Shown here piece by piece: positions 1 to 64,000 of a stretch of 64,000 nucleotides of DNA. The stretch is from Rhyzopertha dominica. Taxonomy: Eukaryota > Arthropoda > Insecta > Coleoptera > Bostrichidae. Made by a program: the position numbers and the translations under genes. The stretch is taken from NCBI GenBank assembly GCA_025024175.1, contig QCXZ01000053.1, positions 13,516,001 to 13,580,000 of the forward strand, written 5' to 3'. The notes under the pieces are model-generated. The model was not told where the DNA came from. It worked only from the letters and a program-made list of their open reading frames with translations, and did not search any database. Position 1 is the first letter of the stretch, and each line of letters begins with the position of its first letter.

Positions 1-379
1 TAGAGTTTGACAGTGGCAACAAAAATTGGTAATTTAAATAAAATTGTATCTTTACCTTTTCCTAACAGTCAGTGATTCACTTTATCTCCATTAGTTTGGA
101 AGAAAATTGATTGTATAATTACTTTTTAATGGGGTTAACGAATGACAACAAAAAAAAAGAAAATCAATACAGCGTGAGAAAATGAAACCAAATTGTCAGT
201 GGCAAGTATTTCCACCTCTGTTGCATTATAATGCAAACAAAAGCAATCAAAACATGTTATAAAATCATTTTTTTCAGAATTAATGGAGGTAATAAAGTAA
301 ATAAAAAAAATACTGTTAAAAGAGGTTAAGCTACAATTTGATTTAAATTACAAATTTTGGTTACCACTGTCAAACTCTA
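1..379. mobile_element. Short MITE with terminal inverted repeats
   Basis: The left end TAGAGTTTGACAGTGGCAAC is mirrored at 360-379 as GTTACCACTGTCAAACTCTA, and the match continues inward to about 45 bp with few mismatches. There is no coding capacity. The outermost TA on both sides is compatible with a TA target duplication (Tc1/mariner type), but the left flank lies outside the window. It sits in an intron or 3' region of the DDX47-like gene. Confidence 0.75.
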
Positions 380-639
380 CAGGATGTTACAAAATTTATG
401 GAAAGAAAAATGTTATAATTTTTACACCCGGTATATACATTCATAAATTATTTATTTACAGAATAAGCAAAGAAGTCACTTTGTGAAAGATTCAACCTAT
501 CATACAAAAAAAAATCATAGAATTAATTCCTTGGAATACTAATACAATCTGGTAAAATCACTGCCAAGTAAAACCACAAACTATCATGTAGTGGTATGGT
601 TTTGTATTTAGGGAGGACTTTCTGCATTGATTATTCAGT

Positions 640-676
640 GTTCCTGTCTGATGAGCCCAAATAGAAGCAAAACTCA
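640..676 (+). ncRNA. Degenerate hammerhead-ribozyme-like motif
   Basis: A CTGATGA core is followed by a pyrimidine/A-rich segment (GCCCAAATAG) and then AAGCAAAAC. This resembles the CUGAUGA - stem II - GAAAC layout of hammerhead ribozymes from schistosome satellites and animal SINE-like repeats. Stem II does not pair well and the GAAA box is altered, so at most this is a dead relic. Chance similarity is possible. Confidence 0.25.
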
Positions 677-774
677 TGATCCAAATGAATAACCAAGGCA
701 CATGTCACCTATTCGAACTACAGAAATATGTTTTCTAAAAAACTGTATGTATGAAGCAGATTAATAAAAATTAC

Positions 775-907
775 CTGACTAACGAAAGTTATCGCTCTGC
801 CAGACCGCNCAGCTCTGGCAGTTCTACCAACTCTATGAATATAGTCCTTGCTATGTATTGGTACACCAAAATTGATCACAACGTCCACATGTGGTATGTC
901 CAGTCCT
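775..907 (-). CDS. DDX47: DDX47-like DEAD-box RNA helicase, exon 4 (motifs V-VI)
   Basis: Acceptor TTTTAG|AGGACTGG and donor AGTCAG|GTAATT bound this exon. It completes motif V ([11 protein letters not shown]) and contains motif [16 protein letters not shown], the arginine-finger region needed for ATP hydrolysis. One N base (809) leaves a residue undetermined. A family-typical NFD is NFG here. The sequence ends in ITFVSQ at an intron donor, so the rest of domain 2 and the C-terminal tail lie off the left edge. Confidence 0.88.
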
Positions 908-1247
908 CTAAAATTTTGCAGGAATTACATATGAATGTTTTCAATTACATAATGAAAATGTATAATATGCTTTATCTTTAAAGTGTCATTCCATCGAAAC
1001 TTTATTGCAGATATACAGGATGAATCATCACTGTGAAAATGGTCCATAGTGTCTCTTGTACTTACAGAAATATGTGATACAGCAATAGATGGATATGAAC
1101 ACTGGTATTTTTTAATGTATTCACAAATATAAGGTGCTCCATGCTTTTAGAACAGTATACACTTTTATTTTTTTTTAATAATACAGTATAATTTTTCTGG
1201 CATATTGCATCGTGTCACTTAAAATACAGTAAGTAATATGTTCTCAC

Positions 1248-1471
1248 CTGCTTGCTACATCAGTCGAAATCAGTATTGATCGACTCTTCGCCTTAAATTT
1301 GGTCAGGGCAGCCAGTCGTTTGTTCTGTGACATTTGACCATTCAGAGGTACTGCTGTGAATCCCAAGTTTCGTAACATCAGTGCTATCCTTATTGTCTCA
1401 TTGCATGTCCAGCAGAATATCATGAAAGTGTTACCAGCCAATTCATTCAGTATGTGAACCAGATAAACATC
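1248..1471 (-). CDS. DDX47: DDX47-like DEAD-box RNA helicase, exon 3 (start of RecA-like domain 2)
   Basis: Acceptor TTGCAG|GATGTTTATC and donor AGCAG|GTGAGA enclose 74 codons plus two bases. The product contains [16 protein letters not shown] (motif IV region), [17 protein letters not shown] and the start of motif V (STDVASR). It continues directly from exon 2 in phase 0. The usual family histidine in PLHGQMS is asparagine here (PLNGQMS), and the cysteine-rich FC.TC segment has a tryptophan insert position. These could be species variation or slight decay. Confidence 0.9.
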
Positions 1472-2229
1472 CTGCAATGAAATTTATCATACTTGTAAAT
1501 GATGGGATATTAAAATGAATTAAGTTTATTTACTTCAAGCCTTTTACAGTAAAGTGTTTAATTAGCAACTGAGTACTGCACTAAATATTTTCAAGTTCTT
1601 CCAAAATTAGCTTTCTAAAATTTACACTACTACTATTGCTTCAGCCTATGAGTGGGGCACAAAACATAATCAGAATTTTTTCGAAGTATTTGACTCATTT
1701 CTACTACTTTGTGCTGTGTCTCTAAATGAAACCAGCAAAATTTTGAAATGACGCCCAAAAGTTGTCCAAGTGAAAGAAAAATATACGGGGACGTATATTT
1801 GCTTGCAGGATGTTGATTAGCCACCCAGATATTACTAAGTTCTTGATAAATTGAAAATTTGCGAACAGGCCTANTCTGAATTTTATTTTAAAATGTTACA
1901 ATTTTTACAGATATGACAAATGATCAATCACAATTTTTATAATTTATCACGGCCAATTTGATAAAAACAAAATGATATTAGTTAAATAGTTAAAATGTGA
2001 GCCCTAACATTCAACTTCAATTTTCTCAAAAAGAGGCAATTTTAGCCACAGAAACAAAAAGTATCTTTTTTTCTTCACAAGGTCCAAAGAATCAAGAAAC
2101 GCATATTCTTGAAAAAATACCATAATAAAGTTAAGGGTAAAATGTGGGGGGTTTGCCCACCAGAATTATATTAGAAGAATGTGTGCATGAGTTTAATTTA
2201 ATGGCTTCCACTTCAAATCACAATAACCA

Positions 2230-3215
2230 AAAGGGCTTAGCCAGATAAGGGGGAGGGGGTCAAAAGTGCCTTAGAAGGCAACGGGATGAAAAAAATACTA
2301 GCATATTTAGCATGAAAAATGATGACTATTTGCAAAGTTTCAGCTCAAAACTCGTGAACATAACCTCAAAAAAAATTATTTCGTGAATATCGGTTTTTAA
2401 TCATAACTCGGTCAATTTTTGACCTAACTGTTTAATTTTTTTTAAATGTAGATTTTCTCAAGCGCTATGAGATGGCATTAAGAAAAAAAGTGAAGCGCAA
2501 AAATTCAAATTACTGGAAGGGTTTAAAAATTTTAAATTTAATTTTTTTGTCAACTATGACAGAAGCAAGACTAAAAAAATATATGTGATGTGCGTTAACA
2601 AAATTGATTATTATGAATTTTTTCAGATTTTTACATTTCTAGTAACTTTGTAAAAAAAAATCATAACCGTTATATTTGCCGTTTTTAGCTGTTTTTTTGC
2701 TATTTTTAATCAACCGTTGCAGTTTGGAGAAAAACTGATAGTATTTCTGAATTCTACAGAGAAAAATACTTTAAAAACATCTTACGCACTTGCAATTTTT
2801 TTAATTAGCCACAGGACAATAATTTAAAAATTATGAAAATAACAGTTTTAGCTGTTTTTTCAATGCTCGTGATCATAATATATATACGTACTCGTATATA
2901 TTTTATACCTTGCCATTATTTTTAATTTCAATAAATATATATAAGTACTATTTTGATCTATTTGCATTTTTAACAAATTTTTATAAGGAACTAGAAAATA
3001 ATGAAAGAAATGAGATTTTAAGTTTTGTTTATAAGAAACTGAAAAACATCAAAGAAGTAGCATCAGTACAACAGTGTTAAAGCAGCTTTTTTTGCTTAGG
3101 TATATTTGAATATAAATTATTCATATTTCAATCTACATTTTGAGTTTATTTCAGTATTAAGATAACTTTCTTCTTACTATTTTTTTAAGTAGTAAATTAC
3201 ATCTTTTAGAACTAG
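2230..3215 (+). repeat. Left long terminal inverted repeat of ISL2EU-like element
   Basis: About 985 bp, AT-rich. It is inverted relative to 4620-5849. Matching landmarks are the TCAAAAGTGCCTTAGAAGGC block at 2261, the CTGCAACGG-type block near 2720, and the AAGTAGTAAATTACATCTTT block near 3185. Confidence 0.75.
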
Positions 3216-3599
3216 AACTAGTTTCTGTTGCTGTCCTTATTAATTACAGGGAAGATATAGTCTTGCAATAATATTTGGCATAGTTTTTCAACTTTAGTTT
3301 GATATCTCGCAAAAGGTATCTACATGGTAAATGATTGCTACTGGCACACTTACAGCTGTCGATTTTTGAATTATTTGATATATTTTAATATGAGAAAACA
3401 CCTGGGAGTGTGTATTTTCAACATATTCAGTAGTGATTTGTGGGATAATTAATTTTAAGGCTGCAGAAAGCTCACATTTCGGAGCTGTGGGGTGACATAA
3501 ATCTGCAACCGTCAGCTACTATCACCGTGCATACTTTAGCTTGGCAGTAGTTACAAAAAGGCGGCACAAAGAATTCAGAAACAAATGCCACCTGCGTTG

Positions 3600-4500
3600 C
3601 ATGAATCATTTATAGAAACCCTGTGCATAGAAAACATACTAACATGTGCCAAGTTCCGTTTACATCTCGTAAACAACTTTATATTCAAGCTAGAATATAC
3701 ATCCCTGAAGGTAATCGTTGTTGCAATGATCATATTATTCATAAAACGTTTTATCAAAATGATATTCTTAAGATAAGAATTGTGTCGTGTTCAAGTTTAA
3801 TCACATTATACGATTTAGTACGAGGAAGGAATTCTGAATTCCGAAATGTTACCCATGCTTTCGTCGTCTTTCTGTTCAAATTAGCAAGTGGCAATTCGAA
3901 CAACCTTATTTCATCTCTCTTTGGACTTCAACGACCACAGCAAGCTTTGGAATTTTGTTTTTCCATTTTAACCACACAATAATTAACGTGAAAAAAGTTC
4001 GTCCCATTTGTGATGATAAACTTATTTTAATCGAAGACGGAACTTACCTTATACATGAAAAGAGCACAAATAATGAATTTCGAAGAAAATCATATTCTGG
4101 CCAAAAATATGCTCATTTAGTGAAACCTTTTACGCTTAGTATGACATAAATATTTCGTTGATGTGGTTGGATCCCTCTTAGCAAATAAAAATGACGCTGG
4201 GGTCATTAAATATGAACTGCAAAATAATATGGGTCTCAAGAATTTATTATAAAAGAAGGACCGAGGTTTCCAAGATATTGTAAAGGATTTGGAGGCAAAT
4301 GATTTTAAAGTCCTAATGCTATCATTAAAAGGCCCAAGAGAGAAACTTACTGCAATTAAAGCATACTAATCCCAGTTAGTTACAATGTTTCGATGGATCG
4401 AAGAGACAGTACTACGCCAACCAATTTGATAATAAAATGCTAGCGAAATCCTGTCGCAAGTAGAAAATAGCAAAGAAGAAAAAATATGTTGGCCGAACAA
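3600..4500 (+). pseudogene. ISL2EU/IS4EU-type DDE transposase remnant
   Basis: Several frames together show a DDE_Tnp_4-like transposase. Around 3660-3775 is IYIPEGNRCCNDHII, the cysteine-rich N-terminal block. At 3800-3965 is a helix-turn-helix-like segment FLFKLASGNSNNLISSLFGL. At 4015-4145 is LIEDGTYLIHEKSTNNEFRR leading to KPFTLSMT, with the first catalytic Asp. In a shifted frame at about 4150-4230 is YFVDVVGSLLANKNDA. Then KKDRGFQDIV with a further Asp (about 4255) and FRWIEETV with the Glu-containing block (about 4390). Frameshifts and stops break it, so the enzyme cannot be functional. The function of the intact family is cut-and-paste transposition. Confidence 0.75.
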
Positions 4501-4619
4501 AAATCTCAAGATTAAGATTTTCCAGAAATCAGTGGAAGAGATTTAAAAATATTTTTTACAGGAACATATCAACTATGACCAAATCATCCCTGTAATTAAT
4601 GAAGACAGCGATGAAGATT

Positions 4620-5849
4620 AGTTTTTATTTCTGAAAGATGTAATTTACTACTTAAAAAACTTAGTAAGAATAGTGTTATCTTGATACTGAAATAAACTGA
4701 AAATGTAAAGATTGTAAAATATGAATAATTTATATTCAAATATCCCTAAGCAACAAAAGCTGCCGCTCTACTGATGCTACTTCTAAAAAATAACTTTGTT
4801 TTTCAGTTTCTTATAAATAAAATTTAAAATCTTATTTCTTTCATTATTTTCCAATTTCTTATAAAAAATTTATTAAAAATGTAAATAGATCAAAATAGTA
4901 GGTATAAAATATATACTTATATATATTATGATCACAAGCACTGAAAAAACAGCCAAAACTGTTATTTTCATAAATCTTAAATTTTTGTACCGTAACTAAT
5001 AAAAAAAATTTGCAAGTGCAAAACATGTTTTTAAAGTATTTTTCTCCGTAGAATTCAGAAATACTATCAGTTTTTCTCCAAACTGCAACGGTTGATTAAA
5101 AGTAGTAAAACAACAGCTAAAAACGGCAAAAATAACGGTTATGATTTATTTTGACAACGTTGCCAGTAAATAATGGCAAGGTATAAAATATATACGAGTA
5201 CGTATATATATTATGATCACGAGCATTGAAAAAACAGCTAAAACTGTTATTTTCATAATTTTTAAATTATTGTCCCGTGGCTAATTAAAAAAATTGCAAG
5301 TGCATAAGATGTTTTTAAAGTATTTTTCTCTGTAGAATTCAGAAGTTTTTCTCCAAACTGCAACGGTTGATTAAAATAGCAAAAAAAACAGCTAAAAACG
5401 GCAAATATAACGGTTATGATTTTTTTTTAGAAAGTTACTAGAAATGTAAAAATCTGAAAAAATTCATGATAATCAATTTTGTTAATGCACATCACATATA
5501 CTTTTTTTAGCCTTGCTTCTGTCATAGTTGTCAAAAAAATTAAATTTAAAATTTTTAAACGCTTCTAGAAATTTGAATTTTTACTCCTCACTTTTTTCTT
5601 AATGCCATCTCATAGCGCTCGAAAAAACTACAATTTAAACAATAAATGAAACATTTAAGTCAAAAATTGAACGAGTTATGATTAAAAAACTGATATTCAC
5701 AAAATATATTTTTTTGAGGTTATGTTTTTGTTTATTGAGCTGAAACTTTGCAAATAGTAATCGTTTTTCATGCTAAATATGCCCGTATTTTTTTGATCCC
5801 GATGCCTTCTAAGGCACTTTTGACCCCCCCTTATCCGGCTAGGCCCTTT
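4620..5849 (-). repeat. Right long terminal inverted repeat of ISL2EU-like element
   Basis: Inverted copy of 2230-3215, enlarged by a direct duplication of about 260-270 bp: the block beginning TATGATCAC at about 4926 recurs at about 5211. Both duplicate blocks match the single copy in the left arm. Confidence 0.75.
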
Positions 5850-7158
5850 GATGAAATTATATCCACTGGTCTAAGCGGTATTTTTTGGAAACTATTTCTC
5901 TCCTTCCATGTTTAAAAGTTAATATAATCAGATTCCAATGGGTTGCCCACATAATGCGGTACATCCAATATTTCTAAATTGTGTAAAAATGGGCCTAACA
6001 GATTAGGAAAAATGCTGTATGCCAGGCTATTGCCCATGATTTATTGTAATATTGTTCCAAAATTTGCATAAAGTTTTAAAACACTGTTCTTTGAAACATA
6101 GAAAACAACTTTTCTTTCAAAGTACAATACCCAGTACGTTAAAAATTAAACATTTCCACCATATTTGTATAAACTTTTTCTTATAATTTAGCATGAGAAA
6201 TGCACAAGAATTTATGACATTGATTTTTTAAACATGCGGTATGTTGCATGTATATGAAGCGACATATAACACGATGTTCAACTTCTTCATTTGGCAAATG
6301 AGTCAGTTTAGCACAACAATGTTTTTTGCAGCAATTAAGTACAGTCTGACCACTGCCTTCTTGATATGACAAGGCCCGGCCCAGCGGAGGATGACGTCAC
6401 GCTCGCCATGACATGGAGCATGTTAACCCGCAAACCGTCCATAAGAAATCCACACGATGCAACATTTTCTTCTGTTTCATACCTATTTTTACACTCAGTT
6501 TGAAGTCTAGATACATTTAACTTTTACAGGTTATATCCATAATACATAAATTGTATTACTGGAGCAATGTCAATATGAATATTGTAAAGAAAAGGTTAAT
6601 ATGAACTCATTTTCTCAGTTGTACTTAAATTAGTTTATTAATTAGCATTATGTTAATAAACAGTAAAAACATATAGAAACTAAGAGCGTTTAACGTTAGA
6701 TAGAGTAGGTAATGTCTGTAGATAACATAACAAATAAACTCTTAAATGAAAGTGGAACATAACATCGAATTCAGTAACAAACATATAAAAGTAAATACCT
6801 ATCATAAACTTTGGCATTAAGTGGAACTAAAATCAGAATGGAAGAAAACATTTACATTTAGCTAAAGTTTCCATTTTCGTTTTTTCTTTGTCTTATTTTC
6901 AATACAATCATTTCGCCTTTTGACGCAATTATTAATCAAAGTGTTACAAATTATTTGAACACCAACTTTTGCCACATGTGCAAGTTGTTTGTACTTGTTC
7001 AGAAAAATCGTCCATTTTTTGTAGACTTACTATAAGGAAGGCTCTTTGATTCCTTTCCTTCAAAAATGTAGCTTCATATCCATTATCTAAAATAATTGAC
7101 TGAAAAATTTGCTAAACTGTTGTCAAATTTAGTACAAAATCAGAAATAACTTTTTAAT
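5850..7158. other. Intronic sequence, nothing recognised
   Basis: No coding pattern, RNA gene or clear repeat is seen. A GC-richer block with GACGTCACGC at about 6390-6415 resembles another at about 8158-8170 in the same orientation, which may be fragments of one dispersed repeat. Confidence 0.5.
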
Positions 7159-7388
7159 AATTGAATCGCTGAGTATTAAAAGGAACTAACTCCAAGATTT
7201 TTTGATTTTGCACAATACATTGTTGCTTAAAATTCGAAACTGAGGTATCACCGATATTGTTAAGAACATTTTGGATTGGTTCATTTCTTCACCCATCGAT
7301 CGGCAATACCAAAAAAAGTTGTTTCTCTTTAAAATGGCAAAATGTCTATTTTTTGGAGTTAGTTCCTTTTAATCTCAGCGTTTCAATT
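7159..7388. mobile_element. Small MITE, 36-bp inverted ends
   Basis: The left end AATTGAATCGCTGAG.. continuing TTAAAAGGAACTAACTCCAA (7159-7195) is mirrored at about 7354-7388. The two arms differ by an indel and a few bases. The 230 bp element has no coding capacity. The superfamily is not determined. Confidence 0.7.
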
Positions 7389-8258
7389 CCGTTTTCAACG
7401 TAACCTGCGATGTAAATTAAAACCATTGTTTGATTTTTAGGAATTACTACAATTACAGAATCAGTGATTATATTCTTAACTAACTTGTCATTCTCCAAGG
7501 GCACATGTTAGTATTCCAATTTAGACTTTCTATTTGGAAAGTGCCATTTCTAGCTGAATTTAAAGTTAGCAAGCACAAAATTTTCAGTTTGCATTCAGAT
7601 TCCATCACTTGTGTTGTAGATATTTGGTAATTACATCCACTGAGACGCCTATATCTTCCGAAACGTACTAGAATTCTGGAATTTTCCGAGTAGAATATAT
7701 TTCAAGCCATGTTTTTTGAATAAATATTGGACAATGTTGACGAAATTGTACATAGTGTGTCTTAAAGCTGTATATGTTTCTTTGCTTAGTTTTCCTTATC
7801 TTTTTTTGTGTTCCCACCAGTCTAACCATGAAACAAAGCTATTTAAAAATATTAATTTTTTATCTGTGTTGTTGTACAGCGGATAACAAAATTCATTTTT
7901 CAACCGATACTCCTTATGTGTCGTACAGATTACGTTTAGAGCGATATACCTAATTTACGTGTATTATTGCATTGAATCAGTCCGGTAAAACAGTATTTGA
8001 TCATCTGTAATTAATGCTCAAACAAAAAGCATTTCAAATAACATTACAGTCAAAAATTTAACCTTAACTCATGTGTGTTGGTTTGAAATAACAAGCACGA
8101 TCATCCACTATAGGTACTAAATTGCAACTGGTGGTGCGAATTGGTGGCCGGCTCAGCTGACGTCACGCGGGATGTATATATGTTATAAGCACGGCCTTCT
8201 CACATCGAGAAGGCAATGGTCTGACGTTCTCATTTTGTACCTTTCGACTCATAATAAT
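7389..8258. other. Intronic sequence, nothing recognised
   Basis: AT-rich sequence with no coding pattern. It ends in a GC-richer block (8130-8175) just before the dispersed repeat at 8259. Confidence 0.5.
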
Positions 8259-8329
8259 AAATTTGTTGAAATGAAGAAAACCAGTCATGAACTGAACACA
8301 AATTTATTAATAGAAATCCTAAGAAACGC

Positions 8330-8365
<36 letters not shown>

Positions 8366-8372
8366 TATATAT
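8259..8372 (+). repeat. Dispersed repeat copy ending in (TA)n
   Basis: The segment AAATTTGTTGAAATGAAG.. through ..AAGAAACGCTACA, followed by a (TA)n tract (8331-8372), is a near-perfect inverted match of 15971-16085. The two copies lie 7.6 kb apart in opposite orientation. No coding function is seen. A short open frame across it arises from the repeat and microsatellite. Confidence 0.8.
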
Positions 8373-8375
8373 GTG

Positions 8376-8407
8376 TTTCGGCCTCATTAAACAAAGACCA
8401 TCTTCAG
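8376..8407 (-). ncRNA. Hammerhead-ribozyme-like core, left arm
   Basis: Inverted copy of 8623-8654: on the minus strand CTGAAGA (8407-8401), stem II GGTC/GGCC and GAAA (8379-8376). Confidence 0.5.
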
Positions 8408-8622
8408 GCATATAATAAGTAGGTTATATATAAAAGTGAATAAATTACATATTAAAAAGTGAAAACAAGATTTTGCTATCTCTCATCCGCGTACGTCCGC
8501 ACCACTATTTTATTCACAATGTGATTTGTAATGTAATCCACATCATCTATAATGTTATTACTTGTTTTCACTTTTTAATATGTAATTTATTCACTTTTAT
8601 ATATAACCTACTTATTATATGC

Positions 8623-8652
8623 CTGAAGATGGTCTTTGTTTAATGAGGCCGA

Positions 8653-8654
<2 letters not shown>
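8623..8654 (+). ncRNA. Hammerhead-ribozyme-like core, right arm
   Basis: CTGAAGA (8623-8629) is followed by a stem II candidate GGTC/GGCC with a loop between, then GAAA (8651-8654) and CATATATA. Stem III would have to form from the TA tract. This matches the CUGANGA - stem II - GAAA layout of PLE hammerheads. Self-cleavage is not shown. Confidence 0.5.
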
Positions 8655-8684
<30 letters not shown>

Positions 8685-8686
<2 letters not shown>

Positions 8687-9030
8687 TAAAGGGTACTTTG
8701 TCACCTCCGCTGTAGATACGTTGTAATCGTTGTCACCTCATATATACGGGTTTCACCTCCGAAGTCGGAGGCGACAACGTTTTCGCGATTTTATAGCGGA
8801 TTTGGCATCTACTAGTTGTGAAACGCCTAGATCCGAAAGTTGTCCCGGAGGTCACAACGTAACCCTATTGCTCACAGAAAAATCTTTTAGTTCAGCTATA
8901 TACCGCTGACGCTAGCGTCGCACGTCTCCAGGTACCGGCGGCACGTTGTTGCCTCTATCACATATATTCGCGTTTTTGCGCTATTGGGGTTTCGTTCCCG
9001 CCTCCGAAATGTGGCAACCTCGCAAACTGT
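8685..9030. repeat. Block with recurrent GTTGTCACCTCCG-like motif on both strands
   Basis: Variants of GTTGTCACCTCCG occur about six times in 340 bp, in both orientations: near 8709, 8731, 8754, 8775 (complement), 8845 (complement) and 9000. Similar sequence lies beside the other (TA)n copy at 15700-15970. GC content is well above the surroundings. This could be a subterminal repeat region of an unclassified transposon. Confidence 0.5.
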
Positions 9031-10589
9031 GGACTAGTTATTTAAACGAAATTCAGTTTTGCTGCGCTCTCAGCTATATTATTTATTATTTAATTATATG
9101 AAGTAGTATAAAATATGCCTTCCCATAAAAACGAATAATATTGTTCAAATGTATCCAAAACGAAGGCAGGTAGTTATATAAGTACGTTTTATTATTTATT
9201 TTATTATTTATTATTTTTATTTATTATTATTATTTATTTTATTATAAGAAAATCGAACTCCACGTACAGTATTATATTACGCAAGGGTGCAAGGGTGGGT
9301 CAAACATTGTTATCTTTTTATATTTTGAGATATTGCAGGATATAGGATAAACGGTAAATGTTATGTATACAAATTAGGGTGTCTGGATCTTTTTACTGAG
9401 TTTAGTTCGATGGCGCAAACAAACTTGGCTAACTCGAGTCTTTTTCGATATACGCCCAATATGTCAGTTGTTATAATAGCTATCAAAAATGTTTAATGTT
9501 ATTCAGTTCTTTTTTCATGCTAATAAATAGCGGAATGAGTTTTTTTCTGACAGTAGTGTTTTAAATAGAACACCTTGTGTATTATTACGCAATTTAATTC
9601 TACTTCCCTTAAGGTTTCTAAAAAATTAATATAGTCCATAATAAATTATCAAGAATTTTTTTTTAGTATTTTATAAAATACGCTTTTCTAAGTAATATTT
9701 AATTTTTAATGTACAATACTTGTCAAATGCAGTTGTATTTAATACTTTGTTTTAAATTCTTCATATCTTTAATTCTGTATTTCCGTCATCAAAGTTATTT
9801 TACAATTTCATTGAGACTTACACAATTGGTTTTAAGCTTAGATGTTGCATATTATTCCCAATAATGCAGGTGGTAGCTATAGACATTATTTGCTAAGGTG
9901 GTATTGGGTATTTTATGTCTTTTTATTAATGTATTTGACGGTTCACTTCTAAAATGTTTATGTATCAAGATTTTCCCGTCTTTTACAGTACAGAAAATGG
10001 TATATGGAAGCTTACATAAATACATGGCATAATACTACATAAAAAGCGACAAAAATGAAATTATTGTGGCAGCTAATTTGTATGACAACATATATCCAGA
10101 AAGTCGGAAACCTGACACTAGAATGTTTTTTAATGCTAGAGAACAATTTGGGGAATTTTGGATCATTTTTCAAGATCAATGCCAAAGCCTTACATAAAAT
10201 AGAACACTGCAGCTGAGAAAGTACTATATGGAGCGTATCAACTCGAATTTTTTTGAGATTCTGTTGATCTTTGCATACACCTCTAGTAATTTTGAACCAA
10301 GTGCCAGTATTATCAGGGTGGATGACCATGCGCATTTTTAATAAAGTTACGTTACAAGGGAGAAATTGCACAATTTTTGACACATTCTATACCGAAAGCT
10401 ACTTGTCTGAAACGAACTATGAAATCACGTGCCGGACGTGTACGTTGCGCGTAATCCCGTTGCTAGCCAATGCATTTTGCTTTTCTCCATGTCATTCATT
10501 AACAGATGTCAATAGTTGAATGAAAACTAGTCAAAGAGTACAAAAAAGATTAAAGATATTGTACGTGTACGTGCTCATAAACAGCCCGA
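9031..10589. other. Intronic sequence, low complexity plus unrecognised
   Basis: A TTATTATTTATTTTATT-type low-complexity stretch occupies about 9070-9245. The remainder shows no gene, RNA or repeat that I can identify. Confidence 0.5.
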
Positions 10590-11070
10590 GTTGCATTAAA
10601 AATAATTATATTGGGTACCTACTCTAACAATGCAATTTTCAAGATTTTCTCGTAATTCACTTACATTATTTGGGATCGTTTTATAAAGTTCGTTTACCAA
10701 GTAACCGCAAAGATAAAACTTTAACGCGGTTAAATCCGGTGATCTTGGGGGTACCTTATTGGGCCAATTATGCCCATCCACATCCAATCAATATTATCAT
10801 CCCGTATCCTGATATAGCCATTTGTAGTGAAATTTTTATTAAACACCTCGTTTCATGCGGAATTATGTGACCAATAACGACTGTTGGGCTAGTTAAAAAT
10901 CCCGATATTTAGGTTTTATCAGTCCAAATAATTGTTCGGAGAAAACCTGGATTTTCGTACACTTTTTGAGAATACCATTGCCAAATTTCGAGAAACTCCC
11001 ATATCTTTTTCAATTCCCCTACATGACGAATAACGCAATATTTACTTCATCAGCTGCAATGTTCTTTTTG
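10590..11070 (-). pseudogene. Mariner/Tc1-superfamily transposase relic
   Basis: The minus-strand frame at 10596-10787 reads VPPRSPDLTALKFYLCGYL followed by VNELYKTIPNNVSELREN. This is the conserved C-terminal block of IS630-Tc1-mariner transposases that contains the last catalytic acidic residue (D in PRSPD..). Further upstream on the minus strand (to about 11060) are broken matches to the middle of such enzymes (IIWTDKT near 10940). Frameshifts and stops make it non-functional. Confidence 0.7.
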
Positions 11071-12116
11071 ATCTAAGATTTTATATTTGCTCGGTTGCGG
11101 ACGTTCGAGATATCGAGCTGCCACAATTATATTTTTCCGCTCTCTATGTAGCGTTCTGTCATGTTATGTTTACGTAAATTTCCATATTCCATTTTTTGTA
11201 CTCAAAATGACTGCAAATTCTTGATACACAAACCGTTTAAGACTGAATTGCCATATGAATTAGTAGAAATACATGAAAGCATCCAAAGCCATCTTAGAGA
11301 ATAATAGGTATATGTAGCTACCACCTGCTTTGTTGTGAACAATATGCATTTTCGAAACCTAAAACTAATTTTATAAGTCTGAATAAAATGAAAACATTTT
11401 TATTTCTATAGTTATATAGTTCTGACCTTCAGCAAGGAATAGAAAGTTATTCAAAAGAACACACTTGTGCAGGCAGTTTTGTGCCCTCTTCAATTTGCAG
11501 CTGAAAAACAAACAATTACGAATCTTTCCGATATTATATTTAAAAAAAAAACTGTTATTTTCGGGGAATTTGCTGTTTATTTTTTCTTTAACATTGTGTG
11601 AATAAATGTTTAAGAACATTAAAAGGTATAGCTGAATCCTCAAATGCATTATTAAAAAAATGTCGAAATCATGTGTTTTTATTGGATGTTTAACATTTTA
11701 TAAACAAAAACCGATCACCATTCGAAGCAGCGTAAAAGGTTTTCCTGAAGAATGTGTTTACGCAATTGCAGAAAATACAATCAAACAAAAGTTATAAGGA
11801 ATTTTCTGAAATCCCGTTTTCCATTTTTTTTAATTTTTCTGTGAAAACCAATGCAGATAAACCAATTATTACAGAATTTTCGTATCTTTAACTCCAAGAA
11901 AATACACAACTTTGCTCTCATATAACCGTCTTCGCATCTTTACTATTTCTGGGATCCTAATGGTAAACATCGAATGAGAATCACCCTGTGTATAATTATA
12001 GTGACGTTAAAATTTGTGATTAATGATTTAAGATGTTTACCATTGGCAGCAATACGCACTGCTAGTATTACTCCAATAGCATTAGAGAAATACAAAAGAA
12101 CGACATGTGGTTTTAC
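11071..12116. other. Intronic sequence, nothing firmly recognised
   Basis: No coding gene is supported. The motif AATGAGAATCACCCTGTGTA at about 11971 resembles ends of arthropod mobile elements, but I cannot delimit an element. Confidence 0.45.
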
Positions 12117-12212
12117 GGGCTGGTTTCCACATTGATTGTTTACCCTTGACGTTTCGTCACTCATGTCCGTGTCTTCTTCAGAAGACTAAACAATCAACGT
12201 TGGAACCAGCCT
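12117..12212. repeat. Inverted repeat flanking a hammerhead-like core
   Basis: The arm GGGCTGGTTTCCACATTGAT.. (12117-12142) is inverted at 12187-12212. Between them on the minus strand are CTGAAGA (12181-12175), an imperfect stem II (AGACAC/GTGAC), and GAAACGTC beginning at 12155. CTGAAGA..GAAACGTC is the layout of Penelope-type hammerheads. Stem II has a mismatch, so it may be inactive. Confidence 0.45.
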
Positions 12213-15200
12213 GCAAAACAAAATGTCGTCAATAACAACCACAGAAGCCTTCAAACCAAAAATACAAACGGGCGCACGTTTTATCGCTATAAACAAGTAA
12301 GATGTAACAGAGAGGTTTATAATTCGAACAAATTTTTGAAATAAGTGTACTTTAATAATTGCATTTCCAATTTTTTATCTTTATGTTTTTATTATCCAAT
12401 ACTATGACACCCAAAATTGAATGAAAGATAACGTCATTTTGAAAAAAAAAAATGTCCCTAAAATGAGACGTTTCACAGAAAAATAGAGTTAAACCTATCC
12501 CTGCACGCTGAAGAAACCTAATGATTGAATTAGATATTAGATATCTGTCAGCAAACAAATAGCAACTAATAAAAAATGTTGTATTCAATTGGGATACATG
12601 CTTAGCATTAAACCTAAATAATTATTTTTATCATAAAAGTACTTCGTAATTTATCGAGCGTAAAAAAATAGGTACCATTTNACACATGGAATATAATCAT
12701 TATATTCATGGACACGTTTATATAAAAATATTTGTATATATTGTATAACCTTTGTGCCACAAGGTTTTTCTCTGGATATGAGCGGATCCAAGAAATTGTT
12801 TTTAACAAATTCACTTAATATTTGCAGCAAGCATTAAACAACACCCTTTGCAAACAAGTAATAATGAATAAGAGAAATAACAATTTTGCGTTTATACTTG
12901 GGCATACCGATTTATTCCCGACTCCAATTACTTACTTCTAAATAGGATTATTGCCTGCCTCCTTGATAACCTGTACCACTCAACTTATATCTACGATTTT
13001 AAATTAGAAAATTGTCTAATTGTCTCGTATTAGATATGTACGATTATAAAATTTTAGGACGGGCTTTTTTTAGGATTCAGAGGTTTTGTTATTCTTTCTG
13101 CTTATGCAATAAAATATCGTTGTATCTAAATGATCTTTTGCTTTACACATGACCGCCTTTGTATGCAATATACTACTCAAATTTTTAACAAGTGGGTATA
13201 ATGATTTTGGTTTGATGTTTTATTTTAGAATAACCTCCTTTAAAATTCTGTATTTTATTATGCCAAACCACTGTTCAGACCCCTTGGCAACAAATGGCGG
13301 CAGCAATGTATAATATAAAAGTGATTTGTACGATTTTTTTCTAGATAGCAATTTTTAATGATCCAGATATGAGTGTTTCTATTAAATACACCATACCTTC
13401 CAATAAAATTTTAATTGCAATGCTGAGGTTACAAGGATGCGAATTAAGAATTTACACTTACTGTTATCATCATTCGGGTGCGTTTTCTTTATAAAACGTA
13501 ACGTGGCTGTTGAATCAGTTTTGATTTGACTGCATTTTGTAAGCGTAGCATGCTTTTACATATTAGATTCCTCATAGTTTTAGTACAGAAACATGCACTA
13601 GCTAGTTGGATGTCATCTGTTTTAGTATTATTTTTGTATAAAATATTGCTAGTAATGAAAAGCACCAGAACTCTATTAAAAATAGATTTTTGGCTGACTG
13701 ATGATCATAATCCACTTTGGCTATGATGGCTCGTGTGATTTTTCGGGGAGCGGGCTGGGCGCCTTTTGAATAATAAGTGACAATTGTAATTACTTACTTG
13801 GTGTCAACTGTTTGTAAGAAAAGAGAGTTGTTCATAATCAGAACAGAATTTGTGCCCCTAATTGTGGCTTCCTCACACTTGGGATTATACTAAATATATT
13901 CGACGTAAAATTGATTTCAAATCGATCTTTTAGGTAAAAGACAATAAAGGTTATTGACTTCGATGAAAAGGCAGATGTTGGATGTAGATTCTCCCCAACG
14001 TTGATATTTTTTGCGCTTTTTGTACGCATGACCTGGTACTTTATTGGTAATTTCCAGGAAAGCTCCAGATAATCGTTAAATGTGTTGTAGTTCCTAACCG
14101 AATTTTATAGGATGATTTCTGTGAAGCTCACGATTGAATTAGATTCGAGTTCACTCTCGAGCTCGATCTGAGATTTAAGATCTAAGTTAAGGACGTAAAA
14201 CTAAATGTTAGTTATACAGAATTTTAACTAAAAATTTAGAAGAAATTGTACTTGAATATTGTGCGGCTTCGCGTGTGCTTTAGTTAAGGCTAATACCGTT
14301 GTCTGAATATTATTCAGACAACGCTAATACTCATATACTTCTCAATAGAATGTCGTGACAAACTCTCGACGGCAACAGATTTGCTGATATAGAATTTTGA
14401 CGTTTCCGACTTAAAGAATTATTATGTATAATAATTTTAGAGAGTCGTCCGTAATGTGTGTATACTGTGTATTGCGTAAACCCACTTTTGTTGAAAAAAT
14501 GTATTAGTAACGTCGGTACAATGCATAACTACATATTACATTGATTTTAATTAACCTGCAGAACAATATTTCTTGCAGGTATAGGTTTTATTAAAGAAAA
14601 ACATACTTCAGAAGTTTGTATTTAGTAAATAATTTTAACTACATTGCGACGAAAAGGCGTGCTAATAAGTTCGACGCTTATTAAAATATAGGAGCATTGA
14701 CAGATGTTTGTGGTAAAATGTGGTTTAGGCTTAGCCTAATTCATAAAGACAAGGTCAAGGCTTGAGAAGGTATAAAAACCATTATTGCCAACTGTCAAAT
14801 AACAAATTGAACAATGGAAAATCGTCAAATATGCTGTTATTTTACATTCATAGAAAATCGCATGAAGGTCTTTCCTTATGTTCAGATTTCAAAAAAGGCG
14901 ACTAAAAAGACATACTTACAGTCTTCTACAGAAAAAAATGTTGACATTACTTAAATGGAAAGTCACATCTTTGCTGGGAAAAATAGCCAAACTTAAATTT
15001 TTGTATAGAATTATATTTCTTTTAACACTAGTGAAAACCAAAGCAAGCTATCTTTTTATTCTCTGAAAAAGCAACGTTGACGTAGATAATTGGTACCACC
15101 GCTCTAACAAAGCTAAAATTGCTTTAAATAACGTGATGTATTCATTTTTTTATTTAACGTGTTTTTATTTCAATAAGCGCTTAATATAGTACTCAGTATA

Positions 15201-15699
15201 AGATATAATGTATAAGCTAATAAGATTACTTTGTCATTCCAACATATTAACTTGGATATTTAAGCTATCTCTTTAAAATGTTTCTCGTGCTGAGCATACG
15301 TAATAAAAGTTAAACGTTCTTTTGTTATAAGCCGGAAAATTATCAAAAGTCAGTGATTCATGAATATCGAAATAAATACGAAATTTATATGAACTTTTGA
15401 CTTGTTGACTCCAGTACATATTTAACTTGAAACTGTTCGATACAGTCTTTTCTATTATTTTAGCGTTTTTTGTATGCTGATTAAATGAAATTTGTTATAT
15501 TTATAGATATAGGAAATAATATTTGTTTCGGCCAGTACATAGCTAGAGCTAAAATAATAAATACAAATTAAATAAATTCGTCGAGTCCAGCTATCCCCTC
15601 TATCTATACCTTACGATCAGACGCTCCGCTCCAACATGTAACACAAGACAGCCCAGTTAAAATGTGTCGTCTGGATCGGAATTTATATAACTAGATTTA
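12213..15699. other. Intronic sequence, mostly unrecognised
   Basis: No gene or RNA is supported. A small palindrome with direct repeats at 14289-14330 is listed separately. Short open frames here lack any family resemblance. Confidence 0.5.
14289..14330. repeat. 26-bp palindrome flanked by 8-bp direct repeats
   Basis: GCTAATAC (14289-14296) and GCTAATAC (14323-14330) flank a 26-base insert. The insert contains two perfect 12-base arms, GTTGTCTGAATA and its complement, around one base. The layout resembles a target duplication around a minimal fold-back remnant, and eight bases is the hAT duplication length. Origin by chance or hairpin repair cannot be excluded. Confidence 0.6.
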
Positions 15700-15969
15700 C
15701 AAGTCACCTTGTGACCTCCATAAATGTGGCAACTAAGCCAGAGGTAGAAGCGGCTATAACATACCTGATTTTTGGAAGTCATAGGGTAGCTTGTGTGATT
15801 ATTATATACGACTAATTAAAATTAAGAAATCCTTTCCCCTCTTTAGGAATTCTGGTTAATTAGGTTCCCCTCAACTCATATATACACTTATATATGGGAT
15901 ATCTATACGGGATCACCCGGAGGCTAGGTCGCCTCTTACGTGTGCCGGAGGTGACAGCTTACCGCGTAT

Positions 15970-16014
<45 letters not shown>

Positions 16015-16085
16015 GCGTTTCTTAGGATTTCTATTAATAAATTTGTGTTCAGTTCATGACTGGTTTTCTTCATTTCAACAAATTT
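15700..16085 (-). repeat. Second, inverted copy of the (TA)n-linked dispersed repeat
   Basis: 15971-16085 is the inverted copy of 8259-8372, including a (TA)n tract (about 15971-16010). Beyond the tract (15700-15970) are GTGACCTCC and CCGGAGGTGAC motifs like those at 8685-9030. It begins about 70 bp downstream of the DDX47 exon 2 donor, so its open frame is read-through, not protein. Confidence 0.75.
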
Positions 16086-16154
16086 AAAAAACTGAACTCC
16101 GACGATGGACATAAATTGTTCATAATAATAAAATAAAGTAAAACAGTCATGTAC

Positions 16155-16817
16155 CTTAAATTTGGCCGGCATAAAAATATAGTGTTGTTCCAACTTCTCA
16201 ACAGTTTGATATTTGGTAGACACCTCCACTTTAACTGGATCCTTTAAACAAGCTCTCTGCAGTTTTTTCACCTTCTTCGTCATAGTGGCAGAAAACAAAA
16301 ACGTCCTGCGCTCCCTCGGAATCACCTTCAAAATCTTGCTGACCTCCACCTCAAAATCCATGTTCAAAATTCTATCAGCTTCATCCATCACCAAAAATTT
16401 TATAGGCCTTAGATTGAAACCTTTAGTGTTAATCAAATGGTCCAATAATCGCCCGGGAGTTGCGATCAAAATGTGAGTCTTCTGTCTGAGAAGTAAAGCC
16501 TGTGATTTCATGTCCATACCGCCAACTAGGACAGCACACTTTATGCCGATACTAGCACCTAGAGCTTCAAATTGTTCTGAAATCTGAAACGCGAGTTCTC
16601 GGGTAGGTGTTAAGATCAGGGCGAAATGACGCCTTGGATTCTCGAGCAAAGCTTGTAGAATTGGAAGGGCGAATGCTGCAGTTTTACCAGAGCCAGTCTC
16701 TGCTAATCCAATGACGTCTTTGCCTTGTAGCGCAACTGGTATCGCTTCTTTTTGTATTTTTGATGGTTCTTTCCATTGTAGTTGCTCACAGGCATTACAC
16801 AGCACGTCTACCAAACC
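16155..16817 (-). CDS. DDX47: DDX47-like DEAD-box RNA helicase, exon 2 (RecA-like domain 1)
   Basis: This exon encodes most of the first RecA-like domain of an ATP-dependent RNA helicase of the DDX47/Rrp3 family, nucleolar enzymes needed for pre-rRNA processing and small-subunit assembly. Visible motifs in order: Q motif ([11 protein letters not shown]), motif I AETGSGKT, Ia [10 protein letters not shown], Ib TPGRL, motif II DEAD, motif III SAT. It ends at ..PAKFK. Acceptor CAG|GGTTTGG and donor TTTAAG|GTACATG bound 221 codons. DDX47 is preferred over other DEAD-box proteins because the flanks of DEAD ([15 protein letters not shown]) and KYQTVEKL are characteristic. Translation past the donor runs into intronic repeat and a (TA)n tract and is not coding. 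Confidence 0.93.
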
Positions 16818-19514
16818 CTGGAATGAATTATTTTGCTAATTATTATTCAGTTACTATAATTTGTAAAAAAATAAACGTTTTTTCTAGTAAAGTAATAACA
16901 TATTTTTCATATCGAAGGTGTGAGCGTGACAGAATTGCAGCTGCAACCAATAGTACATTTATAAAGCCAATGTGGTTATTCTATTTATGGTAGGTGTTAG
17001 TTAAAAAATATATTGTAAATCCATAATGGCTATATGCCAGTTACTGAATTTATTAAAAATCCAAATGTAATCAAATAAAGAAAAAACAAGTATGATTTTA
17101 ATTTATGGCAAATAGAAAAGCTCCTCCCGACACAATTTTTAAGACACTTGAATTAACGTTAAGGAAACAATGGCCTCCATCAAAAAAGTCAAAAGAAAGA
17201 ACAGTAAAAGGCCCTGACAATGAAATTACGAATTTTGGAATGATTAACCAAAATCTTCATATCAGCCCAGGTGTAGTTTCAAAAGCAACAGGTATTAGTG
17301 AAAGCTTTAAAAGACTAGCTTTTTGTAACTTTTTTCGAGAAAAATAAACTTGAATGTAGATTTTACGGTAACATTTGTTTCTCAAATAAAACAAAATTTC
17401 CTTGGCCACCAAGAAAACATGGACCTTAGTCCTATGAATTTCTTTCTGTGGGAAACAAATTTATCAGACACGAATTGATAGCGTAAAACATCTGGAAAAG
17501 TTTTGCTTGTAGATCTGGTTAAAATGTCATTTTGCGCATGAATTCAAGCTTGTGAAAACAGCAGAGGGCAACATTTTAGCATTTGTTGCATTAATGTTAG
17601 TTCTTCAAAAATTATATAATTTTTACCAAATAGGTAATTGAAGTTTATGCCAAAATTGATACAGCTTAAATATGTTTCATGTTTTTTAAGATGATAAACT
17701 ATAAATTATCTATATTACCTCAGCAAATGTATTTTGGGTTGCATTTTCAATCTTGTAATGTACATTGTCATTCGTAAAAAAAACCTGTATAAATATTAAT
17801 ATTTATAACATATACTTTTTTATTTACTTATACTTACTTATTTATCATAAATATTCTAATCAGTATACAAATGTTGTATTTATTAGGAGTATACATATAT
17901 ATTTACATTTATCAAAAGTGCACTACATTTATGTTTATTAGAAGTCTGTGAATTAAAATTTTTCATTAGTAGCATTTATTATAAATAAATATGTTTGTTT
18001 GTGCTAGTGATAAGTACCATTTTGACTATATTTGAAAATATTGAATAATATTGAAAATTGTTGTTGTTTTTGTCTAGTAGCACTTTACACAAAACCTAAC
18101 TAAAATTTTCCAGGGAATTCTGATCACACATAGTTACTTTTATGTCAGACTTTATCTGCTGTATAGGCTATTTTCAAAATATAGTTTAGATCAATCTTTA
18201 ATGTTATTGCTGGAGATTGTTTGCTTTCAAAGTTTGTTTTGTTGATGATACCAAACAGTACCTCACAACTACCAAATTTTTTGAAAAAGGCATCTAACTC
18301 TTAATTTTTTATATTTATATTTTATATTTATTGATATGAATCGAACTAGGATTTTATTTTGAATCCAAATTTAGCATCTATTTGTGGTAAGTATAACAAG
18401 CAGTAGTTTTTGTTTGCAATTATTTGCATAAAATCATATTCATAAACAGTGTGCTTGGCTGCTGCAAAACGAATTAGCATTATTTTTCACTTTTGTATAA
18501 TGTGTGTCAATGTTATGATGAAACAGAGTCTAACTTGGATTTGTTTATTGGTAATCTTAATTTGTTTAGCAACCAGTGCACATGAATTGTTTGTCAGAAT
18601 GTTTGTATATCAGTTTACTTAAATATGCTTGTACATTTTACTGTTATCCTTAAAGATCATTTGGTCTGTTGGGTTTTAATAAATGTATTACTATTATTAT
18701 TATTAATATTATTATTAGTGGTGCAAATGGGCACTAGAGATACCATTAATTTTCTGTATAAGCTTTAACTACTCCTTCACAATTAACATAAATGGAAATT
18801 TTACAAAAATGTGAAATTTAGTCATACGCCTATGTAAACAGAGTGAACTGCCTGCTTCAGTGATCCAGTGGGTAGATCAATTTAAAAAAATTATATTTAT
18901 ATGGTTTATTATGTACTGCAATGCAGGTTAAGATTTAAGTTATGATATGCCAACTGCCGATCCAAATTAGAAGTGTGCTACTCCACTACAAATTTGAAAG
19001 TTGCTGTATATCTATAAGCATGTAAGATGAACGTAAACTTAAATTTATTTCTTCTGTATATTGGATTTATGTACACCCGTAACTGATGCATAAACATAAT
19101 TTTTACATACAGTTATTGTGAACGCGTTCCTAAACATGTAGATACAAGGTTTATGTGTACGTATTAGGGATACTTGATATTATGTTAATTGTAAAAACTT
19201 GTTCATGAAAATAATGTGAAGGGGAAGCAGTTCGGGTACCATAACTATGTGCACACCATACTTCTCCATAAACTGGCCAGTGAACATGTTAAAACGGCTT
19301 TTTCAGTTTAAAGTAGCAAATTAACTAAATGGTTACAAACTTACTTACTTAGGGTGCTACACTGCTTGAGCCTGATACTTTTTAATTTTATATTAGCTAG
19401 CTGAAGGTTGAAGATGTTACGTGACTGCAAAATAAAACTGGCAGTCATATTTTCACACTTTAGCGATATGAATTTGGAATTCGACTTAAAAATAGTGACG
19501 TAATAGGAACGTAC
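16818..19514 (-). other. DDX47 intron 1
   Basis: AT-rich intron. An 80-codon open frame at 17105-17347 on the plus strand (MANRKAPPD..) resembles no family that I recognise and may be part of a decayed element. No other feature is supported. Confidence 0.6.
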
Positions 19515-19682
19515 CAAGTCTTTCCAAGCAATCGGCTTTTCCTCTGATACATTTTCTGTTTGCCGCAAAGTTTCTGTAGATTCATTATTTACAGGACTTT
19601 CTGCAGATTCATTAACCACATGTGTTTCAGTAGATTCATTAATCACAGGAGTTTCTGCAGATTCATTTTCAGTAGGGTCCAT
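19515..19682 (-). CDS. DDX47: DDX47-like helicase, exon 1 (N-terminus)
   Basis: The start is the ATG at 19682-19680. The open frame continues upstream but without another ATG. The 56 codons give an acidic N-terminus with four tandem copies of a nine-residue unit (NES[A/T]E[T/S]xVx), then PIAWKDL, which leads into the Q-motif region. The exon ends at ..GACTTG|GTACGT. The N-terminus of DDX47/Rrp3 is poorly conserved and acidic in many species, so this fits. The assignment rests on the WKDL|GLVD junction matching the family and on correct phase with exon 2. Confidence 0.8.
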
Positions 19683-20934
19683 TTCCAGATTTCCACTGCT
19701 TTTTTTTACTACAAAGCAGTTGTAACCCAAGATCCCAAAAGAAATTCGACAGGTTAGGTTTCACGTTGAGGTTAGAAAACGGCAAAGTGCAAAAAATTAC
19801 AGGTGTTCATACTTACCAACAAATATTCAGTGTTTTTTTTTGCTAGTGAAACAAGTTCTTTCAGATTGCCTATAGGTGGCACCCCATGTTATATGTTTGT
19901 AACATCGAGGTGTCTGGAGTTGGTTTTTTACATATTGAAGTGAAGCCAACATAATAGTGACATTCTCACATTCTAAGGTGGAATTGGAGGAAAACAGAAA
20001 CTTAATACATCGTGCGATTGCCCGTCTTCAAGCGCATTAGATGGTCCACTGCACTACTGGTGTTTAGAATGTTCTGTTTGGTAGACTAGTGTGGTATAAA
20101 TTTTTTGTTAAAAAGAGCTTATTGCGAGCTGTTTAAGGACAAGTCGTATAAAAAATTAATCCAGGCAATGTTGCAGATGTGTCAAGTATGCAAAAAGGTG
20201 GGCTCTAAGGAGAAAACCGTATCATTTCACCGTTAAGCATTATTTAGGTTATGTTTATATTTGTTGTCATAGGCGTCGTTTGATAAATTTAGCGAAATTA
20301 GTTACTTTATATAGGAATACTTTTATAAAATGTAATGAAGTTGATAGTGAAGGATTAATACACATGGAAAATGATTACTATTAGTGGTAGACGTTTTAAA
20401 AATAAATATTTGTAGATAGAAGGAGAGAGCCGATGTGTTCGGAGTAAGTACTTCAGTGATGCCTGATGCGAATTTTGATTTTATGTATTTCTTTTTATTT
20501 GACAATAAATTTCATTTTCGCAGTTTCTGAATGTTTTTTCCTTATATTTTTATGTGACGAATGTCGGGTGTTTTCTCGTTAAGTGTTGATTAGTGAATAC
20601 TAATGCTAGAACTGTGTTGATGCTTTTATTCGGCCAAAACTTTTTCCCCGCTTGTAACGAAATTAAATTAGTGTTTGCTGTACAAAAAGAAGTTTCTTTG
20701 CTTTAACTGAAAGATTATTCGAAATATTATTGATGTACGCTCCGCTTTTGTTTTTAGATAGGAGTTAAATTACCTCACTGTTAACCCTTTTATAACAATA
20801 CGGCAATGTACTTGGAGGAAAACAGTATCTCCCCCTCGTACCCGCGCTCCCCTCACCATCATTGGTCTTGGCGTCAGTTCCAATCGTATTTATGAATGAG
20901 ATGTCGTTTCCTTTTAATAATATGTCAATGGTCT
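19683..20934. other. DDX47 upstream region and spacer
   Basis: Presumed promoter and 5' leader of the DDX47-like gene, reading leftward from 19682. No TATA box or second gene is recognised up to the satellite start near 20935. Confidence 0.5.
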
Positions 20935-22925
20935 GGCGACCCTCTAATAACATACTTATTTGGTTAAACTAATACCATAAGAGTTTATTCTTTCCACTTA
21001 ATACGCCATACGATATACGCTTGCTGGGCCAAGCTTCGTCACTACAGTTTATTGGTTATTGTATATAAGGCGACGGTCTAATAACATATTCGGTTAAACT
21101 AATACCATAAGAGCTTATTCTTTCCGCTTAATACGGCATACTACACGCGATGCAGAAAAATAAATTATTATTATTATTATCATCATAAGAGTTTATTATT
21201 TCCACTTAACAAGGCATACTATATACGCTTGCTGGACCCAGCTTCCTCATTACAGCTTATCGTATATAAGGCGACCGTTTAATAACGGATTTAGTTAAAC
21301 TAATATCATAAGAGTTTATTCTTTTCACTTAATACGGAACACTATATACGCTTGCTGGAACCACATTGGTCATCACAGCTTATCGTATATAAGGCGACGG
21401 TCGAATAACGCATTTAATTAAACTAATACCATAAGAGTTTATTCTTTCCGCTTAATACAGCATACTAAATACGCTTGTTGGACCCAGCTTCGCCATTACA
21501 GCTTATCGTATGCTAGGACGGCCGTCTAATTACGTATTTGGTTTTAACTAATACTATAAGAGTTTATTCTTTTCACTTAACACGGCATACTATACACGCT
21601 TGCTGGGCCCAGCTTCGTCATCACAGCTTATGGCTTATCGTATATAAGGCGACGGTCGAATAACGCATTTAATTAAACTAATATCATAAGAGTTTATTCT
21701 TTCCACTTAACACGGCATATTATACATGCTTGCTGGACCCAGCTTCTTCATTACAGCTTATTGTATGCTAGGGCGACCGTCGCATAACGTATTTGGTTTT
21801 AACTAATATCATAAGAGTTTATTCTTTTCACTTAATACGGAACACTATATACGCTTGCTGGAACCACATTGGTCATCACAGCTTATCGTATATAAGGCGA
21901 CGGTCGANTAACGCATTTAATTAAACTAATACCATAAGAGTTTATTCTTTCCGCTTAATACAGCATACTAAATACGCTTGTTGGACCCAGCTTCGCCATN
22001 ACAGCTTATCGTANGCTAGGACGACCGTCTAATTACGTATTTGGTTTTAACTAATACTATAAGAGTTTATTCTTTTCACTTAACACGGCATACTATACAC
22101 GCTTGCTGGACCCAGCTTCGTCATCACAGCTTATGGCTTATCGTATATAAAGCGACGGTCGAATAACGCATTTAATTAAACTAATATCATAAGAGTTTAT
22201 TCTTTCCACTTAACACGGCATATTATACATGCTTGCTGGACCCAGCTTCTTCATTACAGCTTATGGTATGCTAGGGCGGCCGTCTAATAACGTATTTGGT
22301 TAAATTAATATAAGAGTTTATTCTTTCCACTTAATGCGGCATACTATATACGGTTGCTGGACCCAGCTTCTTCATTACAGCTTATTGTATATAAGGCGAC
22401 CATCTAATAACGTATATGGTTAAGCTAATATCATAAGAGTTTATTCCTTCCACTTAACACGGCATACTATACACGCTTGCTGGACCCAGCTTCGTCATTA
22501 CAGCTTATGGTATGCTAGGGCGACCGTCTAATAACGTATTTGGTTAAACTAACATCAAAGGAATTTATTATTTTCACTTAATACGGCATACTATATACTC
22601 TTGCTGGACTCAGCTTCGTCATTACAGCTTATCGTATATAAGGCGACCGTCTAATAACGTATTTGATTTCAACTAATACCATAAGAGTTTACTCTTTCCA
22701 CTTAATAGTTAATACGGCATACTATATACTCTTGCTGGACCCAGCTTCGTTATTACAGCTTATCGTACATAAGGCGGCCGTCTAATAACGTGTTTGGTTA
22801 AACCATAACACCAAAGGAGTTTATTCTTTTCAGTTAATACGGCATACTATATACGCGTGCGTGACCCAGCTTCGTCATTACAGCTTATTGTATATAAGGC
22901 AACCGTCTAATAACGTATTTGGTTA
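20935..22925 (-). repeat. Satellite A array, reverse orientation (about 16 monomers)
   Basis: Tandem monomers of about 120-125 bp with landmarks CATAAGAGTTTATTCTTTCC, CGGCATACTATATACGC, GCTGGACCCAGCTTCGTCAT, TATAAGGCGACCGTCTAATA and ACGTATTTGGTTAAACTAAT. Compared with all later satellite A arrays this one is in the opposite orientation. A higher-order repeat of about 503 bp (four monomers) is visible at 21331-21833 and 21834-22336. Several N bases interrupt it. Confidence 0.92.
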
Positions 22926-23690
22926 ATCTCATCCTTATGGTACACAAAGCAATACACATCAGCAGGCGTTCGACAAATAAAACGAACATATGTCGAAACA
23001 CCGGTAGTCTTGACAGAATTATAGCACATCTCATTGTAATTAATCCCTTTACGTATGGTGGTTCTAACGCAATATATTTTGCAGATGTGTCTTCTGCTTA
23101 AGGCAAGACACTTTCCATCCTCCTTAGCACTTACGTTCACCAGCTGAATCGACTTTGGCCAGTGCAACAACTTCATGCCTTCTTATGGTACACAAAGAAA
23201 TACACGCCTATGCAGACACAGCACAAGCGTTCGCCAAATAAAATGAACATTTGGGGAAACATCGTTAATCTACCAGAACTATGGAACATCTTGACCTTGT
23301 AATTAAGCCATTTATGCATGGTGGTTCGAACACAATCAGTCTGCGGAAGTATTCTGCACAAGGCAAAAGAATATCCATCCTCCTTAACAATTACGAGCGT
23401 CAGTTCAATCGACTTTGGTCAATGCAACTTAGCAGCTCCTTAAGGTACACAAAGCAATACGCGCCTATTCAGACACATCAGCACTTGCGTCCGCTAAATA
23501 AAACGAACACTTTCGACAAGTGGTGATCTTACACAATAAGTTTGCAGATGTATTCTGCTCATGACAAGACACTATCCATCCATTCACGCCCAGCAAGGCA
23601 CATTAACACTTGCGTTTGCCAAATAACATAAAATTTGTCAAAATACAGTAAGTCTAACCCTATTGTCGCATAAAACACAACAAAATGGTC
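22926..23690. repeat. Satellite C, about 250-bp tandem repeat
   Basis: The landmark CTTATGGTACACAAAG recurs near 22934 and 23184 and, diverged, near 23438. The unit also contains CATCCTCCTTA and CGACTTTGG..AATGCAAC. About 2.7 degraded units are present. It shows no obvious similarity to satellites A or B. Short open frames in it are not conserved between units. Confidence 0.8.
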
Positions 23691-23700
23691 CCTTCCTTAA

Positions 23701-23702
23701 TC

Positions 23703-23733
<31 letters not shown>

Positions 23734-23765
23734 AATATTAATATTATTATATTATTATTATTACA
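23701..23765. repeat. (TTA)n microsatellite
   Basis: TTATTATTATTATTATTATT-type run with interruptions, sitting between satellite C and satellite B. Confidence 0.9.
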
Positions 23766-25186
23766 AACGAGACGTATCTTCCTGAATCGTATAATAACAG
23801 CATTGTACCCTGCAAGTTTAACAGATTGTCGCTTTAGATTGAACAAAATATACTATTATAGTGAACAAAAGCGTAATTGAAAAATAGACCTATCTTTCTG
23901 ACTCATAATACCAGAATTATAACCAGCTAGCATAATAGATTGTGTCGCTTTAAATCAAACAAATTAGTCCCGTATACTATTATATTAAGCAAAAGCGTTA
24001 TTAGAAGATAGACATGTTTTCTTGACTCATATAATACCAGCATTGCACCCAGCAAGCAAAACAGATTGTGTCACTTTAAATCACACAATATAGTCCCTTA
24101 TACTATTATATTGAACAGGAGCGTTATTAGAAGCTAGACGTAACTTCCTGATTCATATAATACCAGCATTGTACCCAACAAGCATTACAGATTATCTCGC
24201 TTTACAGCAAATAATATAGTCCCTTATACTATTATATCAAGCAAAAGCGTTAGAAGCTAGACGTATCTTCCTGATTCATATAATAACAGCAATGTACCCA
24301 GCAAGCTTAGGAGATTGTGTCGCTTTAAATCAAACAATATAGTTCCTTATACTATAATATTGAACAAAAGCGTTTATAGAAGGTAGACGTATCTACCTGA
24401 ATCATATAATACAAGCACTGTACCCAGCAAGCATAACAGATTGTGTTGCTTTAAAGCAAACAACATAGTCCCTTACTCTAACACTAGTATATCGAGCAAA
24501 AGCGTTATTAGAAGCGAGACGTATCTTCCGTACTCATATAATACCAGCATTATACCCAGCAAGCATAACAGATTGTCTCGCTTTACAGCAAACAATATAG
24601 TCCCCTATACTATTATATTGAACAAAACCGTTATTAGAAGCTAGACGTGTTCTCCCGACTCGTATAATACCAGTATGGTACCCAGCAAGCATAACAGATT
24701 GTGTCGCTTTAAATCAAACAATTTAGNCCNTTATACTATTTATATTGAGCAAATGCGTTATTAGAAGATAGACGTATCTTATTGACTCATATAATACCAG
24801 CATTGTACCCAGTTAGCATAATAGATTGTGTCGCTTTAAATCAAACAAATTAGTCCCGTATACTATTATATTGAGTAAAAGCGTTATTAGAAGCTAGACG
24901 TATCTTCTTGACTCAATAATACCAGCATTGTACTCAGCAAGGATAACAGTTTGTGTCGCTTTAAATCAAACAATATAGTCCGTTATATTATTATATTGAA
25001 CACAAACGTTATTAGTAGCTAGACGTATCTTCTTGACCCATATAATCCCAGCATTGTAACCAGCATGCATAACAAATTGTGTCGCTTTAAATCAAACAAT
25101 ATAGTTCATTATACTATTATATTGAACAAGAGCGTTATTAGAAACTAGACGTACCTTCCTGACTTATATAATACCAGCATTGTACC
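23766..25186 (+). repeat. Satellite B array
   Basis: About 11 monomers of 120-125 bp with landmarks GACGTATCTTCCTGATTCAT, ATAATACCAGCATTGTACCC, AGCAAGCATAACAGATTGTG, TCGCTTTAAATCAAACAATA, TAGTCCCTTATACTATTATA and TTGAGCAAAAGCGTTATTAG. The array is interrupted by an errantivirus after TACC (25183-25186) and resumes at 33452. Confidence 0.93.
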
Positions 25187-25458
25187 AGTAATTTTATTGG
25201 TTATTGCCAATAAGTTTTTAAAAACAATTTATTTTAACCAAAATACAACGGTTAATATGTGAATACAAGTACCAAGCTATAAAACTACGACCGAACTAAC
25301 TCTACTAGCCTTAAGTGCTATTTATTACTTTTCCTTATCGGAATAAATGTCTACTCAGCTTTCGCTCTAAGTCGCACATCTACAGAGCGCGCCGTGGCCT
25401 CGGTCCTGATACGGGAGAGGCCGATGTCCCTGGGGTGTTCATATGGAAGGACATAACT
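25187..25458 (-). repeat. Errantivirus 3' LTR
   Basis: 272 bp, matching 33180-33451 except for one base. It is preceded in the sense direction by the polypurine tract and should supply the polyadenylation signal. Confidence 0.95.
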
Positions 25459-25469
25459 CCTCCCTCCTT
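25459..25469 (-). promoter_or_regulatory. Polypurine tract
   Basis: The sense strand AAGGAGGGAGG lies immediately upstream of the 3' LTR and should prime plus-strand DNA synthesis. Confidence 0.85.
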
Positions 25470-25479
25470 AGAAGGGAAA

Positions 25480-27159
25480 CTACCCTTGGTAGTTGAGCGT
25501 TTGTTCTTTGTCCTTGACTATGGTCGTTGGGGTACGATGGCACGGCTTTGCGGGCTGAGTTGCTGAAACCGTTCTTCGTTTTGCAGCCCAATAGGTTTTA
25601 AGTTTTAGGCACTTAAATCCCATAAAAATGATTGCACTTCCCACCAGGATGTACACCAGGATATTTACCGCACTGTGAACACTGGCATTTGGTAATTTGA
25701 CGAAATGTTTTTCGACGGTGTCACGGGTGGTTTGCAGTTTCCTTTCCAAACCTCGTACGTAGCCGGTGTTGATTTCTTCTAGGTGTAGTGGTTGGATTTG
25801 ATGGACGTTGTCCTCGTGAGGGACGTCGATGTGTACCAGCTGGGGTAGCTGTATTTTCTTTCTTGTAAACGATATCCTGTTGTGGGTTTCCAGTACGTTG
25901 TTTTCTATGGTTAGGCTGCACTGGTCTAATGTTTCAATGACATACGTTCCACGTAGAGGGATGTCTTCGTGGACGGTCCCGCAGGTTTGCTGAGCCACTG
26001 TCAATTTGGGTACGTGGAGGATCCATGCAGATTCCTTAATTTGCTCGATAATTGGACCTTTTATTGCCACGGGCATGTATTGGCAATGCGCTGGTTTTTC
26101 CACGAATTTCGTTAATTGTATTTCACAGGGTACTCGATCGGTCCATGAACTTTCTTTTGACGGTGAACATATATAGCCTGAATCTTGAATTTCTTTACAA
26201 CTTGGCGAGGTGATGAAGTGGTTTGAGTTTTCTAGGAAGTAATGGACTGAAGGAATCAGGATAAGATTTCGCGTATTTGGAATGGGATATATTTCAAAAT
26301 AGTTATAAGTCTGACATTTTACTGTAGCAAGTTCCAGAATGAAAGTTATTTGTCTCGATTTAACATATGCTTTTACGACTAATAATTTTTCAATGGCAAT
26401 TAGGTTGTCGGCATTTACATCGAAAGGAAAGCAATATGGCTTAATGAGATTTGTTACATTTTGTATTTCTTTCAAAAGAATATTTGAGCTTGTTATCGCG
26501 CCATGAAATGTTTGCGATCTAGAGAAAGATATAGCGGTTTCTATATTGTTAAGTATATCCATCATTATTTGCAAAGTTAGGGAGAATTGAGAAATTACTG
26601 TATGTGTTAAGAAGTAGTTGTACAGATTGACGTTGTGAATTTCGGATTTGTGAAAGGCTGCCTCTATTTGCATGATTTTGGATTCTAATTGAATTTGGTT
26701 TTTCTTTAGTGATTCTATGTTTGCCTGAAAATTAGAAATAGCGTCGTTCATGATAGATATTTGATTGGTAATTGCATTTTTCAGATAATTTTGATTATTT
26801 CGCAAAGTGTTGATTGCACTATCGTATTTCTGTGCGTCCTCGTTATCAAGATTTCCTGTCAATGCTTTAATAAATGTTCCTAAAGGATTTAATAATCCGC
26901 GTTTAATTCGTGAAGCTGGAATAATTTGTTCAAGTTTAAGTTCTATTTGAGTGAATAGATTTGATGTTATATTAATAGAATTTTCGTAAGCTCCTTTATA
27001 TTGATCTGAATATGATGAACGATTTATGCCAATATTCAAAGAGTGAAATGATGATTTTAAGAAAGTATATTCTTCAAGGAAAGGTTCCAAATTTAGGATG
27101 TGTACAAAGGACCATTTCGAGTGTTTGACGTAGGCGTCACCAAGTTTTACGGGAAGCAT
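25480..27159 (-). CDS. env: Errantivirus Env, baculovirus F-like fusion protein
   Basis: 559 codons starting eight bases after the pol stop. There is a furin-like cleavage site RIKR at residues 84-87, followed by a hydrophobic fusion-peptide-like stretch GLLNPLGTFIKAL. The following segment (LTGNLDNEDA) is typical of the baculovirus F / errantivirus Env family. Coiled-coil-like heptads occupy roughly 110-180, cysteines cluster in 240-420, a membrane anchor lies at about 496-516, and a basic cytoplasmic tail follows. A strong signal peptide is not evident at this ATG, so the true N-terminus may come from a spliced env mRNA. The frame is intact, in contrast to pol. Confidence 0.88.
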   Translation of the reverse strand: MLPVKLGDAYVKHSKWSFVHILNLEPFLEEYTFLKSSFHSLNIGINRSSYSDQYKGAYENSINITSNLFTQIELKLEQIIPASRIKRGLLNPLGTFIKALTGNLDNEDAQKYDSAINTLRNNQNYLKNAITNQISIMNDAISNFQANIESLKKNQIQLESKIMQIEAAFHKSEIHNVNLYNYFLTHTVISQFSLTLQIMMDILNNIETAISFSRSQTFHGAITSSNILLKEIQNVTNLIKPYCFPFDVNADNLIAIEKLLVVKAYVKSRQITFILELATVKCQTYNYFEIYPIPNTRNLILIPSVHYFLENSNHFITSPSCKEIQDSGYICSPSKESSWTDRVPCEIQLTKFVEKPAHCQYMPVAIKGPIIEQIKESAWILHVPKLTVAQQTCGTVHEDIPLRGTYVIETLDQCSLTIENNVLETHNRISFTRKKIQLPQLVHIDVPHEDNVHQIQPLHLEEINTGYVRGLERKLQTTRDTVEKHFVKLPNASVHSAVNILVYILVGSAIIFMGFKCLKLKTYWAAKRRTVSATQPAKPCHRTPTTIVKDKEQTLNYQG

Positions 27160-27166
27160 TCCGACG

Positions 27167-29656
27167 TTACTCTTGATTTCCCGAATTTGAGGTGCAGGGG
27201 TCGTTTTGTCTGTCAGTACCGTCGTCAGGTATCTGTAATTTTGAATTTAATTTTGGTCTGAGTTCCTTGACATGAGTAATAAATAATTTATTGTTTGTGG
27301 GGTTTAGAATTGAAACTCTATTATGCTCTAAAAGTTCAACAATTTTGAAAGGACCGGCATAACGATTCGAGGACTTGTTCCGAGAACTTCCGTGTGCCGT
27401 GATATATACCATGTCGTTAACTTTGAAATTGTGAATTTTGGGTTCATGTACTTCATTTCTTGTTTGTTTTCGTTCCTGTTCTTTATGTGTTACTTGTTCA
27501 TAAAGAGATTTTACTTTGTCCGCATGAGAATTTACGTAGTCTGTATAAAAATTTCGATTTGTCAGAATGGAAGGGTCTCTCAAATTCGTGTGGCCATAGA
27601 CCAATTCGAAAGGTGTATAACCAGTAGTTGAATGAATCGTATTATTGTAAGCTATTATTACATATGGTACTAAATCTGTTTCGTTAGGATACTGTTCTTT
27701 TAATAACCTGTAATGTTCTAACATTGTGGAATGAAATTTGTTCACAGGTGCATTACCATCATGATGATTCGGTGTGGTAAAGTGCACTTTGATTTTGTGT
27801 GAATTTAGCAGATTTTTAAAAGTTTCTGATTTAGAAAAATAAGATGCGTTATCGGTGACAATTTGTTCAGGAATTCCGTATGCAGAGAAAAATTTAATAA
27901 ATGCGTCACATATGTTAGTCGAATTTTCGGCGACAATTTCATATGCTTGAGCGAATTTTGAAAACTTGTCTATGAATGTTAAATATTTGCGTTTGCTTAG
28001 TTGAAATACGTTGGCATGAACAATTTGGAATGGCCTGGAAGGAGTTTCCGTTAAAACTTGTGGTGTATCTACTGAAATTCTAGAATACTTTGCTCTTTGA
28101 CAAATTTCACACGCGTTTATGAATTCATTGATGTCCTGTTTCATTTTGCACCAATAATAATTTCTTTGTATCTTTTCTAAGGTTTCTGAAATACCTCGGT
28201 GATTGGTCTTTGACTCGTGATAGTTTTGGATAATTAAAAGTTTTTCGTCTTTATCGTACAGGGTGTTAACTAATTTAGAACAAGATATTATTTTTGTAAT
28301 TTTGGGGTCAAAATCTTTGGTGTACACTTCATTAAAAGTGTTATACAAATCTTTCGTCCTGAAGTACATGTATGCAGTTTTCCCTGGAATGATTCTTTCA
28401 AGTAACAGTTTTTTAATAAGTACTCTATTAAAAGTCGGAATTGATATGTCGATAATTTTGTGTGTCCCGTCTTGTCGTTCTGTCAGAGTTATAGTCTGAA
28501 GAGGGTTGTGACTTATGCGTAGTTGATATGGTTTATTGTTAACAATTTCGTCTAATATTGGTATTGGGTCGCGAGATGTAAAATTGTTCGAGGAATGCAC
28601 AGTGTGACTTTTAATGGGCGGTCGGATTTGTATGTTCGAAATTATATTGATTCTCCTAGATTGATTGCTTGGGTTTTTTCTTACTGGGGATTCCAAAATT
28701 TCTTCAACTTTTATGTTGGGATCAATTTCACCATCAATTAAAATTTCACTTAAAATTTCGTCCAATTCATTATCGCTCATAAATTTTGAAATGTCTGAGT
28801 TTATGTCTCCTGGCTGATTAATGACTGAATCTGTTTCTAATGCGTTCAATTTTGCATCTGTTACTGTTTTATCGGTATAATTACATACTAGGATTTTAAT
28901 GCCTGAATTTGAAAATATGTGATTTAAAATTGATCTTACTTTTGACCAGCTAAGTTTATCTAAGCCACATCCTAGTTTCGGTATTGCTAATTTCGTAATT
29001 TTATCGTTTTTCAGGGATCGTTTTAAATCGACCAATGCTTTAAATAAGTCTGAATACAAAGGTTTGTCGAAATACTTATTTTTAGTTATCAGATAATACA
29101 AATTTCGGTTTTCAGTTTTCAGTGATGCTACTTCTCCGAGATTTTTGTTTTGTGAAATGAGTTCGTCTATTCCTCCAAATTTATTTTTGATTCTTAGAGC
29201 TAAGTCAGCATTCATGAAAAAGTCTTTCGATACGCAATGGGCTAAGGCATAATCACATGGTAGTGAAAGAATATCCTTGTTTACCTCTGTATAACACGGG
29301 CAACTATCAAAATTTGTGGATTTCAAGAAGTCGTTGTAATTTAGATCTTCAGGAACTGTTATTCTGCTTAACGCATCAGCATTAGCGTTTAGTTTTCCTT
29401 TTTTATAAATGATTTCATAATCATATTCTTCCAACCTAAGTCTCCACCTGACTAATTTAGAATTTGGCTCCTTTAACGAAAATAGCCACACAAGCGGTCT
29501 GTGATCGGTGTAAATTTTGAAGTGCCTACCAAATAAATAAGGCCTGAAATGTTTTACTGCCCATACTATGGCCAGTAATTCCTTTTCAATAGTAGAATAA
29601 CGAGTTTCTGACTGATTTAGCGTTCGAGAAGCATAAGCAATAGGTCTATCCTGAGG
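27167..29656 (-). CDS. pol: Errantivirus Pol, second part: RNase H end, TARG1-like macro domain, integrase
   Basis: In frame from just after the break. Numbering is from codon 29491. The RNase H end runs to about residue 45 (NADALSRI). Residues 75-205 match the macro-domain family of TARG1/OARD1 (ADP-ribose-binding hydrolases): [34 protein letters not shown] and [12 protein letters not shown]. Lys137 and Asp178 sit at the positions of the TARG1 catalytic Lys and Asp. A linker follows, then the integrase HHCC zinc site (H425, H431, C461, C464) and core. The core keeps the middle acid (D547 in VTDNAS), but the expected first Asp and last Glu positions read Asn (HANVF at 494, VNKFHS at 584). A GPF/Y-like C-terminus ([11 protein letters not shown]) is present. 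A macro domain is not part of the usual gypsy Pol. Confidence 0.88.
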
Positions 29657-31494
29657 GGTGAACCTTGAGACAATACTGCTCCAATAGCGTAATTAGAGGC
29701 GTCAGTAGTTAATATAAATTCTTTGCTGAAATTTGGATATTGGAGAATTGGATCATTACATAATAATTTTTTACAGGTTTCAAAGCAATTTAGAAATTCC
29801 GGAGTGTGTTCTATCTTTGCATCTTTTTTTAGACAACTTGTAAGTGGTATGGTTACCTTTGCAAAATTTTTAATAAAGCGGCGATAATACCCGAGAAGGC
29901 CTAGGAATGATTTTATATCACGAGATGTTTTTGGAACAGGAAATTTTTTTATGATTTCGATTTTATCTGGGTTCGGACGTACACCATCTTTACCAATAAT
30001 ATGACCTAAGTACGGAACAGAGTGACACAAAAATTCGGATTTGTCAAGTTGAATTTTTAGATTTGCCTTTCTTAAACGAGTAAATACGTCTCTTAACCTT
30101 TGAATGTGTTCCTGTAATGACGTGGAAAATACTATGATATCGTCCAAGTATACAAGGCATTTTTCATTTTGTATTCCTCTTAAGATGTTGTCCATGACGC
30201 GCTGAAATGTCGCAGGCGCATTTCTAAGGCCAAATGGCATTCTCAAAAATTCGTATTTTGCGTTGTTAACAGAAAAAGAAGTTTTTGGGACATCTTGGGG
30301 ATCTACCTCTATTTGATGAAAACCGGATGTGAGATCAAGTGTCGTGAAATAATTACAGTTTCCTAGTTTGTCTAAAATTTCAGTAATATTTGGTATTGGA
30401 TATTTGTCGTTAATTGTTCTTTCGTTTAGCTTTCTGTAATCAATGACTACGCGCCATTTTTGTTTCCCGGATGCATCTTTCTTCTTCGGTACTATCCAAA
30501 CTGGAGAATTCCACGGAGAGTTTGACGGTTGTATAATTCTTTGTTTTAGCATTTTATCGATTTGGTCTTGTATTTCGCCTTTATGAATTTCTGGAAAGCG
30601 ATACGATTTTGTGGATATCGGGGTATCGTCTTTCAATTTAATTGAATGTTTAATCTGATTCGTAAATGAGAGTGGCAACTGATCACAATATAGGATGTCT
30701 CTAAATTCATAACAAAGTTTACGAATAGCCTCGTATTCCTCTTGATTTAGGTGCGATAGTCGCAAATTTTTTAAATTCTGTTTCATAAATTTATCAATTA
30801 AATCGTGGTCGTCATAAAAGTTTTTTTCGATAAAATTTTGTTCTGTTTGCTCAGTTTCAATGTATGGTTCCAAAATAAAAGGTGTTTCAATGTTTAGCGT
30901 TAATTGTTCTTCGCTTTTATTTAATATTGTAACAATAGCGAAATTATTTTTGACGGTAACAAGACATTGTGGTATTTCTACATTTTTACCAATTTTTGTG
31001 TAAGGAAGTATTCCTTCTTTAGTTGGGCATTGAACCGGAATTTTGATGACCTGTTCTGATCGTGGTGCCAAGGTTTGTACCATAGGTAAATAATGAAAAT
31101 TAACGTTCTTTAGCGGCTTCGTTTGGTCAGAATTTTCGTTTTCCAAAAGTAATTTTATAGACTTATTTTTTGGTAATTTTAGTAATTTGTGTTCACAATC
31201 TATCTGGGCATGAACTTGGCTTAATAAGTCAAAACCTATTAGTCCATCATATTTAGGCGAGAAATTAAAAAGATAAAATTTGAAATTTTTACTTGAGGGG
31301 AAATTTTGCAATTTTGGCAGATTAACGACGGAGTCATGGTAAGTCGTACCATGCGAGGTTGAAACAGAGAAATATTCGTTCGCAATGAATTGTGGAAATA
31401 ATTTTTGCGCTAAATTTGGTGACATGAAGCTACGTGTAGAACCTGTGTCGACTAGAAATTTAGCATTTAGGTCTGGCGTATAAATATGGGGCAA
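29617..31494 (-). CDS. pol: Errantivirus Pol, first part: protease, reverse transcriptase, start of RNase H
   Basis: Retropepsin with the DTGS active site at residues 16-19. The RT runs from about residue 290 to 480, with motifs [35 protein letters not shown] and the catalytic YLDD at 449-452. The connection and the first RNase H block ([16 protein letters not shown]) follow. The frame then shifts after a G/C run at 29655-29658 and ends in unrelated residues. The upstream frame is open into the gag end, so the first listed codon is not a true start. The family polyprotein would continue unbroken, so the break is a defect of this copy or an assembly error in a homopolymer. Confidence 0.9.
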
Positions 31495-31520
31495 ATTTTT
31501 TATATTAAAGCTATTGAATT

Positions 31521-32786
31521 CTAAGTTTTGTTGTCGTCTTGGTCGGTCAGATAAAAATTTGATTGATCATCTTCAGGTACAAAGTTTTGTGGGTCTTCGT
31601 CGTTGGTTTCGTCTGTCATTTGTTCGAATAATTCGACTTGTTCGTCTTGGGGTTCATCAATCTCCTGATCTGCATGATTTAATTCCTCTGCTACCCAATT
31701 AGGCCTAGCAGTTGGCGTGAAATAATTTTGTTGTCTTGGAAAGTGAGAGAAATTTCGTTTTGTTGATTTAATCGAAGATACACTCATTGGTGTCGGTCTG
31801 TACTGATTGGGATTGGCTCTTACGCTTTGATTATTATTTGGGGTTTGAGTTGGCTTTGGTTTGCCAAACACTTGGGCATTTGTGAAGAATTTTTGCGGTT
31901 TATAGACCGGCTGGATATTAATCGGGTTCCGGGGAAACGGAACGGGCTGTGAAGTAGACGGCTGTGCATGATAATTTTGAGAAAAACTTTGTGCTTGACT
32001 GTATTGTTGCGGCATTGGTTGTAATGGTGGTCTGAATAAATAATTACCTGGGGTAACCTTTCGTATCGGATTCGACCTTTGAGCAACATTAAGCGAGTTT
32101 GAGATATTCTGAGAATACTTGAAATTTTCTTCTTCTATAACAATAGCTAATGCGTCTTCAATTGATTTTGGATCCTTCATTCTTACCATCATCTGTATCT
32201 GACTCGGAATGTGTCTAATGAAAGTTTTTAAAGCGAGATCATCATATGTTTTATTCATTATGATTTTTTCCGGTGCGCTAAATGGTGACAAATTCACTTT
32301 TGCTCTAATTAGCTCGCGTGTGTCTTGACATCTCTGACCAAAGTTAAACGTTGTTTCGTTTTTGAATGGTTTCAAAACTAATAAATCTTGAATAAGACAC
32401 TCAACACTTCGTTGGTCCGCGAATGTACTAATTAATGTGCGTTTTAACACTTCCCATGTTTCAATTTCGGTGCGATTACCAATCAATAATAACGCTCGGT
32501 CTCTTAATTTACCTAATACGGCATTAAAAAGTGTGTCATTAATTGGATCGGCAGGGTTGTCCCTGTTCGCGTATTTTCTGAAAAGTCGTTCACTCGAGTT
32601 TAAAAATATGTTTAACGTGTGGGCGCTCCCATCGTAAACATTAATGCTATCTAGATCTAATTTTAAAAGAGTGACGTTCACTTCTCTATTAGCCATTGTA
32701 GTATTTGAATCTATTGATTCTGAACAATTTTGACTGTCGAATTTTAAAACTTGATTCAGTAGGACAGTAATGTCCTCGACAGACAT
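31521..32786 (-). CDS. gag: Errantivirus Gag
   Basis: 421 codons. The first half resembles a gypsy-type Gag capsid region (YDGSAHTLNIFL near residue 50, WEVLKRTLISTF near 131, and a helix-rich segment to about 220). The second half is rich in Pro, Gln and Asn, ending in an acidic tail. No CCHC zinc knuckle is present, as usual for errantiviruses. Its role is assembly of the particle around the RNA. The stop lies where the pol frame, -1 relative to gag, is already open (overlap near 31520-31540), so Pol is probably made by -1 frameshifting. Confidence 0.88.
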   Translation of the reverse strand: MSVEDITVLLNQVLKFDSQNCSESIDSNTTMANREVNVTLLKLDLDSINVYDGSAHTLNIFLNSSERLFRKYANRDNPADPINDTLFNAVLGKLRDRALLLIGNRTEIETWEVLKRTLISTFADQRSVECLIQDLLVLKPFKNETTFNFGQRCQDTRELIRAKVNLSPFSAPEKIIMNKTYDDLALKTFIRHIPSQIQMMVRMKDPKSIEDALAIVIEEENFKYSQNISNSLNVAQRSNPIRKVTPGNYLFRPPLQPMPQQYSQAQSFSQNYHAQPSTSQPVPFPRNPINIQPVYKPQKFFTNAQVFGKPKPTQTPNNNQSVRANPNQYRPTPMSVSSIKSTKRNFSHFPRQQNYFTPTARPNWVAEELNHADQEIDEPQDEQVELFEQMTDETNDEDPQNFVPEDDQSNFYLTDQDDNKT

Positions 32787-33163
32787 ACAATTATATTGAA
32801 ATATATAAAGGAAATAAATGTAAGGTACTCATAGGATTATTATTATATTCTTCATCTGTGGTACTAATTCCGATGCTCTTGGCGTTGGATGGTCCCTATG
32901 ACCTGGTTTGCGTCTGAAGTCTGGTGGTCCGTATTCAGCGGTGGCACCTGGGGGATCTTCTAGACGAAGGTTTTTTCCGATGCTCTCAGCGTTGGATGGT
33001 CCCGATGACCTGGTTTAACGTCTAAAGCCTGGTGGTCCGTATTCAGCGGTGGCACCTGGGGGATCTTCTAGACGGAGTTCGTTGTTTTTCTTGGTTCGCG
33101 TAAGATAAACGGGTAAACGGTAAAAACCGACGATTCCGTATACTGCGGCGATATCTCCCGTTA
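32787..33163 (-). repeat. Errantivirus 5' leader with 107-bp tandem duplication
   Basis: Within the leader, the blocks starting at 32870 and 32977 (CCGATGCTCT..GGCGTTGGATGGTCC) are direct tandem copies of about 107 bp with few differences. Errantivirus leaders are known to host regulatory repeats (for example gypsy insulator sites). Here the role is unknown. Confidence 0.8.
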
Positions 33164-33180
33164 TCCTACTGACTGCGCCA
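33164..33180 (-). promoter_or_regulatory. Primer binding site, tRNA-Ser type
   Basis: Directly after the 5' LTR the sense strand reads TGGCGCAGTCAGTAGGA, with its first T shared with the LTR end. This fits the 3' end of tRNA-Ser, as used by several errantiviruses of the 17.6/297 type. The tRNA identity is inferred from that known match. Confidence 0.75.
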
Positions 33181-33451
33181 GTAATTTTATTGGTTATTGC
33201 CAATAAGTTTTTAAAAACAATTTATTTTAACCAAAATACAACGGTTAATATGTGAATACAAGTACCAAGCTATAAAACTACGACCGAACTAACTCTACTA
33301 GCCTTAAGTGCTATTTATTACTTTTCCTTATCGGAATAAATGTCTACTCAGCTTTGGCTCTAAGTCGCACATCTACAGAGCGCGCCGTGGCCTCGGTCCT
33401 GATACGGGAGAGGCCGATGTCCCTGGGGTGTTCATATGGAAGGACATAACT
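33180..33451 (-). repeat. Errantivirus 5' LTR
   Basis: 272 bp, sense start AGTTATGTCC and sense end AATTACT. It should carry the promoter for the genomic RNA. A single base differs from the other LTR (TTGGCTC here, TTCGCTC there on the plus strand). Confidence 0.95.
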
Positions 33452-34390
33452 TACCCAGCGAGGATAACAGATTGTGTCGCTTTAAATCAAACAATTTATT
33501 CCCGTGTACTATATATTGAGCAAAAGCGTTATTAGAAGCTAGACGTATCTTCTTGACTCATATAATACCAGCATTGTACCCAGCAAGCATAACAGTTTGT
33601 GACGTTTTTAATCGAACAATTGAGTCCCGTATACTATTAGATTGAGCAAAAGCGTTATTAGAAGCTAGATGTATCTTCTTAACTCGTATAATACCAGCAT
33701 TGTACTCAGCAGATTGTGTCGCTTGAAATCAAACAATTTAGTCCCTTATACTATCATATTGAGCAAAATCGTTATTAGAAGCTAAACGTATCTTCCTGAT
33801 TCATATAATACCAGCACTGTACCCAGCAAGCATAACAGATTGTGTTGCTTTAAAGCAAACAATATAGTCCCTTACACTAGTATATCGAGCAAAAGCGTTG
33901 TTAGAAACGAGACGTATCTTCCGTACTCATATAATACCAGCATTATACCCAGCAAGCATAATTGTCTCGCTTTACAGCAAACACTATAGTCCCCTATACT
34001 ATTATATTGAACAAAACCGTTATTAGAAGCTAGACGTGTTCTCCCGACTCGTATAATACCAGCATGGTACCCAGCAAGCATTGTGTCGCTTTAAATCAAA
34101 CAATTTAGTCCCTTATACTATTTATATTGAGCAAAAGCGTTATTAGAAGATAGACGTATCTTCCTCACTCATATAATACCAGCATTGTACCCAGCTAGCA
34201 TAACATTGTATTGTTTTAAATCAAATTAGTCCGTATACCATATATTGAGCAAAAGCGTTATTAGAAGCTAGACGTATCTTCTTGACTCATGTAATACCAG
34301 CATTGTACCCAGCAAGCATAATAAATTGTGTCGCTTTAAATCAAACAATATAGTCCCTTATACTATTATATTGAACAAGAGCGTTATTAG
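33452..34390 (+). repeat. Satellite B array
   Basis: Continuation of the array interrupted at 25186, with the same monomer landmarks. It passes into satellite A at GTTATTAGACGGTCG (about 34384-34398) without a break in the tandem register. Confidence 0.92.
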
Positions 34391-35765
34391 ACGGTCGCCC
34401 TGGCATACCATAAGCGGTAATGACGACGCTGGGTCCAGTAAGCATATATAGTATGCCGCATTAAGTGGAAAGAGTAAACTCTTATGGTATTAGTTTAACC
34501 AAATACGTTATTAGACGGTCGCCTTATATACGATAAGCTGTAATGACGAAGCTGGGTCCAGCAAGCGTATATAGTATGCCGTATTAAGTGGAAAGAATAA
34601 ACTCTTATTGTATTGGTTTACTCAAATACGTTATTAGACGGTCGCCATATATACGTTAGGCTGTAATCATGAAACTGGGGTCCAGTAAGCGTATGTAGTA
34701 AGCCGTATTAAGTGGAAAGTATAAACTCTTATCGTATTAGTCTAATTAAATACGTTATTAGACGGTCGCCTTATATACGATAATCCGTAATGGCGAAGCT
34801 GGGACCAACAAGCGTATATAGTATGCCGTTTTAAGTGTATAGAATAAACTCTTATTGTTTTAATGAAATACTTTATTAGACGGTGGCATTATATACTATA
34901 AGCTGTAATGACGAAGCTAGGTTCAGCAAACGTATGGAGTATGCCGTATTAAATGGAAAGAATAAACACTTGCGGTATTAGTTTTAGACGGTCGCCTTAT
35001 ATACGATAAACTGTAATGACGAAGCTGGGTCCACCAAACGTATATTATAAGCCTTATTAAGTAGAAGGAATAAACTCATTGTTTTGGTTTATCCACATAC
35101 GTTATTAGACGGTCGCCTTGTATACGATAAGCTGTAATGACGAAGCTGGGTCCAGCAGGAGTATATAGTTACCAGTATTAAGTGGAAAGAATAAACTCTT
35201 TTGGTATTAGTTTAACCAAATACGTTATTAGACAGTCGCCTTATATACGATAAGCTGTAATGACGTAGCTGGGTCCAGCATGAGTATATTAGCTGTATTA
35301 AGCGGAAAGAATAAATGGACTCTTATTTTTTTTGTTTATCCAAATAAGTTATTACACGGTCGCCTTGTATACGGTAAGCTGTAATGACGAAGCTGGGTCC
35401 AGCAAGCGTATATACTTATATAGTATGCCGTATTAAGTAGAACCAATAAATTCTTAAGGTATTAGTTTAACCAAATACGTTATTAGACGGCCGCCCTAGC
35501 AAACCATAATGGTGTTGGTTTAACCCAATACGTTGTTAGACGGTCGCCTTATATACGATAAGATGTAATGACGAAGCTGGTTCCAGCAAGCGTATATAGT
35601 ATGCCGTATTAAGTGGAAACAATGAATACTTATGGCATTAGTTTAACCAAATAAGGTATTAGACGTTCGCCTTATAAACGATAAGCTGGGTCCTGCAAGC
35701 GTATATACTTATATAGTATGTCGTATTAAGTGGAAACAATGAACTCTTATGGTATGAGTTTAACC
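34391..35765 (+). repeat. Satellite A array, forward orientation
   Basis: About 11 monomers with landmarks ATTAGACGGTCGCCTTATAT, ACGATAAGCTGTAATGACGA, AGCTGGGTCCAGCAAGCGTA, TATAGTATGCCGTATTAAGT, GGAAAGAATAAACTCTTATG and GTATTAGTTTAACCAAATAC. Ends at an A-to-B junction AAATACCTGA (about 35766). Confidence 0.92.
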
Positions 35766-35899
35766 AAATACCTGAGTTATATAATACCAACATTGTACCC
35801 GCAAGCATAACAGATTGTGTCACTTTAAATCAAACAGTATAGTCCCTTATACTATTATATTGAACAAAAGCGTTATTAGAAGGTAGACGTATCTTACTG
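35766..35899 (+). repeat. Satellite B, single monomer
   Basis: One B monomer between satellite A and the hammerhead element. It enters at ACCTGAGTTATATAATACCA. Confidence 0.85.
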
Positions 35900-36230
35900 T
35901 ACCATTGCTCTGGTATATAAGCAAAACCAGTTCTATGCCGTGTGGTCTACACTAGACCTAAACTGCACTGATGAGCTGTAATGACAGCGAAATAGTGTTA
36001 TCTGCATTTGGTTGAGGTGTAGACAGCACAGCATAGACATGCATTTTATGTATGTTGGTTCTTGCCGTTAGCATAAAGTGCCGTGGGGGCCTGCTGTCAA
36101 ATTGAAGCATGCCAATTTGTCAGGCTACAGGTCACTTCCTTTAGGAAGTAGTACCCGTTAAGGCAACTAGGTGGCTTTGTCATCATGTCAGAGTAATGCT
36201 GACAGATGGCATTGCTATCCTAAATTCTTA
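35900..36230 (+). mobile_element. Hammerhead-bearing element, copy 1
   Basis: About 330 bp unlike the satellite on both sides, starting near TACCATTGCTCTGG and ending near CCTAAATTCTTAC. It contains a full hammerhead ribozyme (35945-36024) and, near its end, a short hairpin (TGTCAG..CTGACA). It has no coding capacity. Related copies are at 40156-40412 and 45041-45281. Size, ribozyme and lack of ORF recall animal retrozymes, which depend on Penelope-like reverse transcriptase. That link is inference. Confidence 0.75.
35945..36024 (+). ncRNA. Type I hammerhead ribozyme, copy 1
   Basis: All core boxes are present in order: CTGATGA (35968-35974); stem II GCTGT/ACAGC with loop AATG (35975-35988); GAAA (35989-35992); stem III ATA/TAT closed by GTGT; cleavage position C36002 after TAT. 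Stem I pairs TGCA with TGCA next to the core, and after an internal loop GTCTACAC (35945-35952) pairs with GTGTAGAC (36017-36024). The open helix is stem I, hence type I. The very short stem III is typical of retroelement hammerheads, which often act as dimers. Confidence 0.85.
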
Positions 36231-39200
36231 CCTTATACTATTATATTGAGCTAATGCATTATTAGAAGCTACACGTATCTTCCTGATTCATATAATAACA
36301 GCATTGAACCCAGCAAGCATAACAGATTGTGTTGCTTTAAAGCAAACAATATAGTCCCTTACACTATCATATCGGGCAAAAGCGTTATTAGAAGCGAGAC
36401 GTATCTTCCGTACTCATATAATACCAGCATTATACCCAGCAAGCCATAACATATTGTCACGCTTTACAGCAAACAAAATAGTCCCTTACACTATTATATC
36501 GAGCAAGAGCGTTAGAAGCTAGACGTATCTTCCTGATTCATATAATAACAGCATTGTACCCTGCAAGCATGACAGATTGTGTGGTTTAAATCAAACAATA
36601 CAGTTCCGTATACTGTTATACTGAACAAAAGCGTTTATAGAAGTTAGATTTATCTACCTGAATCACATAATACCAGAATTGTACCCAGCAAGCTTAACAG
36701 ATTGTGTAGCTTTAAGTCAAACAATATAGTTCCTTATACTGTTATACCGAGCAAAAGCGCTATTAGAAGGTAGACGTGTCTTCTTGACTCATATAATGGC
36801 AGCATTGTACCCAGCAAGCATAACAAATTGTGTCGCTTTAAATCAAACAATATAGTTCCTTATACTGTTATACGGAGCAAAAGCGCTTTTAGAAGGTAGA
36901 AGTGTCTTCCTGATTCATATAATAACAGCATTGTACCAGGCAAGCAAACACAATGTGTCGCTTTAAATCCAACAATTTAGTCCCTTATACTATCATATTG
37001 AGCAAAAGCGTTAGTAGAAGCTATACGTATATTCCTGATTCATATAATAACAGCATTGTACCCAGCAAGCATATCAGATTGTGTCGCTTTACAGCAAATA
37101 TAGTCCCTTATACTATTATATCGAGCAAAAGCGGTAGTAGAAGCTAGACGTATCTACCTGAATCATATAATACCAGCATTGCACCCAGCAAGCATAACAA
37201 ATTGTCTCTTTAAGTCAAACAATATAGTTCCTTATACTGTTATATTGAAAAAATGCGTTTATAGAAGGTAGACGTATCTACCTGAATCATATAATATCAG
37301 CATTGTACCCAGCAAGCATAACAGATGTGTCGCTTTAAATCAAACAACATTGTCCCTTATACTATTATACCAAGCAAAAGCGCTTTTAGGAAGTAGACGT
37401 GTCTTCCTGATTCATATAATAACAGCATTGTGCCAGGCAAGCATAACACNATGTGTCGCTTTAAATCCAACAATTTCGTCCCTTATACTATCATATTGTG
37501 CAAAAGCGTTATTAGAAGCTACACGTATATTCCTGATTCATATAATAACAGCATTGTATCCAGCAAGCATAACTGATTGTGTCGCTTTATAGCAAACAAT
37601 TTAGTNCCTTATACTATTATATCNAGCAAAAGCGTTAGTAGAAGCTAGACGTATCTACCTGAATCATATAATACCAGCATNGTACCAAGCAAGCATAACA
37701 GATTGTCTAGTTATATCAAACAATATAGTTCCTTATACTGTTATATTGAAAAAAAGCGTTTATATAAGGTAGACGTATCTACCTGAATCATATAATATCA
37801 GCATTGTACCCAACAAGCATAACAGATTGTGTCGCTTTAAATCAAACAATAAAGTCCCTTATACTCTCATATTGAACACAAGCATTATTAGAAGCTAGAC
37901 GTATCTTCTTGACTCATATAATACCAGCATTGTACCCAGCAAGCATAACAGATTGTGACGCTTTAAATCAAACAATATACTTCCTCATACTGTTATATTG
38001 AAAAAAAGTGTTTATAGAAGGTAGATGTATCTACCTGAATCATATAATATCAGCATTGTACCCTGCAAGCATGACAGATTGTGTGGCTTTAAATCAAACA
38101 ATACAGTTCCTTATACTGTTATACTGAACAAAAGCGTTTATAAAAGTTAGATTTATCTACCCGAATCATATAATACCAGAATTGTACCCAGCAAGCGTAA
38201 CAGATTGTGTAGCTTTAAGTCAAACAATATGGTTCCTTATACTGTTATACCGAGCAAAAGCGCTATTAGAAGCTAGACGTATCTTCTTGACTCATATAAT
38301 ACCAGCATTGTACCCAGCAAGCTTAACAGACTGTCGCTTTAAATCAAACAATATAGTCCCTTATACTATTAAACCAAGCAAAAGCGCTTTTAGGAAGTAG
38401 ACGTGTCTTCCTGATTCATATAATAACAGCATTGTACCAGGCAAGCATAACACAATGTGTCGCTTTAAATCCAACAATTTAGTCCCTTATACTATCATAT
38501 TGTGCAAAAGCGTTATTAAAAGCTACACGTATATTCCTGATTCATATAATAACAGCATTGTATCCAGCAAGCATAACAGATTGTGTCGCTTTAAATCAAA
38601 CAATTTAGTCCCTTATACTATTATATTGAGCAAAAGCGTTATTAGAAGATAGACATATCTTACTCACCCATATAATACCAGCATTGTAACCAGCAAGCAT
38701 AACAGATTGTGTCGCTTTAAATCAAAAAATTATAGTCCCTTATACTATTATATTGAGCAAAAGCGTTATTAGAAGATAGACGTATCTTACTCACCCATAT
38801 AATACCAGCATTGTACCCAGCAAGCATAACAGATTGTGTCGCTTTAAATCAAACAATTTAGTCCCTTATACTATTATATTGAGCAAAAGCGTTATTAGAA
38901 GATAGACGTATCTTACCCATATAATACCAGCATTGTACCCAGCAAGCATAACAGATTGTGTCGCTTTAAATCAAACAATTTAGTCCTTTATACTATTATA
39001 TTGAGCAAAAGCGTTATTAGAAGATAGACGTATCTTACTCACCCATATAATACCAGCATTGTACCCAGCAAGCATAAAAGATTGTGTCGCTTTAAATCAA
39101 ACAATATAGTCCCTTATACTATCATACTGAACACAAGCGTTATTAGAATATAGACGTATCTTACCCATATAATACCAGCATTGTACCCAGCAAGCATAAC

Positions 39201-39495
39201 AGATTGTGTCGCTTTAAATCAAACAATTTAGTCCTTTATACTATTATATTGAGCAAAAGCGTTATTAGAAGATAGACGTATCTTACTCACCCATATAATA
39301 CCAGCATTGCACCCAGCAAGCATAACAAATTGTGTTGACTTAAATAAGACAATATAATTCCTTATAATATTATATTGAACAACAGCGTTATTGTAAGGTA
39401 GACGTATCTTACTGACTCTTATAATACCAGCATTGTACCCAGCAAGCAAAACAGAATGTGTCAGTTTAAATCAAACAATATAGTCCCTTATACTA
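36231..39495 (+). repeat. Satellite B array
   Basis: About 26 monomers of B with local variants: TTAGGAAGTAGACGTGTCTTCC, ACACAATGTGTCG and CTACACGTATATTCC subtypes. Long open frames through it recur with the monomer and are repeat artefacts. It changes to satellite A at about 39495-39510 (GTTAATAGATGGTCGCC). N bases lie at about 37450 and 37606-37681. Confidence 0.92.
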
Positions 39496-40155
39496 TTATA
39501 TTGAAAATAGCGTTAATAGATGGTCGCCTTGTATACGATAAGCTGTAATGACGAAGCTGGGTCCAGCATGAATATATAGCATGCCGTATTAAGTGAAAAT
39601 AATGAATTCTTATGGTATTAGTTTAACCAAATACGTTATTAGACATTCGCCTTATATATGATAAGCCGTAATGACGAAGCTGGGTCCAGCAAGCGTATAT
39701 AGTATGCCGTATTAAGTGGAAAGAATTAACACTTATGGTATTAGTTTAACCAAATACGTTATTAGACGGTCGCCTTGTATACGATAAGCTGTAATGACGA
39801 AGCTGGGTGCAGCATGAATATATAGTATGCCGTATTAAGAAAAAGAATAAACTCTTTTGGTATTAGTTTAACCAAATACGTTATTAGGCGGTCGCCTTAT
39901 ATACGATAAACTGTAATGACGAAGCTGGCTCCACCAAACGTATATTGTATGCCGTATTAAGTGGAAGGAATAAACTCTTATTGTTTCGATTTATTCAAAT
40001 AGGTTATTAGACAGTCGCCTTGTATACGATAAGCTGTAACGACGATGCTGGGTCCAGCAGGAGTATATAGTTACCCGTATTAAATGGAAGGAATAAACTC
40101 TTTTTGTATTAGTTTAACCAAATACGTTATTAGACGGTCGCCTTATATACGGAAA
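39496..40155 (+). repeat. Satellite A array
   Basis: About five A monomers. The last one is cut inside TTATATACGATAAGC and fused to hammerhead element copy 2. Confidence 0.9.
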
Positions 40156-40412
40156 GCGAAATAGTACTATCTGCAGTTGGTTGAGGTGTAGACAGCACAG
40201 CATAGACATGCATTTTGTGTATGTTGGTTCTTGCCGTTAGCATAAAGTGCCGTGGGGGCCTGCTGTTAAATTGAAGTATGCAGTTGCACGCCAATTTGTC
40301 AGGTTACAGGTCACTTCCTTTAGGAAGTAGTACCCGTTAAGGCAGCTAGGTGGCTTTGCCATCATGTCAGTGTAATGCTGACAGATGGCATTGCCATCCT
40401 AAATTCTTACCT
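40156..40412 (+). mobile_element. Hammerhead-bearing element, copy 2 (5'-truncated)
   Basis: Begins inside the ribozyme core (AGCGAAATAG, GAAA at 40158-40161) and keeps the 3' half of stem I (GTGTAGAC, 40186-40193), so it cannot fold into a complete hammerhead. The rest aligns with copy 1 and has the same 3' junction with satellite B (CTAAATTCTTAC then CTTATACTATTATATTG). Copies 1 and 2 therefore spread by duplication within the array. Confidence 0.75.
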
Positions 40413-43065
40413 TATACTATTATATTGTGCTAAAGCATTATTAGAATCTACACCTATCTTCCTGAATCATATAATAACAGCATTGAACACAGCAAGCATA
40501 ACAGATTGTGTTGCTTTAAAGCAAACAAGATAGTCCCTTACACTATTATATCGAGCACGAGCGTTAGAAGATAGACGTATCTTCCTGATTCATATAATAA
40601 CAGCATTGTACCCTGCAAGCATGACAGAACCCAGCAAGCATAACAGATTGTGCCGCTTTAGATCAAACAATATAGTCCCTTATACTATTATATCGAGCAA
40701 AAGCGTTAGAAGTTAGACGTATCTACCTGAATCATATAATAACAGCATTGTACCCTGCAAGCATGACAGATTGTGTGGCTTTAAATCAAACAATACAGTT
40801 CCTTATAATGTAATACTGAACAAAACCGTTTATAGAAGTTAGATTTATCTACCTGAATCATATAAATACCAGAATTGTACCCAGCAAGCATAACAGATGG
40901 TGTAGCTTTAAGTCAAACAATATAGTTCCTTATACTGTTATACCGAGCAAAAGCGCTATTAGAAGCTAGACGTATCTTCTTGACCCATATAATACCAGCA
41001 TTGTACCCAGCAAGCATAACAGATTGTGTCGCTTTAAATCCAACAATTTAGTCCCTTATACTGTCATATTGAGCAAAAGCGTTATTAGAAGCTACACGTA
41101 TATTCCTGATTCATATAATAACAGCATTGTACCCAGCAAGCTTAACAGATTGTGTCGCTTTACAGCAAACAATATAGTCCCTTATACTATCATATTGAAC
41201 ACAAGCGTTATTAGAATTATTGACTCATATATTACCAGCATTGTACCCAGCAAGAATAACAGTTTGCGTCGTTTTAAATCAAACAATATAGTCCCTTATA
41301 CTATTACACCAAGCAAAAGCGCTTTTAGGAAGTAGACGTGTCTTCCTGATTCATATAATAACAGCATTGCACCAGGCAACCAGACAATGTGTCGTTTGAA
41401 TCCAACAATTTAGCCCCTTATACTATGATATTGAGCAAAAGCGTTATTAGAAGCTACACATATATTCCTGATTCACATAATATCAGCATTGTACCCAGCA
41501 AGCATAACAGATTGTGTCGCTTTAAATCAAGCAATATAGTCCCTTATACTATTATACCAAGCAAAAGCGCTTTTAGGAAGTAGACGTGTCTTCCTGATTC
41601 ATATAATAACAGCATTGTACCAGGCAAGAATAACACAATGTGTCGCTTCAAATCCAACAATTTAGTCCCTAATACTATCATATCGAGCAAAGGCGTTATT
41701 AGAAGCTACATGTATATTCCTGATTCATATAATAACAGCATTGTACCCAGCAAGCATAACAGATAGTGTCGCTTTAAATCAAACAATATAATCCCTTATA
41801 CTATCATATTGAACACAAGCGTTATTAGAAGCTAGACGTATCTTCTTGACTCATATAATACCAGCATTGCACCCAGCAAGCATAACAAATTGTGCTGACT
41901 TAAATCAGACAATATAGTTCCTTATAATATTATATAGAACAAAAGCGTATTGGAAGGTAGACGTATCTTACTGACTCATATAATACCAGCATTGTACCCA
42001 GCAAGCAAAACAGAATGTGTCAGTTTCAATCAAACAATATAGTCCCTTATACTATTATATTGAACAAAAGCGTTAGAAGCTAGACGTATCTACCTGAATC
42101 ATATAATACCAGCATTGTACCCAGCAAGCANAACAGATTGTGTCGCATTAAATCAAACAATATAATCNCTTATACTATTATACCAAGCAAAAGCGCTTTT
42201 AGGAAGTAGACGTGTCTTCCTGATTCACATAACAGCATTATACCAGGCAAGCATAACACAATGTGTCGCTTTAATTCCAACAATTTAGTCCCTTATACTA
42301 TCATATTGTGCAAAAGCGTTATTAGAAGCTACACGTATATTCCTGATTCATATAATAACAGCATTGTACCCAGCAAGCATAACAGATTGTGCCGCTTTAC
42401 AGCAAACAACATAGTCCCTTATACTACTATATCGAGCAAAAGCGTTAGAAGCTAGACGTATCTACCTGAATCATANAATACCAGCATTNTACCCAGCAAG
42501 CATAACAGATTGTGTCGCATTAAATCAAACAATATAATCCCTTATACTATTATACCAAGCAAAAGCGCTTTTAGGAAGTAGACGTGTCTTCCTGATTCAC
42601 ATAACAGCATTATACCAGGCAAGCATAACACAATGTGTCGCTTTAAATCCAACAATTTAGTCCCTTATACTATCATATTGTGCAAAAGCGTTATTAGAAG
42701 CTACACGTATATTCCTGATTCATATAATAACAGCATTGTACCCAGCAAGCATAACAGATTGTGCCGCTTTACAGCAAACAACATAGTCCCTTATACTACT
42801 ATATCGAGCAAAAGCGTTAGAAGCTAGACGTATCTACCTGAATCATATAATACCAGCATTGTACCCAGCAAGCATAACAGATTGTGTCGCTTTAAATTAA
42901 ACAATATAATCCCCTATACTATCATATTAAACAAAAGCGTTATTGGAAGGAAGACGTATCTTACTGACTCATATAATACCAGCATAGTATCCAGCAAGCA
43001 AAACAGAATGTGTCAGTTTAAATCAAACAATATAGCCCTTATACTATTATATTGAACAAGAGCAT
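40413..43065 (+). repeat. Satellite B array with higher-order repeat
   Basis: About 21 monomers. A three-monomer unit of 372 bp is duplicated almost exactly around 42240-42611 and 42612-42983. Ends at a B-to-A junction near 43066. Confidence 0.92.
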
Positions 43066-43862
43066 TATTAGACGGTCGCCCTTGCATACCATAACCGGTA
43101 AAGACGACGCAGGGTCCAGCAAGCATATATAGTATGCCGTATTAGGTGGAAAGAATAAACTCTTATTGTATTAGTTTAATCAAATAAATTATCAGACGGT
43201 CGCCTTGTATACGATAAGCTGTAATGACGAAGCTGGGTCCGGCAGGAGTATATAGTCACCCGTATTAAGTGGAAAGAATAAACTCTTATTGTTTTGGTTT
43301 ATCCAAATACGTTATTAGACGGTCGCCTTGTATATGATATGCTGTAATGACGAAGCTGGGTCCATCAGGAGTATATAGTATGCCGTAGTAAGTGCAAAGA
43401 ATAAACTCTTAAGGTAATAGTTTAACCAAATACGTTATTAGACGGTCGCCTTATATACGTTAAGCTGTAATGATTGAGCTGGATCCAGCAAGCTTATATA
43501 GTATGCCGTATTAAGTAGAAACAATGAACTCTTTTAGTATGAATTTAATCAAATACCTGACTCATATAATACCATCATTATACGCAGCAAGCATAACAGA
43601 TTGTGTCACTTTAATTCAAACAATATAGTCCCTTATAATATTATATTGAATAAAAGTGTTATTAGACGGTTTGGCCCGGCATACCATAAGCTGTAATGAC
43701 GAAGCTGGTCCAGCATTAATATATGGTATGCCGTATTAAGTGGAAATAATAAACTCTTATGGTATTAGTTTAACCAAATATGTTATTAGACGGTCGCCTT
43801 ATATATGATAAGCCGTAATGACGAAGCTGGGTCCAGCAAGCGTATATAGTATGTCGTATTAA
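43066..43862 (+). repeat. Satellite A with one embedded B monomer
   Basis: A monomers to about 43552, one B monomer (about 43553-43660), then A again to the TTAA at 43859-43862 where a MITE is inserted. The A-to-B junction (AAATACCTGA) and B-to-A junction (GTTATTAGACGG) are the same as elsewhere in the window. Confidence 0.88.
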
Positions 43863-44775
43863 GAGGGGCGTTTACCTAGAGCGAAATGGGTCATTTTAAG
43901 CACCTACCGTTTTACATTTAACCGAGTTATTCGAAACTCTTTCGAAGTGAAATTTCGACATCGTCATGACAAAATATGTAGCTACAACGTAGAGTTCGAG
44001 TTTTTTCTGAATTTGGTAGGGTAATGTAAATATTAGTTGTTATATTTTGCTCAAAAATGCGTATTTTTGGCGAGCTATTTCTCGAAAACTAAGGCACATA
44101 AACGAAAAAATCGAACTCCACGTTGTAGCTGCATATTTCTTTGTACACTACCAAAAACATGAGCACGATAAATGAGGTAAAAACATTCAAAAAATCTAAA
44201 ACCGCAAACCCTTCCATCACGAGAGCGAAATGCGAATGCCCATCCCCACTAGGTCCGTCGCGTGGTATCCAGTGAACAGTGAGGCTTAGATACAAACCGG
44301 TCGGGAATGATCCAGCGGTATACGATCTATTCCGATATGACTGAATTTCTAAGATTGTATGTCTAAATACACGTGACAAGTTTAATGTTAAAAGCTCTTT
44401 CACATTAATTTACTGTCTGCCGAAGCAATGGGGAGGCGGAAGGAAAATTATTATAAAAGTTCCTCCAGAAATCATAGTCGACATGCAGTTAGAATGAAAT
44501 GTTCATCTTTACAGAAATAAATGGGTTATTCCATATTTTAATAACCTGGTATAATATCATAGTAAGTTACTATTATCATGCTTACTTTTTTATGCACACG
44601 CTACAGTCAGCAATTTTCCGAATATTAGTTTAGCCCCTCTGTTGCTCGTACATACGAACATACGATCTCTGCGTGATTTCAATCTATCGGCTACCCTCTT
44701 ACGTCCCATGTCCCGCTAGTAATATGGGTTGCATAGTTTACATTTCTGCCCGATCGCTCCAAGTAAATGCCCCTC
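43863..44775. mobile_element. piggyBac-like MITE with TTAA duplication
   Basis: The 913 bp insert starts GAGGGGCGTTTACCTAGAGC and ends with the near-perfect complement ending GCCCCTC. It is flanked on both sides by TTAA (43859-43862 and 44776-44779), and the flanks rejoin into a normal satellite A sequence. TTAA duplication with such ends is the piggyBac hallmark. There is an internal inverted pair near 43978 and 44112 (GTAGCTACAACGTAGAGTTC and its complement). No transposase frame is present, so it is non-autonomous. Confidence 0.85.
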
Positions 44776-45040
44776 TTAAGTGGAAACAATGAGTTCTGAT
44801 GGTATTAGTTTAACCAAATACGTTTTTAGACGGTTGCCCTAGGATATCATAGGCTGGGTCCAGCAAGCATATATAGTATGCCGTATTAAGTGGAAAGAAT
44901 TAACACTTATGGTATTAGTTTAACCAAATACGTTATTAGACGGTCGCCTTGTATAAGNTAAGCTGTAATGACGAAGCTGGGTGCAGCATGAATATATAGT
45001 ATGCCGTATTAAGTAGAAAGAATAAACTCTTTTGGTTTTA
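44776..45040 (+). repeat. Satellite A array
   Basis: About two A monomers between the MITE and hammerhead element copy 3. It ends in CTTTTGGTTTTA (45029-45040), which is repeated after that element. Confidence 0.88.
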
Positions 45041-45281
45041 AAATGCATGTCTATGCTGTGCTGTCTACACCTCAACCAAGTGCAGATAGTACTATTTCGC
45101 TGTCATTACAGCTCATCAGTGCAGTTTAGGTCTAGTGTAGACAACACGGCATAGAACTGGTTTTGCTTATATACCAAAGCAATGGTACGACGAAAGTAAG
45201 AATTTATGATGGCAATGCCAGGTGGCTTTGTCATCATGTCAGTGTAATACTGACAGATGGCATTGCCATCCTAAATTCTTT
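45041..45281 (-). mobile_element. Hammerhead-bearing element, copy 3, with target duplication
   Basis: The 241 bp insert is flanked by a 12-base duplication CTTTTGGTTTTA (45029-45040 and 45282-45293). 45041 to about 45186 is the reverse complement of the ribozyme-containing half of copy 1, preceded on that strand by the element's own tail end (complement of 45193-45216). The plus-strand remainder is the element's 3' tail. So a tail-to-head junction and an inverted tail are joined in one insertion. Confidence 0.75.
45063..45142 (-). ncRNA. Type I hammerhead ribozyme, copy 3
   Basis: Minus strand: GTCTACAC (45142-45135), CTGATGA (45119-45113), stem II GCTGT/ACAGC with loop AATG, GAAA (45098-45095), stem III ATA-GTAC-TAT, cleavage C, and stem I TGCA and GTGTAGAC (45070-45063). 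The core and both outer helices are preserved relative to copy 1. The differences fall in the stem III loop and the stem I internal loop, as expected for a constrained RNA. Confidence 0.85.
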
Positions 45282-45497
45282 CTTTTGGTTTTAGTTTAAC
45301 CAAATACGTTATTAGGCGGTCGCCTTATATACGATAAGCTGTAATGACGAAGCTGGGTCCAGCATGAATATATAGTTAGCCGTATTAAGTGGAAAGAATA
45401 AGCTCTTATTGTTTTGGTTTATCCAAATACGTTATTAGGCGGTCGCCTTGTATACGATAAGCTGTAATGATGAAGCTGGGTCCAGCATGAGTATATA
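45282..45497 (+). repeat. Satellite A array
   Basis: Nearly two A monomers between the hammerhead element and the Tc1 element. It ends at a TA (45496-45497). Confidence 0.88.
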
Positions 45498-47105
45498 AAC
45501 TGGTGAGCATAACTATAGCCCCACCCAAAATTTTGGGTGTATCTACCATAAACTTTACGTAAATTAATTATGCGTTTGGGAACTCAGAATACAAGATAAA
45601 AGAACGCTAAAAAATAATTTTTACACCAATTGCATACAATTTTTTTATTTATTCAAAAATATTCCATAAATCATGGGTGCATAACTATAGCCCCTATAAT
45701 ACATAACTTTAATAATATTTACTTATCGATAATTTAATAATGGGTTTCTTTACCATTTTTTCTAATTAACTCGAAAACTCTAGAACGCATACTGTTAACG
45801 AAGTTTACGAGTATTTCAGGCTCCAAATTTCTCCAAACTTCCTCTAAAGAATGTTTCAATTCGTTAACGGTAGCATATTGCTTGTTGTCTTGGTATAGCC
45901 GCCGAACTACGACTCCCCAAAGGTTTTCGATGGGATTCATATTCGGGGAGCATGCAGGCCATTCCAACAAATCGATATTTTCATCCCTAAAAAATGCCAT
46001 CGCCTCTCTGCTCACGTGTATTCGCGCATTATCTTGCTGGAATATGAATCGATTTTGGTTGTTCTCGTTTAAAAATGGCAATAAGCGGCTTTCCAGGACA
46101 TCAAGGTACTCTCTTGTATTCATCCGTGTTGTCGGAAAAGCCAAATTCAAAGTTCCTCCTTTGGTAAAAGCTCCCCACACCATGAGAGTGCCTCCACCAA
46201 AATTTCGTTTACTAAGAAATTTAGGCTCTTTACGCAGATCTCTCCAGTAAGAATTAAAACCATCTGGACCATCTAGATGGAACTTTTTTTCGTCGGAAAA
46301 AATTACCTGAAAGATGTTTGGAGTCTAGGAAAAATTCGGAAAGAAATACAAATTAAATTAAAATTACATGGTCCCAGATTCGGTCCATATTCCGCCGAGC
46401 AAATTCTACTCTTTGAATTATGTGGCGCGGGAGAAGCCTTGGTGCTTTTTTCAACTTCTGTCGCACAATATGCTCACTTCCACGTATGATTCTGCCTACA
46501 GTCCATCGTAAAACATTTGCTCCACATTCTTCACCGATTCGTTTACAGCTTTTTAAGCTGTTACTTGCAGTAGAGACAATTCTTCTTGCCGTCCTAGGTG
46601 AAACTTTCTTTTTTGGACCTCCGGTTTTATGTGTCCCATACTCTCCAGGGTTTCTTAGATAATTTGTAACAACTTTACGGGAGCGGTTAATTCTTCTGGA
46701 AATTTCTCGTCGACTTAGACCTTCGTCTTGGAAAGCCAAAATTTTACCCTTCTCAATCTCCGATAAGTAGGATCCGCGGGGCATTTTGCACTAATTGATA
46801 CAATTTGTGACTTTAATACTGTCAAATAGTGGCATTTGTTTATGTTGACAACAAAAATCAAAGCCACCCAAATATTATTTTTTGCGGAAAATAACGGAAA
46901 GACAGTAGGGGCTATAGTTATGCACCCATGATTTATGCAATATTGTTGAATAAATAATATAAATTGTTTGCAATTGGTGTAAAATTTATTTTTTAGCGTT
47001 CTATTACCTTGTATTCTGAGTTCCCAAACGCATAATTAATTCACGTAAAGTTTATGGTAGATACAGCCAAAATTTGGGGTGGGGCTATAGTTATGCTCAC
47101 CAGTT
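45498..47105 (-). mobile_element. Tc1-type DNA transposon, apparently full length
   Basis: 1,608 bp element with terminal inverted repeats of about 200 bp (45498-45695 and 46907-47105) beginning AACTGGTGAGCATAACTATA. The outer motif CATAACTATAGCCCC recurs at the inner end of each arm. TA flanks both sides (45496-45497, 47106-47107) within satellite A. It carries one transposase gene on the minus strand. The two arms are highly similar, suggesting fairly recent insertion. Confidence 0.93.
45734..46784 (-). CDS. Tc1-family DD34E transposase (with probable 43-nt intron)
   Basis: Cut-and-paste transposase. The N-terminal part from the ATG at 46784 carries paired-type helix-turn-helix motifs (LSRREISRRINRSRKVVTNY, then GPKKKVSPRTARRIV). 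The catalytic part has Asp in VIFSDEKKF, Asp in QQDNA and Glu in NPIENLWG, with 34 residues between the last two. The reading frame changes after RIWDH. A GT..AG segment at 46325-46367 (43 nt, polypyrimidine-rich 3' end) restores the frame exactly if removed, giving 335 residues, normal for the family. C. elegans Tc1 also has a tiny intron in its transposase gene. The alternative is a disabling deletion. Confidence 0.88.
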
Positions 47106-50100
47106 TAGTTGCCGTATTAAGTGGAAAGAATAAACTCTTATGGTATTAGTTTAACCAAATACGTTATTAGACGGTCGCCTTATGTCGTAATGACGAAGCT
47201 GGGTCCAGCAAGCGTATATAGTATGTCGTATTAAGTGGAAACAATGACTTCTTATGGTATTAGTTAACCAAATGCGTTTTTAGACGGTTGCCCTAGGGTA
47301 TCATAGGCTGGGTCCAGCAAGCATATATAGTATGCCGTATTAAGTGGAAAGAATCAACACTTATGGTATTAGTTTAACCAAATACATTATTAGACGATCG
47401 CCTTGTATACGATAAGCTGTAATGACGAAGCTGGGTCCAGCAGGAGTATATATTTTCCCGTATTAAGTGGAAGGAATAAACTCATTTGGTATTAGTTTAA
47501 CCAAATACGTTATTGGACGGTCGCCTTGTATACGATAAGCTGTAATGACAAAACTGGGTCCAGCAGGAGTATATAGTTTCCCGTATTAAGTGGAAGGAAT
47601 AAACTCTTTTGGTATTAGTTTAACCAAATACGTCATTAGACGGTCGCCTTATATACGAAAAGCTGTAATGACGTAGCCTTGTCCAGCATGAACATATAGT
47701 TAGCCGTATTAAGTGGAAAGAATAAGCTCTTATTGCTTTGGTTTATCCAAATACGTTATTGGGCGGTCGCCTTGTATACGATAAGCTGTAATGACGAAGC
47801 TGGATCCAGCATGAGTATATAGTATGCCGTATTAAGTGAAAAGAATAAACACATTTGGTATTAGATTAACCAAATACGTTATTGGACGGTCGCCTTGTAT
47901 ACGATAAGCTATAATGACGAAACTGGGTCCAGCAGGAGTATATAGTTTCCCGTATTAAGTGGAAGGAATAAACTCTTTTGGTATTAGTTTAACCAAATAC
48001 GTCATTAGACGGTCGCCTTATATACGAAAAGCTGTAATGACGTAGCTTGGTCCAGCATGAACATATAGTTAGCCGTATTAAGTGGAAAGAATAAGCTCTT
48101 ATTGTTTTGGTTTATCCAAATACGTTATTAGGCGGTTGCCTAATTGTTTTGGTTTATCCAAATACGTTATTAGACGGTCGCCTTATATATGATAAGGCGT
48201 AATGACGAAGCTGGGTCCAGCAAGCGTATATAGTATGTCGTATTAAGTGGAAACAATGAAATTCTTATGGTATTAGTTTAACCAAACACGTTTTTAGACG
48301 GTTGCCCTAGGATATCATAGGCTGTGTCCAGCAAGCATATGTAGTATGCCGTATTAAGTGGAAAGAATTAACACTTATGGTATTAGATTAACCAAATACG
48401 TTATTAGACGGTCGCCTTGTATACGATAAGCTGTAATGACGAAGCTGGGTCCAGCAGGAGAATATAGTTTCCCGTATTAAGTGGAAGGAATAAACTCTTT
48501 TGGTATTAGTTTAACCAAATACGTTATTAGACGGTCGCCTTATATACGATAAGGTGTAATGACGTAGCTTGGTCCAGCATGAATATATAGTTAGCCGTAT
48601 TAAGTGGAAAGAATAAGCTCTTATTGTTTTGGTTTATCCAAATACATTATTAGGCGGTTGCCTTGTATACGACAAGCTGTAAGGACGAAGCTGGGTCCAG
48701 CATGAATATATAGTATGCCGTATTAAGTGGAAATAATAAATTCCTATGGTATTAGTTTAACCAAATACGTTATTAGACGGTCGCCTTATATATGATAAGG
48801 CGTAATGACGAAGCTGGGTCCAGCAAGCGTATATAGTATGTCGTATTAAGTGGAAACAATGAATTCTTATGGTATTAGTTTAACCAAACACGTTTTTAGA
48901 CGGTTGCCCTAGGATATCATAGGCTGTGTCCAGCAAGCATATGTAGTATGCCGTATTAAGTGGAAAGAATTAATACTTATGGTATTAGTTTAACCAAATA
49001 CGTTATTAGACGGTCGCCTTGTATACGATAAGCTGTAATGACGAAGCTGGGTGCAGCAGGATAATATAGTTTCCCGTATTAAGTGGAAGGAATAAACTCT
49101 TTTGGTATTAGTTTAACCAAATACGTTAATAGACGGTCGCCTTATATACGATAAGGTGTAATGACGTAGCTTGGTCCAGAATGAATATATAGTTAGCCGT
49201 ATTAAGTGGAAAGAATAAGCTCTTATTGTTTTGGTTTATCCAAATACGTTATTAGGCGGTCGCTTTGTATACGATAAGCTGTAATGACGAAGCAGAGTCC
49301 AGCATGAGTATATAGTATGCCGTATTAAGTGAAAAGAATAAACACATTTGGTATTAGATTCACCAAATACGTTATTAGACGGCCGCCTTACATACGATAA
49401 GCCGTAATAACGAAGCTGGGTCCATCAGGAGTATACAGTATGCTGTATTAAGTGGAAAGAATAAACTCTTATTGTATTGGTTTACTCAAATACGTTATTA
49501 GACGGTCGTCTTATATACTATAAGCTGTAATGACGAAGCTGGTTGCAACAAGCGTATATAGTATGCCGCATTAAGTGGTAGCAATGAATTCTTATGGTAT
49601 TAGTTTAACCAATTACGTTATATATACGATAAACTGTAATGACGAAGCTGGATCCAGCATGAGTATATAGTATGCCGTATTAAGTGAAAAGAATAAACAC
49701 ATTTGGTATTAGATTAACCAAGCACGTTATTGGACGGTTGCCTTGTATACGATAAGCTGTAATGACGAAACTGGGTCCAGCAGGAGTATATAGTTTCCCG
49801 TATTAAGTGGAAGGAATAAACTCTTTTGGTATTAGTTTAACCAAATACGTCATTAGACGGTCGCCTTATATACGAAAAGCTGTAATGACGTAGCTTGGTC
49901 CAGCATGAACATATAGTTAGCCGTAATAAGTGGAAAGAATAAGCTCTTATTGTTTGGTTTATCCAAATACGTTATTAGGCGGTTGCCTAATTGTTTTGGT
50001 TTATCCAAATACGTTATTAGGCGGTTGCCTTGTATACGACAAGCTGTGAGGACGAAGCTGGGTCCAGCATGAATATATAGTATGCCGTATTAAGTAGAAA

Positions 50101-53100
50101 TAATAAATTCCTATGGTATTAGTTTAACCAAATACGTTATTAGACGGTTGCCTTATATATGATAAGGCGTAATGACGAAGCTGGGTCCAGCAAGCGTATA
50201 TAGTATGTCGTATTAAGTGGAAACAATGAATTCTTATGGTATTAGTTTAACCAAATACGTTATTAGACGGTCGCCTTGAATACGATAAGCTGTAATGACG
50301 AAGCTGTGTCCAGCAGGAGTATATAGTTTCCCGTATTAAGTGGAAGGAATAAACTCTTTTGGTATTAGTTTAACCAAATACGTTATTAGACGGTCGCCTT
50401 ATATACGATAAGCTGTAATGACGTATCTTGGTCCAGCATGAATATATAGTTAGCCGTATTAAGTGGAAAGAATAAGCTCTTATTGTTTTGGTTTATCCAA
50501 ATACGTTATTAGGCGGTCGCTTTGTATACGATAAGCTGTAATGACGAAGCTGGGTCCAGCATGAGTATATAGTATGCCGTATTAAGTGAAAAGAATAAAC
50601 ACATTTGGTATTAGATTAACCAAATACGTTATTGGACGGTCGCCTTAAATACGAAAAGCTGCAAAGACGAAGTTGGGTCTAGCAAGCTTATATAGCATGC
50701 CGTATTAAGTGAAAATAATGAATTCTTATGGTATTTGTTTAACCAAATACGTTATTAGACGGTCGCCTTCTATACGATAAGCTGTAATGACGAAGCTGGG
50801 TCCAGCAAGCGTATATAGTATGCAGTATTAAATGGAAAGAATAAACTCTTATTGTATCAGTTTAATCAAATATGCTATTAGTCGGTCGCCTTACATACGA
50901 TAAGCCGTAATAACGAAGCTGGGTCCCTCAGGAGTATACAGTATGCCGTATTAAGTGGAAAGAATAAACTCTTATTGTATTGGTTTACTCAAACACGTTA
51001 TTAGACGGTCGTCTTATATACTATAAGCTGTAATGACGAAGCTTGTTGCAACAAGCGTATATAGTATGCCGTATTAAGTGGTAGCAATGAATTCTTATGG
51101 TATTAGTTTAACCAATTACGTTATTAGACGGTCGCCTTATATACGATAAACTGTAATGACGAAGGTGGGTCCAGCAAGCGTATATTGTATGCCGTATTAA
51201 GTAGAAACAATGAACTCTTTTTTTATTAGTTTAACCAAATACGTTATTAGACGGTCGCCTTGTATAAGATAAGCTGTAAGGACGAAGCTGGTCCAGGATG
51301 AATATATAGTATGCCGTATTAAGTGGAAATAATAAACTCTTATGGTATTAGTTTAATCAAATATGTTATTAGACGGTCACCTTATATCATAATGACGAAG
51401 CTGGGTCCTGCAAGCGTATATAGTATGTCGTATTAAGTGGAAACAATGACTTCTTATGGTATTAGTTTAACCAAATGCGTTTTTAGACGGTTGCCTTAGG
51501 ATATCATAGGCTGGGTCCAGCAAGCATGTATTGTATGCCGTATTAAGTGGAAGAATTAACACNTATGGTATTAGTTTAACCAAATACGTTATTAGACGAT
51601 CGCCTTTTATACGATAAGCTGTAATGACGAAGCTAGGTCCAGCAGGAGTATATAGTTTCCCGTATTAAGTGGAAGGAATAAACTCTTTTGGTATTAGTTT
51701 AACCAAATACGTTATTGGACGGTCGCCTTGTATACGATAAGCTGTAATGACGAAACTGGGTCCAGCAGGAGTATATAGTTTTCCGTATTAAGTGGAAGGA
51801 ATAAACTCTTTTGGTATTAGTTTAACCAAATACGTCATTAGACGGTCGCCTTATATACGAAAAGTTGTAATGACGTAGCTTGGTCCAGCATGAACATATA
51901 GTTAACCGTATTAGGTGGAAAGAATAAACTCTTATTGTTTTGGTTTATCCAAATACGTTATTATGCGGTTGCCTTGTATACGACAAGCTGTAAGGACGAA
52001 GCTGGGTCCAGCATGAATATATAGTATGCCGTATTAAGTGGAAATAATAAATTCCTATGGTATTAGTTTAACCAAATACGTTATTAGACGGTCGCGTTAN
52101 ATATGATAAGCCGTAATGACGAAGCTGGGTCCAGCAAGCGTATATAGTATGTCGTATTAAGTGGAAACAATGAATTCTTATGGTATGAGTTTAACCAAAT
52201 ACGTTTTTAGACGGTTGCCCTAGGATATCATAGGCTGGGTCCAGCAAGCATGTATAGTATGCCGTATTAAGTGGAAAGAATTAACACTTATGGTATTAGT
52301 TTAACCAAATACGTTATTAGACGGTCGCCTTGTATACGATAAGCTGTAATGACGAAGCTGGGTCCAGCAGGAGTATATAGTTTCCCGTATTAAGTGGAAG
52401 GAATAAACTTTTGGTATTAGTTTAACCAAATACGTTATTAGACGGTCGCCTTATATACGATAAGCTGTAATGACGTAGCTTGGTCCAGCATGAATATATA
52501 GTTAGCCGTATTAAGTAGAAAGAATAAGCTCTTATTGTTTTGGTTTAACCAAATACGTTATTAGGCGGTCGCTTTGTATACGATAAGCTGTAATGACGAA
52601 GCTGGGTCCAGCATGAGTATATAGTATGTCGTATTAAGTGAAAAGAATAAACACATTTGGTATTAGATTAACCAAATACGTTATTGGACGGTCGCCTTAA
52701 ATACGAAAAGCTGCAATGACGAAGTTGGGTCTAGCAAGCTTATATAGCATGCCGTATTAAGAGAAAATAATGAATTCTTATGGTATTAGTTTAACCAAAT
52801 ACGTTATTAGACGGTCGCCTTATATACGATAAGCTGTAATGACGAAGCTGGGTCCAGCAAGCGTAAATAGTATGCAGTATTAAATGGAAAGAATAAACTC
52901 TTATTGTATCAGTTTAATCAAATACGCTATTAGACGGTCGCTTTACATACGATAAGGCGTAATAACGAAGCTGGGTCCATCAGGAGTATANAGTATGCCG
53001 TATTAAGTGGAAAGAATAAACTCTTATTGTTTTGGTTTATCCAAATACGTTATTAGGCAGTTGCCTTGTATACGACAAGCTGTAAGGACGAAGCTGGGTC

Positions 53101-53252
53101 CAGCTTCCTATGGTATTAGTTTAACCAAATGCGTTATTAGACGGTCGCTTTATATACGATAAACTGTAATGACGAAGCTGGGTCCAGCAAGCGTATATTG
53201 TATGCCGTATTAAGTAGAAACAATGAACTCTTTTGGTACGAGTTTAATCAAA
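47106..53252 (+). repeat. Satellite A, main array
   Basis: About 50 monomers of 120-125 bp in forward orientation with subtypes that recur in the same order. Examples are the CCTAGGATATCATAGGCTG subtype near 47290, 48308, 48909, 51490 and 52219, and the AAATTCCTATGG subtype near 48729, 50106 and 52049. This indicates higher-order repeats of multiple monomers. N bases occur at several positions. No genes. Confidence 0.93.
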
Positions 53253-54110
53253 TACCTGACTCATATAATACCAGCATTGTACCCAGCAACTTTAAATCAA
53301 ACAATATAGTCCCTTATACTATTATATTGAACAAAAGGGTTATTAGACGGTCGGCCTGGCATACCATAAGCGGTGTTGAAGACGCTNTGTCCAGCAAGCA
53401 TATATAGTATGCCGTATTAAGTGGAAAGGATAAACACTTATAGTATTAGTTTAACCAAATACGTTATTAGACGGTCGCCTTGTATACGATAAGCTATAAT
53501 GGCGAAGCTGGTCCAGCATGAATATATAGTATGCCGTATTAAGTGGAAATAATAAACTCTTNTGGTATTAGTTTAATCAAATACGTTATTAGACGGTCGC
53601 CCTATATACGATAAGCTGTAATGACGAAGCTGGGTCCAGTATGAATATATAGTATGCCGTATTAAGTGGAAAGAATAAACTCTTATTGTTTTGGATTGTC
53701 CAAATACGTTATTAGACAGTCGCCTTATATATGATAAGCTGTAATAACGAAGCTAGGTCCAGCAAGCGTATATAGTATGCCGTATTTAGTGGAAACAATG
53801 AATTCTTATGGTATTAGTTTAACGAGATACGTTATTAGACGGTCGCCTTACATGCGATAAGCTCTAATGACGAAGCTGGGTCCAGCAAGCGTATATACTT
53901 ATATAGTATGCCGTATTAAGCTGAAAGAATACACGCTTATGGTATTAGTTTAACCAAATACGTTATGAGACGGTCGCCTTATATACGATAAGTTGTAGTG
54001 ACGAAGCTTGGTCCAGCAAGCGTATAAAGTAAGCCGTATTAAGTGGAAAGAATAAAGTTTTATGGTATTAGTTTAACGAAATACGTTATTAGACGGTCGC
54101 CTTATATATT
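53253..54110 (+). repeat. Satellite A with one B monomer, end of array
   Basis: A single, slightly shortened B monomer (about 53253-53345) enters at AAATACCTGACTCATATAAT and leaves at GTTATTAGACGGTCGG. A monomers follow until the array fades in TATATATTATATATTACG near 54110. Confidence 0.88.
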
Positions 54111-54855
54111 ATATATTACGACCACGGGCATAACCGCTAAATCCGAGATGAAAATATACTAGACAGAGACCAATTCGAAGAAGTTTTTAAAAAAGTACCG
54201 CAGGAGGAATATTTACAAGTGTAGGTAGGAAGTACATTTCAATTTATACATCTAGCTTTTTATTTTGAACATTATAGGTCTCAAGTATCATGGAAATTGC
54301 AGGTGCTTATCGACATCATGTCCAACACAAAAGCAGTTACTTGTTCTTACTCTTTCTGGATATGAAAACAAACATTACAAGAAGTTTCATGATTTTGGAA
54401 GAAGCTTTATTAGTCAGTGCTGTAGAAATGTGTCGAAAATACATCAATTTGCTACCTAAAACTGCTGGTGGGAGATTTTTCTTCTGATACATTTAGGCAT
54501 CAGCACAATTTCGAAACCTTTTCAAAAGTGGCTTCATTTCGTGGGCTCCCTGGTCCAGAAAATTATACTGGACATGGAATGAGGCGTTCTTCGACAACAT
54601 TGTTAGCCAATGCTGGGGCAAATATGATCACTGTCAACCGTCACGGTGGTTGGAAATCGACTACAATAGAGGAAAGTTATATTGAACAATCAGTGTCCGG
54701 CAAGATTGTAGTTTCTGAATAAAACCAAGGTCCTACCTAACGTCGTCGAAGTTGTGGGCCCTTCCACTCCTTCAAAAACTCTTTATCGAGTGAATTTGGA
54801 TAATTCTGGACAAAATTACAAGATCGTTCTAGAAATAAATGTTGTTATTAATATT
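54111..54855 (+). pseudogene. Crypton-type tyrosine recombinase remnant
   Basis: The frame at 54290-54487 reads MEIAGAYRHHV.. with KTNITRSFMILEEAL and RFFF, matching the catalytic-Arg region and middle of Crypton recombinases. After a frame change, 54468-54722 gives FRGLPGPENYTGHGMRR, ANAGANMITVNRHGGWKS and ESYIEQS. These are the HxxR box, the second His box (RHGGWKS) and the nucleophile Tyr. A weaker upstream match (RDQFEEVF..EYLQV, about 54165-54225) is interrupted by stops. A possible out-of-frame tail (PNVVEVVGPSTPSK) follows to about 54855. The intact family integrates DNA by tyrosine recombination without DDE chemistry. This copy is broken. Confidence 0.75.
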
Positions 54856-56444
54856 AATAATAATTATAAATAAAATTCTATAAAATCTAAGCGTAGCATT
54901 ATAAATTTTAATCCACTAGTGTATTAGAAGATCTCTAATCTGCCAAAAGAAACTTATTGAACCTTCCTAGTATGGTGGTCATGGATAAATAAATTAATCA
55001 ATAGTGCGCACACTAATTGTAACAAGCCCTACGTTTTGCATATGAGATGAAATTATATTACCGTAAAATAGAATTAATGATATGATTGGAGGTTATATAA
55101 TCATGTTACCATGGAAATTAGCAAATTAATGGCGTTATTGAAAACAACAACAAAACAGAAATGTGCCAAACTATTATTTACAGCTACGGTTTATTATTGT
55201 TTTTAGGTACCTAAATTATAGTGCGTTTAATGCAAAAGCTCTTACAGCACTGCTTCTTAGATATGGAATATTTATGATGTATATTTGAGTTTTTGTAAGT
55301 GATTAAATACTAACAACAAGTAAAACTCTTGTCAGTGATCCTACCCCCACACTTTAATTTTTGGCAAATATTCTTCGGTGGACAAGTAGGTAGAACTAAA
55401 TTAAAACGGTAAAAAGGTTCAAACTTAACATAAGTATAGTTACAGCGTGGTGTGTTGTGGGAAAGGAATTTGTTTATATTACATTGTTAACCTTATTATT
55501 GAGATAAGAGGGTTATTTAAAGGCGTGAGATCCCTGTTTAGCAGGTGATTTAAATTGCCTTTCGTGTATAAGGTGTGTAGCAATTGAAATGCTGGCTTTA
55601 CTACAGAACATTTATGTTATCATATAATGCTTATTTTCAGTGCTTATTTTTTCTCCATTTTTCTAGGACTTGTTTGTTTCATTTGTTAAATTAATATTAA
55701 ATTATTCTAAGTTGAAATAGGTACCTACTTCATATGCATAAAAATTATTTATAGATGTAGTAAAATCAAATAAAAATAATGAAAAGTTTATTGTGTTTAA
55801 TGCGGATCTAAGATTATGGAAATTTGTGTTGTATAATACACGAATACAGGAAACATTACTTACTCCCGCACTGTCTAGTGGCTAGCAGTTCAACATACCT
55901 ACTTTTTTCTGGCATTAATATAATAAATTAAAACTAGTTTGCGGTAGTTTTTGTCAAATGTTGAAGAGTGAAGTCAAAATGAGAGACCTAAATCAAATAC
56001 TGTACTATTATAATAGTAAAGCATTTGATTAAATCGAGCAGATAATACATCAAGTAAATTTCTTGCAAACTGACGGGCCAATCAAAAGTGTAACGTGATC
56101 ACAATGTATACTGTATATCTTTGTGTTTTTATAAAACAAAAATTACTGGTTTAATGTAATATTCCTTAGTTGTTTACTAAAATGTTATTGAAGAATATGT
56201 AAAAATATATCTTATGCCTGTAAAACCATTAAAATATCTATGTTCATCAAAAGTAGGTATATAATAAATCTATAAAGACATTTTGCTGGACAATCCATAT
56301 AATATAGGTAACATTTGTTTCCCGANAATAAAAAATACAATTANAAATATAAATATGTTGCTGAGCACAAAACAGATCAAATTAAATACTAGCAACTACA
56401 TTATGTAGTGTATATATATATAAACGATAGATAATTGCCGGATG
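54856..56444. other. Unrecognised non-coding sequence
   Basis: AT-rich spacer without coding pattern or clear repeats. A short (TA)n run lies at about 56411-56422 just before the Penelope-like element. Confidence 0.5.
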
Positions 56445-56522
56445 TATATTAAATATTTTCTTGGGAAAACGGCAGGGGTGTTTGGGTTAAATTAAGAAAT
56501 GGATTTTTTAACTTTGTCTATA

Positions 56523-56550
56523 TTTCGAACCAAAATCGGCTCTTCGTCAG
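56523..56550 (-). ncRNA. Hammerhead-like core, left PLE arm
   Basis: Minus strand: CTGACGA (56550-56544), stem II GAGCC/GGTTC, GAAA (56526-56523). Inverted copy of 58358-58385. Confidence 0.6.
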
Positions 56551-57127
56551 GACACTAAAATTAAATACATAACAGGCACTTTTTATAATTAAACTTCTTA
56601 ACACTTACTGTTAACTCCAAATATTAAAGGAAACAAAACGACGAAAACATATAACTTTGTAAAGGAATAAACTATTACAGAATGCCGTATGGCAAAACTG
56701 AATATATAATTAAAAGGTGTCCAACCGTGAAATTGACAAAACTGACAAAATTTTTCGACATAATCAAGGATAGAGTTGTTGAACAAGCTTAAAATTCATG
56801 AGCGATTTATCAAATATAAATATTATTTAAAAATTCTATATATAAATTTTAAGTTGTATTATTTCTTCTTAGTTTAACACTGTCAATTTGAAGAAGTTGG
56901 CAATAAATAGAACTAAGATTTTGTATATCTGACCTTTTGTTAATAGAATTGGAATTTTGTTGTATATAACACATTTCTAAAAATAAACGTTTTGATTTAT
57001 TAGCTTCTATGTCTAAAATTGCAGTATTTAGGAAACCAAAAGAATGTCCGGTACTAGATGCATGCTGAGCTAAAGCACAACGATCTGGACGTAGACGAAC
57101 NTCACTACGATGTAGGTTCAGTCTTGT

Positions 57128-58059
57128 TCTACCTTGTTCTACAAACGTTCAATTCTTTCGATCAATACTTAGAATTCACAATTGAACTTGAAGAAAATAA
57201 TTCCATTCCTTTTCTTGATACTAAAATAATTCGTACTCAAAATAACAGTTTAATTTTAGATTGGTGTCAAAAACCCACCTCATCTGGAAGATATATAAAT
57301 TACTATTCTGAACATAATTTCCATATAAAACTAAATCTTGTTAAAGCTTTAAAAAATAGAATTGAAAAAATTACACATCCGTCCCTTACACATCAAGCTT
57401 TACACAGATTATATAAAATACTTTTACATAATAGCTACCCACGTCATTTAATTATTAAATTATTATTTGGTAGTAACAATTCAAGGACTTCTGTTAATAA
57501 CACCACATATAGTCAGATAAGTCAAGATCACTTAGTTAATCTTCAAAATATAGTATTTGCATCTCTTCCATTTATACCTAATTTAACACATAAACTTACA
57601 AAAATTTTTAACGTAGTTCCAAATTTAAAAATTGCAAAATACTATATAAAAACTAATAAAAAGTTGTTCTCAAAACTTAAAGATAAAATTGACAAAAATA
57701 AAAAAATGAATGTGATTTATTGTGTTGAATGTCTGGACTGCCCCTCTGTTTATATTGGACAAACCATGCAGTCTTTACAACACAGACTGAACCTACATCG
57801 TAGTGATGTTCGTCTACGTCCAGATCGTTGTGCTTTAGCTCAGCATGCATCTAGTACCGGACATTCTTTTGGTTTCCTAAATACTGCAATTTTAGACATA
57901 GAAGCTAATAAATCAAAACGTTTATTTTTAGAAATGTGTTATATACAACAAAATTCCAATTCTATTAACAAAAGGTCAGATATACAAAATCTTAGTTCTA
58001 TTTATTGCCAACTTCTTCAAATTGACAGTGTTAAACTAAGAAGAAATAATACAACTTAA
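57128..58059 (+). pseudogene. PLE polyprotein C-terminus: RT end plus GIY-YIG endonuclease
   Basis: The open frame starts at 57058, but its first 23 or so residues are antisense of the nuclease region created by the inverted junction. True PLE sequence starts near 57128. Using the 333-residue frame: the RT tail has SIPFLDTKI (49-57) and KPTSSGRYINYYS (72-84). A linker follows, then a CxxC-type lead (CVECLDCPS). The GIY-YIG nuclease then has VIY (219-221), YIGQT (232-236), Arg243 and the probable catalytic Glu292 (LFLEMCY). The polymerase core (YxDD motif) is missing, so it cannot retrotranspose by itself, but the nuclease region looks intact. Confidence 0.85.
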
Positions 58060-58357
58060 AATTTATATATAGAATTTTTAAATAATATTTATATTTGATA
58101 AATCGCTCATGAATTTTAAGCTTGTTCAACAACTCTATCCTTGATTATGTCGAAAAATTTTGTCAGTTTTGTCAATTTCACGGTTGGACACCTTTTAATT
58201 ATTTATTCAGTTTTGCCATACGGCATTCTGTAATAGTTTATTCCTTTACAAAGTTATATGTTTTCGTCGTTTTGTTTCCTTTAATATTTGGAGTTAACAG
58301 TAAGTGTTAAGAAGTTTAATTATAAAAAGTGCCTGTTATGTATTTAATTTTAGTGTC

Positions 58358-58385
58358 CTGACGAAGAGCCGATTTTGGTTCGAAA
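58358..58385 (+). ncRNA. Hammerhead-like core, right PLE arm
   Basis: CTGACGA (58358-58364), a five-pair stem II GAGCC/GGTTC (one G-U pair) with a short loop, then GAAA (58382-58385) and TATAGAC. This fits the hammerheads known in PLE terminal repeats. Stem III would be a short TATA self-pair, favouring a dimeric form. Confidence 0.6.
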
Positions 58386-58458
58386 TATAGACAAAGTTAA
58401 AAAATCCATTTCTTAATTTAGCCCAAACACCCTTGCCGTTTTCCCAAGAAAATATTTA

Positions 58459-58459
<1 letters not shown>

Positions 58460-58508
<49 letters not shown>
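58460..58508. repeat. (TA)n microsatellite
   Basis: A pure TA run directly at the PLE 3' side. The same association of (TA)n with hammerhead-bearing ends is seen at 8331-8372. Confidence 0.95.
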
Positions 58509-58510
<2 letters not shown>

Positions 58511-58600
58511 CGCGCACAAGTTGGCATCCTCCCATGTTAAAATAGCGGTAAAGTTGGCGTCCGGGGTAAGGTGGCATCCGATATACGGATGCCACCTTGA
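58509..58600. repeat. GC-richer block with GGCATCC motifs and a 13-bp hairpin
   Basis: After (TA)n, GTTGGCATCC, GTTGGCGTCCG and GGTGGCATCCG recur within 70 bp. AAGGTGGCATCCG (58568-58580) pairs perfectly with 58586-58598 over a five-base loop. It is reminiscent of the motif block after (TA)n at 8685-9030. Confidence 0.6.
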
Positions 58601-60361
58601 CTCACATGAAATATTTTAAGGACGGCTACTATGGGTTGTTCTCCATCCAATGAAGCGAAATTTAGCCGGACGTTATTTTGCACCAACCCCGACTCTTTGT
58701 ATATTGCCTAGTTCAGCGCAGTCTTCTGTAGTTGGCGCGACCATCGCATTCGGTATATACATGAGCGGTCGAGATTGCACTCAGAATGGCATCCAGGAAA
58801 ACTGGCAATTATGCGTACTTGCTGGGTACGTTGTATTTTGGAAAGTTAGCGAGATTTGTGCTCTTTTATGGGTCGCGTTAAGCATTTTTGAATAAATATG
58901 AATTGAAAATGTCTAAGAAGTACTAAAAAGAATAAGCAGGCCTTTGTCGTACCACACGTTTATAGTGTTTTCGGTGCTATGTTTTTTTTTTATGATGCAA
59001 TAGCCTTTTACTACAGTTTATTTAAAAAATAGGCGCTTAATTTCTCACAAAACGAGGGTGAAACGGTAATGCATAAGGGTATCTGCGTAAAATAGGATAG
59101 GAGTTCATCAAAAAGCGCAAAGCATACGCGGCCAGATAGAACAACTGCATAAGCGTGTTTAAAACAAAATCTGCCAAAAACAAAGATTCATATTATAAGT
59201 AGATGTTTTGAGAGGGCATATGAATTCTCTTGCACCTTTCATTTTCCACAGCGAAATTATTTAGTAAATACATTATGACATAGAAGAAAGCTTAAAAAAA
59301 TTATGAGATGATTTAGGCAAGACCTCAGTATTTTAAGCATTTGCAAAAAAGGGCAATCACATCGAATAAACTTATTCGTCTCGCTTAATAATTTTATTTT
59401 TATAATTAAAGTATCGAAACCTTCACTTAAAATCCAAACATTTTTTAATACAAATTGTTTAAAATAAACGAAAAAATTGCTATTCAAGGTCAATTAAAGC
59501 GAATTGAACGCCATTTTTACATTACATCATACTCACGTATTACACTAAAATATTTGCTGGTTTGATACTATAGTATAGTAGTACTGAAATGAGAAAACTG
59601 TGCATTCGAATTATTTGGTGGTAAACAGCGTAACTACAGTACATAAATCATTATTGTGAAATTACTACTGTATGTAATAATAAATAACCGACAAACAATA
59701 ACTTAGTAAAATGATAATAAGCAGTGCTTCTGTGAGCTTAATAGGTATTCGTTAAGTCATCGTTAGCCTGTAAGTAGCGGTGAAATTTGAAGACTCGTGG
59801 AATTTTAGGTGCGTACGGGAAATATGGTAGGTTGCTTGTAAACAAGCTTCAGACTCTTAATCGGATATTTTCAAATAGTTAAACTGAAAGCAAACTACAT
59901 GTAAAACCTTCAGCTTGTTTCTAATCTAAGTAGTTCTAATGTCTCAACGAGTGCACCATCTAAAGCTTTTCGTTTAGCGCAAAATTAAACGCGGTCAGTG
60001 CTTACAGTAATTTCCTAATGATTCTGTTCTACATAGTGAGCATTTCATAACGCTGGTTTAGAAGTTATTTTTCGGTTTTATGCACCAAAGGCCCATTACT
60101 TTCAATGAGACGCACGTAAAAATAGTTCTTTGGCGTCTGTGTTGGAACACGGAAAGAGCAATTTCACGTTTGTCCAAATACAAGTGCTAGTAATGCATGA
60201 GATACTGGCGATTGTTGTAGGAAAATTTAAATTTAAGGGCACATTTCATCCGATGTTAGGACGGAAAGCATTACAGGGTGTTGTAGTGCAGTTATCTCGA
60301 AACTATTTAGGTAGCTTGAAAACTGATTGAAGCCGATTGAATGTATGTGCTTTATCTACTT
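58601..60361. other. Unrecognised non-coding sequence
   Basis: No gene, RNA or repeat recognised. An 81-codon frame at 58650-58895 has no family resemblance. Confidence 0.45.
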
Positions 60362-62553
60362 CATTCGATTTATCAGATAACTCTGACGATCGCTTCAACC
60401 TCAAACAGACATTACCAGATAGATAACAACATTATAATAAACTCAGATGTGCAGAATTTTGTTTACGTCCCCTATTTTACAGGGGCTGTAAAGTAGCGTT
60501 GTAAAATTCTCTGACCTGCATTTTGAGGGCCGACTTCCTAGTTTCGGCAAGATCAAAGGTGTGGTGGACGTGGGAATTTTTATTTCCTTATTTGCCAAAT
60601 GTTTTTTCTGATTCAGACTGCTTTATTTTCAAAAGCTCCAAAAGGTTCATTTTTTTACCTTCCCTTTCGAAATATCGTTTTCATGTAAGTATAATGATTA
60701 TTTTTTATGCAATGGCACCTGTTGTGCTTTTATTTTAATAGCTCAACTTGATTGTTCTATGTATACAATATCGCATTGCATACATTTTAGTTGGTAAATA
60801 CCGCTTTTGATTTTTGGTTTATTGTTAACAAGACGTCCCAAATTGCACTTAATTATCTCTATTACTTTTATTCCGAATCTATTCAACCTATTTTTAACGC
60901 AAACGCAAACACTAACACCGTTAAAATAATTTTCTGCGGCGTAAATATGTTATTTATCATTTATATTAACATTGTACGGCATTCTTTGTAGTCTCACCGC
61001 CAGTGGGGTAAATTGGTATTTGTCTTCAAAGAGACTTTACTTAAAGTAAATGTGATCTAATCCTATTTGGTTTAATAATCAATGTAAGTTCTATGTTTTT
61101 ACAGCAGGCTATATGAATATTAAGTGTAACAATAACTTGTGAAAAAAGGGCCATACAGCGAGCAATAACCATTTGGATCGACTTGGAAATCAGAAAGTGG
61201 CACACACGTCAGCAAAACCCGGGTGAACATTTAAAATTAGTTGACAAATAATTACATAAAAACTGCTAAACATAATTTTTATGAGATAACTAACGACATC
61301 TACAGCGATGTTCAAATGCTAGTTTGCTCATCAAATAGAAAATAGAATTAAAATCAACTCGGTTAATCCCCGGTGCGAATTTAAATTCAATAATCGTTTA
61401 GTCAACCTTACGAATGCACATTTTACACAGGCAAAACAAAAATAATTAAATAAAAATCTAAAATGTAACTCAACTTTACCAGTGTCTAAAAAAGAATTTG
61501 AAATCAGAATTAGCGTTGGACTAATAAGTCAACTGAAGATACGAAAGACAAAAAGTACGCGGATGCAGATACGATATCAAATGAATACAACGCTGCTATT
61601 CGTATAAAATGTAGAAATCGAAAAAAGCATAAAACAAAAATGTACAGATAATTCACTATTTATTAAAACCAGATGAATACCGAACTAAACTAAATGATTT
61701 ATTGAATACAAAAAGCTTTTCTAAGTTTGATTCAGATCTCACAGGCTAGATCCAAATAGATGTCACTAGCATTGTAAAATCTTTGAAACACTTGATATTA
61801 AACGAAGAAAAGTACAAATTAAGAATAATGAACCCCTGTATTCCAATTCTATATGGTCTCCCAAAAATTCAACTCTCAGACCGGTCGTTTTTTACATTAA
61901 TGATCCATTACGCAAATTTACCAACAACGTTTTAACAGGTTCAACTGAATGCCAATCTATTCAGCTTGAAGAATTCCATAATAGGTTTCGCGAAAAAGGT
62001 AAAATAATTATCAGTACCAAATAATGCTTTCCTTGTGTCTTCTGATGTGTCTAATCTTTTCGCTTCTATACCTCTATCAAAAATTTAATAGAAAACTGCC
62101 ACCTATCAAACACAGAAAACATAACTATCAAATAGTGTGGAAATTTGCATGCATCAAAGTTATTTTACGTTGAATGGGTTCGCCATTGTCTCTAATCTTG
62201 GTCGAAATATTCAAATAAAAGCAAAACAGGTTTTGCTGAAAACGACATCAAAATCTTACGTTGCGAAGGGAAAAGTAAAAAACAAAACCTTTTAGATCTT
62301 TTAGAAATAAAATAGGTCAGCATCAGAAAACACAATTGGCAAATACGAAAATAGAAATTCTCACGTCCAGTACGCCTTTGACTTTGCCGAAACTAGGAAA
62401 TCGGCCCTCAAACTCCAGGGCAGAGGATTTTACAATGCTACTTTACAACCCCTGTAAAATATGCAACAGAAGCAAAATTTTGCACATCTAACGCTATAAT
62501 GATAATGATCGTTTGAGGTCGAAACGATCTTTAGAATTATCTGATAAATCGAG
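60362..62553 (+). mobile_element. Old Penelope-like element relic with inverted ends
   Basis: The left arm (60362-60561) and right arm (62377-62553) are diverged inverted copies. The block GCCGAAACTAGGAAATCGGC near 62391 is mirrored near 60531-60550. Between them, about 61650-62090 on the plus strand gives broken RT matches: an ILYGLPKIQ block, an RPVV-like segment, and NAFLVSSDVSNLFASIPL, the PLE form of the RT motif with the catalytic Asp. Stops and shifts are frequent. The arms keep a degraded GAAAC motif at about 62520. Confidence 0.65.
61640..62100 (+). pseudogene. PLE reverse transcriptase fragment, degraded
   Basis: Successive frames show LKPDEYRTKLNDLL, IPILYGLPKIQ and NAFLVSSDVSNLFASIPL, in the order found in PLE RTs (fingers, then the palm Asp motif). 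Frame changes and stops separate them. No YxDD block was found downstream. Confidence 0.6.
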
Positions 62554-64000
62554 CGAGACCATTTGTCAACATGAGCACTGTATGAGCTTATAGACTCATT
62601 GCGGTCCCTGTCATAAAATGGTTGATAGTCCGAATTTAAATATCTGTTACGGCCAACGGCAGGCAAGTCGGCAAAACAGGCCCACAATTCTATTATAACT
62701 GCTTCATTGCATTGTCATAAATTATGGCTGATGTTATTATTTCGCTATTTGTACGTGTTTTTACGTTTTACTTACAAAGACTTGAGATGCAACAAGTTAT
62801 ATATGATATCCTAGAAATAATAAAATTCGTGATTGGCGTCTAATATATAATTTATTTCTTAATTGCTTAGTTATTTTTAAAGCAATTTGTGCTGTTGGAA
62901 GAAAAATTGTATACGTTCTGCTTAACAAACTGCTTCGGCACTCTGCACACAAATTAGGTGATAACTGCGTCAACGTTACCTTTTATATTTAGGGATTGCT
63001 AATGCTTAGACGAGGTTGAACTTAATGGTGATCAGTGCGGCTAAAACATATATGAATTTGAGCTATAGCTGCTTATTTAATATTTAATAACTTGGAACTG
63101 GTTTGAGAAAACTTGTCTGATACAGAAGAAATCCAATTATTGTGATGTAGAGGATAAGGATGATGTTTTTCAATTTCTGTTTTGTAATTAATAAATATCG
63201 CTTTCATTCCAATAACCAAAATGTAATATTAAATAAATGTAATTATAAGTAATGTGCAATCGAATCACATTTTTATCTTTTATTTTTACGGCAAGATGGC
63301 GAGAAAGGACAGGTACTTTAATATAAACCAACAAAATCAAGAATTTTCAGCTCCAATAAATATGATTTTTCTTAAGGTATAGAGTATAGCTGACTTCTTG
63401 AACGACAAATAAAGTAGGAAATTTAATCTATATTGAAACTGAAAAGCGGTAATTAATTTTAAAAAAATAGTGTATCTACTACTTGTTCCTTGTTATAAAC
63501 TTTATCAGACCACATTAAAAACTTATATTTAATGCTCCTATATCTTGTCTTTCTATCTCATGTTCAGTATACATGTTTGAATGTGATAAGGTTCCAAAAA
63601 AAAGATGCACACAGGCACTAGTGTTTACATTCTTATTTGTTGATAGCATGTTGTTTTTTGATGCAAGAATAGCATATAAGTCGTTTTATGTGCAAAAAAT
63701 AAAATGTAATGCAAAATTAATAATTCTCATATAAGCTACCAGCACCTACCCATCAGATTTGGAACCTCTGTTTCAAGAGTATCAATTTCGTAATATGAAA
63801 GATGCCAAGAACCATTAACCTAGGGTGAAATATATTCTCTGTTTGTTTTTTCTGCATAATTTTGTTTTAGATAGAAAATGACGATATTCATCAAATCTGT
63901 GTAAAATTTATTCCCATATCCTGCTATTTGATTTTTTGCAAATGAAATGATAACGAAATAAATTGTTGAGTAACATTCTGTTTTAGGCATAATAAGTTGG
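62554..64000. other. Unrecognised non-coding sequence
   Basis: AT-rich. No coding, RNA or repeat feature that I can support. Confidence 0.45.

Follow-up and report, generated by a model that had tools for sequence, protein, structure and literature searches.

The closest described counterpart of the domain reported here is human TARG1/OARD1 (C6orf130), the terminal ADP-ribose glycohydrolase, whose catalytic lysine is K84 (PMC8501950). According to the accessible parts of the sources, the enzyme strips ADP-ribose from the terminal phosphates of dsDNA and ssRNA and from acidic residues (PMC8053099), as well as, in DNA, from thymidine (PMC8501950). Among viruses, macro domains have been described in RNA viruses that encounter vertebrate PARPs (available sections of PMC10221186 and PMC7729036), and a precedent among endogenous retroviruses is given by epsilon-like elements of fish with macro-domain ORFs (Basta 2009, via the accessible part of the review PMC4977317). 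Those teleost elements are also reverse-transcribing elements with an acquired macro domain, yet they are Retroviridae with a separate additional macro ORF, whereas the element described below has a Ty3-type Pol with the domain in the Pol frame. In alphaviruses, coronaviruses and rubella virus, the macro fold is likewise found in a viral polyprotein, and this viral class carries an NAAN motif where the TARG1 class has a Lys block. Errantiviruses, the insect gypsy-group Metaviridae, have LTRs, gag, the pol order and a Baculo_F env in common with our element; however, nine macro-less families have the linker between RNase H and integrase alone, and no macro domain of errantiviruses or other Metaviridae was found in titles and abstract starts of the papers listed, from a literature collection largely without subscription journals. 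In their available text, a survey of NAD-ADP-ribose functions in 21,191 viral proteomes (PMC9503650) contains none of the terms metavir, retrotranspos, integrase and TARG1, and a survey of insect ERVs (PMC12992720) neither macro nor ADP-ribose.

The window, i.e., the whole stretch of 64,000 nucleotides of Rhyzopertha dominica that was analysed, contains an errantivirus-like provirus of 8,265 bp (25187-33451, minus strand) with the following features:

33180..33451, minus strand: 5' LTR, 272 nt, one mismatch to the 3' LTR
25187..25458, minus strand: 3' LTR, 272 nt
25183..25186, partner at 33452-33455: target site duplication TACC, read from the flanks
31521..32786, minus strand: gag ORF, 421 aa
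29617..31494, minus strand: ORF with aspartic protease, reverse transcriptase (RT) and the start of RNase H
30016-30552, minus strand: RT piece inside the preceding ORF
29360..29742, minus strand: RNase H, frame broken in the window copy
28853..29359, minus strand: cassette of 169 codons in frame, between ...NADALSRI and KLNALET...
28862..29290, minus strand: TARG1-type macro domain, 143-residue piece, by sequence match and predicted fold
29081-29083, 28958-28960 and 29204-29206, minus strand: key macro-domain codons, namely Lys70, Asp111 and a private G-to-D change
28214..28606, minus strand: ordinary RNase H-integrase linker domain, by prediction a candidate macro-like fold, no profile link
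27764..28255, minus strand: integrase zinc finger (H2C2) and core (rve)
25480..27159, minus strand: env ORF, 559 aa, Baculo_F E 1.2e-19

The ORFs follow the usual order (gag, protease-RT, RNase H-integrase, Baculo_F-type env), and the LTRs, the short target duplication, the Ty3/gypsy Pol order PR-RT-RH-IN and the F-type env are those of an Errantivirus (Metaviridae). In the gag ORF, Ty3_capsid, SCAN and Retrotrans_gag scored weakly, each below its cut-off. At the LTR end, TGGCGCAGTC resembles a primer binding site of the tRNA-Ser type. Unbroken Pol frames of 1466 aa hold seven matches of the element's own family. Because the two LTRs differ at one position only, the insertion is probably young. 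It lies inside a 126-bp satellite array; long satellite arrays, whose units measure about 123 or 126 bp and run in either orientation, extend over 20976-54113 of the window. Outside of these, a 333-aa ORF (57058-58059, plus strand) has a GIY-YIG nuclease domain (24.3 bits against a cut-off of 22.6) and possibly comes from a Penelope-like element, and a 281-aa ORF (15969-16814, minus strand) has a DEAD-box helicase domain.

The preliminary description of the window had read a TARG1-type macro domain at 28870..29275, between the RNase H and the integrase zinc finger of an errantivirus Pol. Site and assignment were both right: the 143-residue piece matches residues 3-135 of human TARG1 with a phmmer E-value of 4.3e-33, the TARG1 match with a 14-row profile reaches E 1.3e-48, and the identity of this type of domain to human TARG1 is 40-43%. 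The extent, in turn, was drawn too short, as the cassette spans 28853-29359 and includes a 23-residue leader before the piece. Of the checks proposed there, the Pfam Macro model gave 17.7 bits, below its cut-off of 22, whereas the match to TARG1 itself is significant; structure comparison returned a predicted macro fold with TARG1 as the nearest, the domains of the RNA viruses scoring lower (about 14). Against the model of the DarG macrodomain, the bacterial, toxin-paired antitoxin of DarT, the window copy scores 40.9 bits, with a model cut-off of 250. The lysine and aspartate singled out earlier as catalytic-type also align, YYLITK (Lys70) with human YYLITKK and GCGLDKLSW (Asp111) with human GCGLDRLQW; we take the LITK lysine to correspond to TARG1 K84 and the GCGLD aspartate to be the catalytic-type residue of TARG1. 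The NAAN catalytic motif of MacroD-like viral macro domains is absent from the window domain. Fold, 40% identity and the Lys and Asp blocks are common to human TARG1 and the window domain; however, TARG1 is a stand-alone cellular enzyme and the window domain a part of Pol.

Lys70 and Asp111 are among 14 invariant columns in an alignment of 14 divergent Pol copies (six own-genome rows, Harmonia, one Uroleucon, five other records and one fungal-named record). Within the own genome, Lys is kept in 66 of 68 loci (exceptions L014 and L018) and Asp in 58 of the 64 loci covering the position (exceptions L037-L040, L045 and L067), in a count that includes a host gene exon as one locus and from which two duplicates had been removed beforehand. 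On one point the preliminary description needs correction: the altered adenosine-side motif MNADLA is no feature of the family but private to the window copy, with Asp at position 29 in one of 22 own-family loci, Gly in 19 and Trp in two. Given this single occurrence, the window copy may be a poor ADP-ribose binder, which need not apply to the family.

The own genome (479 Mb) contains at least 121 macro-matching stretches, which is not a copy number, since pieces of one copy were counted apart and 150 of 171 candidates were scored. Absence from all siblings, which the preliminary description had named as refuting its reading, is contradicted by these stretches. The own family (L001-L022) shows 84-100% identity, with other groups near 60, 55, 48, 46, 38 and 30%, and its 22 loci, as well as the other families, are spread over several contigs. 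Wherever tblastn also placed RT or RNase H and integrase in a fetched locus, the macro match is situated between the latter two, four decayed-family loci having a macro match below the reporting threshold of this placement. Contig C86 (26.3 Mb, 5.5% of the genome) carries 41 of the 121 stretches and might be a sex chromosome or another sequence rich in retroelements.

Protein searches yielded eleven further Pol proteins with the domain (P0002-P0012), from Harmonia axyridis, Uroleucon formosanum (two), Schizaphis graminum, six lgn/jgi records and one record named Erysiphe pulchra, so that the insert does occur in other insect elements, where the preliminary description had suggested looking for it. 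Ten of the eleven have the domain between RNase H and integrase; in the Erysiphe pulchra-named P0012 it occupies residues 1278-1409, at the Pol C-terminus after the integrase, a possible second architecture or possible contamination, the latter because its contig has 6.5 kb. One of the eleven proteins, P0008, already carries the database name O-acetyl-ADP-ribose deacetylase, without comment. Both Uroleucon proteins (P0006 and P0007) have extra Pfam domains beside Pol, e.g., PF12017 and PF21787-21789, presumably P-element-type domains, and are probably fused gene models. A scan of viral contigs gave 10 pattern matches, none of them a relative. A one-off capture or a misassembly is rejected on the number of matching stretches. 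For the related explanation, in which chance similarity, misassembly or a host gene beside a retroelement produced the signal, the E-value to TARG1, the occurrence on several contigs of the 22 loci of the own family and of further families, and the same architecture in other species leave a negligible probability. Pol order, family spread and fold comparison likewise uphold the errantivirus-like context and the claim that the insert is more than a linker.

Decayed versions of the domain occur in L037-L041, L045, L067 and L068, with the Asp missing wherever it is covered. The Harmonia protein P0002 has such a decayed second macro domain at about residues 600-735, in tandem after the intact one; recognition of the decayed form was obtained in L039 and for this second Harmonia domain, and a second domain in L043 was rejected as a macro domain on comparison. 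Among the loci compared, the integrase of L037-L045 is the closest to that of the Harmonia element (50-55%).

No macro domain is present in the family closest by RT (82%) or in eight others, these nine having been chosen from the RT list for having no macro match there. In one without the cassette (L071), ADALSRI-KLNALETQSI is contiguous, whereas in the own family 169 codons directly follow SRI. As the contiguous junction (ADALSR-x-x-[ILV]-N) is present in seven of the nine macro-less families, the own family probably gained the cassette, repeated losses being the alternative; a relative that bears the macro domain could have supplied it through recombination or a template switch. In the tree of RT and RNase H, whose 27 rows do not include named errantivirus RTs, presence and absence of the domain are interleaved, with at least three state changes. 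The nine macro-less families as one clade were rejected (AU p 3.8e-6), as were the own family with L023, L029 and L044 (p 2.5e-10), both groups having been chosen after tree inspection; with both single-clade hypotheses failing, simple vertical inheritance of the cassette is rejected. The macro tree joins the own family with the L023 and L044 groups (support 89-90/97). Since the RT grouping of L023 with the L044 group was not rejected for the macro tree (p 0.118), cassette swapping there is suggested by the divergence between L023 and L044 only.

A single origin of the Pol macro rows, 20 once the fungal-named record is set aside, would correspond to one side of a branch whose support, 60/74.9, is too low to establish it. 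The leader before the domain has a motif of roughly Y/F-x-x-F/Y ... N/V-x-x-E ... D/N-L/I-F/L, which families of the own genome share with P0002, P0004, P0008, P0009 and P0010; it was not evident in P0003 when upstream residues were compared, P0005 and P0006 being outside this comparison. This recurrence across families and in proteins of other species suggests one ancestral insertion. An exon resembling the host's own TARG1 gene was found at L066:1473-1817 (plus strand), with no RT, RNase H or integrase matches in the 3.3 kb fetched around it. Recent capture from the host's TARG1 is not supported, given that this exon is 42% identical to the domain and human TARG1 40-43%.

The ordinary linker, present downstream of the cassette in the window element, is predicted to adopt a fold that may be macro-like, without the two helices at residues 29-46 of the macro model; the structural evidence for this is weak. 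By sequence, it was rejected as a macro homologue, since the hhalign probability against macro domains was 0.1 and the macro HMM (alignment A2) gave E 0.04 or worse among the linkers listed. In families without the macro domain, the linker is shorter and the Pol frames are open.

Between families, dN/dS of the macro domain is 0.15-0.48 (own-L023 0.15, own-L043 0.20, L023-L044 0.24, L023-L043 0.26, and 0.42-0.48 for L031/L032/L047 against the L023 group), rough values with dS of at least 1.0 and often saturated, and not comparable with those of RT and RNase H, which are nearly always saturated at this distance. Pairs with the damaged copy L020 gave 0.48-0.72. For the close families L023 and L044, dN is 0.281 in the macro domain, 0.067 in RT, 0.031 in RNase H and 0.097 in integrase, a divergence that reads as rapid evolution or as exchange. 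When sixteen recent copies of the own family are compared, the macro domain has a mean dN/dS of about 0.54, RT one of 0.05, RNase H 0.21 and integrase 0.18, so that on this short scale the domain is under less constraint than the other three.

Regarding function, we see an even chance that the Pol macro domain is an active ADP-ribosyl hydrolase, as predicted from its sequence, which erases ADP-ribose placed by host PARPs on cDNA ends or Pol. Being a part of Pol, it would be taken into particles and remain close to RT, integrase and cDNA. If the host uses ADP-ribose marks against retroelements, and its PARPs place them on free linear cDNA ends or on Pol/Gag, the domain could shield the DNA or proteins of the element. 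As to the cDNA, TARG1 acts on terminal phosphates and thymidine, PARP3, according to the accessible part of PMC8053099, marks blunt DNA ends, and the free ends of linear cDNA would be substrates of this kind. That TARG1 and DarG act on nucleic acids points to reverse-transcribed DNA as well, and the retention of the catalytic residues in several families of insect retroelements suggests that ADP-ribosylation matters to elements in insect genomes. On the other side, the domain is not essential to all, as nine families live without the cassette and others keep an Asp-less version; the high short-scale dN/dS and the roughness of the between-family ratios also count against this reading. Moreover, insect-only alphaviruses lost macro catalysis, which the available sections of PMC10221186 and PMC7729036 attribute to few PARPs in insects. 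Proteins might instead be the target, with mono-ADP-ribose from PARP12-like or other PARPs erased on Gag, Pol or host factors, as is proposed for viral Mac1 domains. Acidic residues are among the reported targets of TARG1 (PMC8053099, in part), the beetle Tribolium has PARP12-like proteins, of a branch including antiviral PARPs (PMC4245714, in part), and the excess of macro dN between L023 and L044 is arms-race-like; cassette exchange may, however, also explain this faster change, and the TARG1 class also acts on nucleic acids. We regard counter-defence on proteins as possible, if rather unlikely.

A role in which hydrolysis is incidental, and binding of ADP-ribose or PAR on chromatin directs the integration complex towards sites that are damaged or PARylated, would fit the position upstream of integrase in ten of the eleven proteins, the PAR-dependent recruitment of human TARG1 to damage sites (accessible part of PMC8053099) and chikungunya virus in mosquitoes, where binding, and not catalysis, is the reportedly critical activity (accessible part of PMC12632316). 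Strict retention of Lys and Asp would then be needless, and the fungal-named record has the domain at the opposite end of Pol, so we consider such a tether improbable. Lower still do we place a captured host domain kept chiefly as a folded linker: Asp-less decayed versions stand in open frames (L037, L039, L040 and L045), the ordinary linker is predicted to fold without the binding helices, and macro dN/dS rises to 0.48 between some families and to about 0.54 in recent copies, but Lys and Asp are invariant in the 14 rows, the other between-family ratios are 0.15-0.26, and macro-less families keep open Pol frames with the shorter linker.

More broadly, and as a tentative picture that we hold to be doubtful, Ty3/gypsy viruses of insects might have used macro domains repeatedly, with an active eraser cassette that swaps between co-resident families, decays and is replaced, and with the ordinary linker as an older macro remnant. 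If true, insects would tag retroelement DNA or proteins with ADP-ribose, a defence so far unsought. As a separate observation, TARG1-like proteins with 31-39% identity to the window domain are found in phages, in 12 records of which several are duplicates of one phage (Lactobacillus, Bacillus, Lysinibacillus and Fusobacterium phages and one uncultured).
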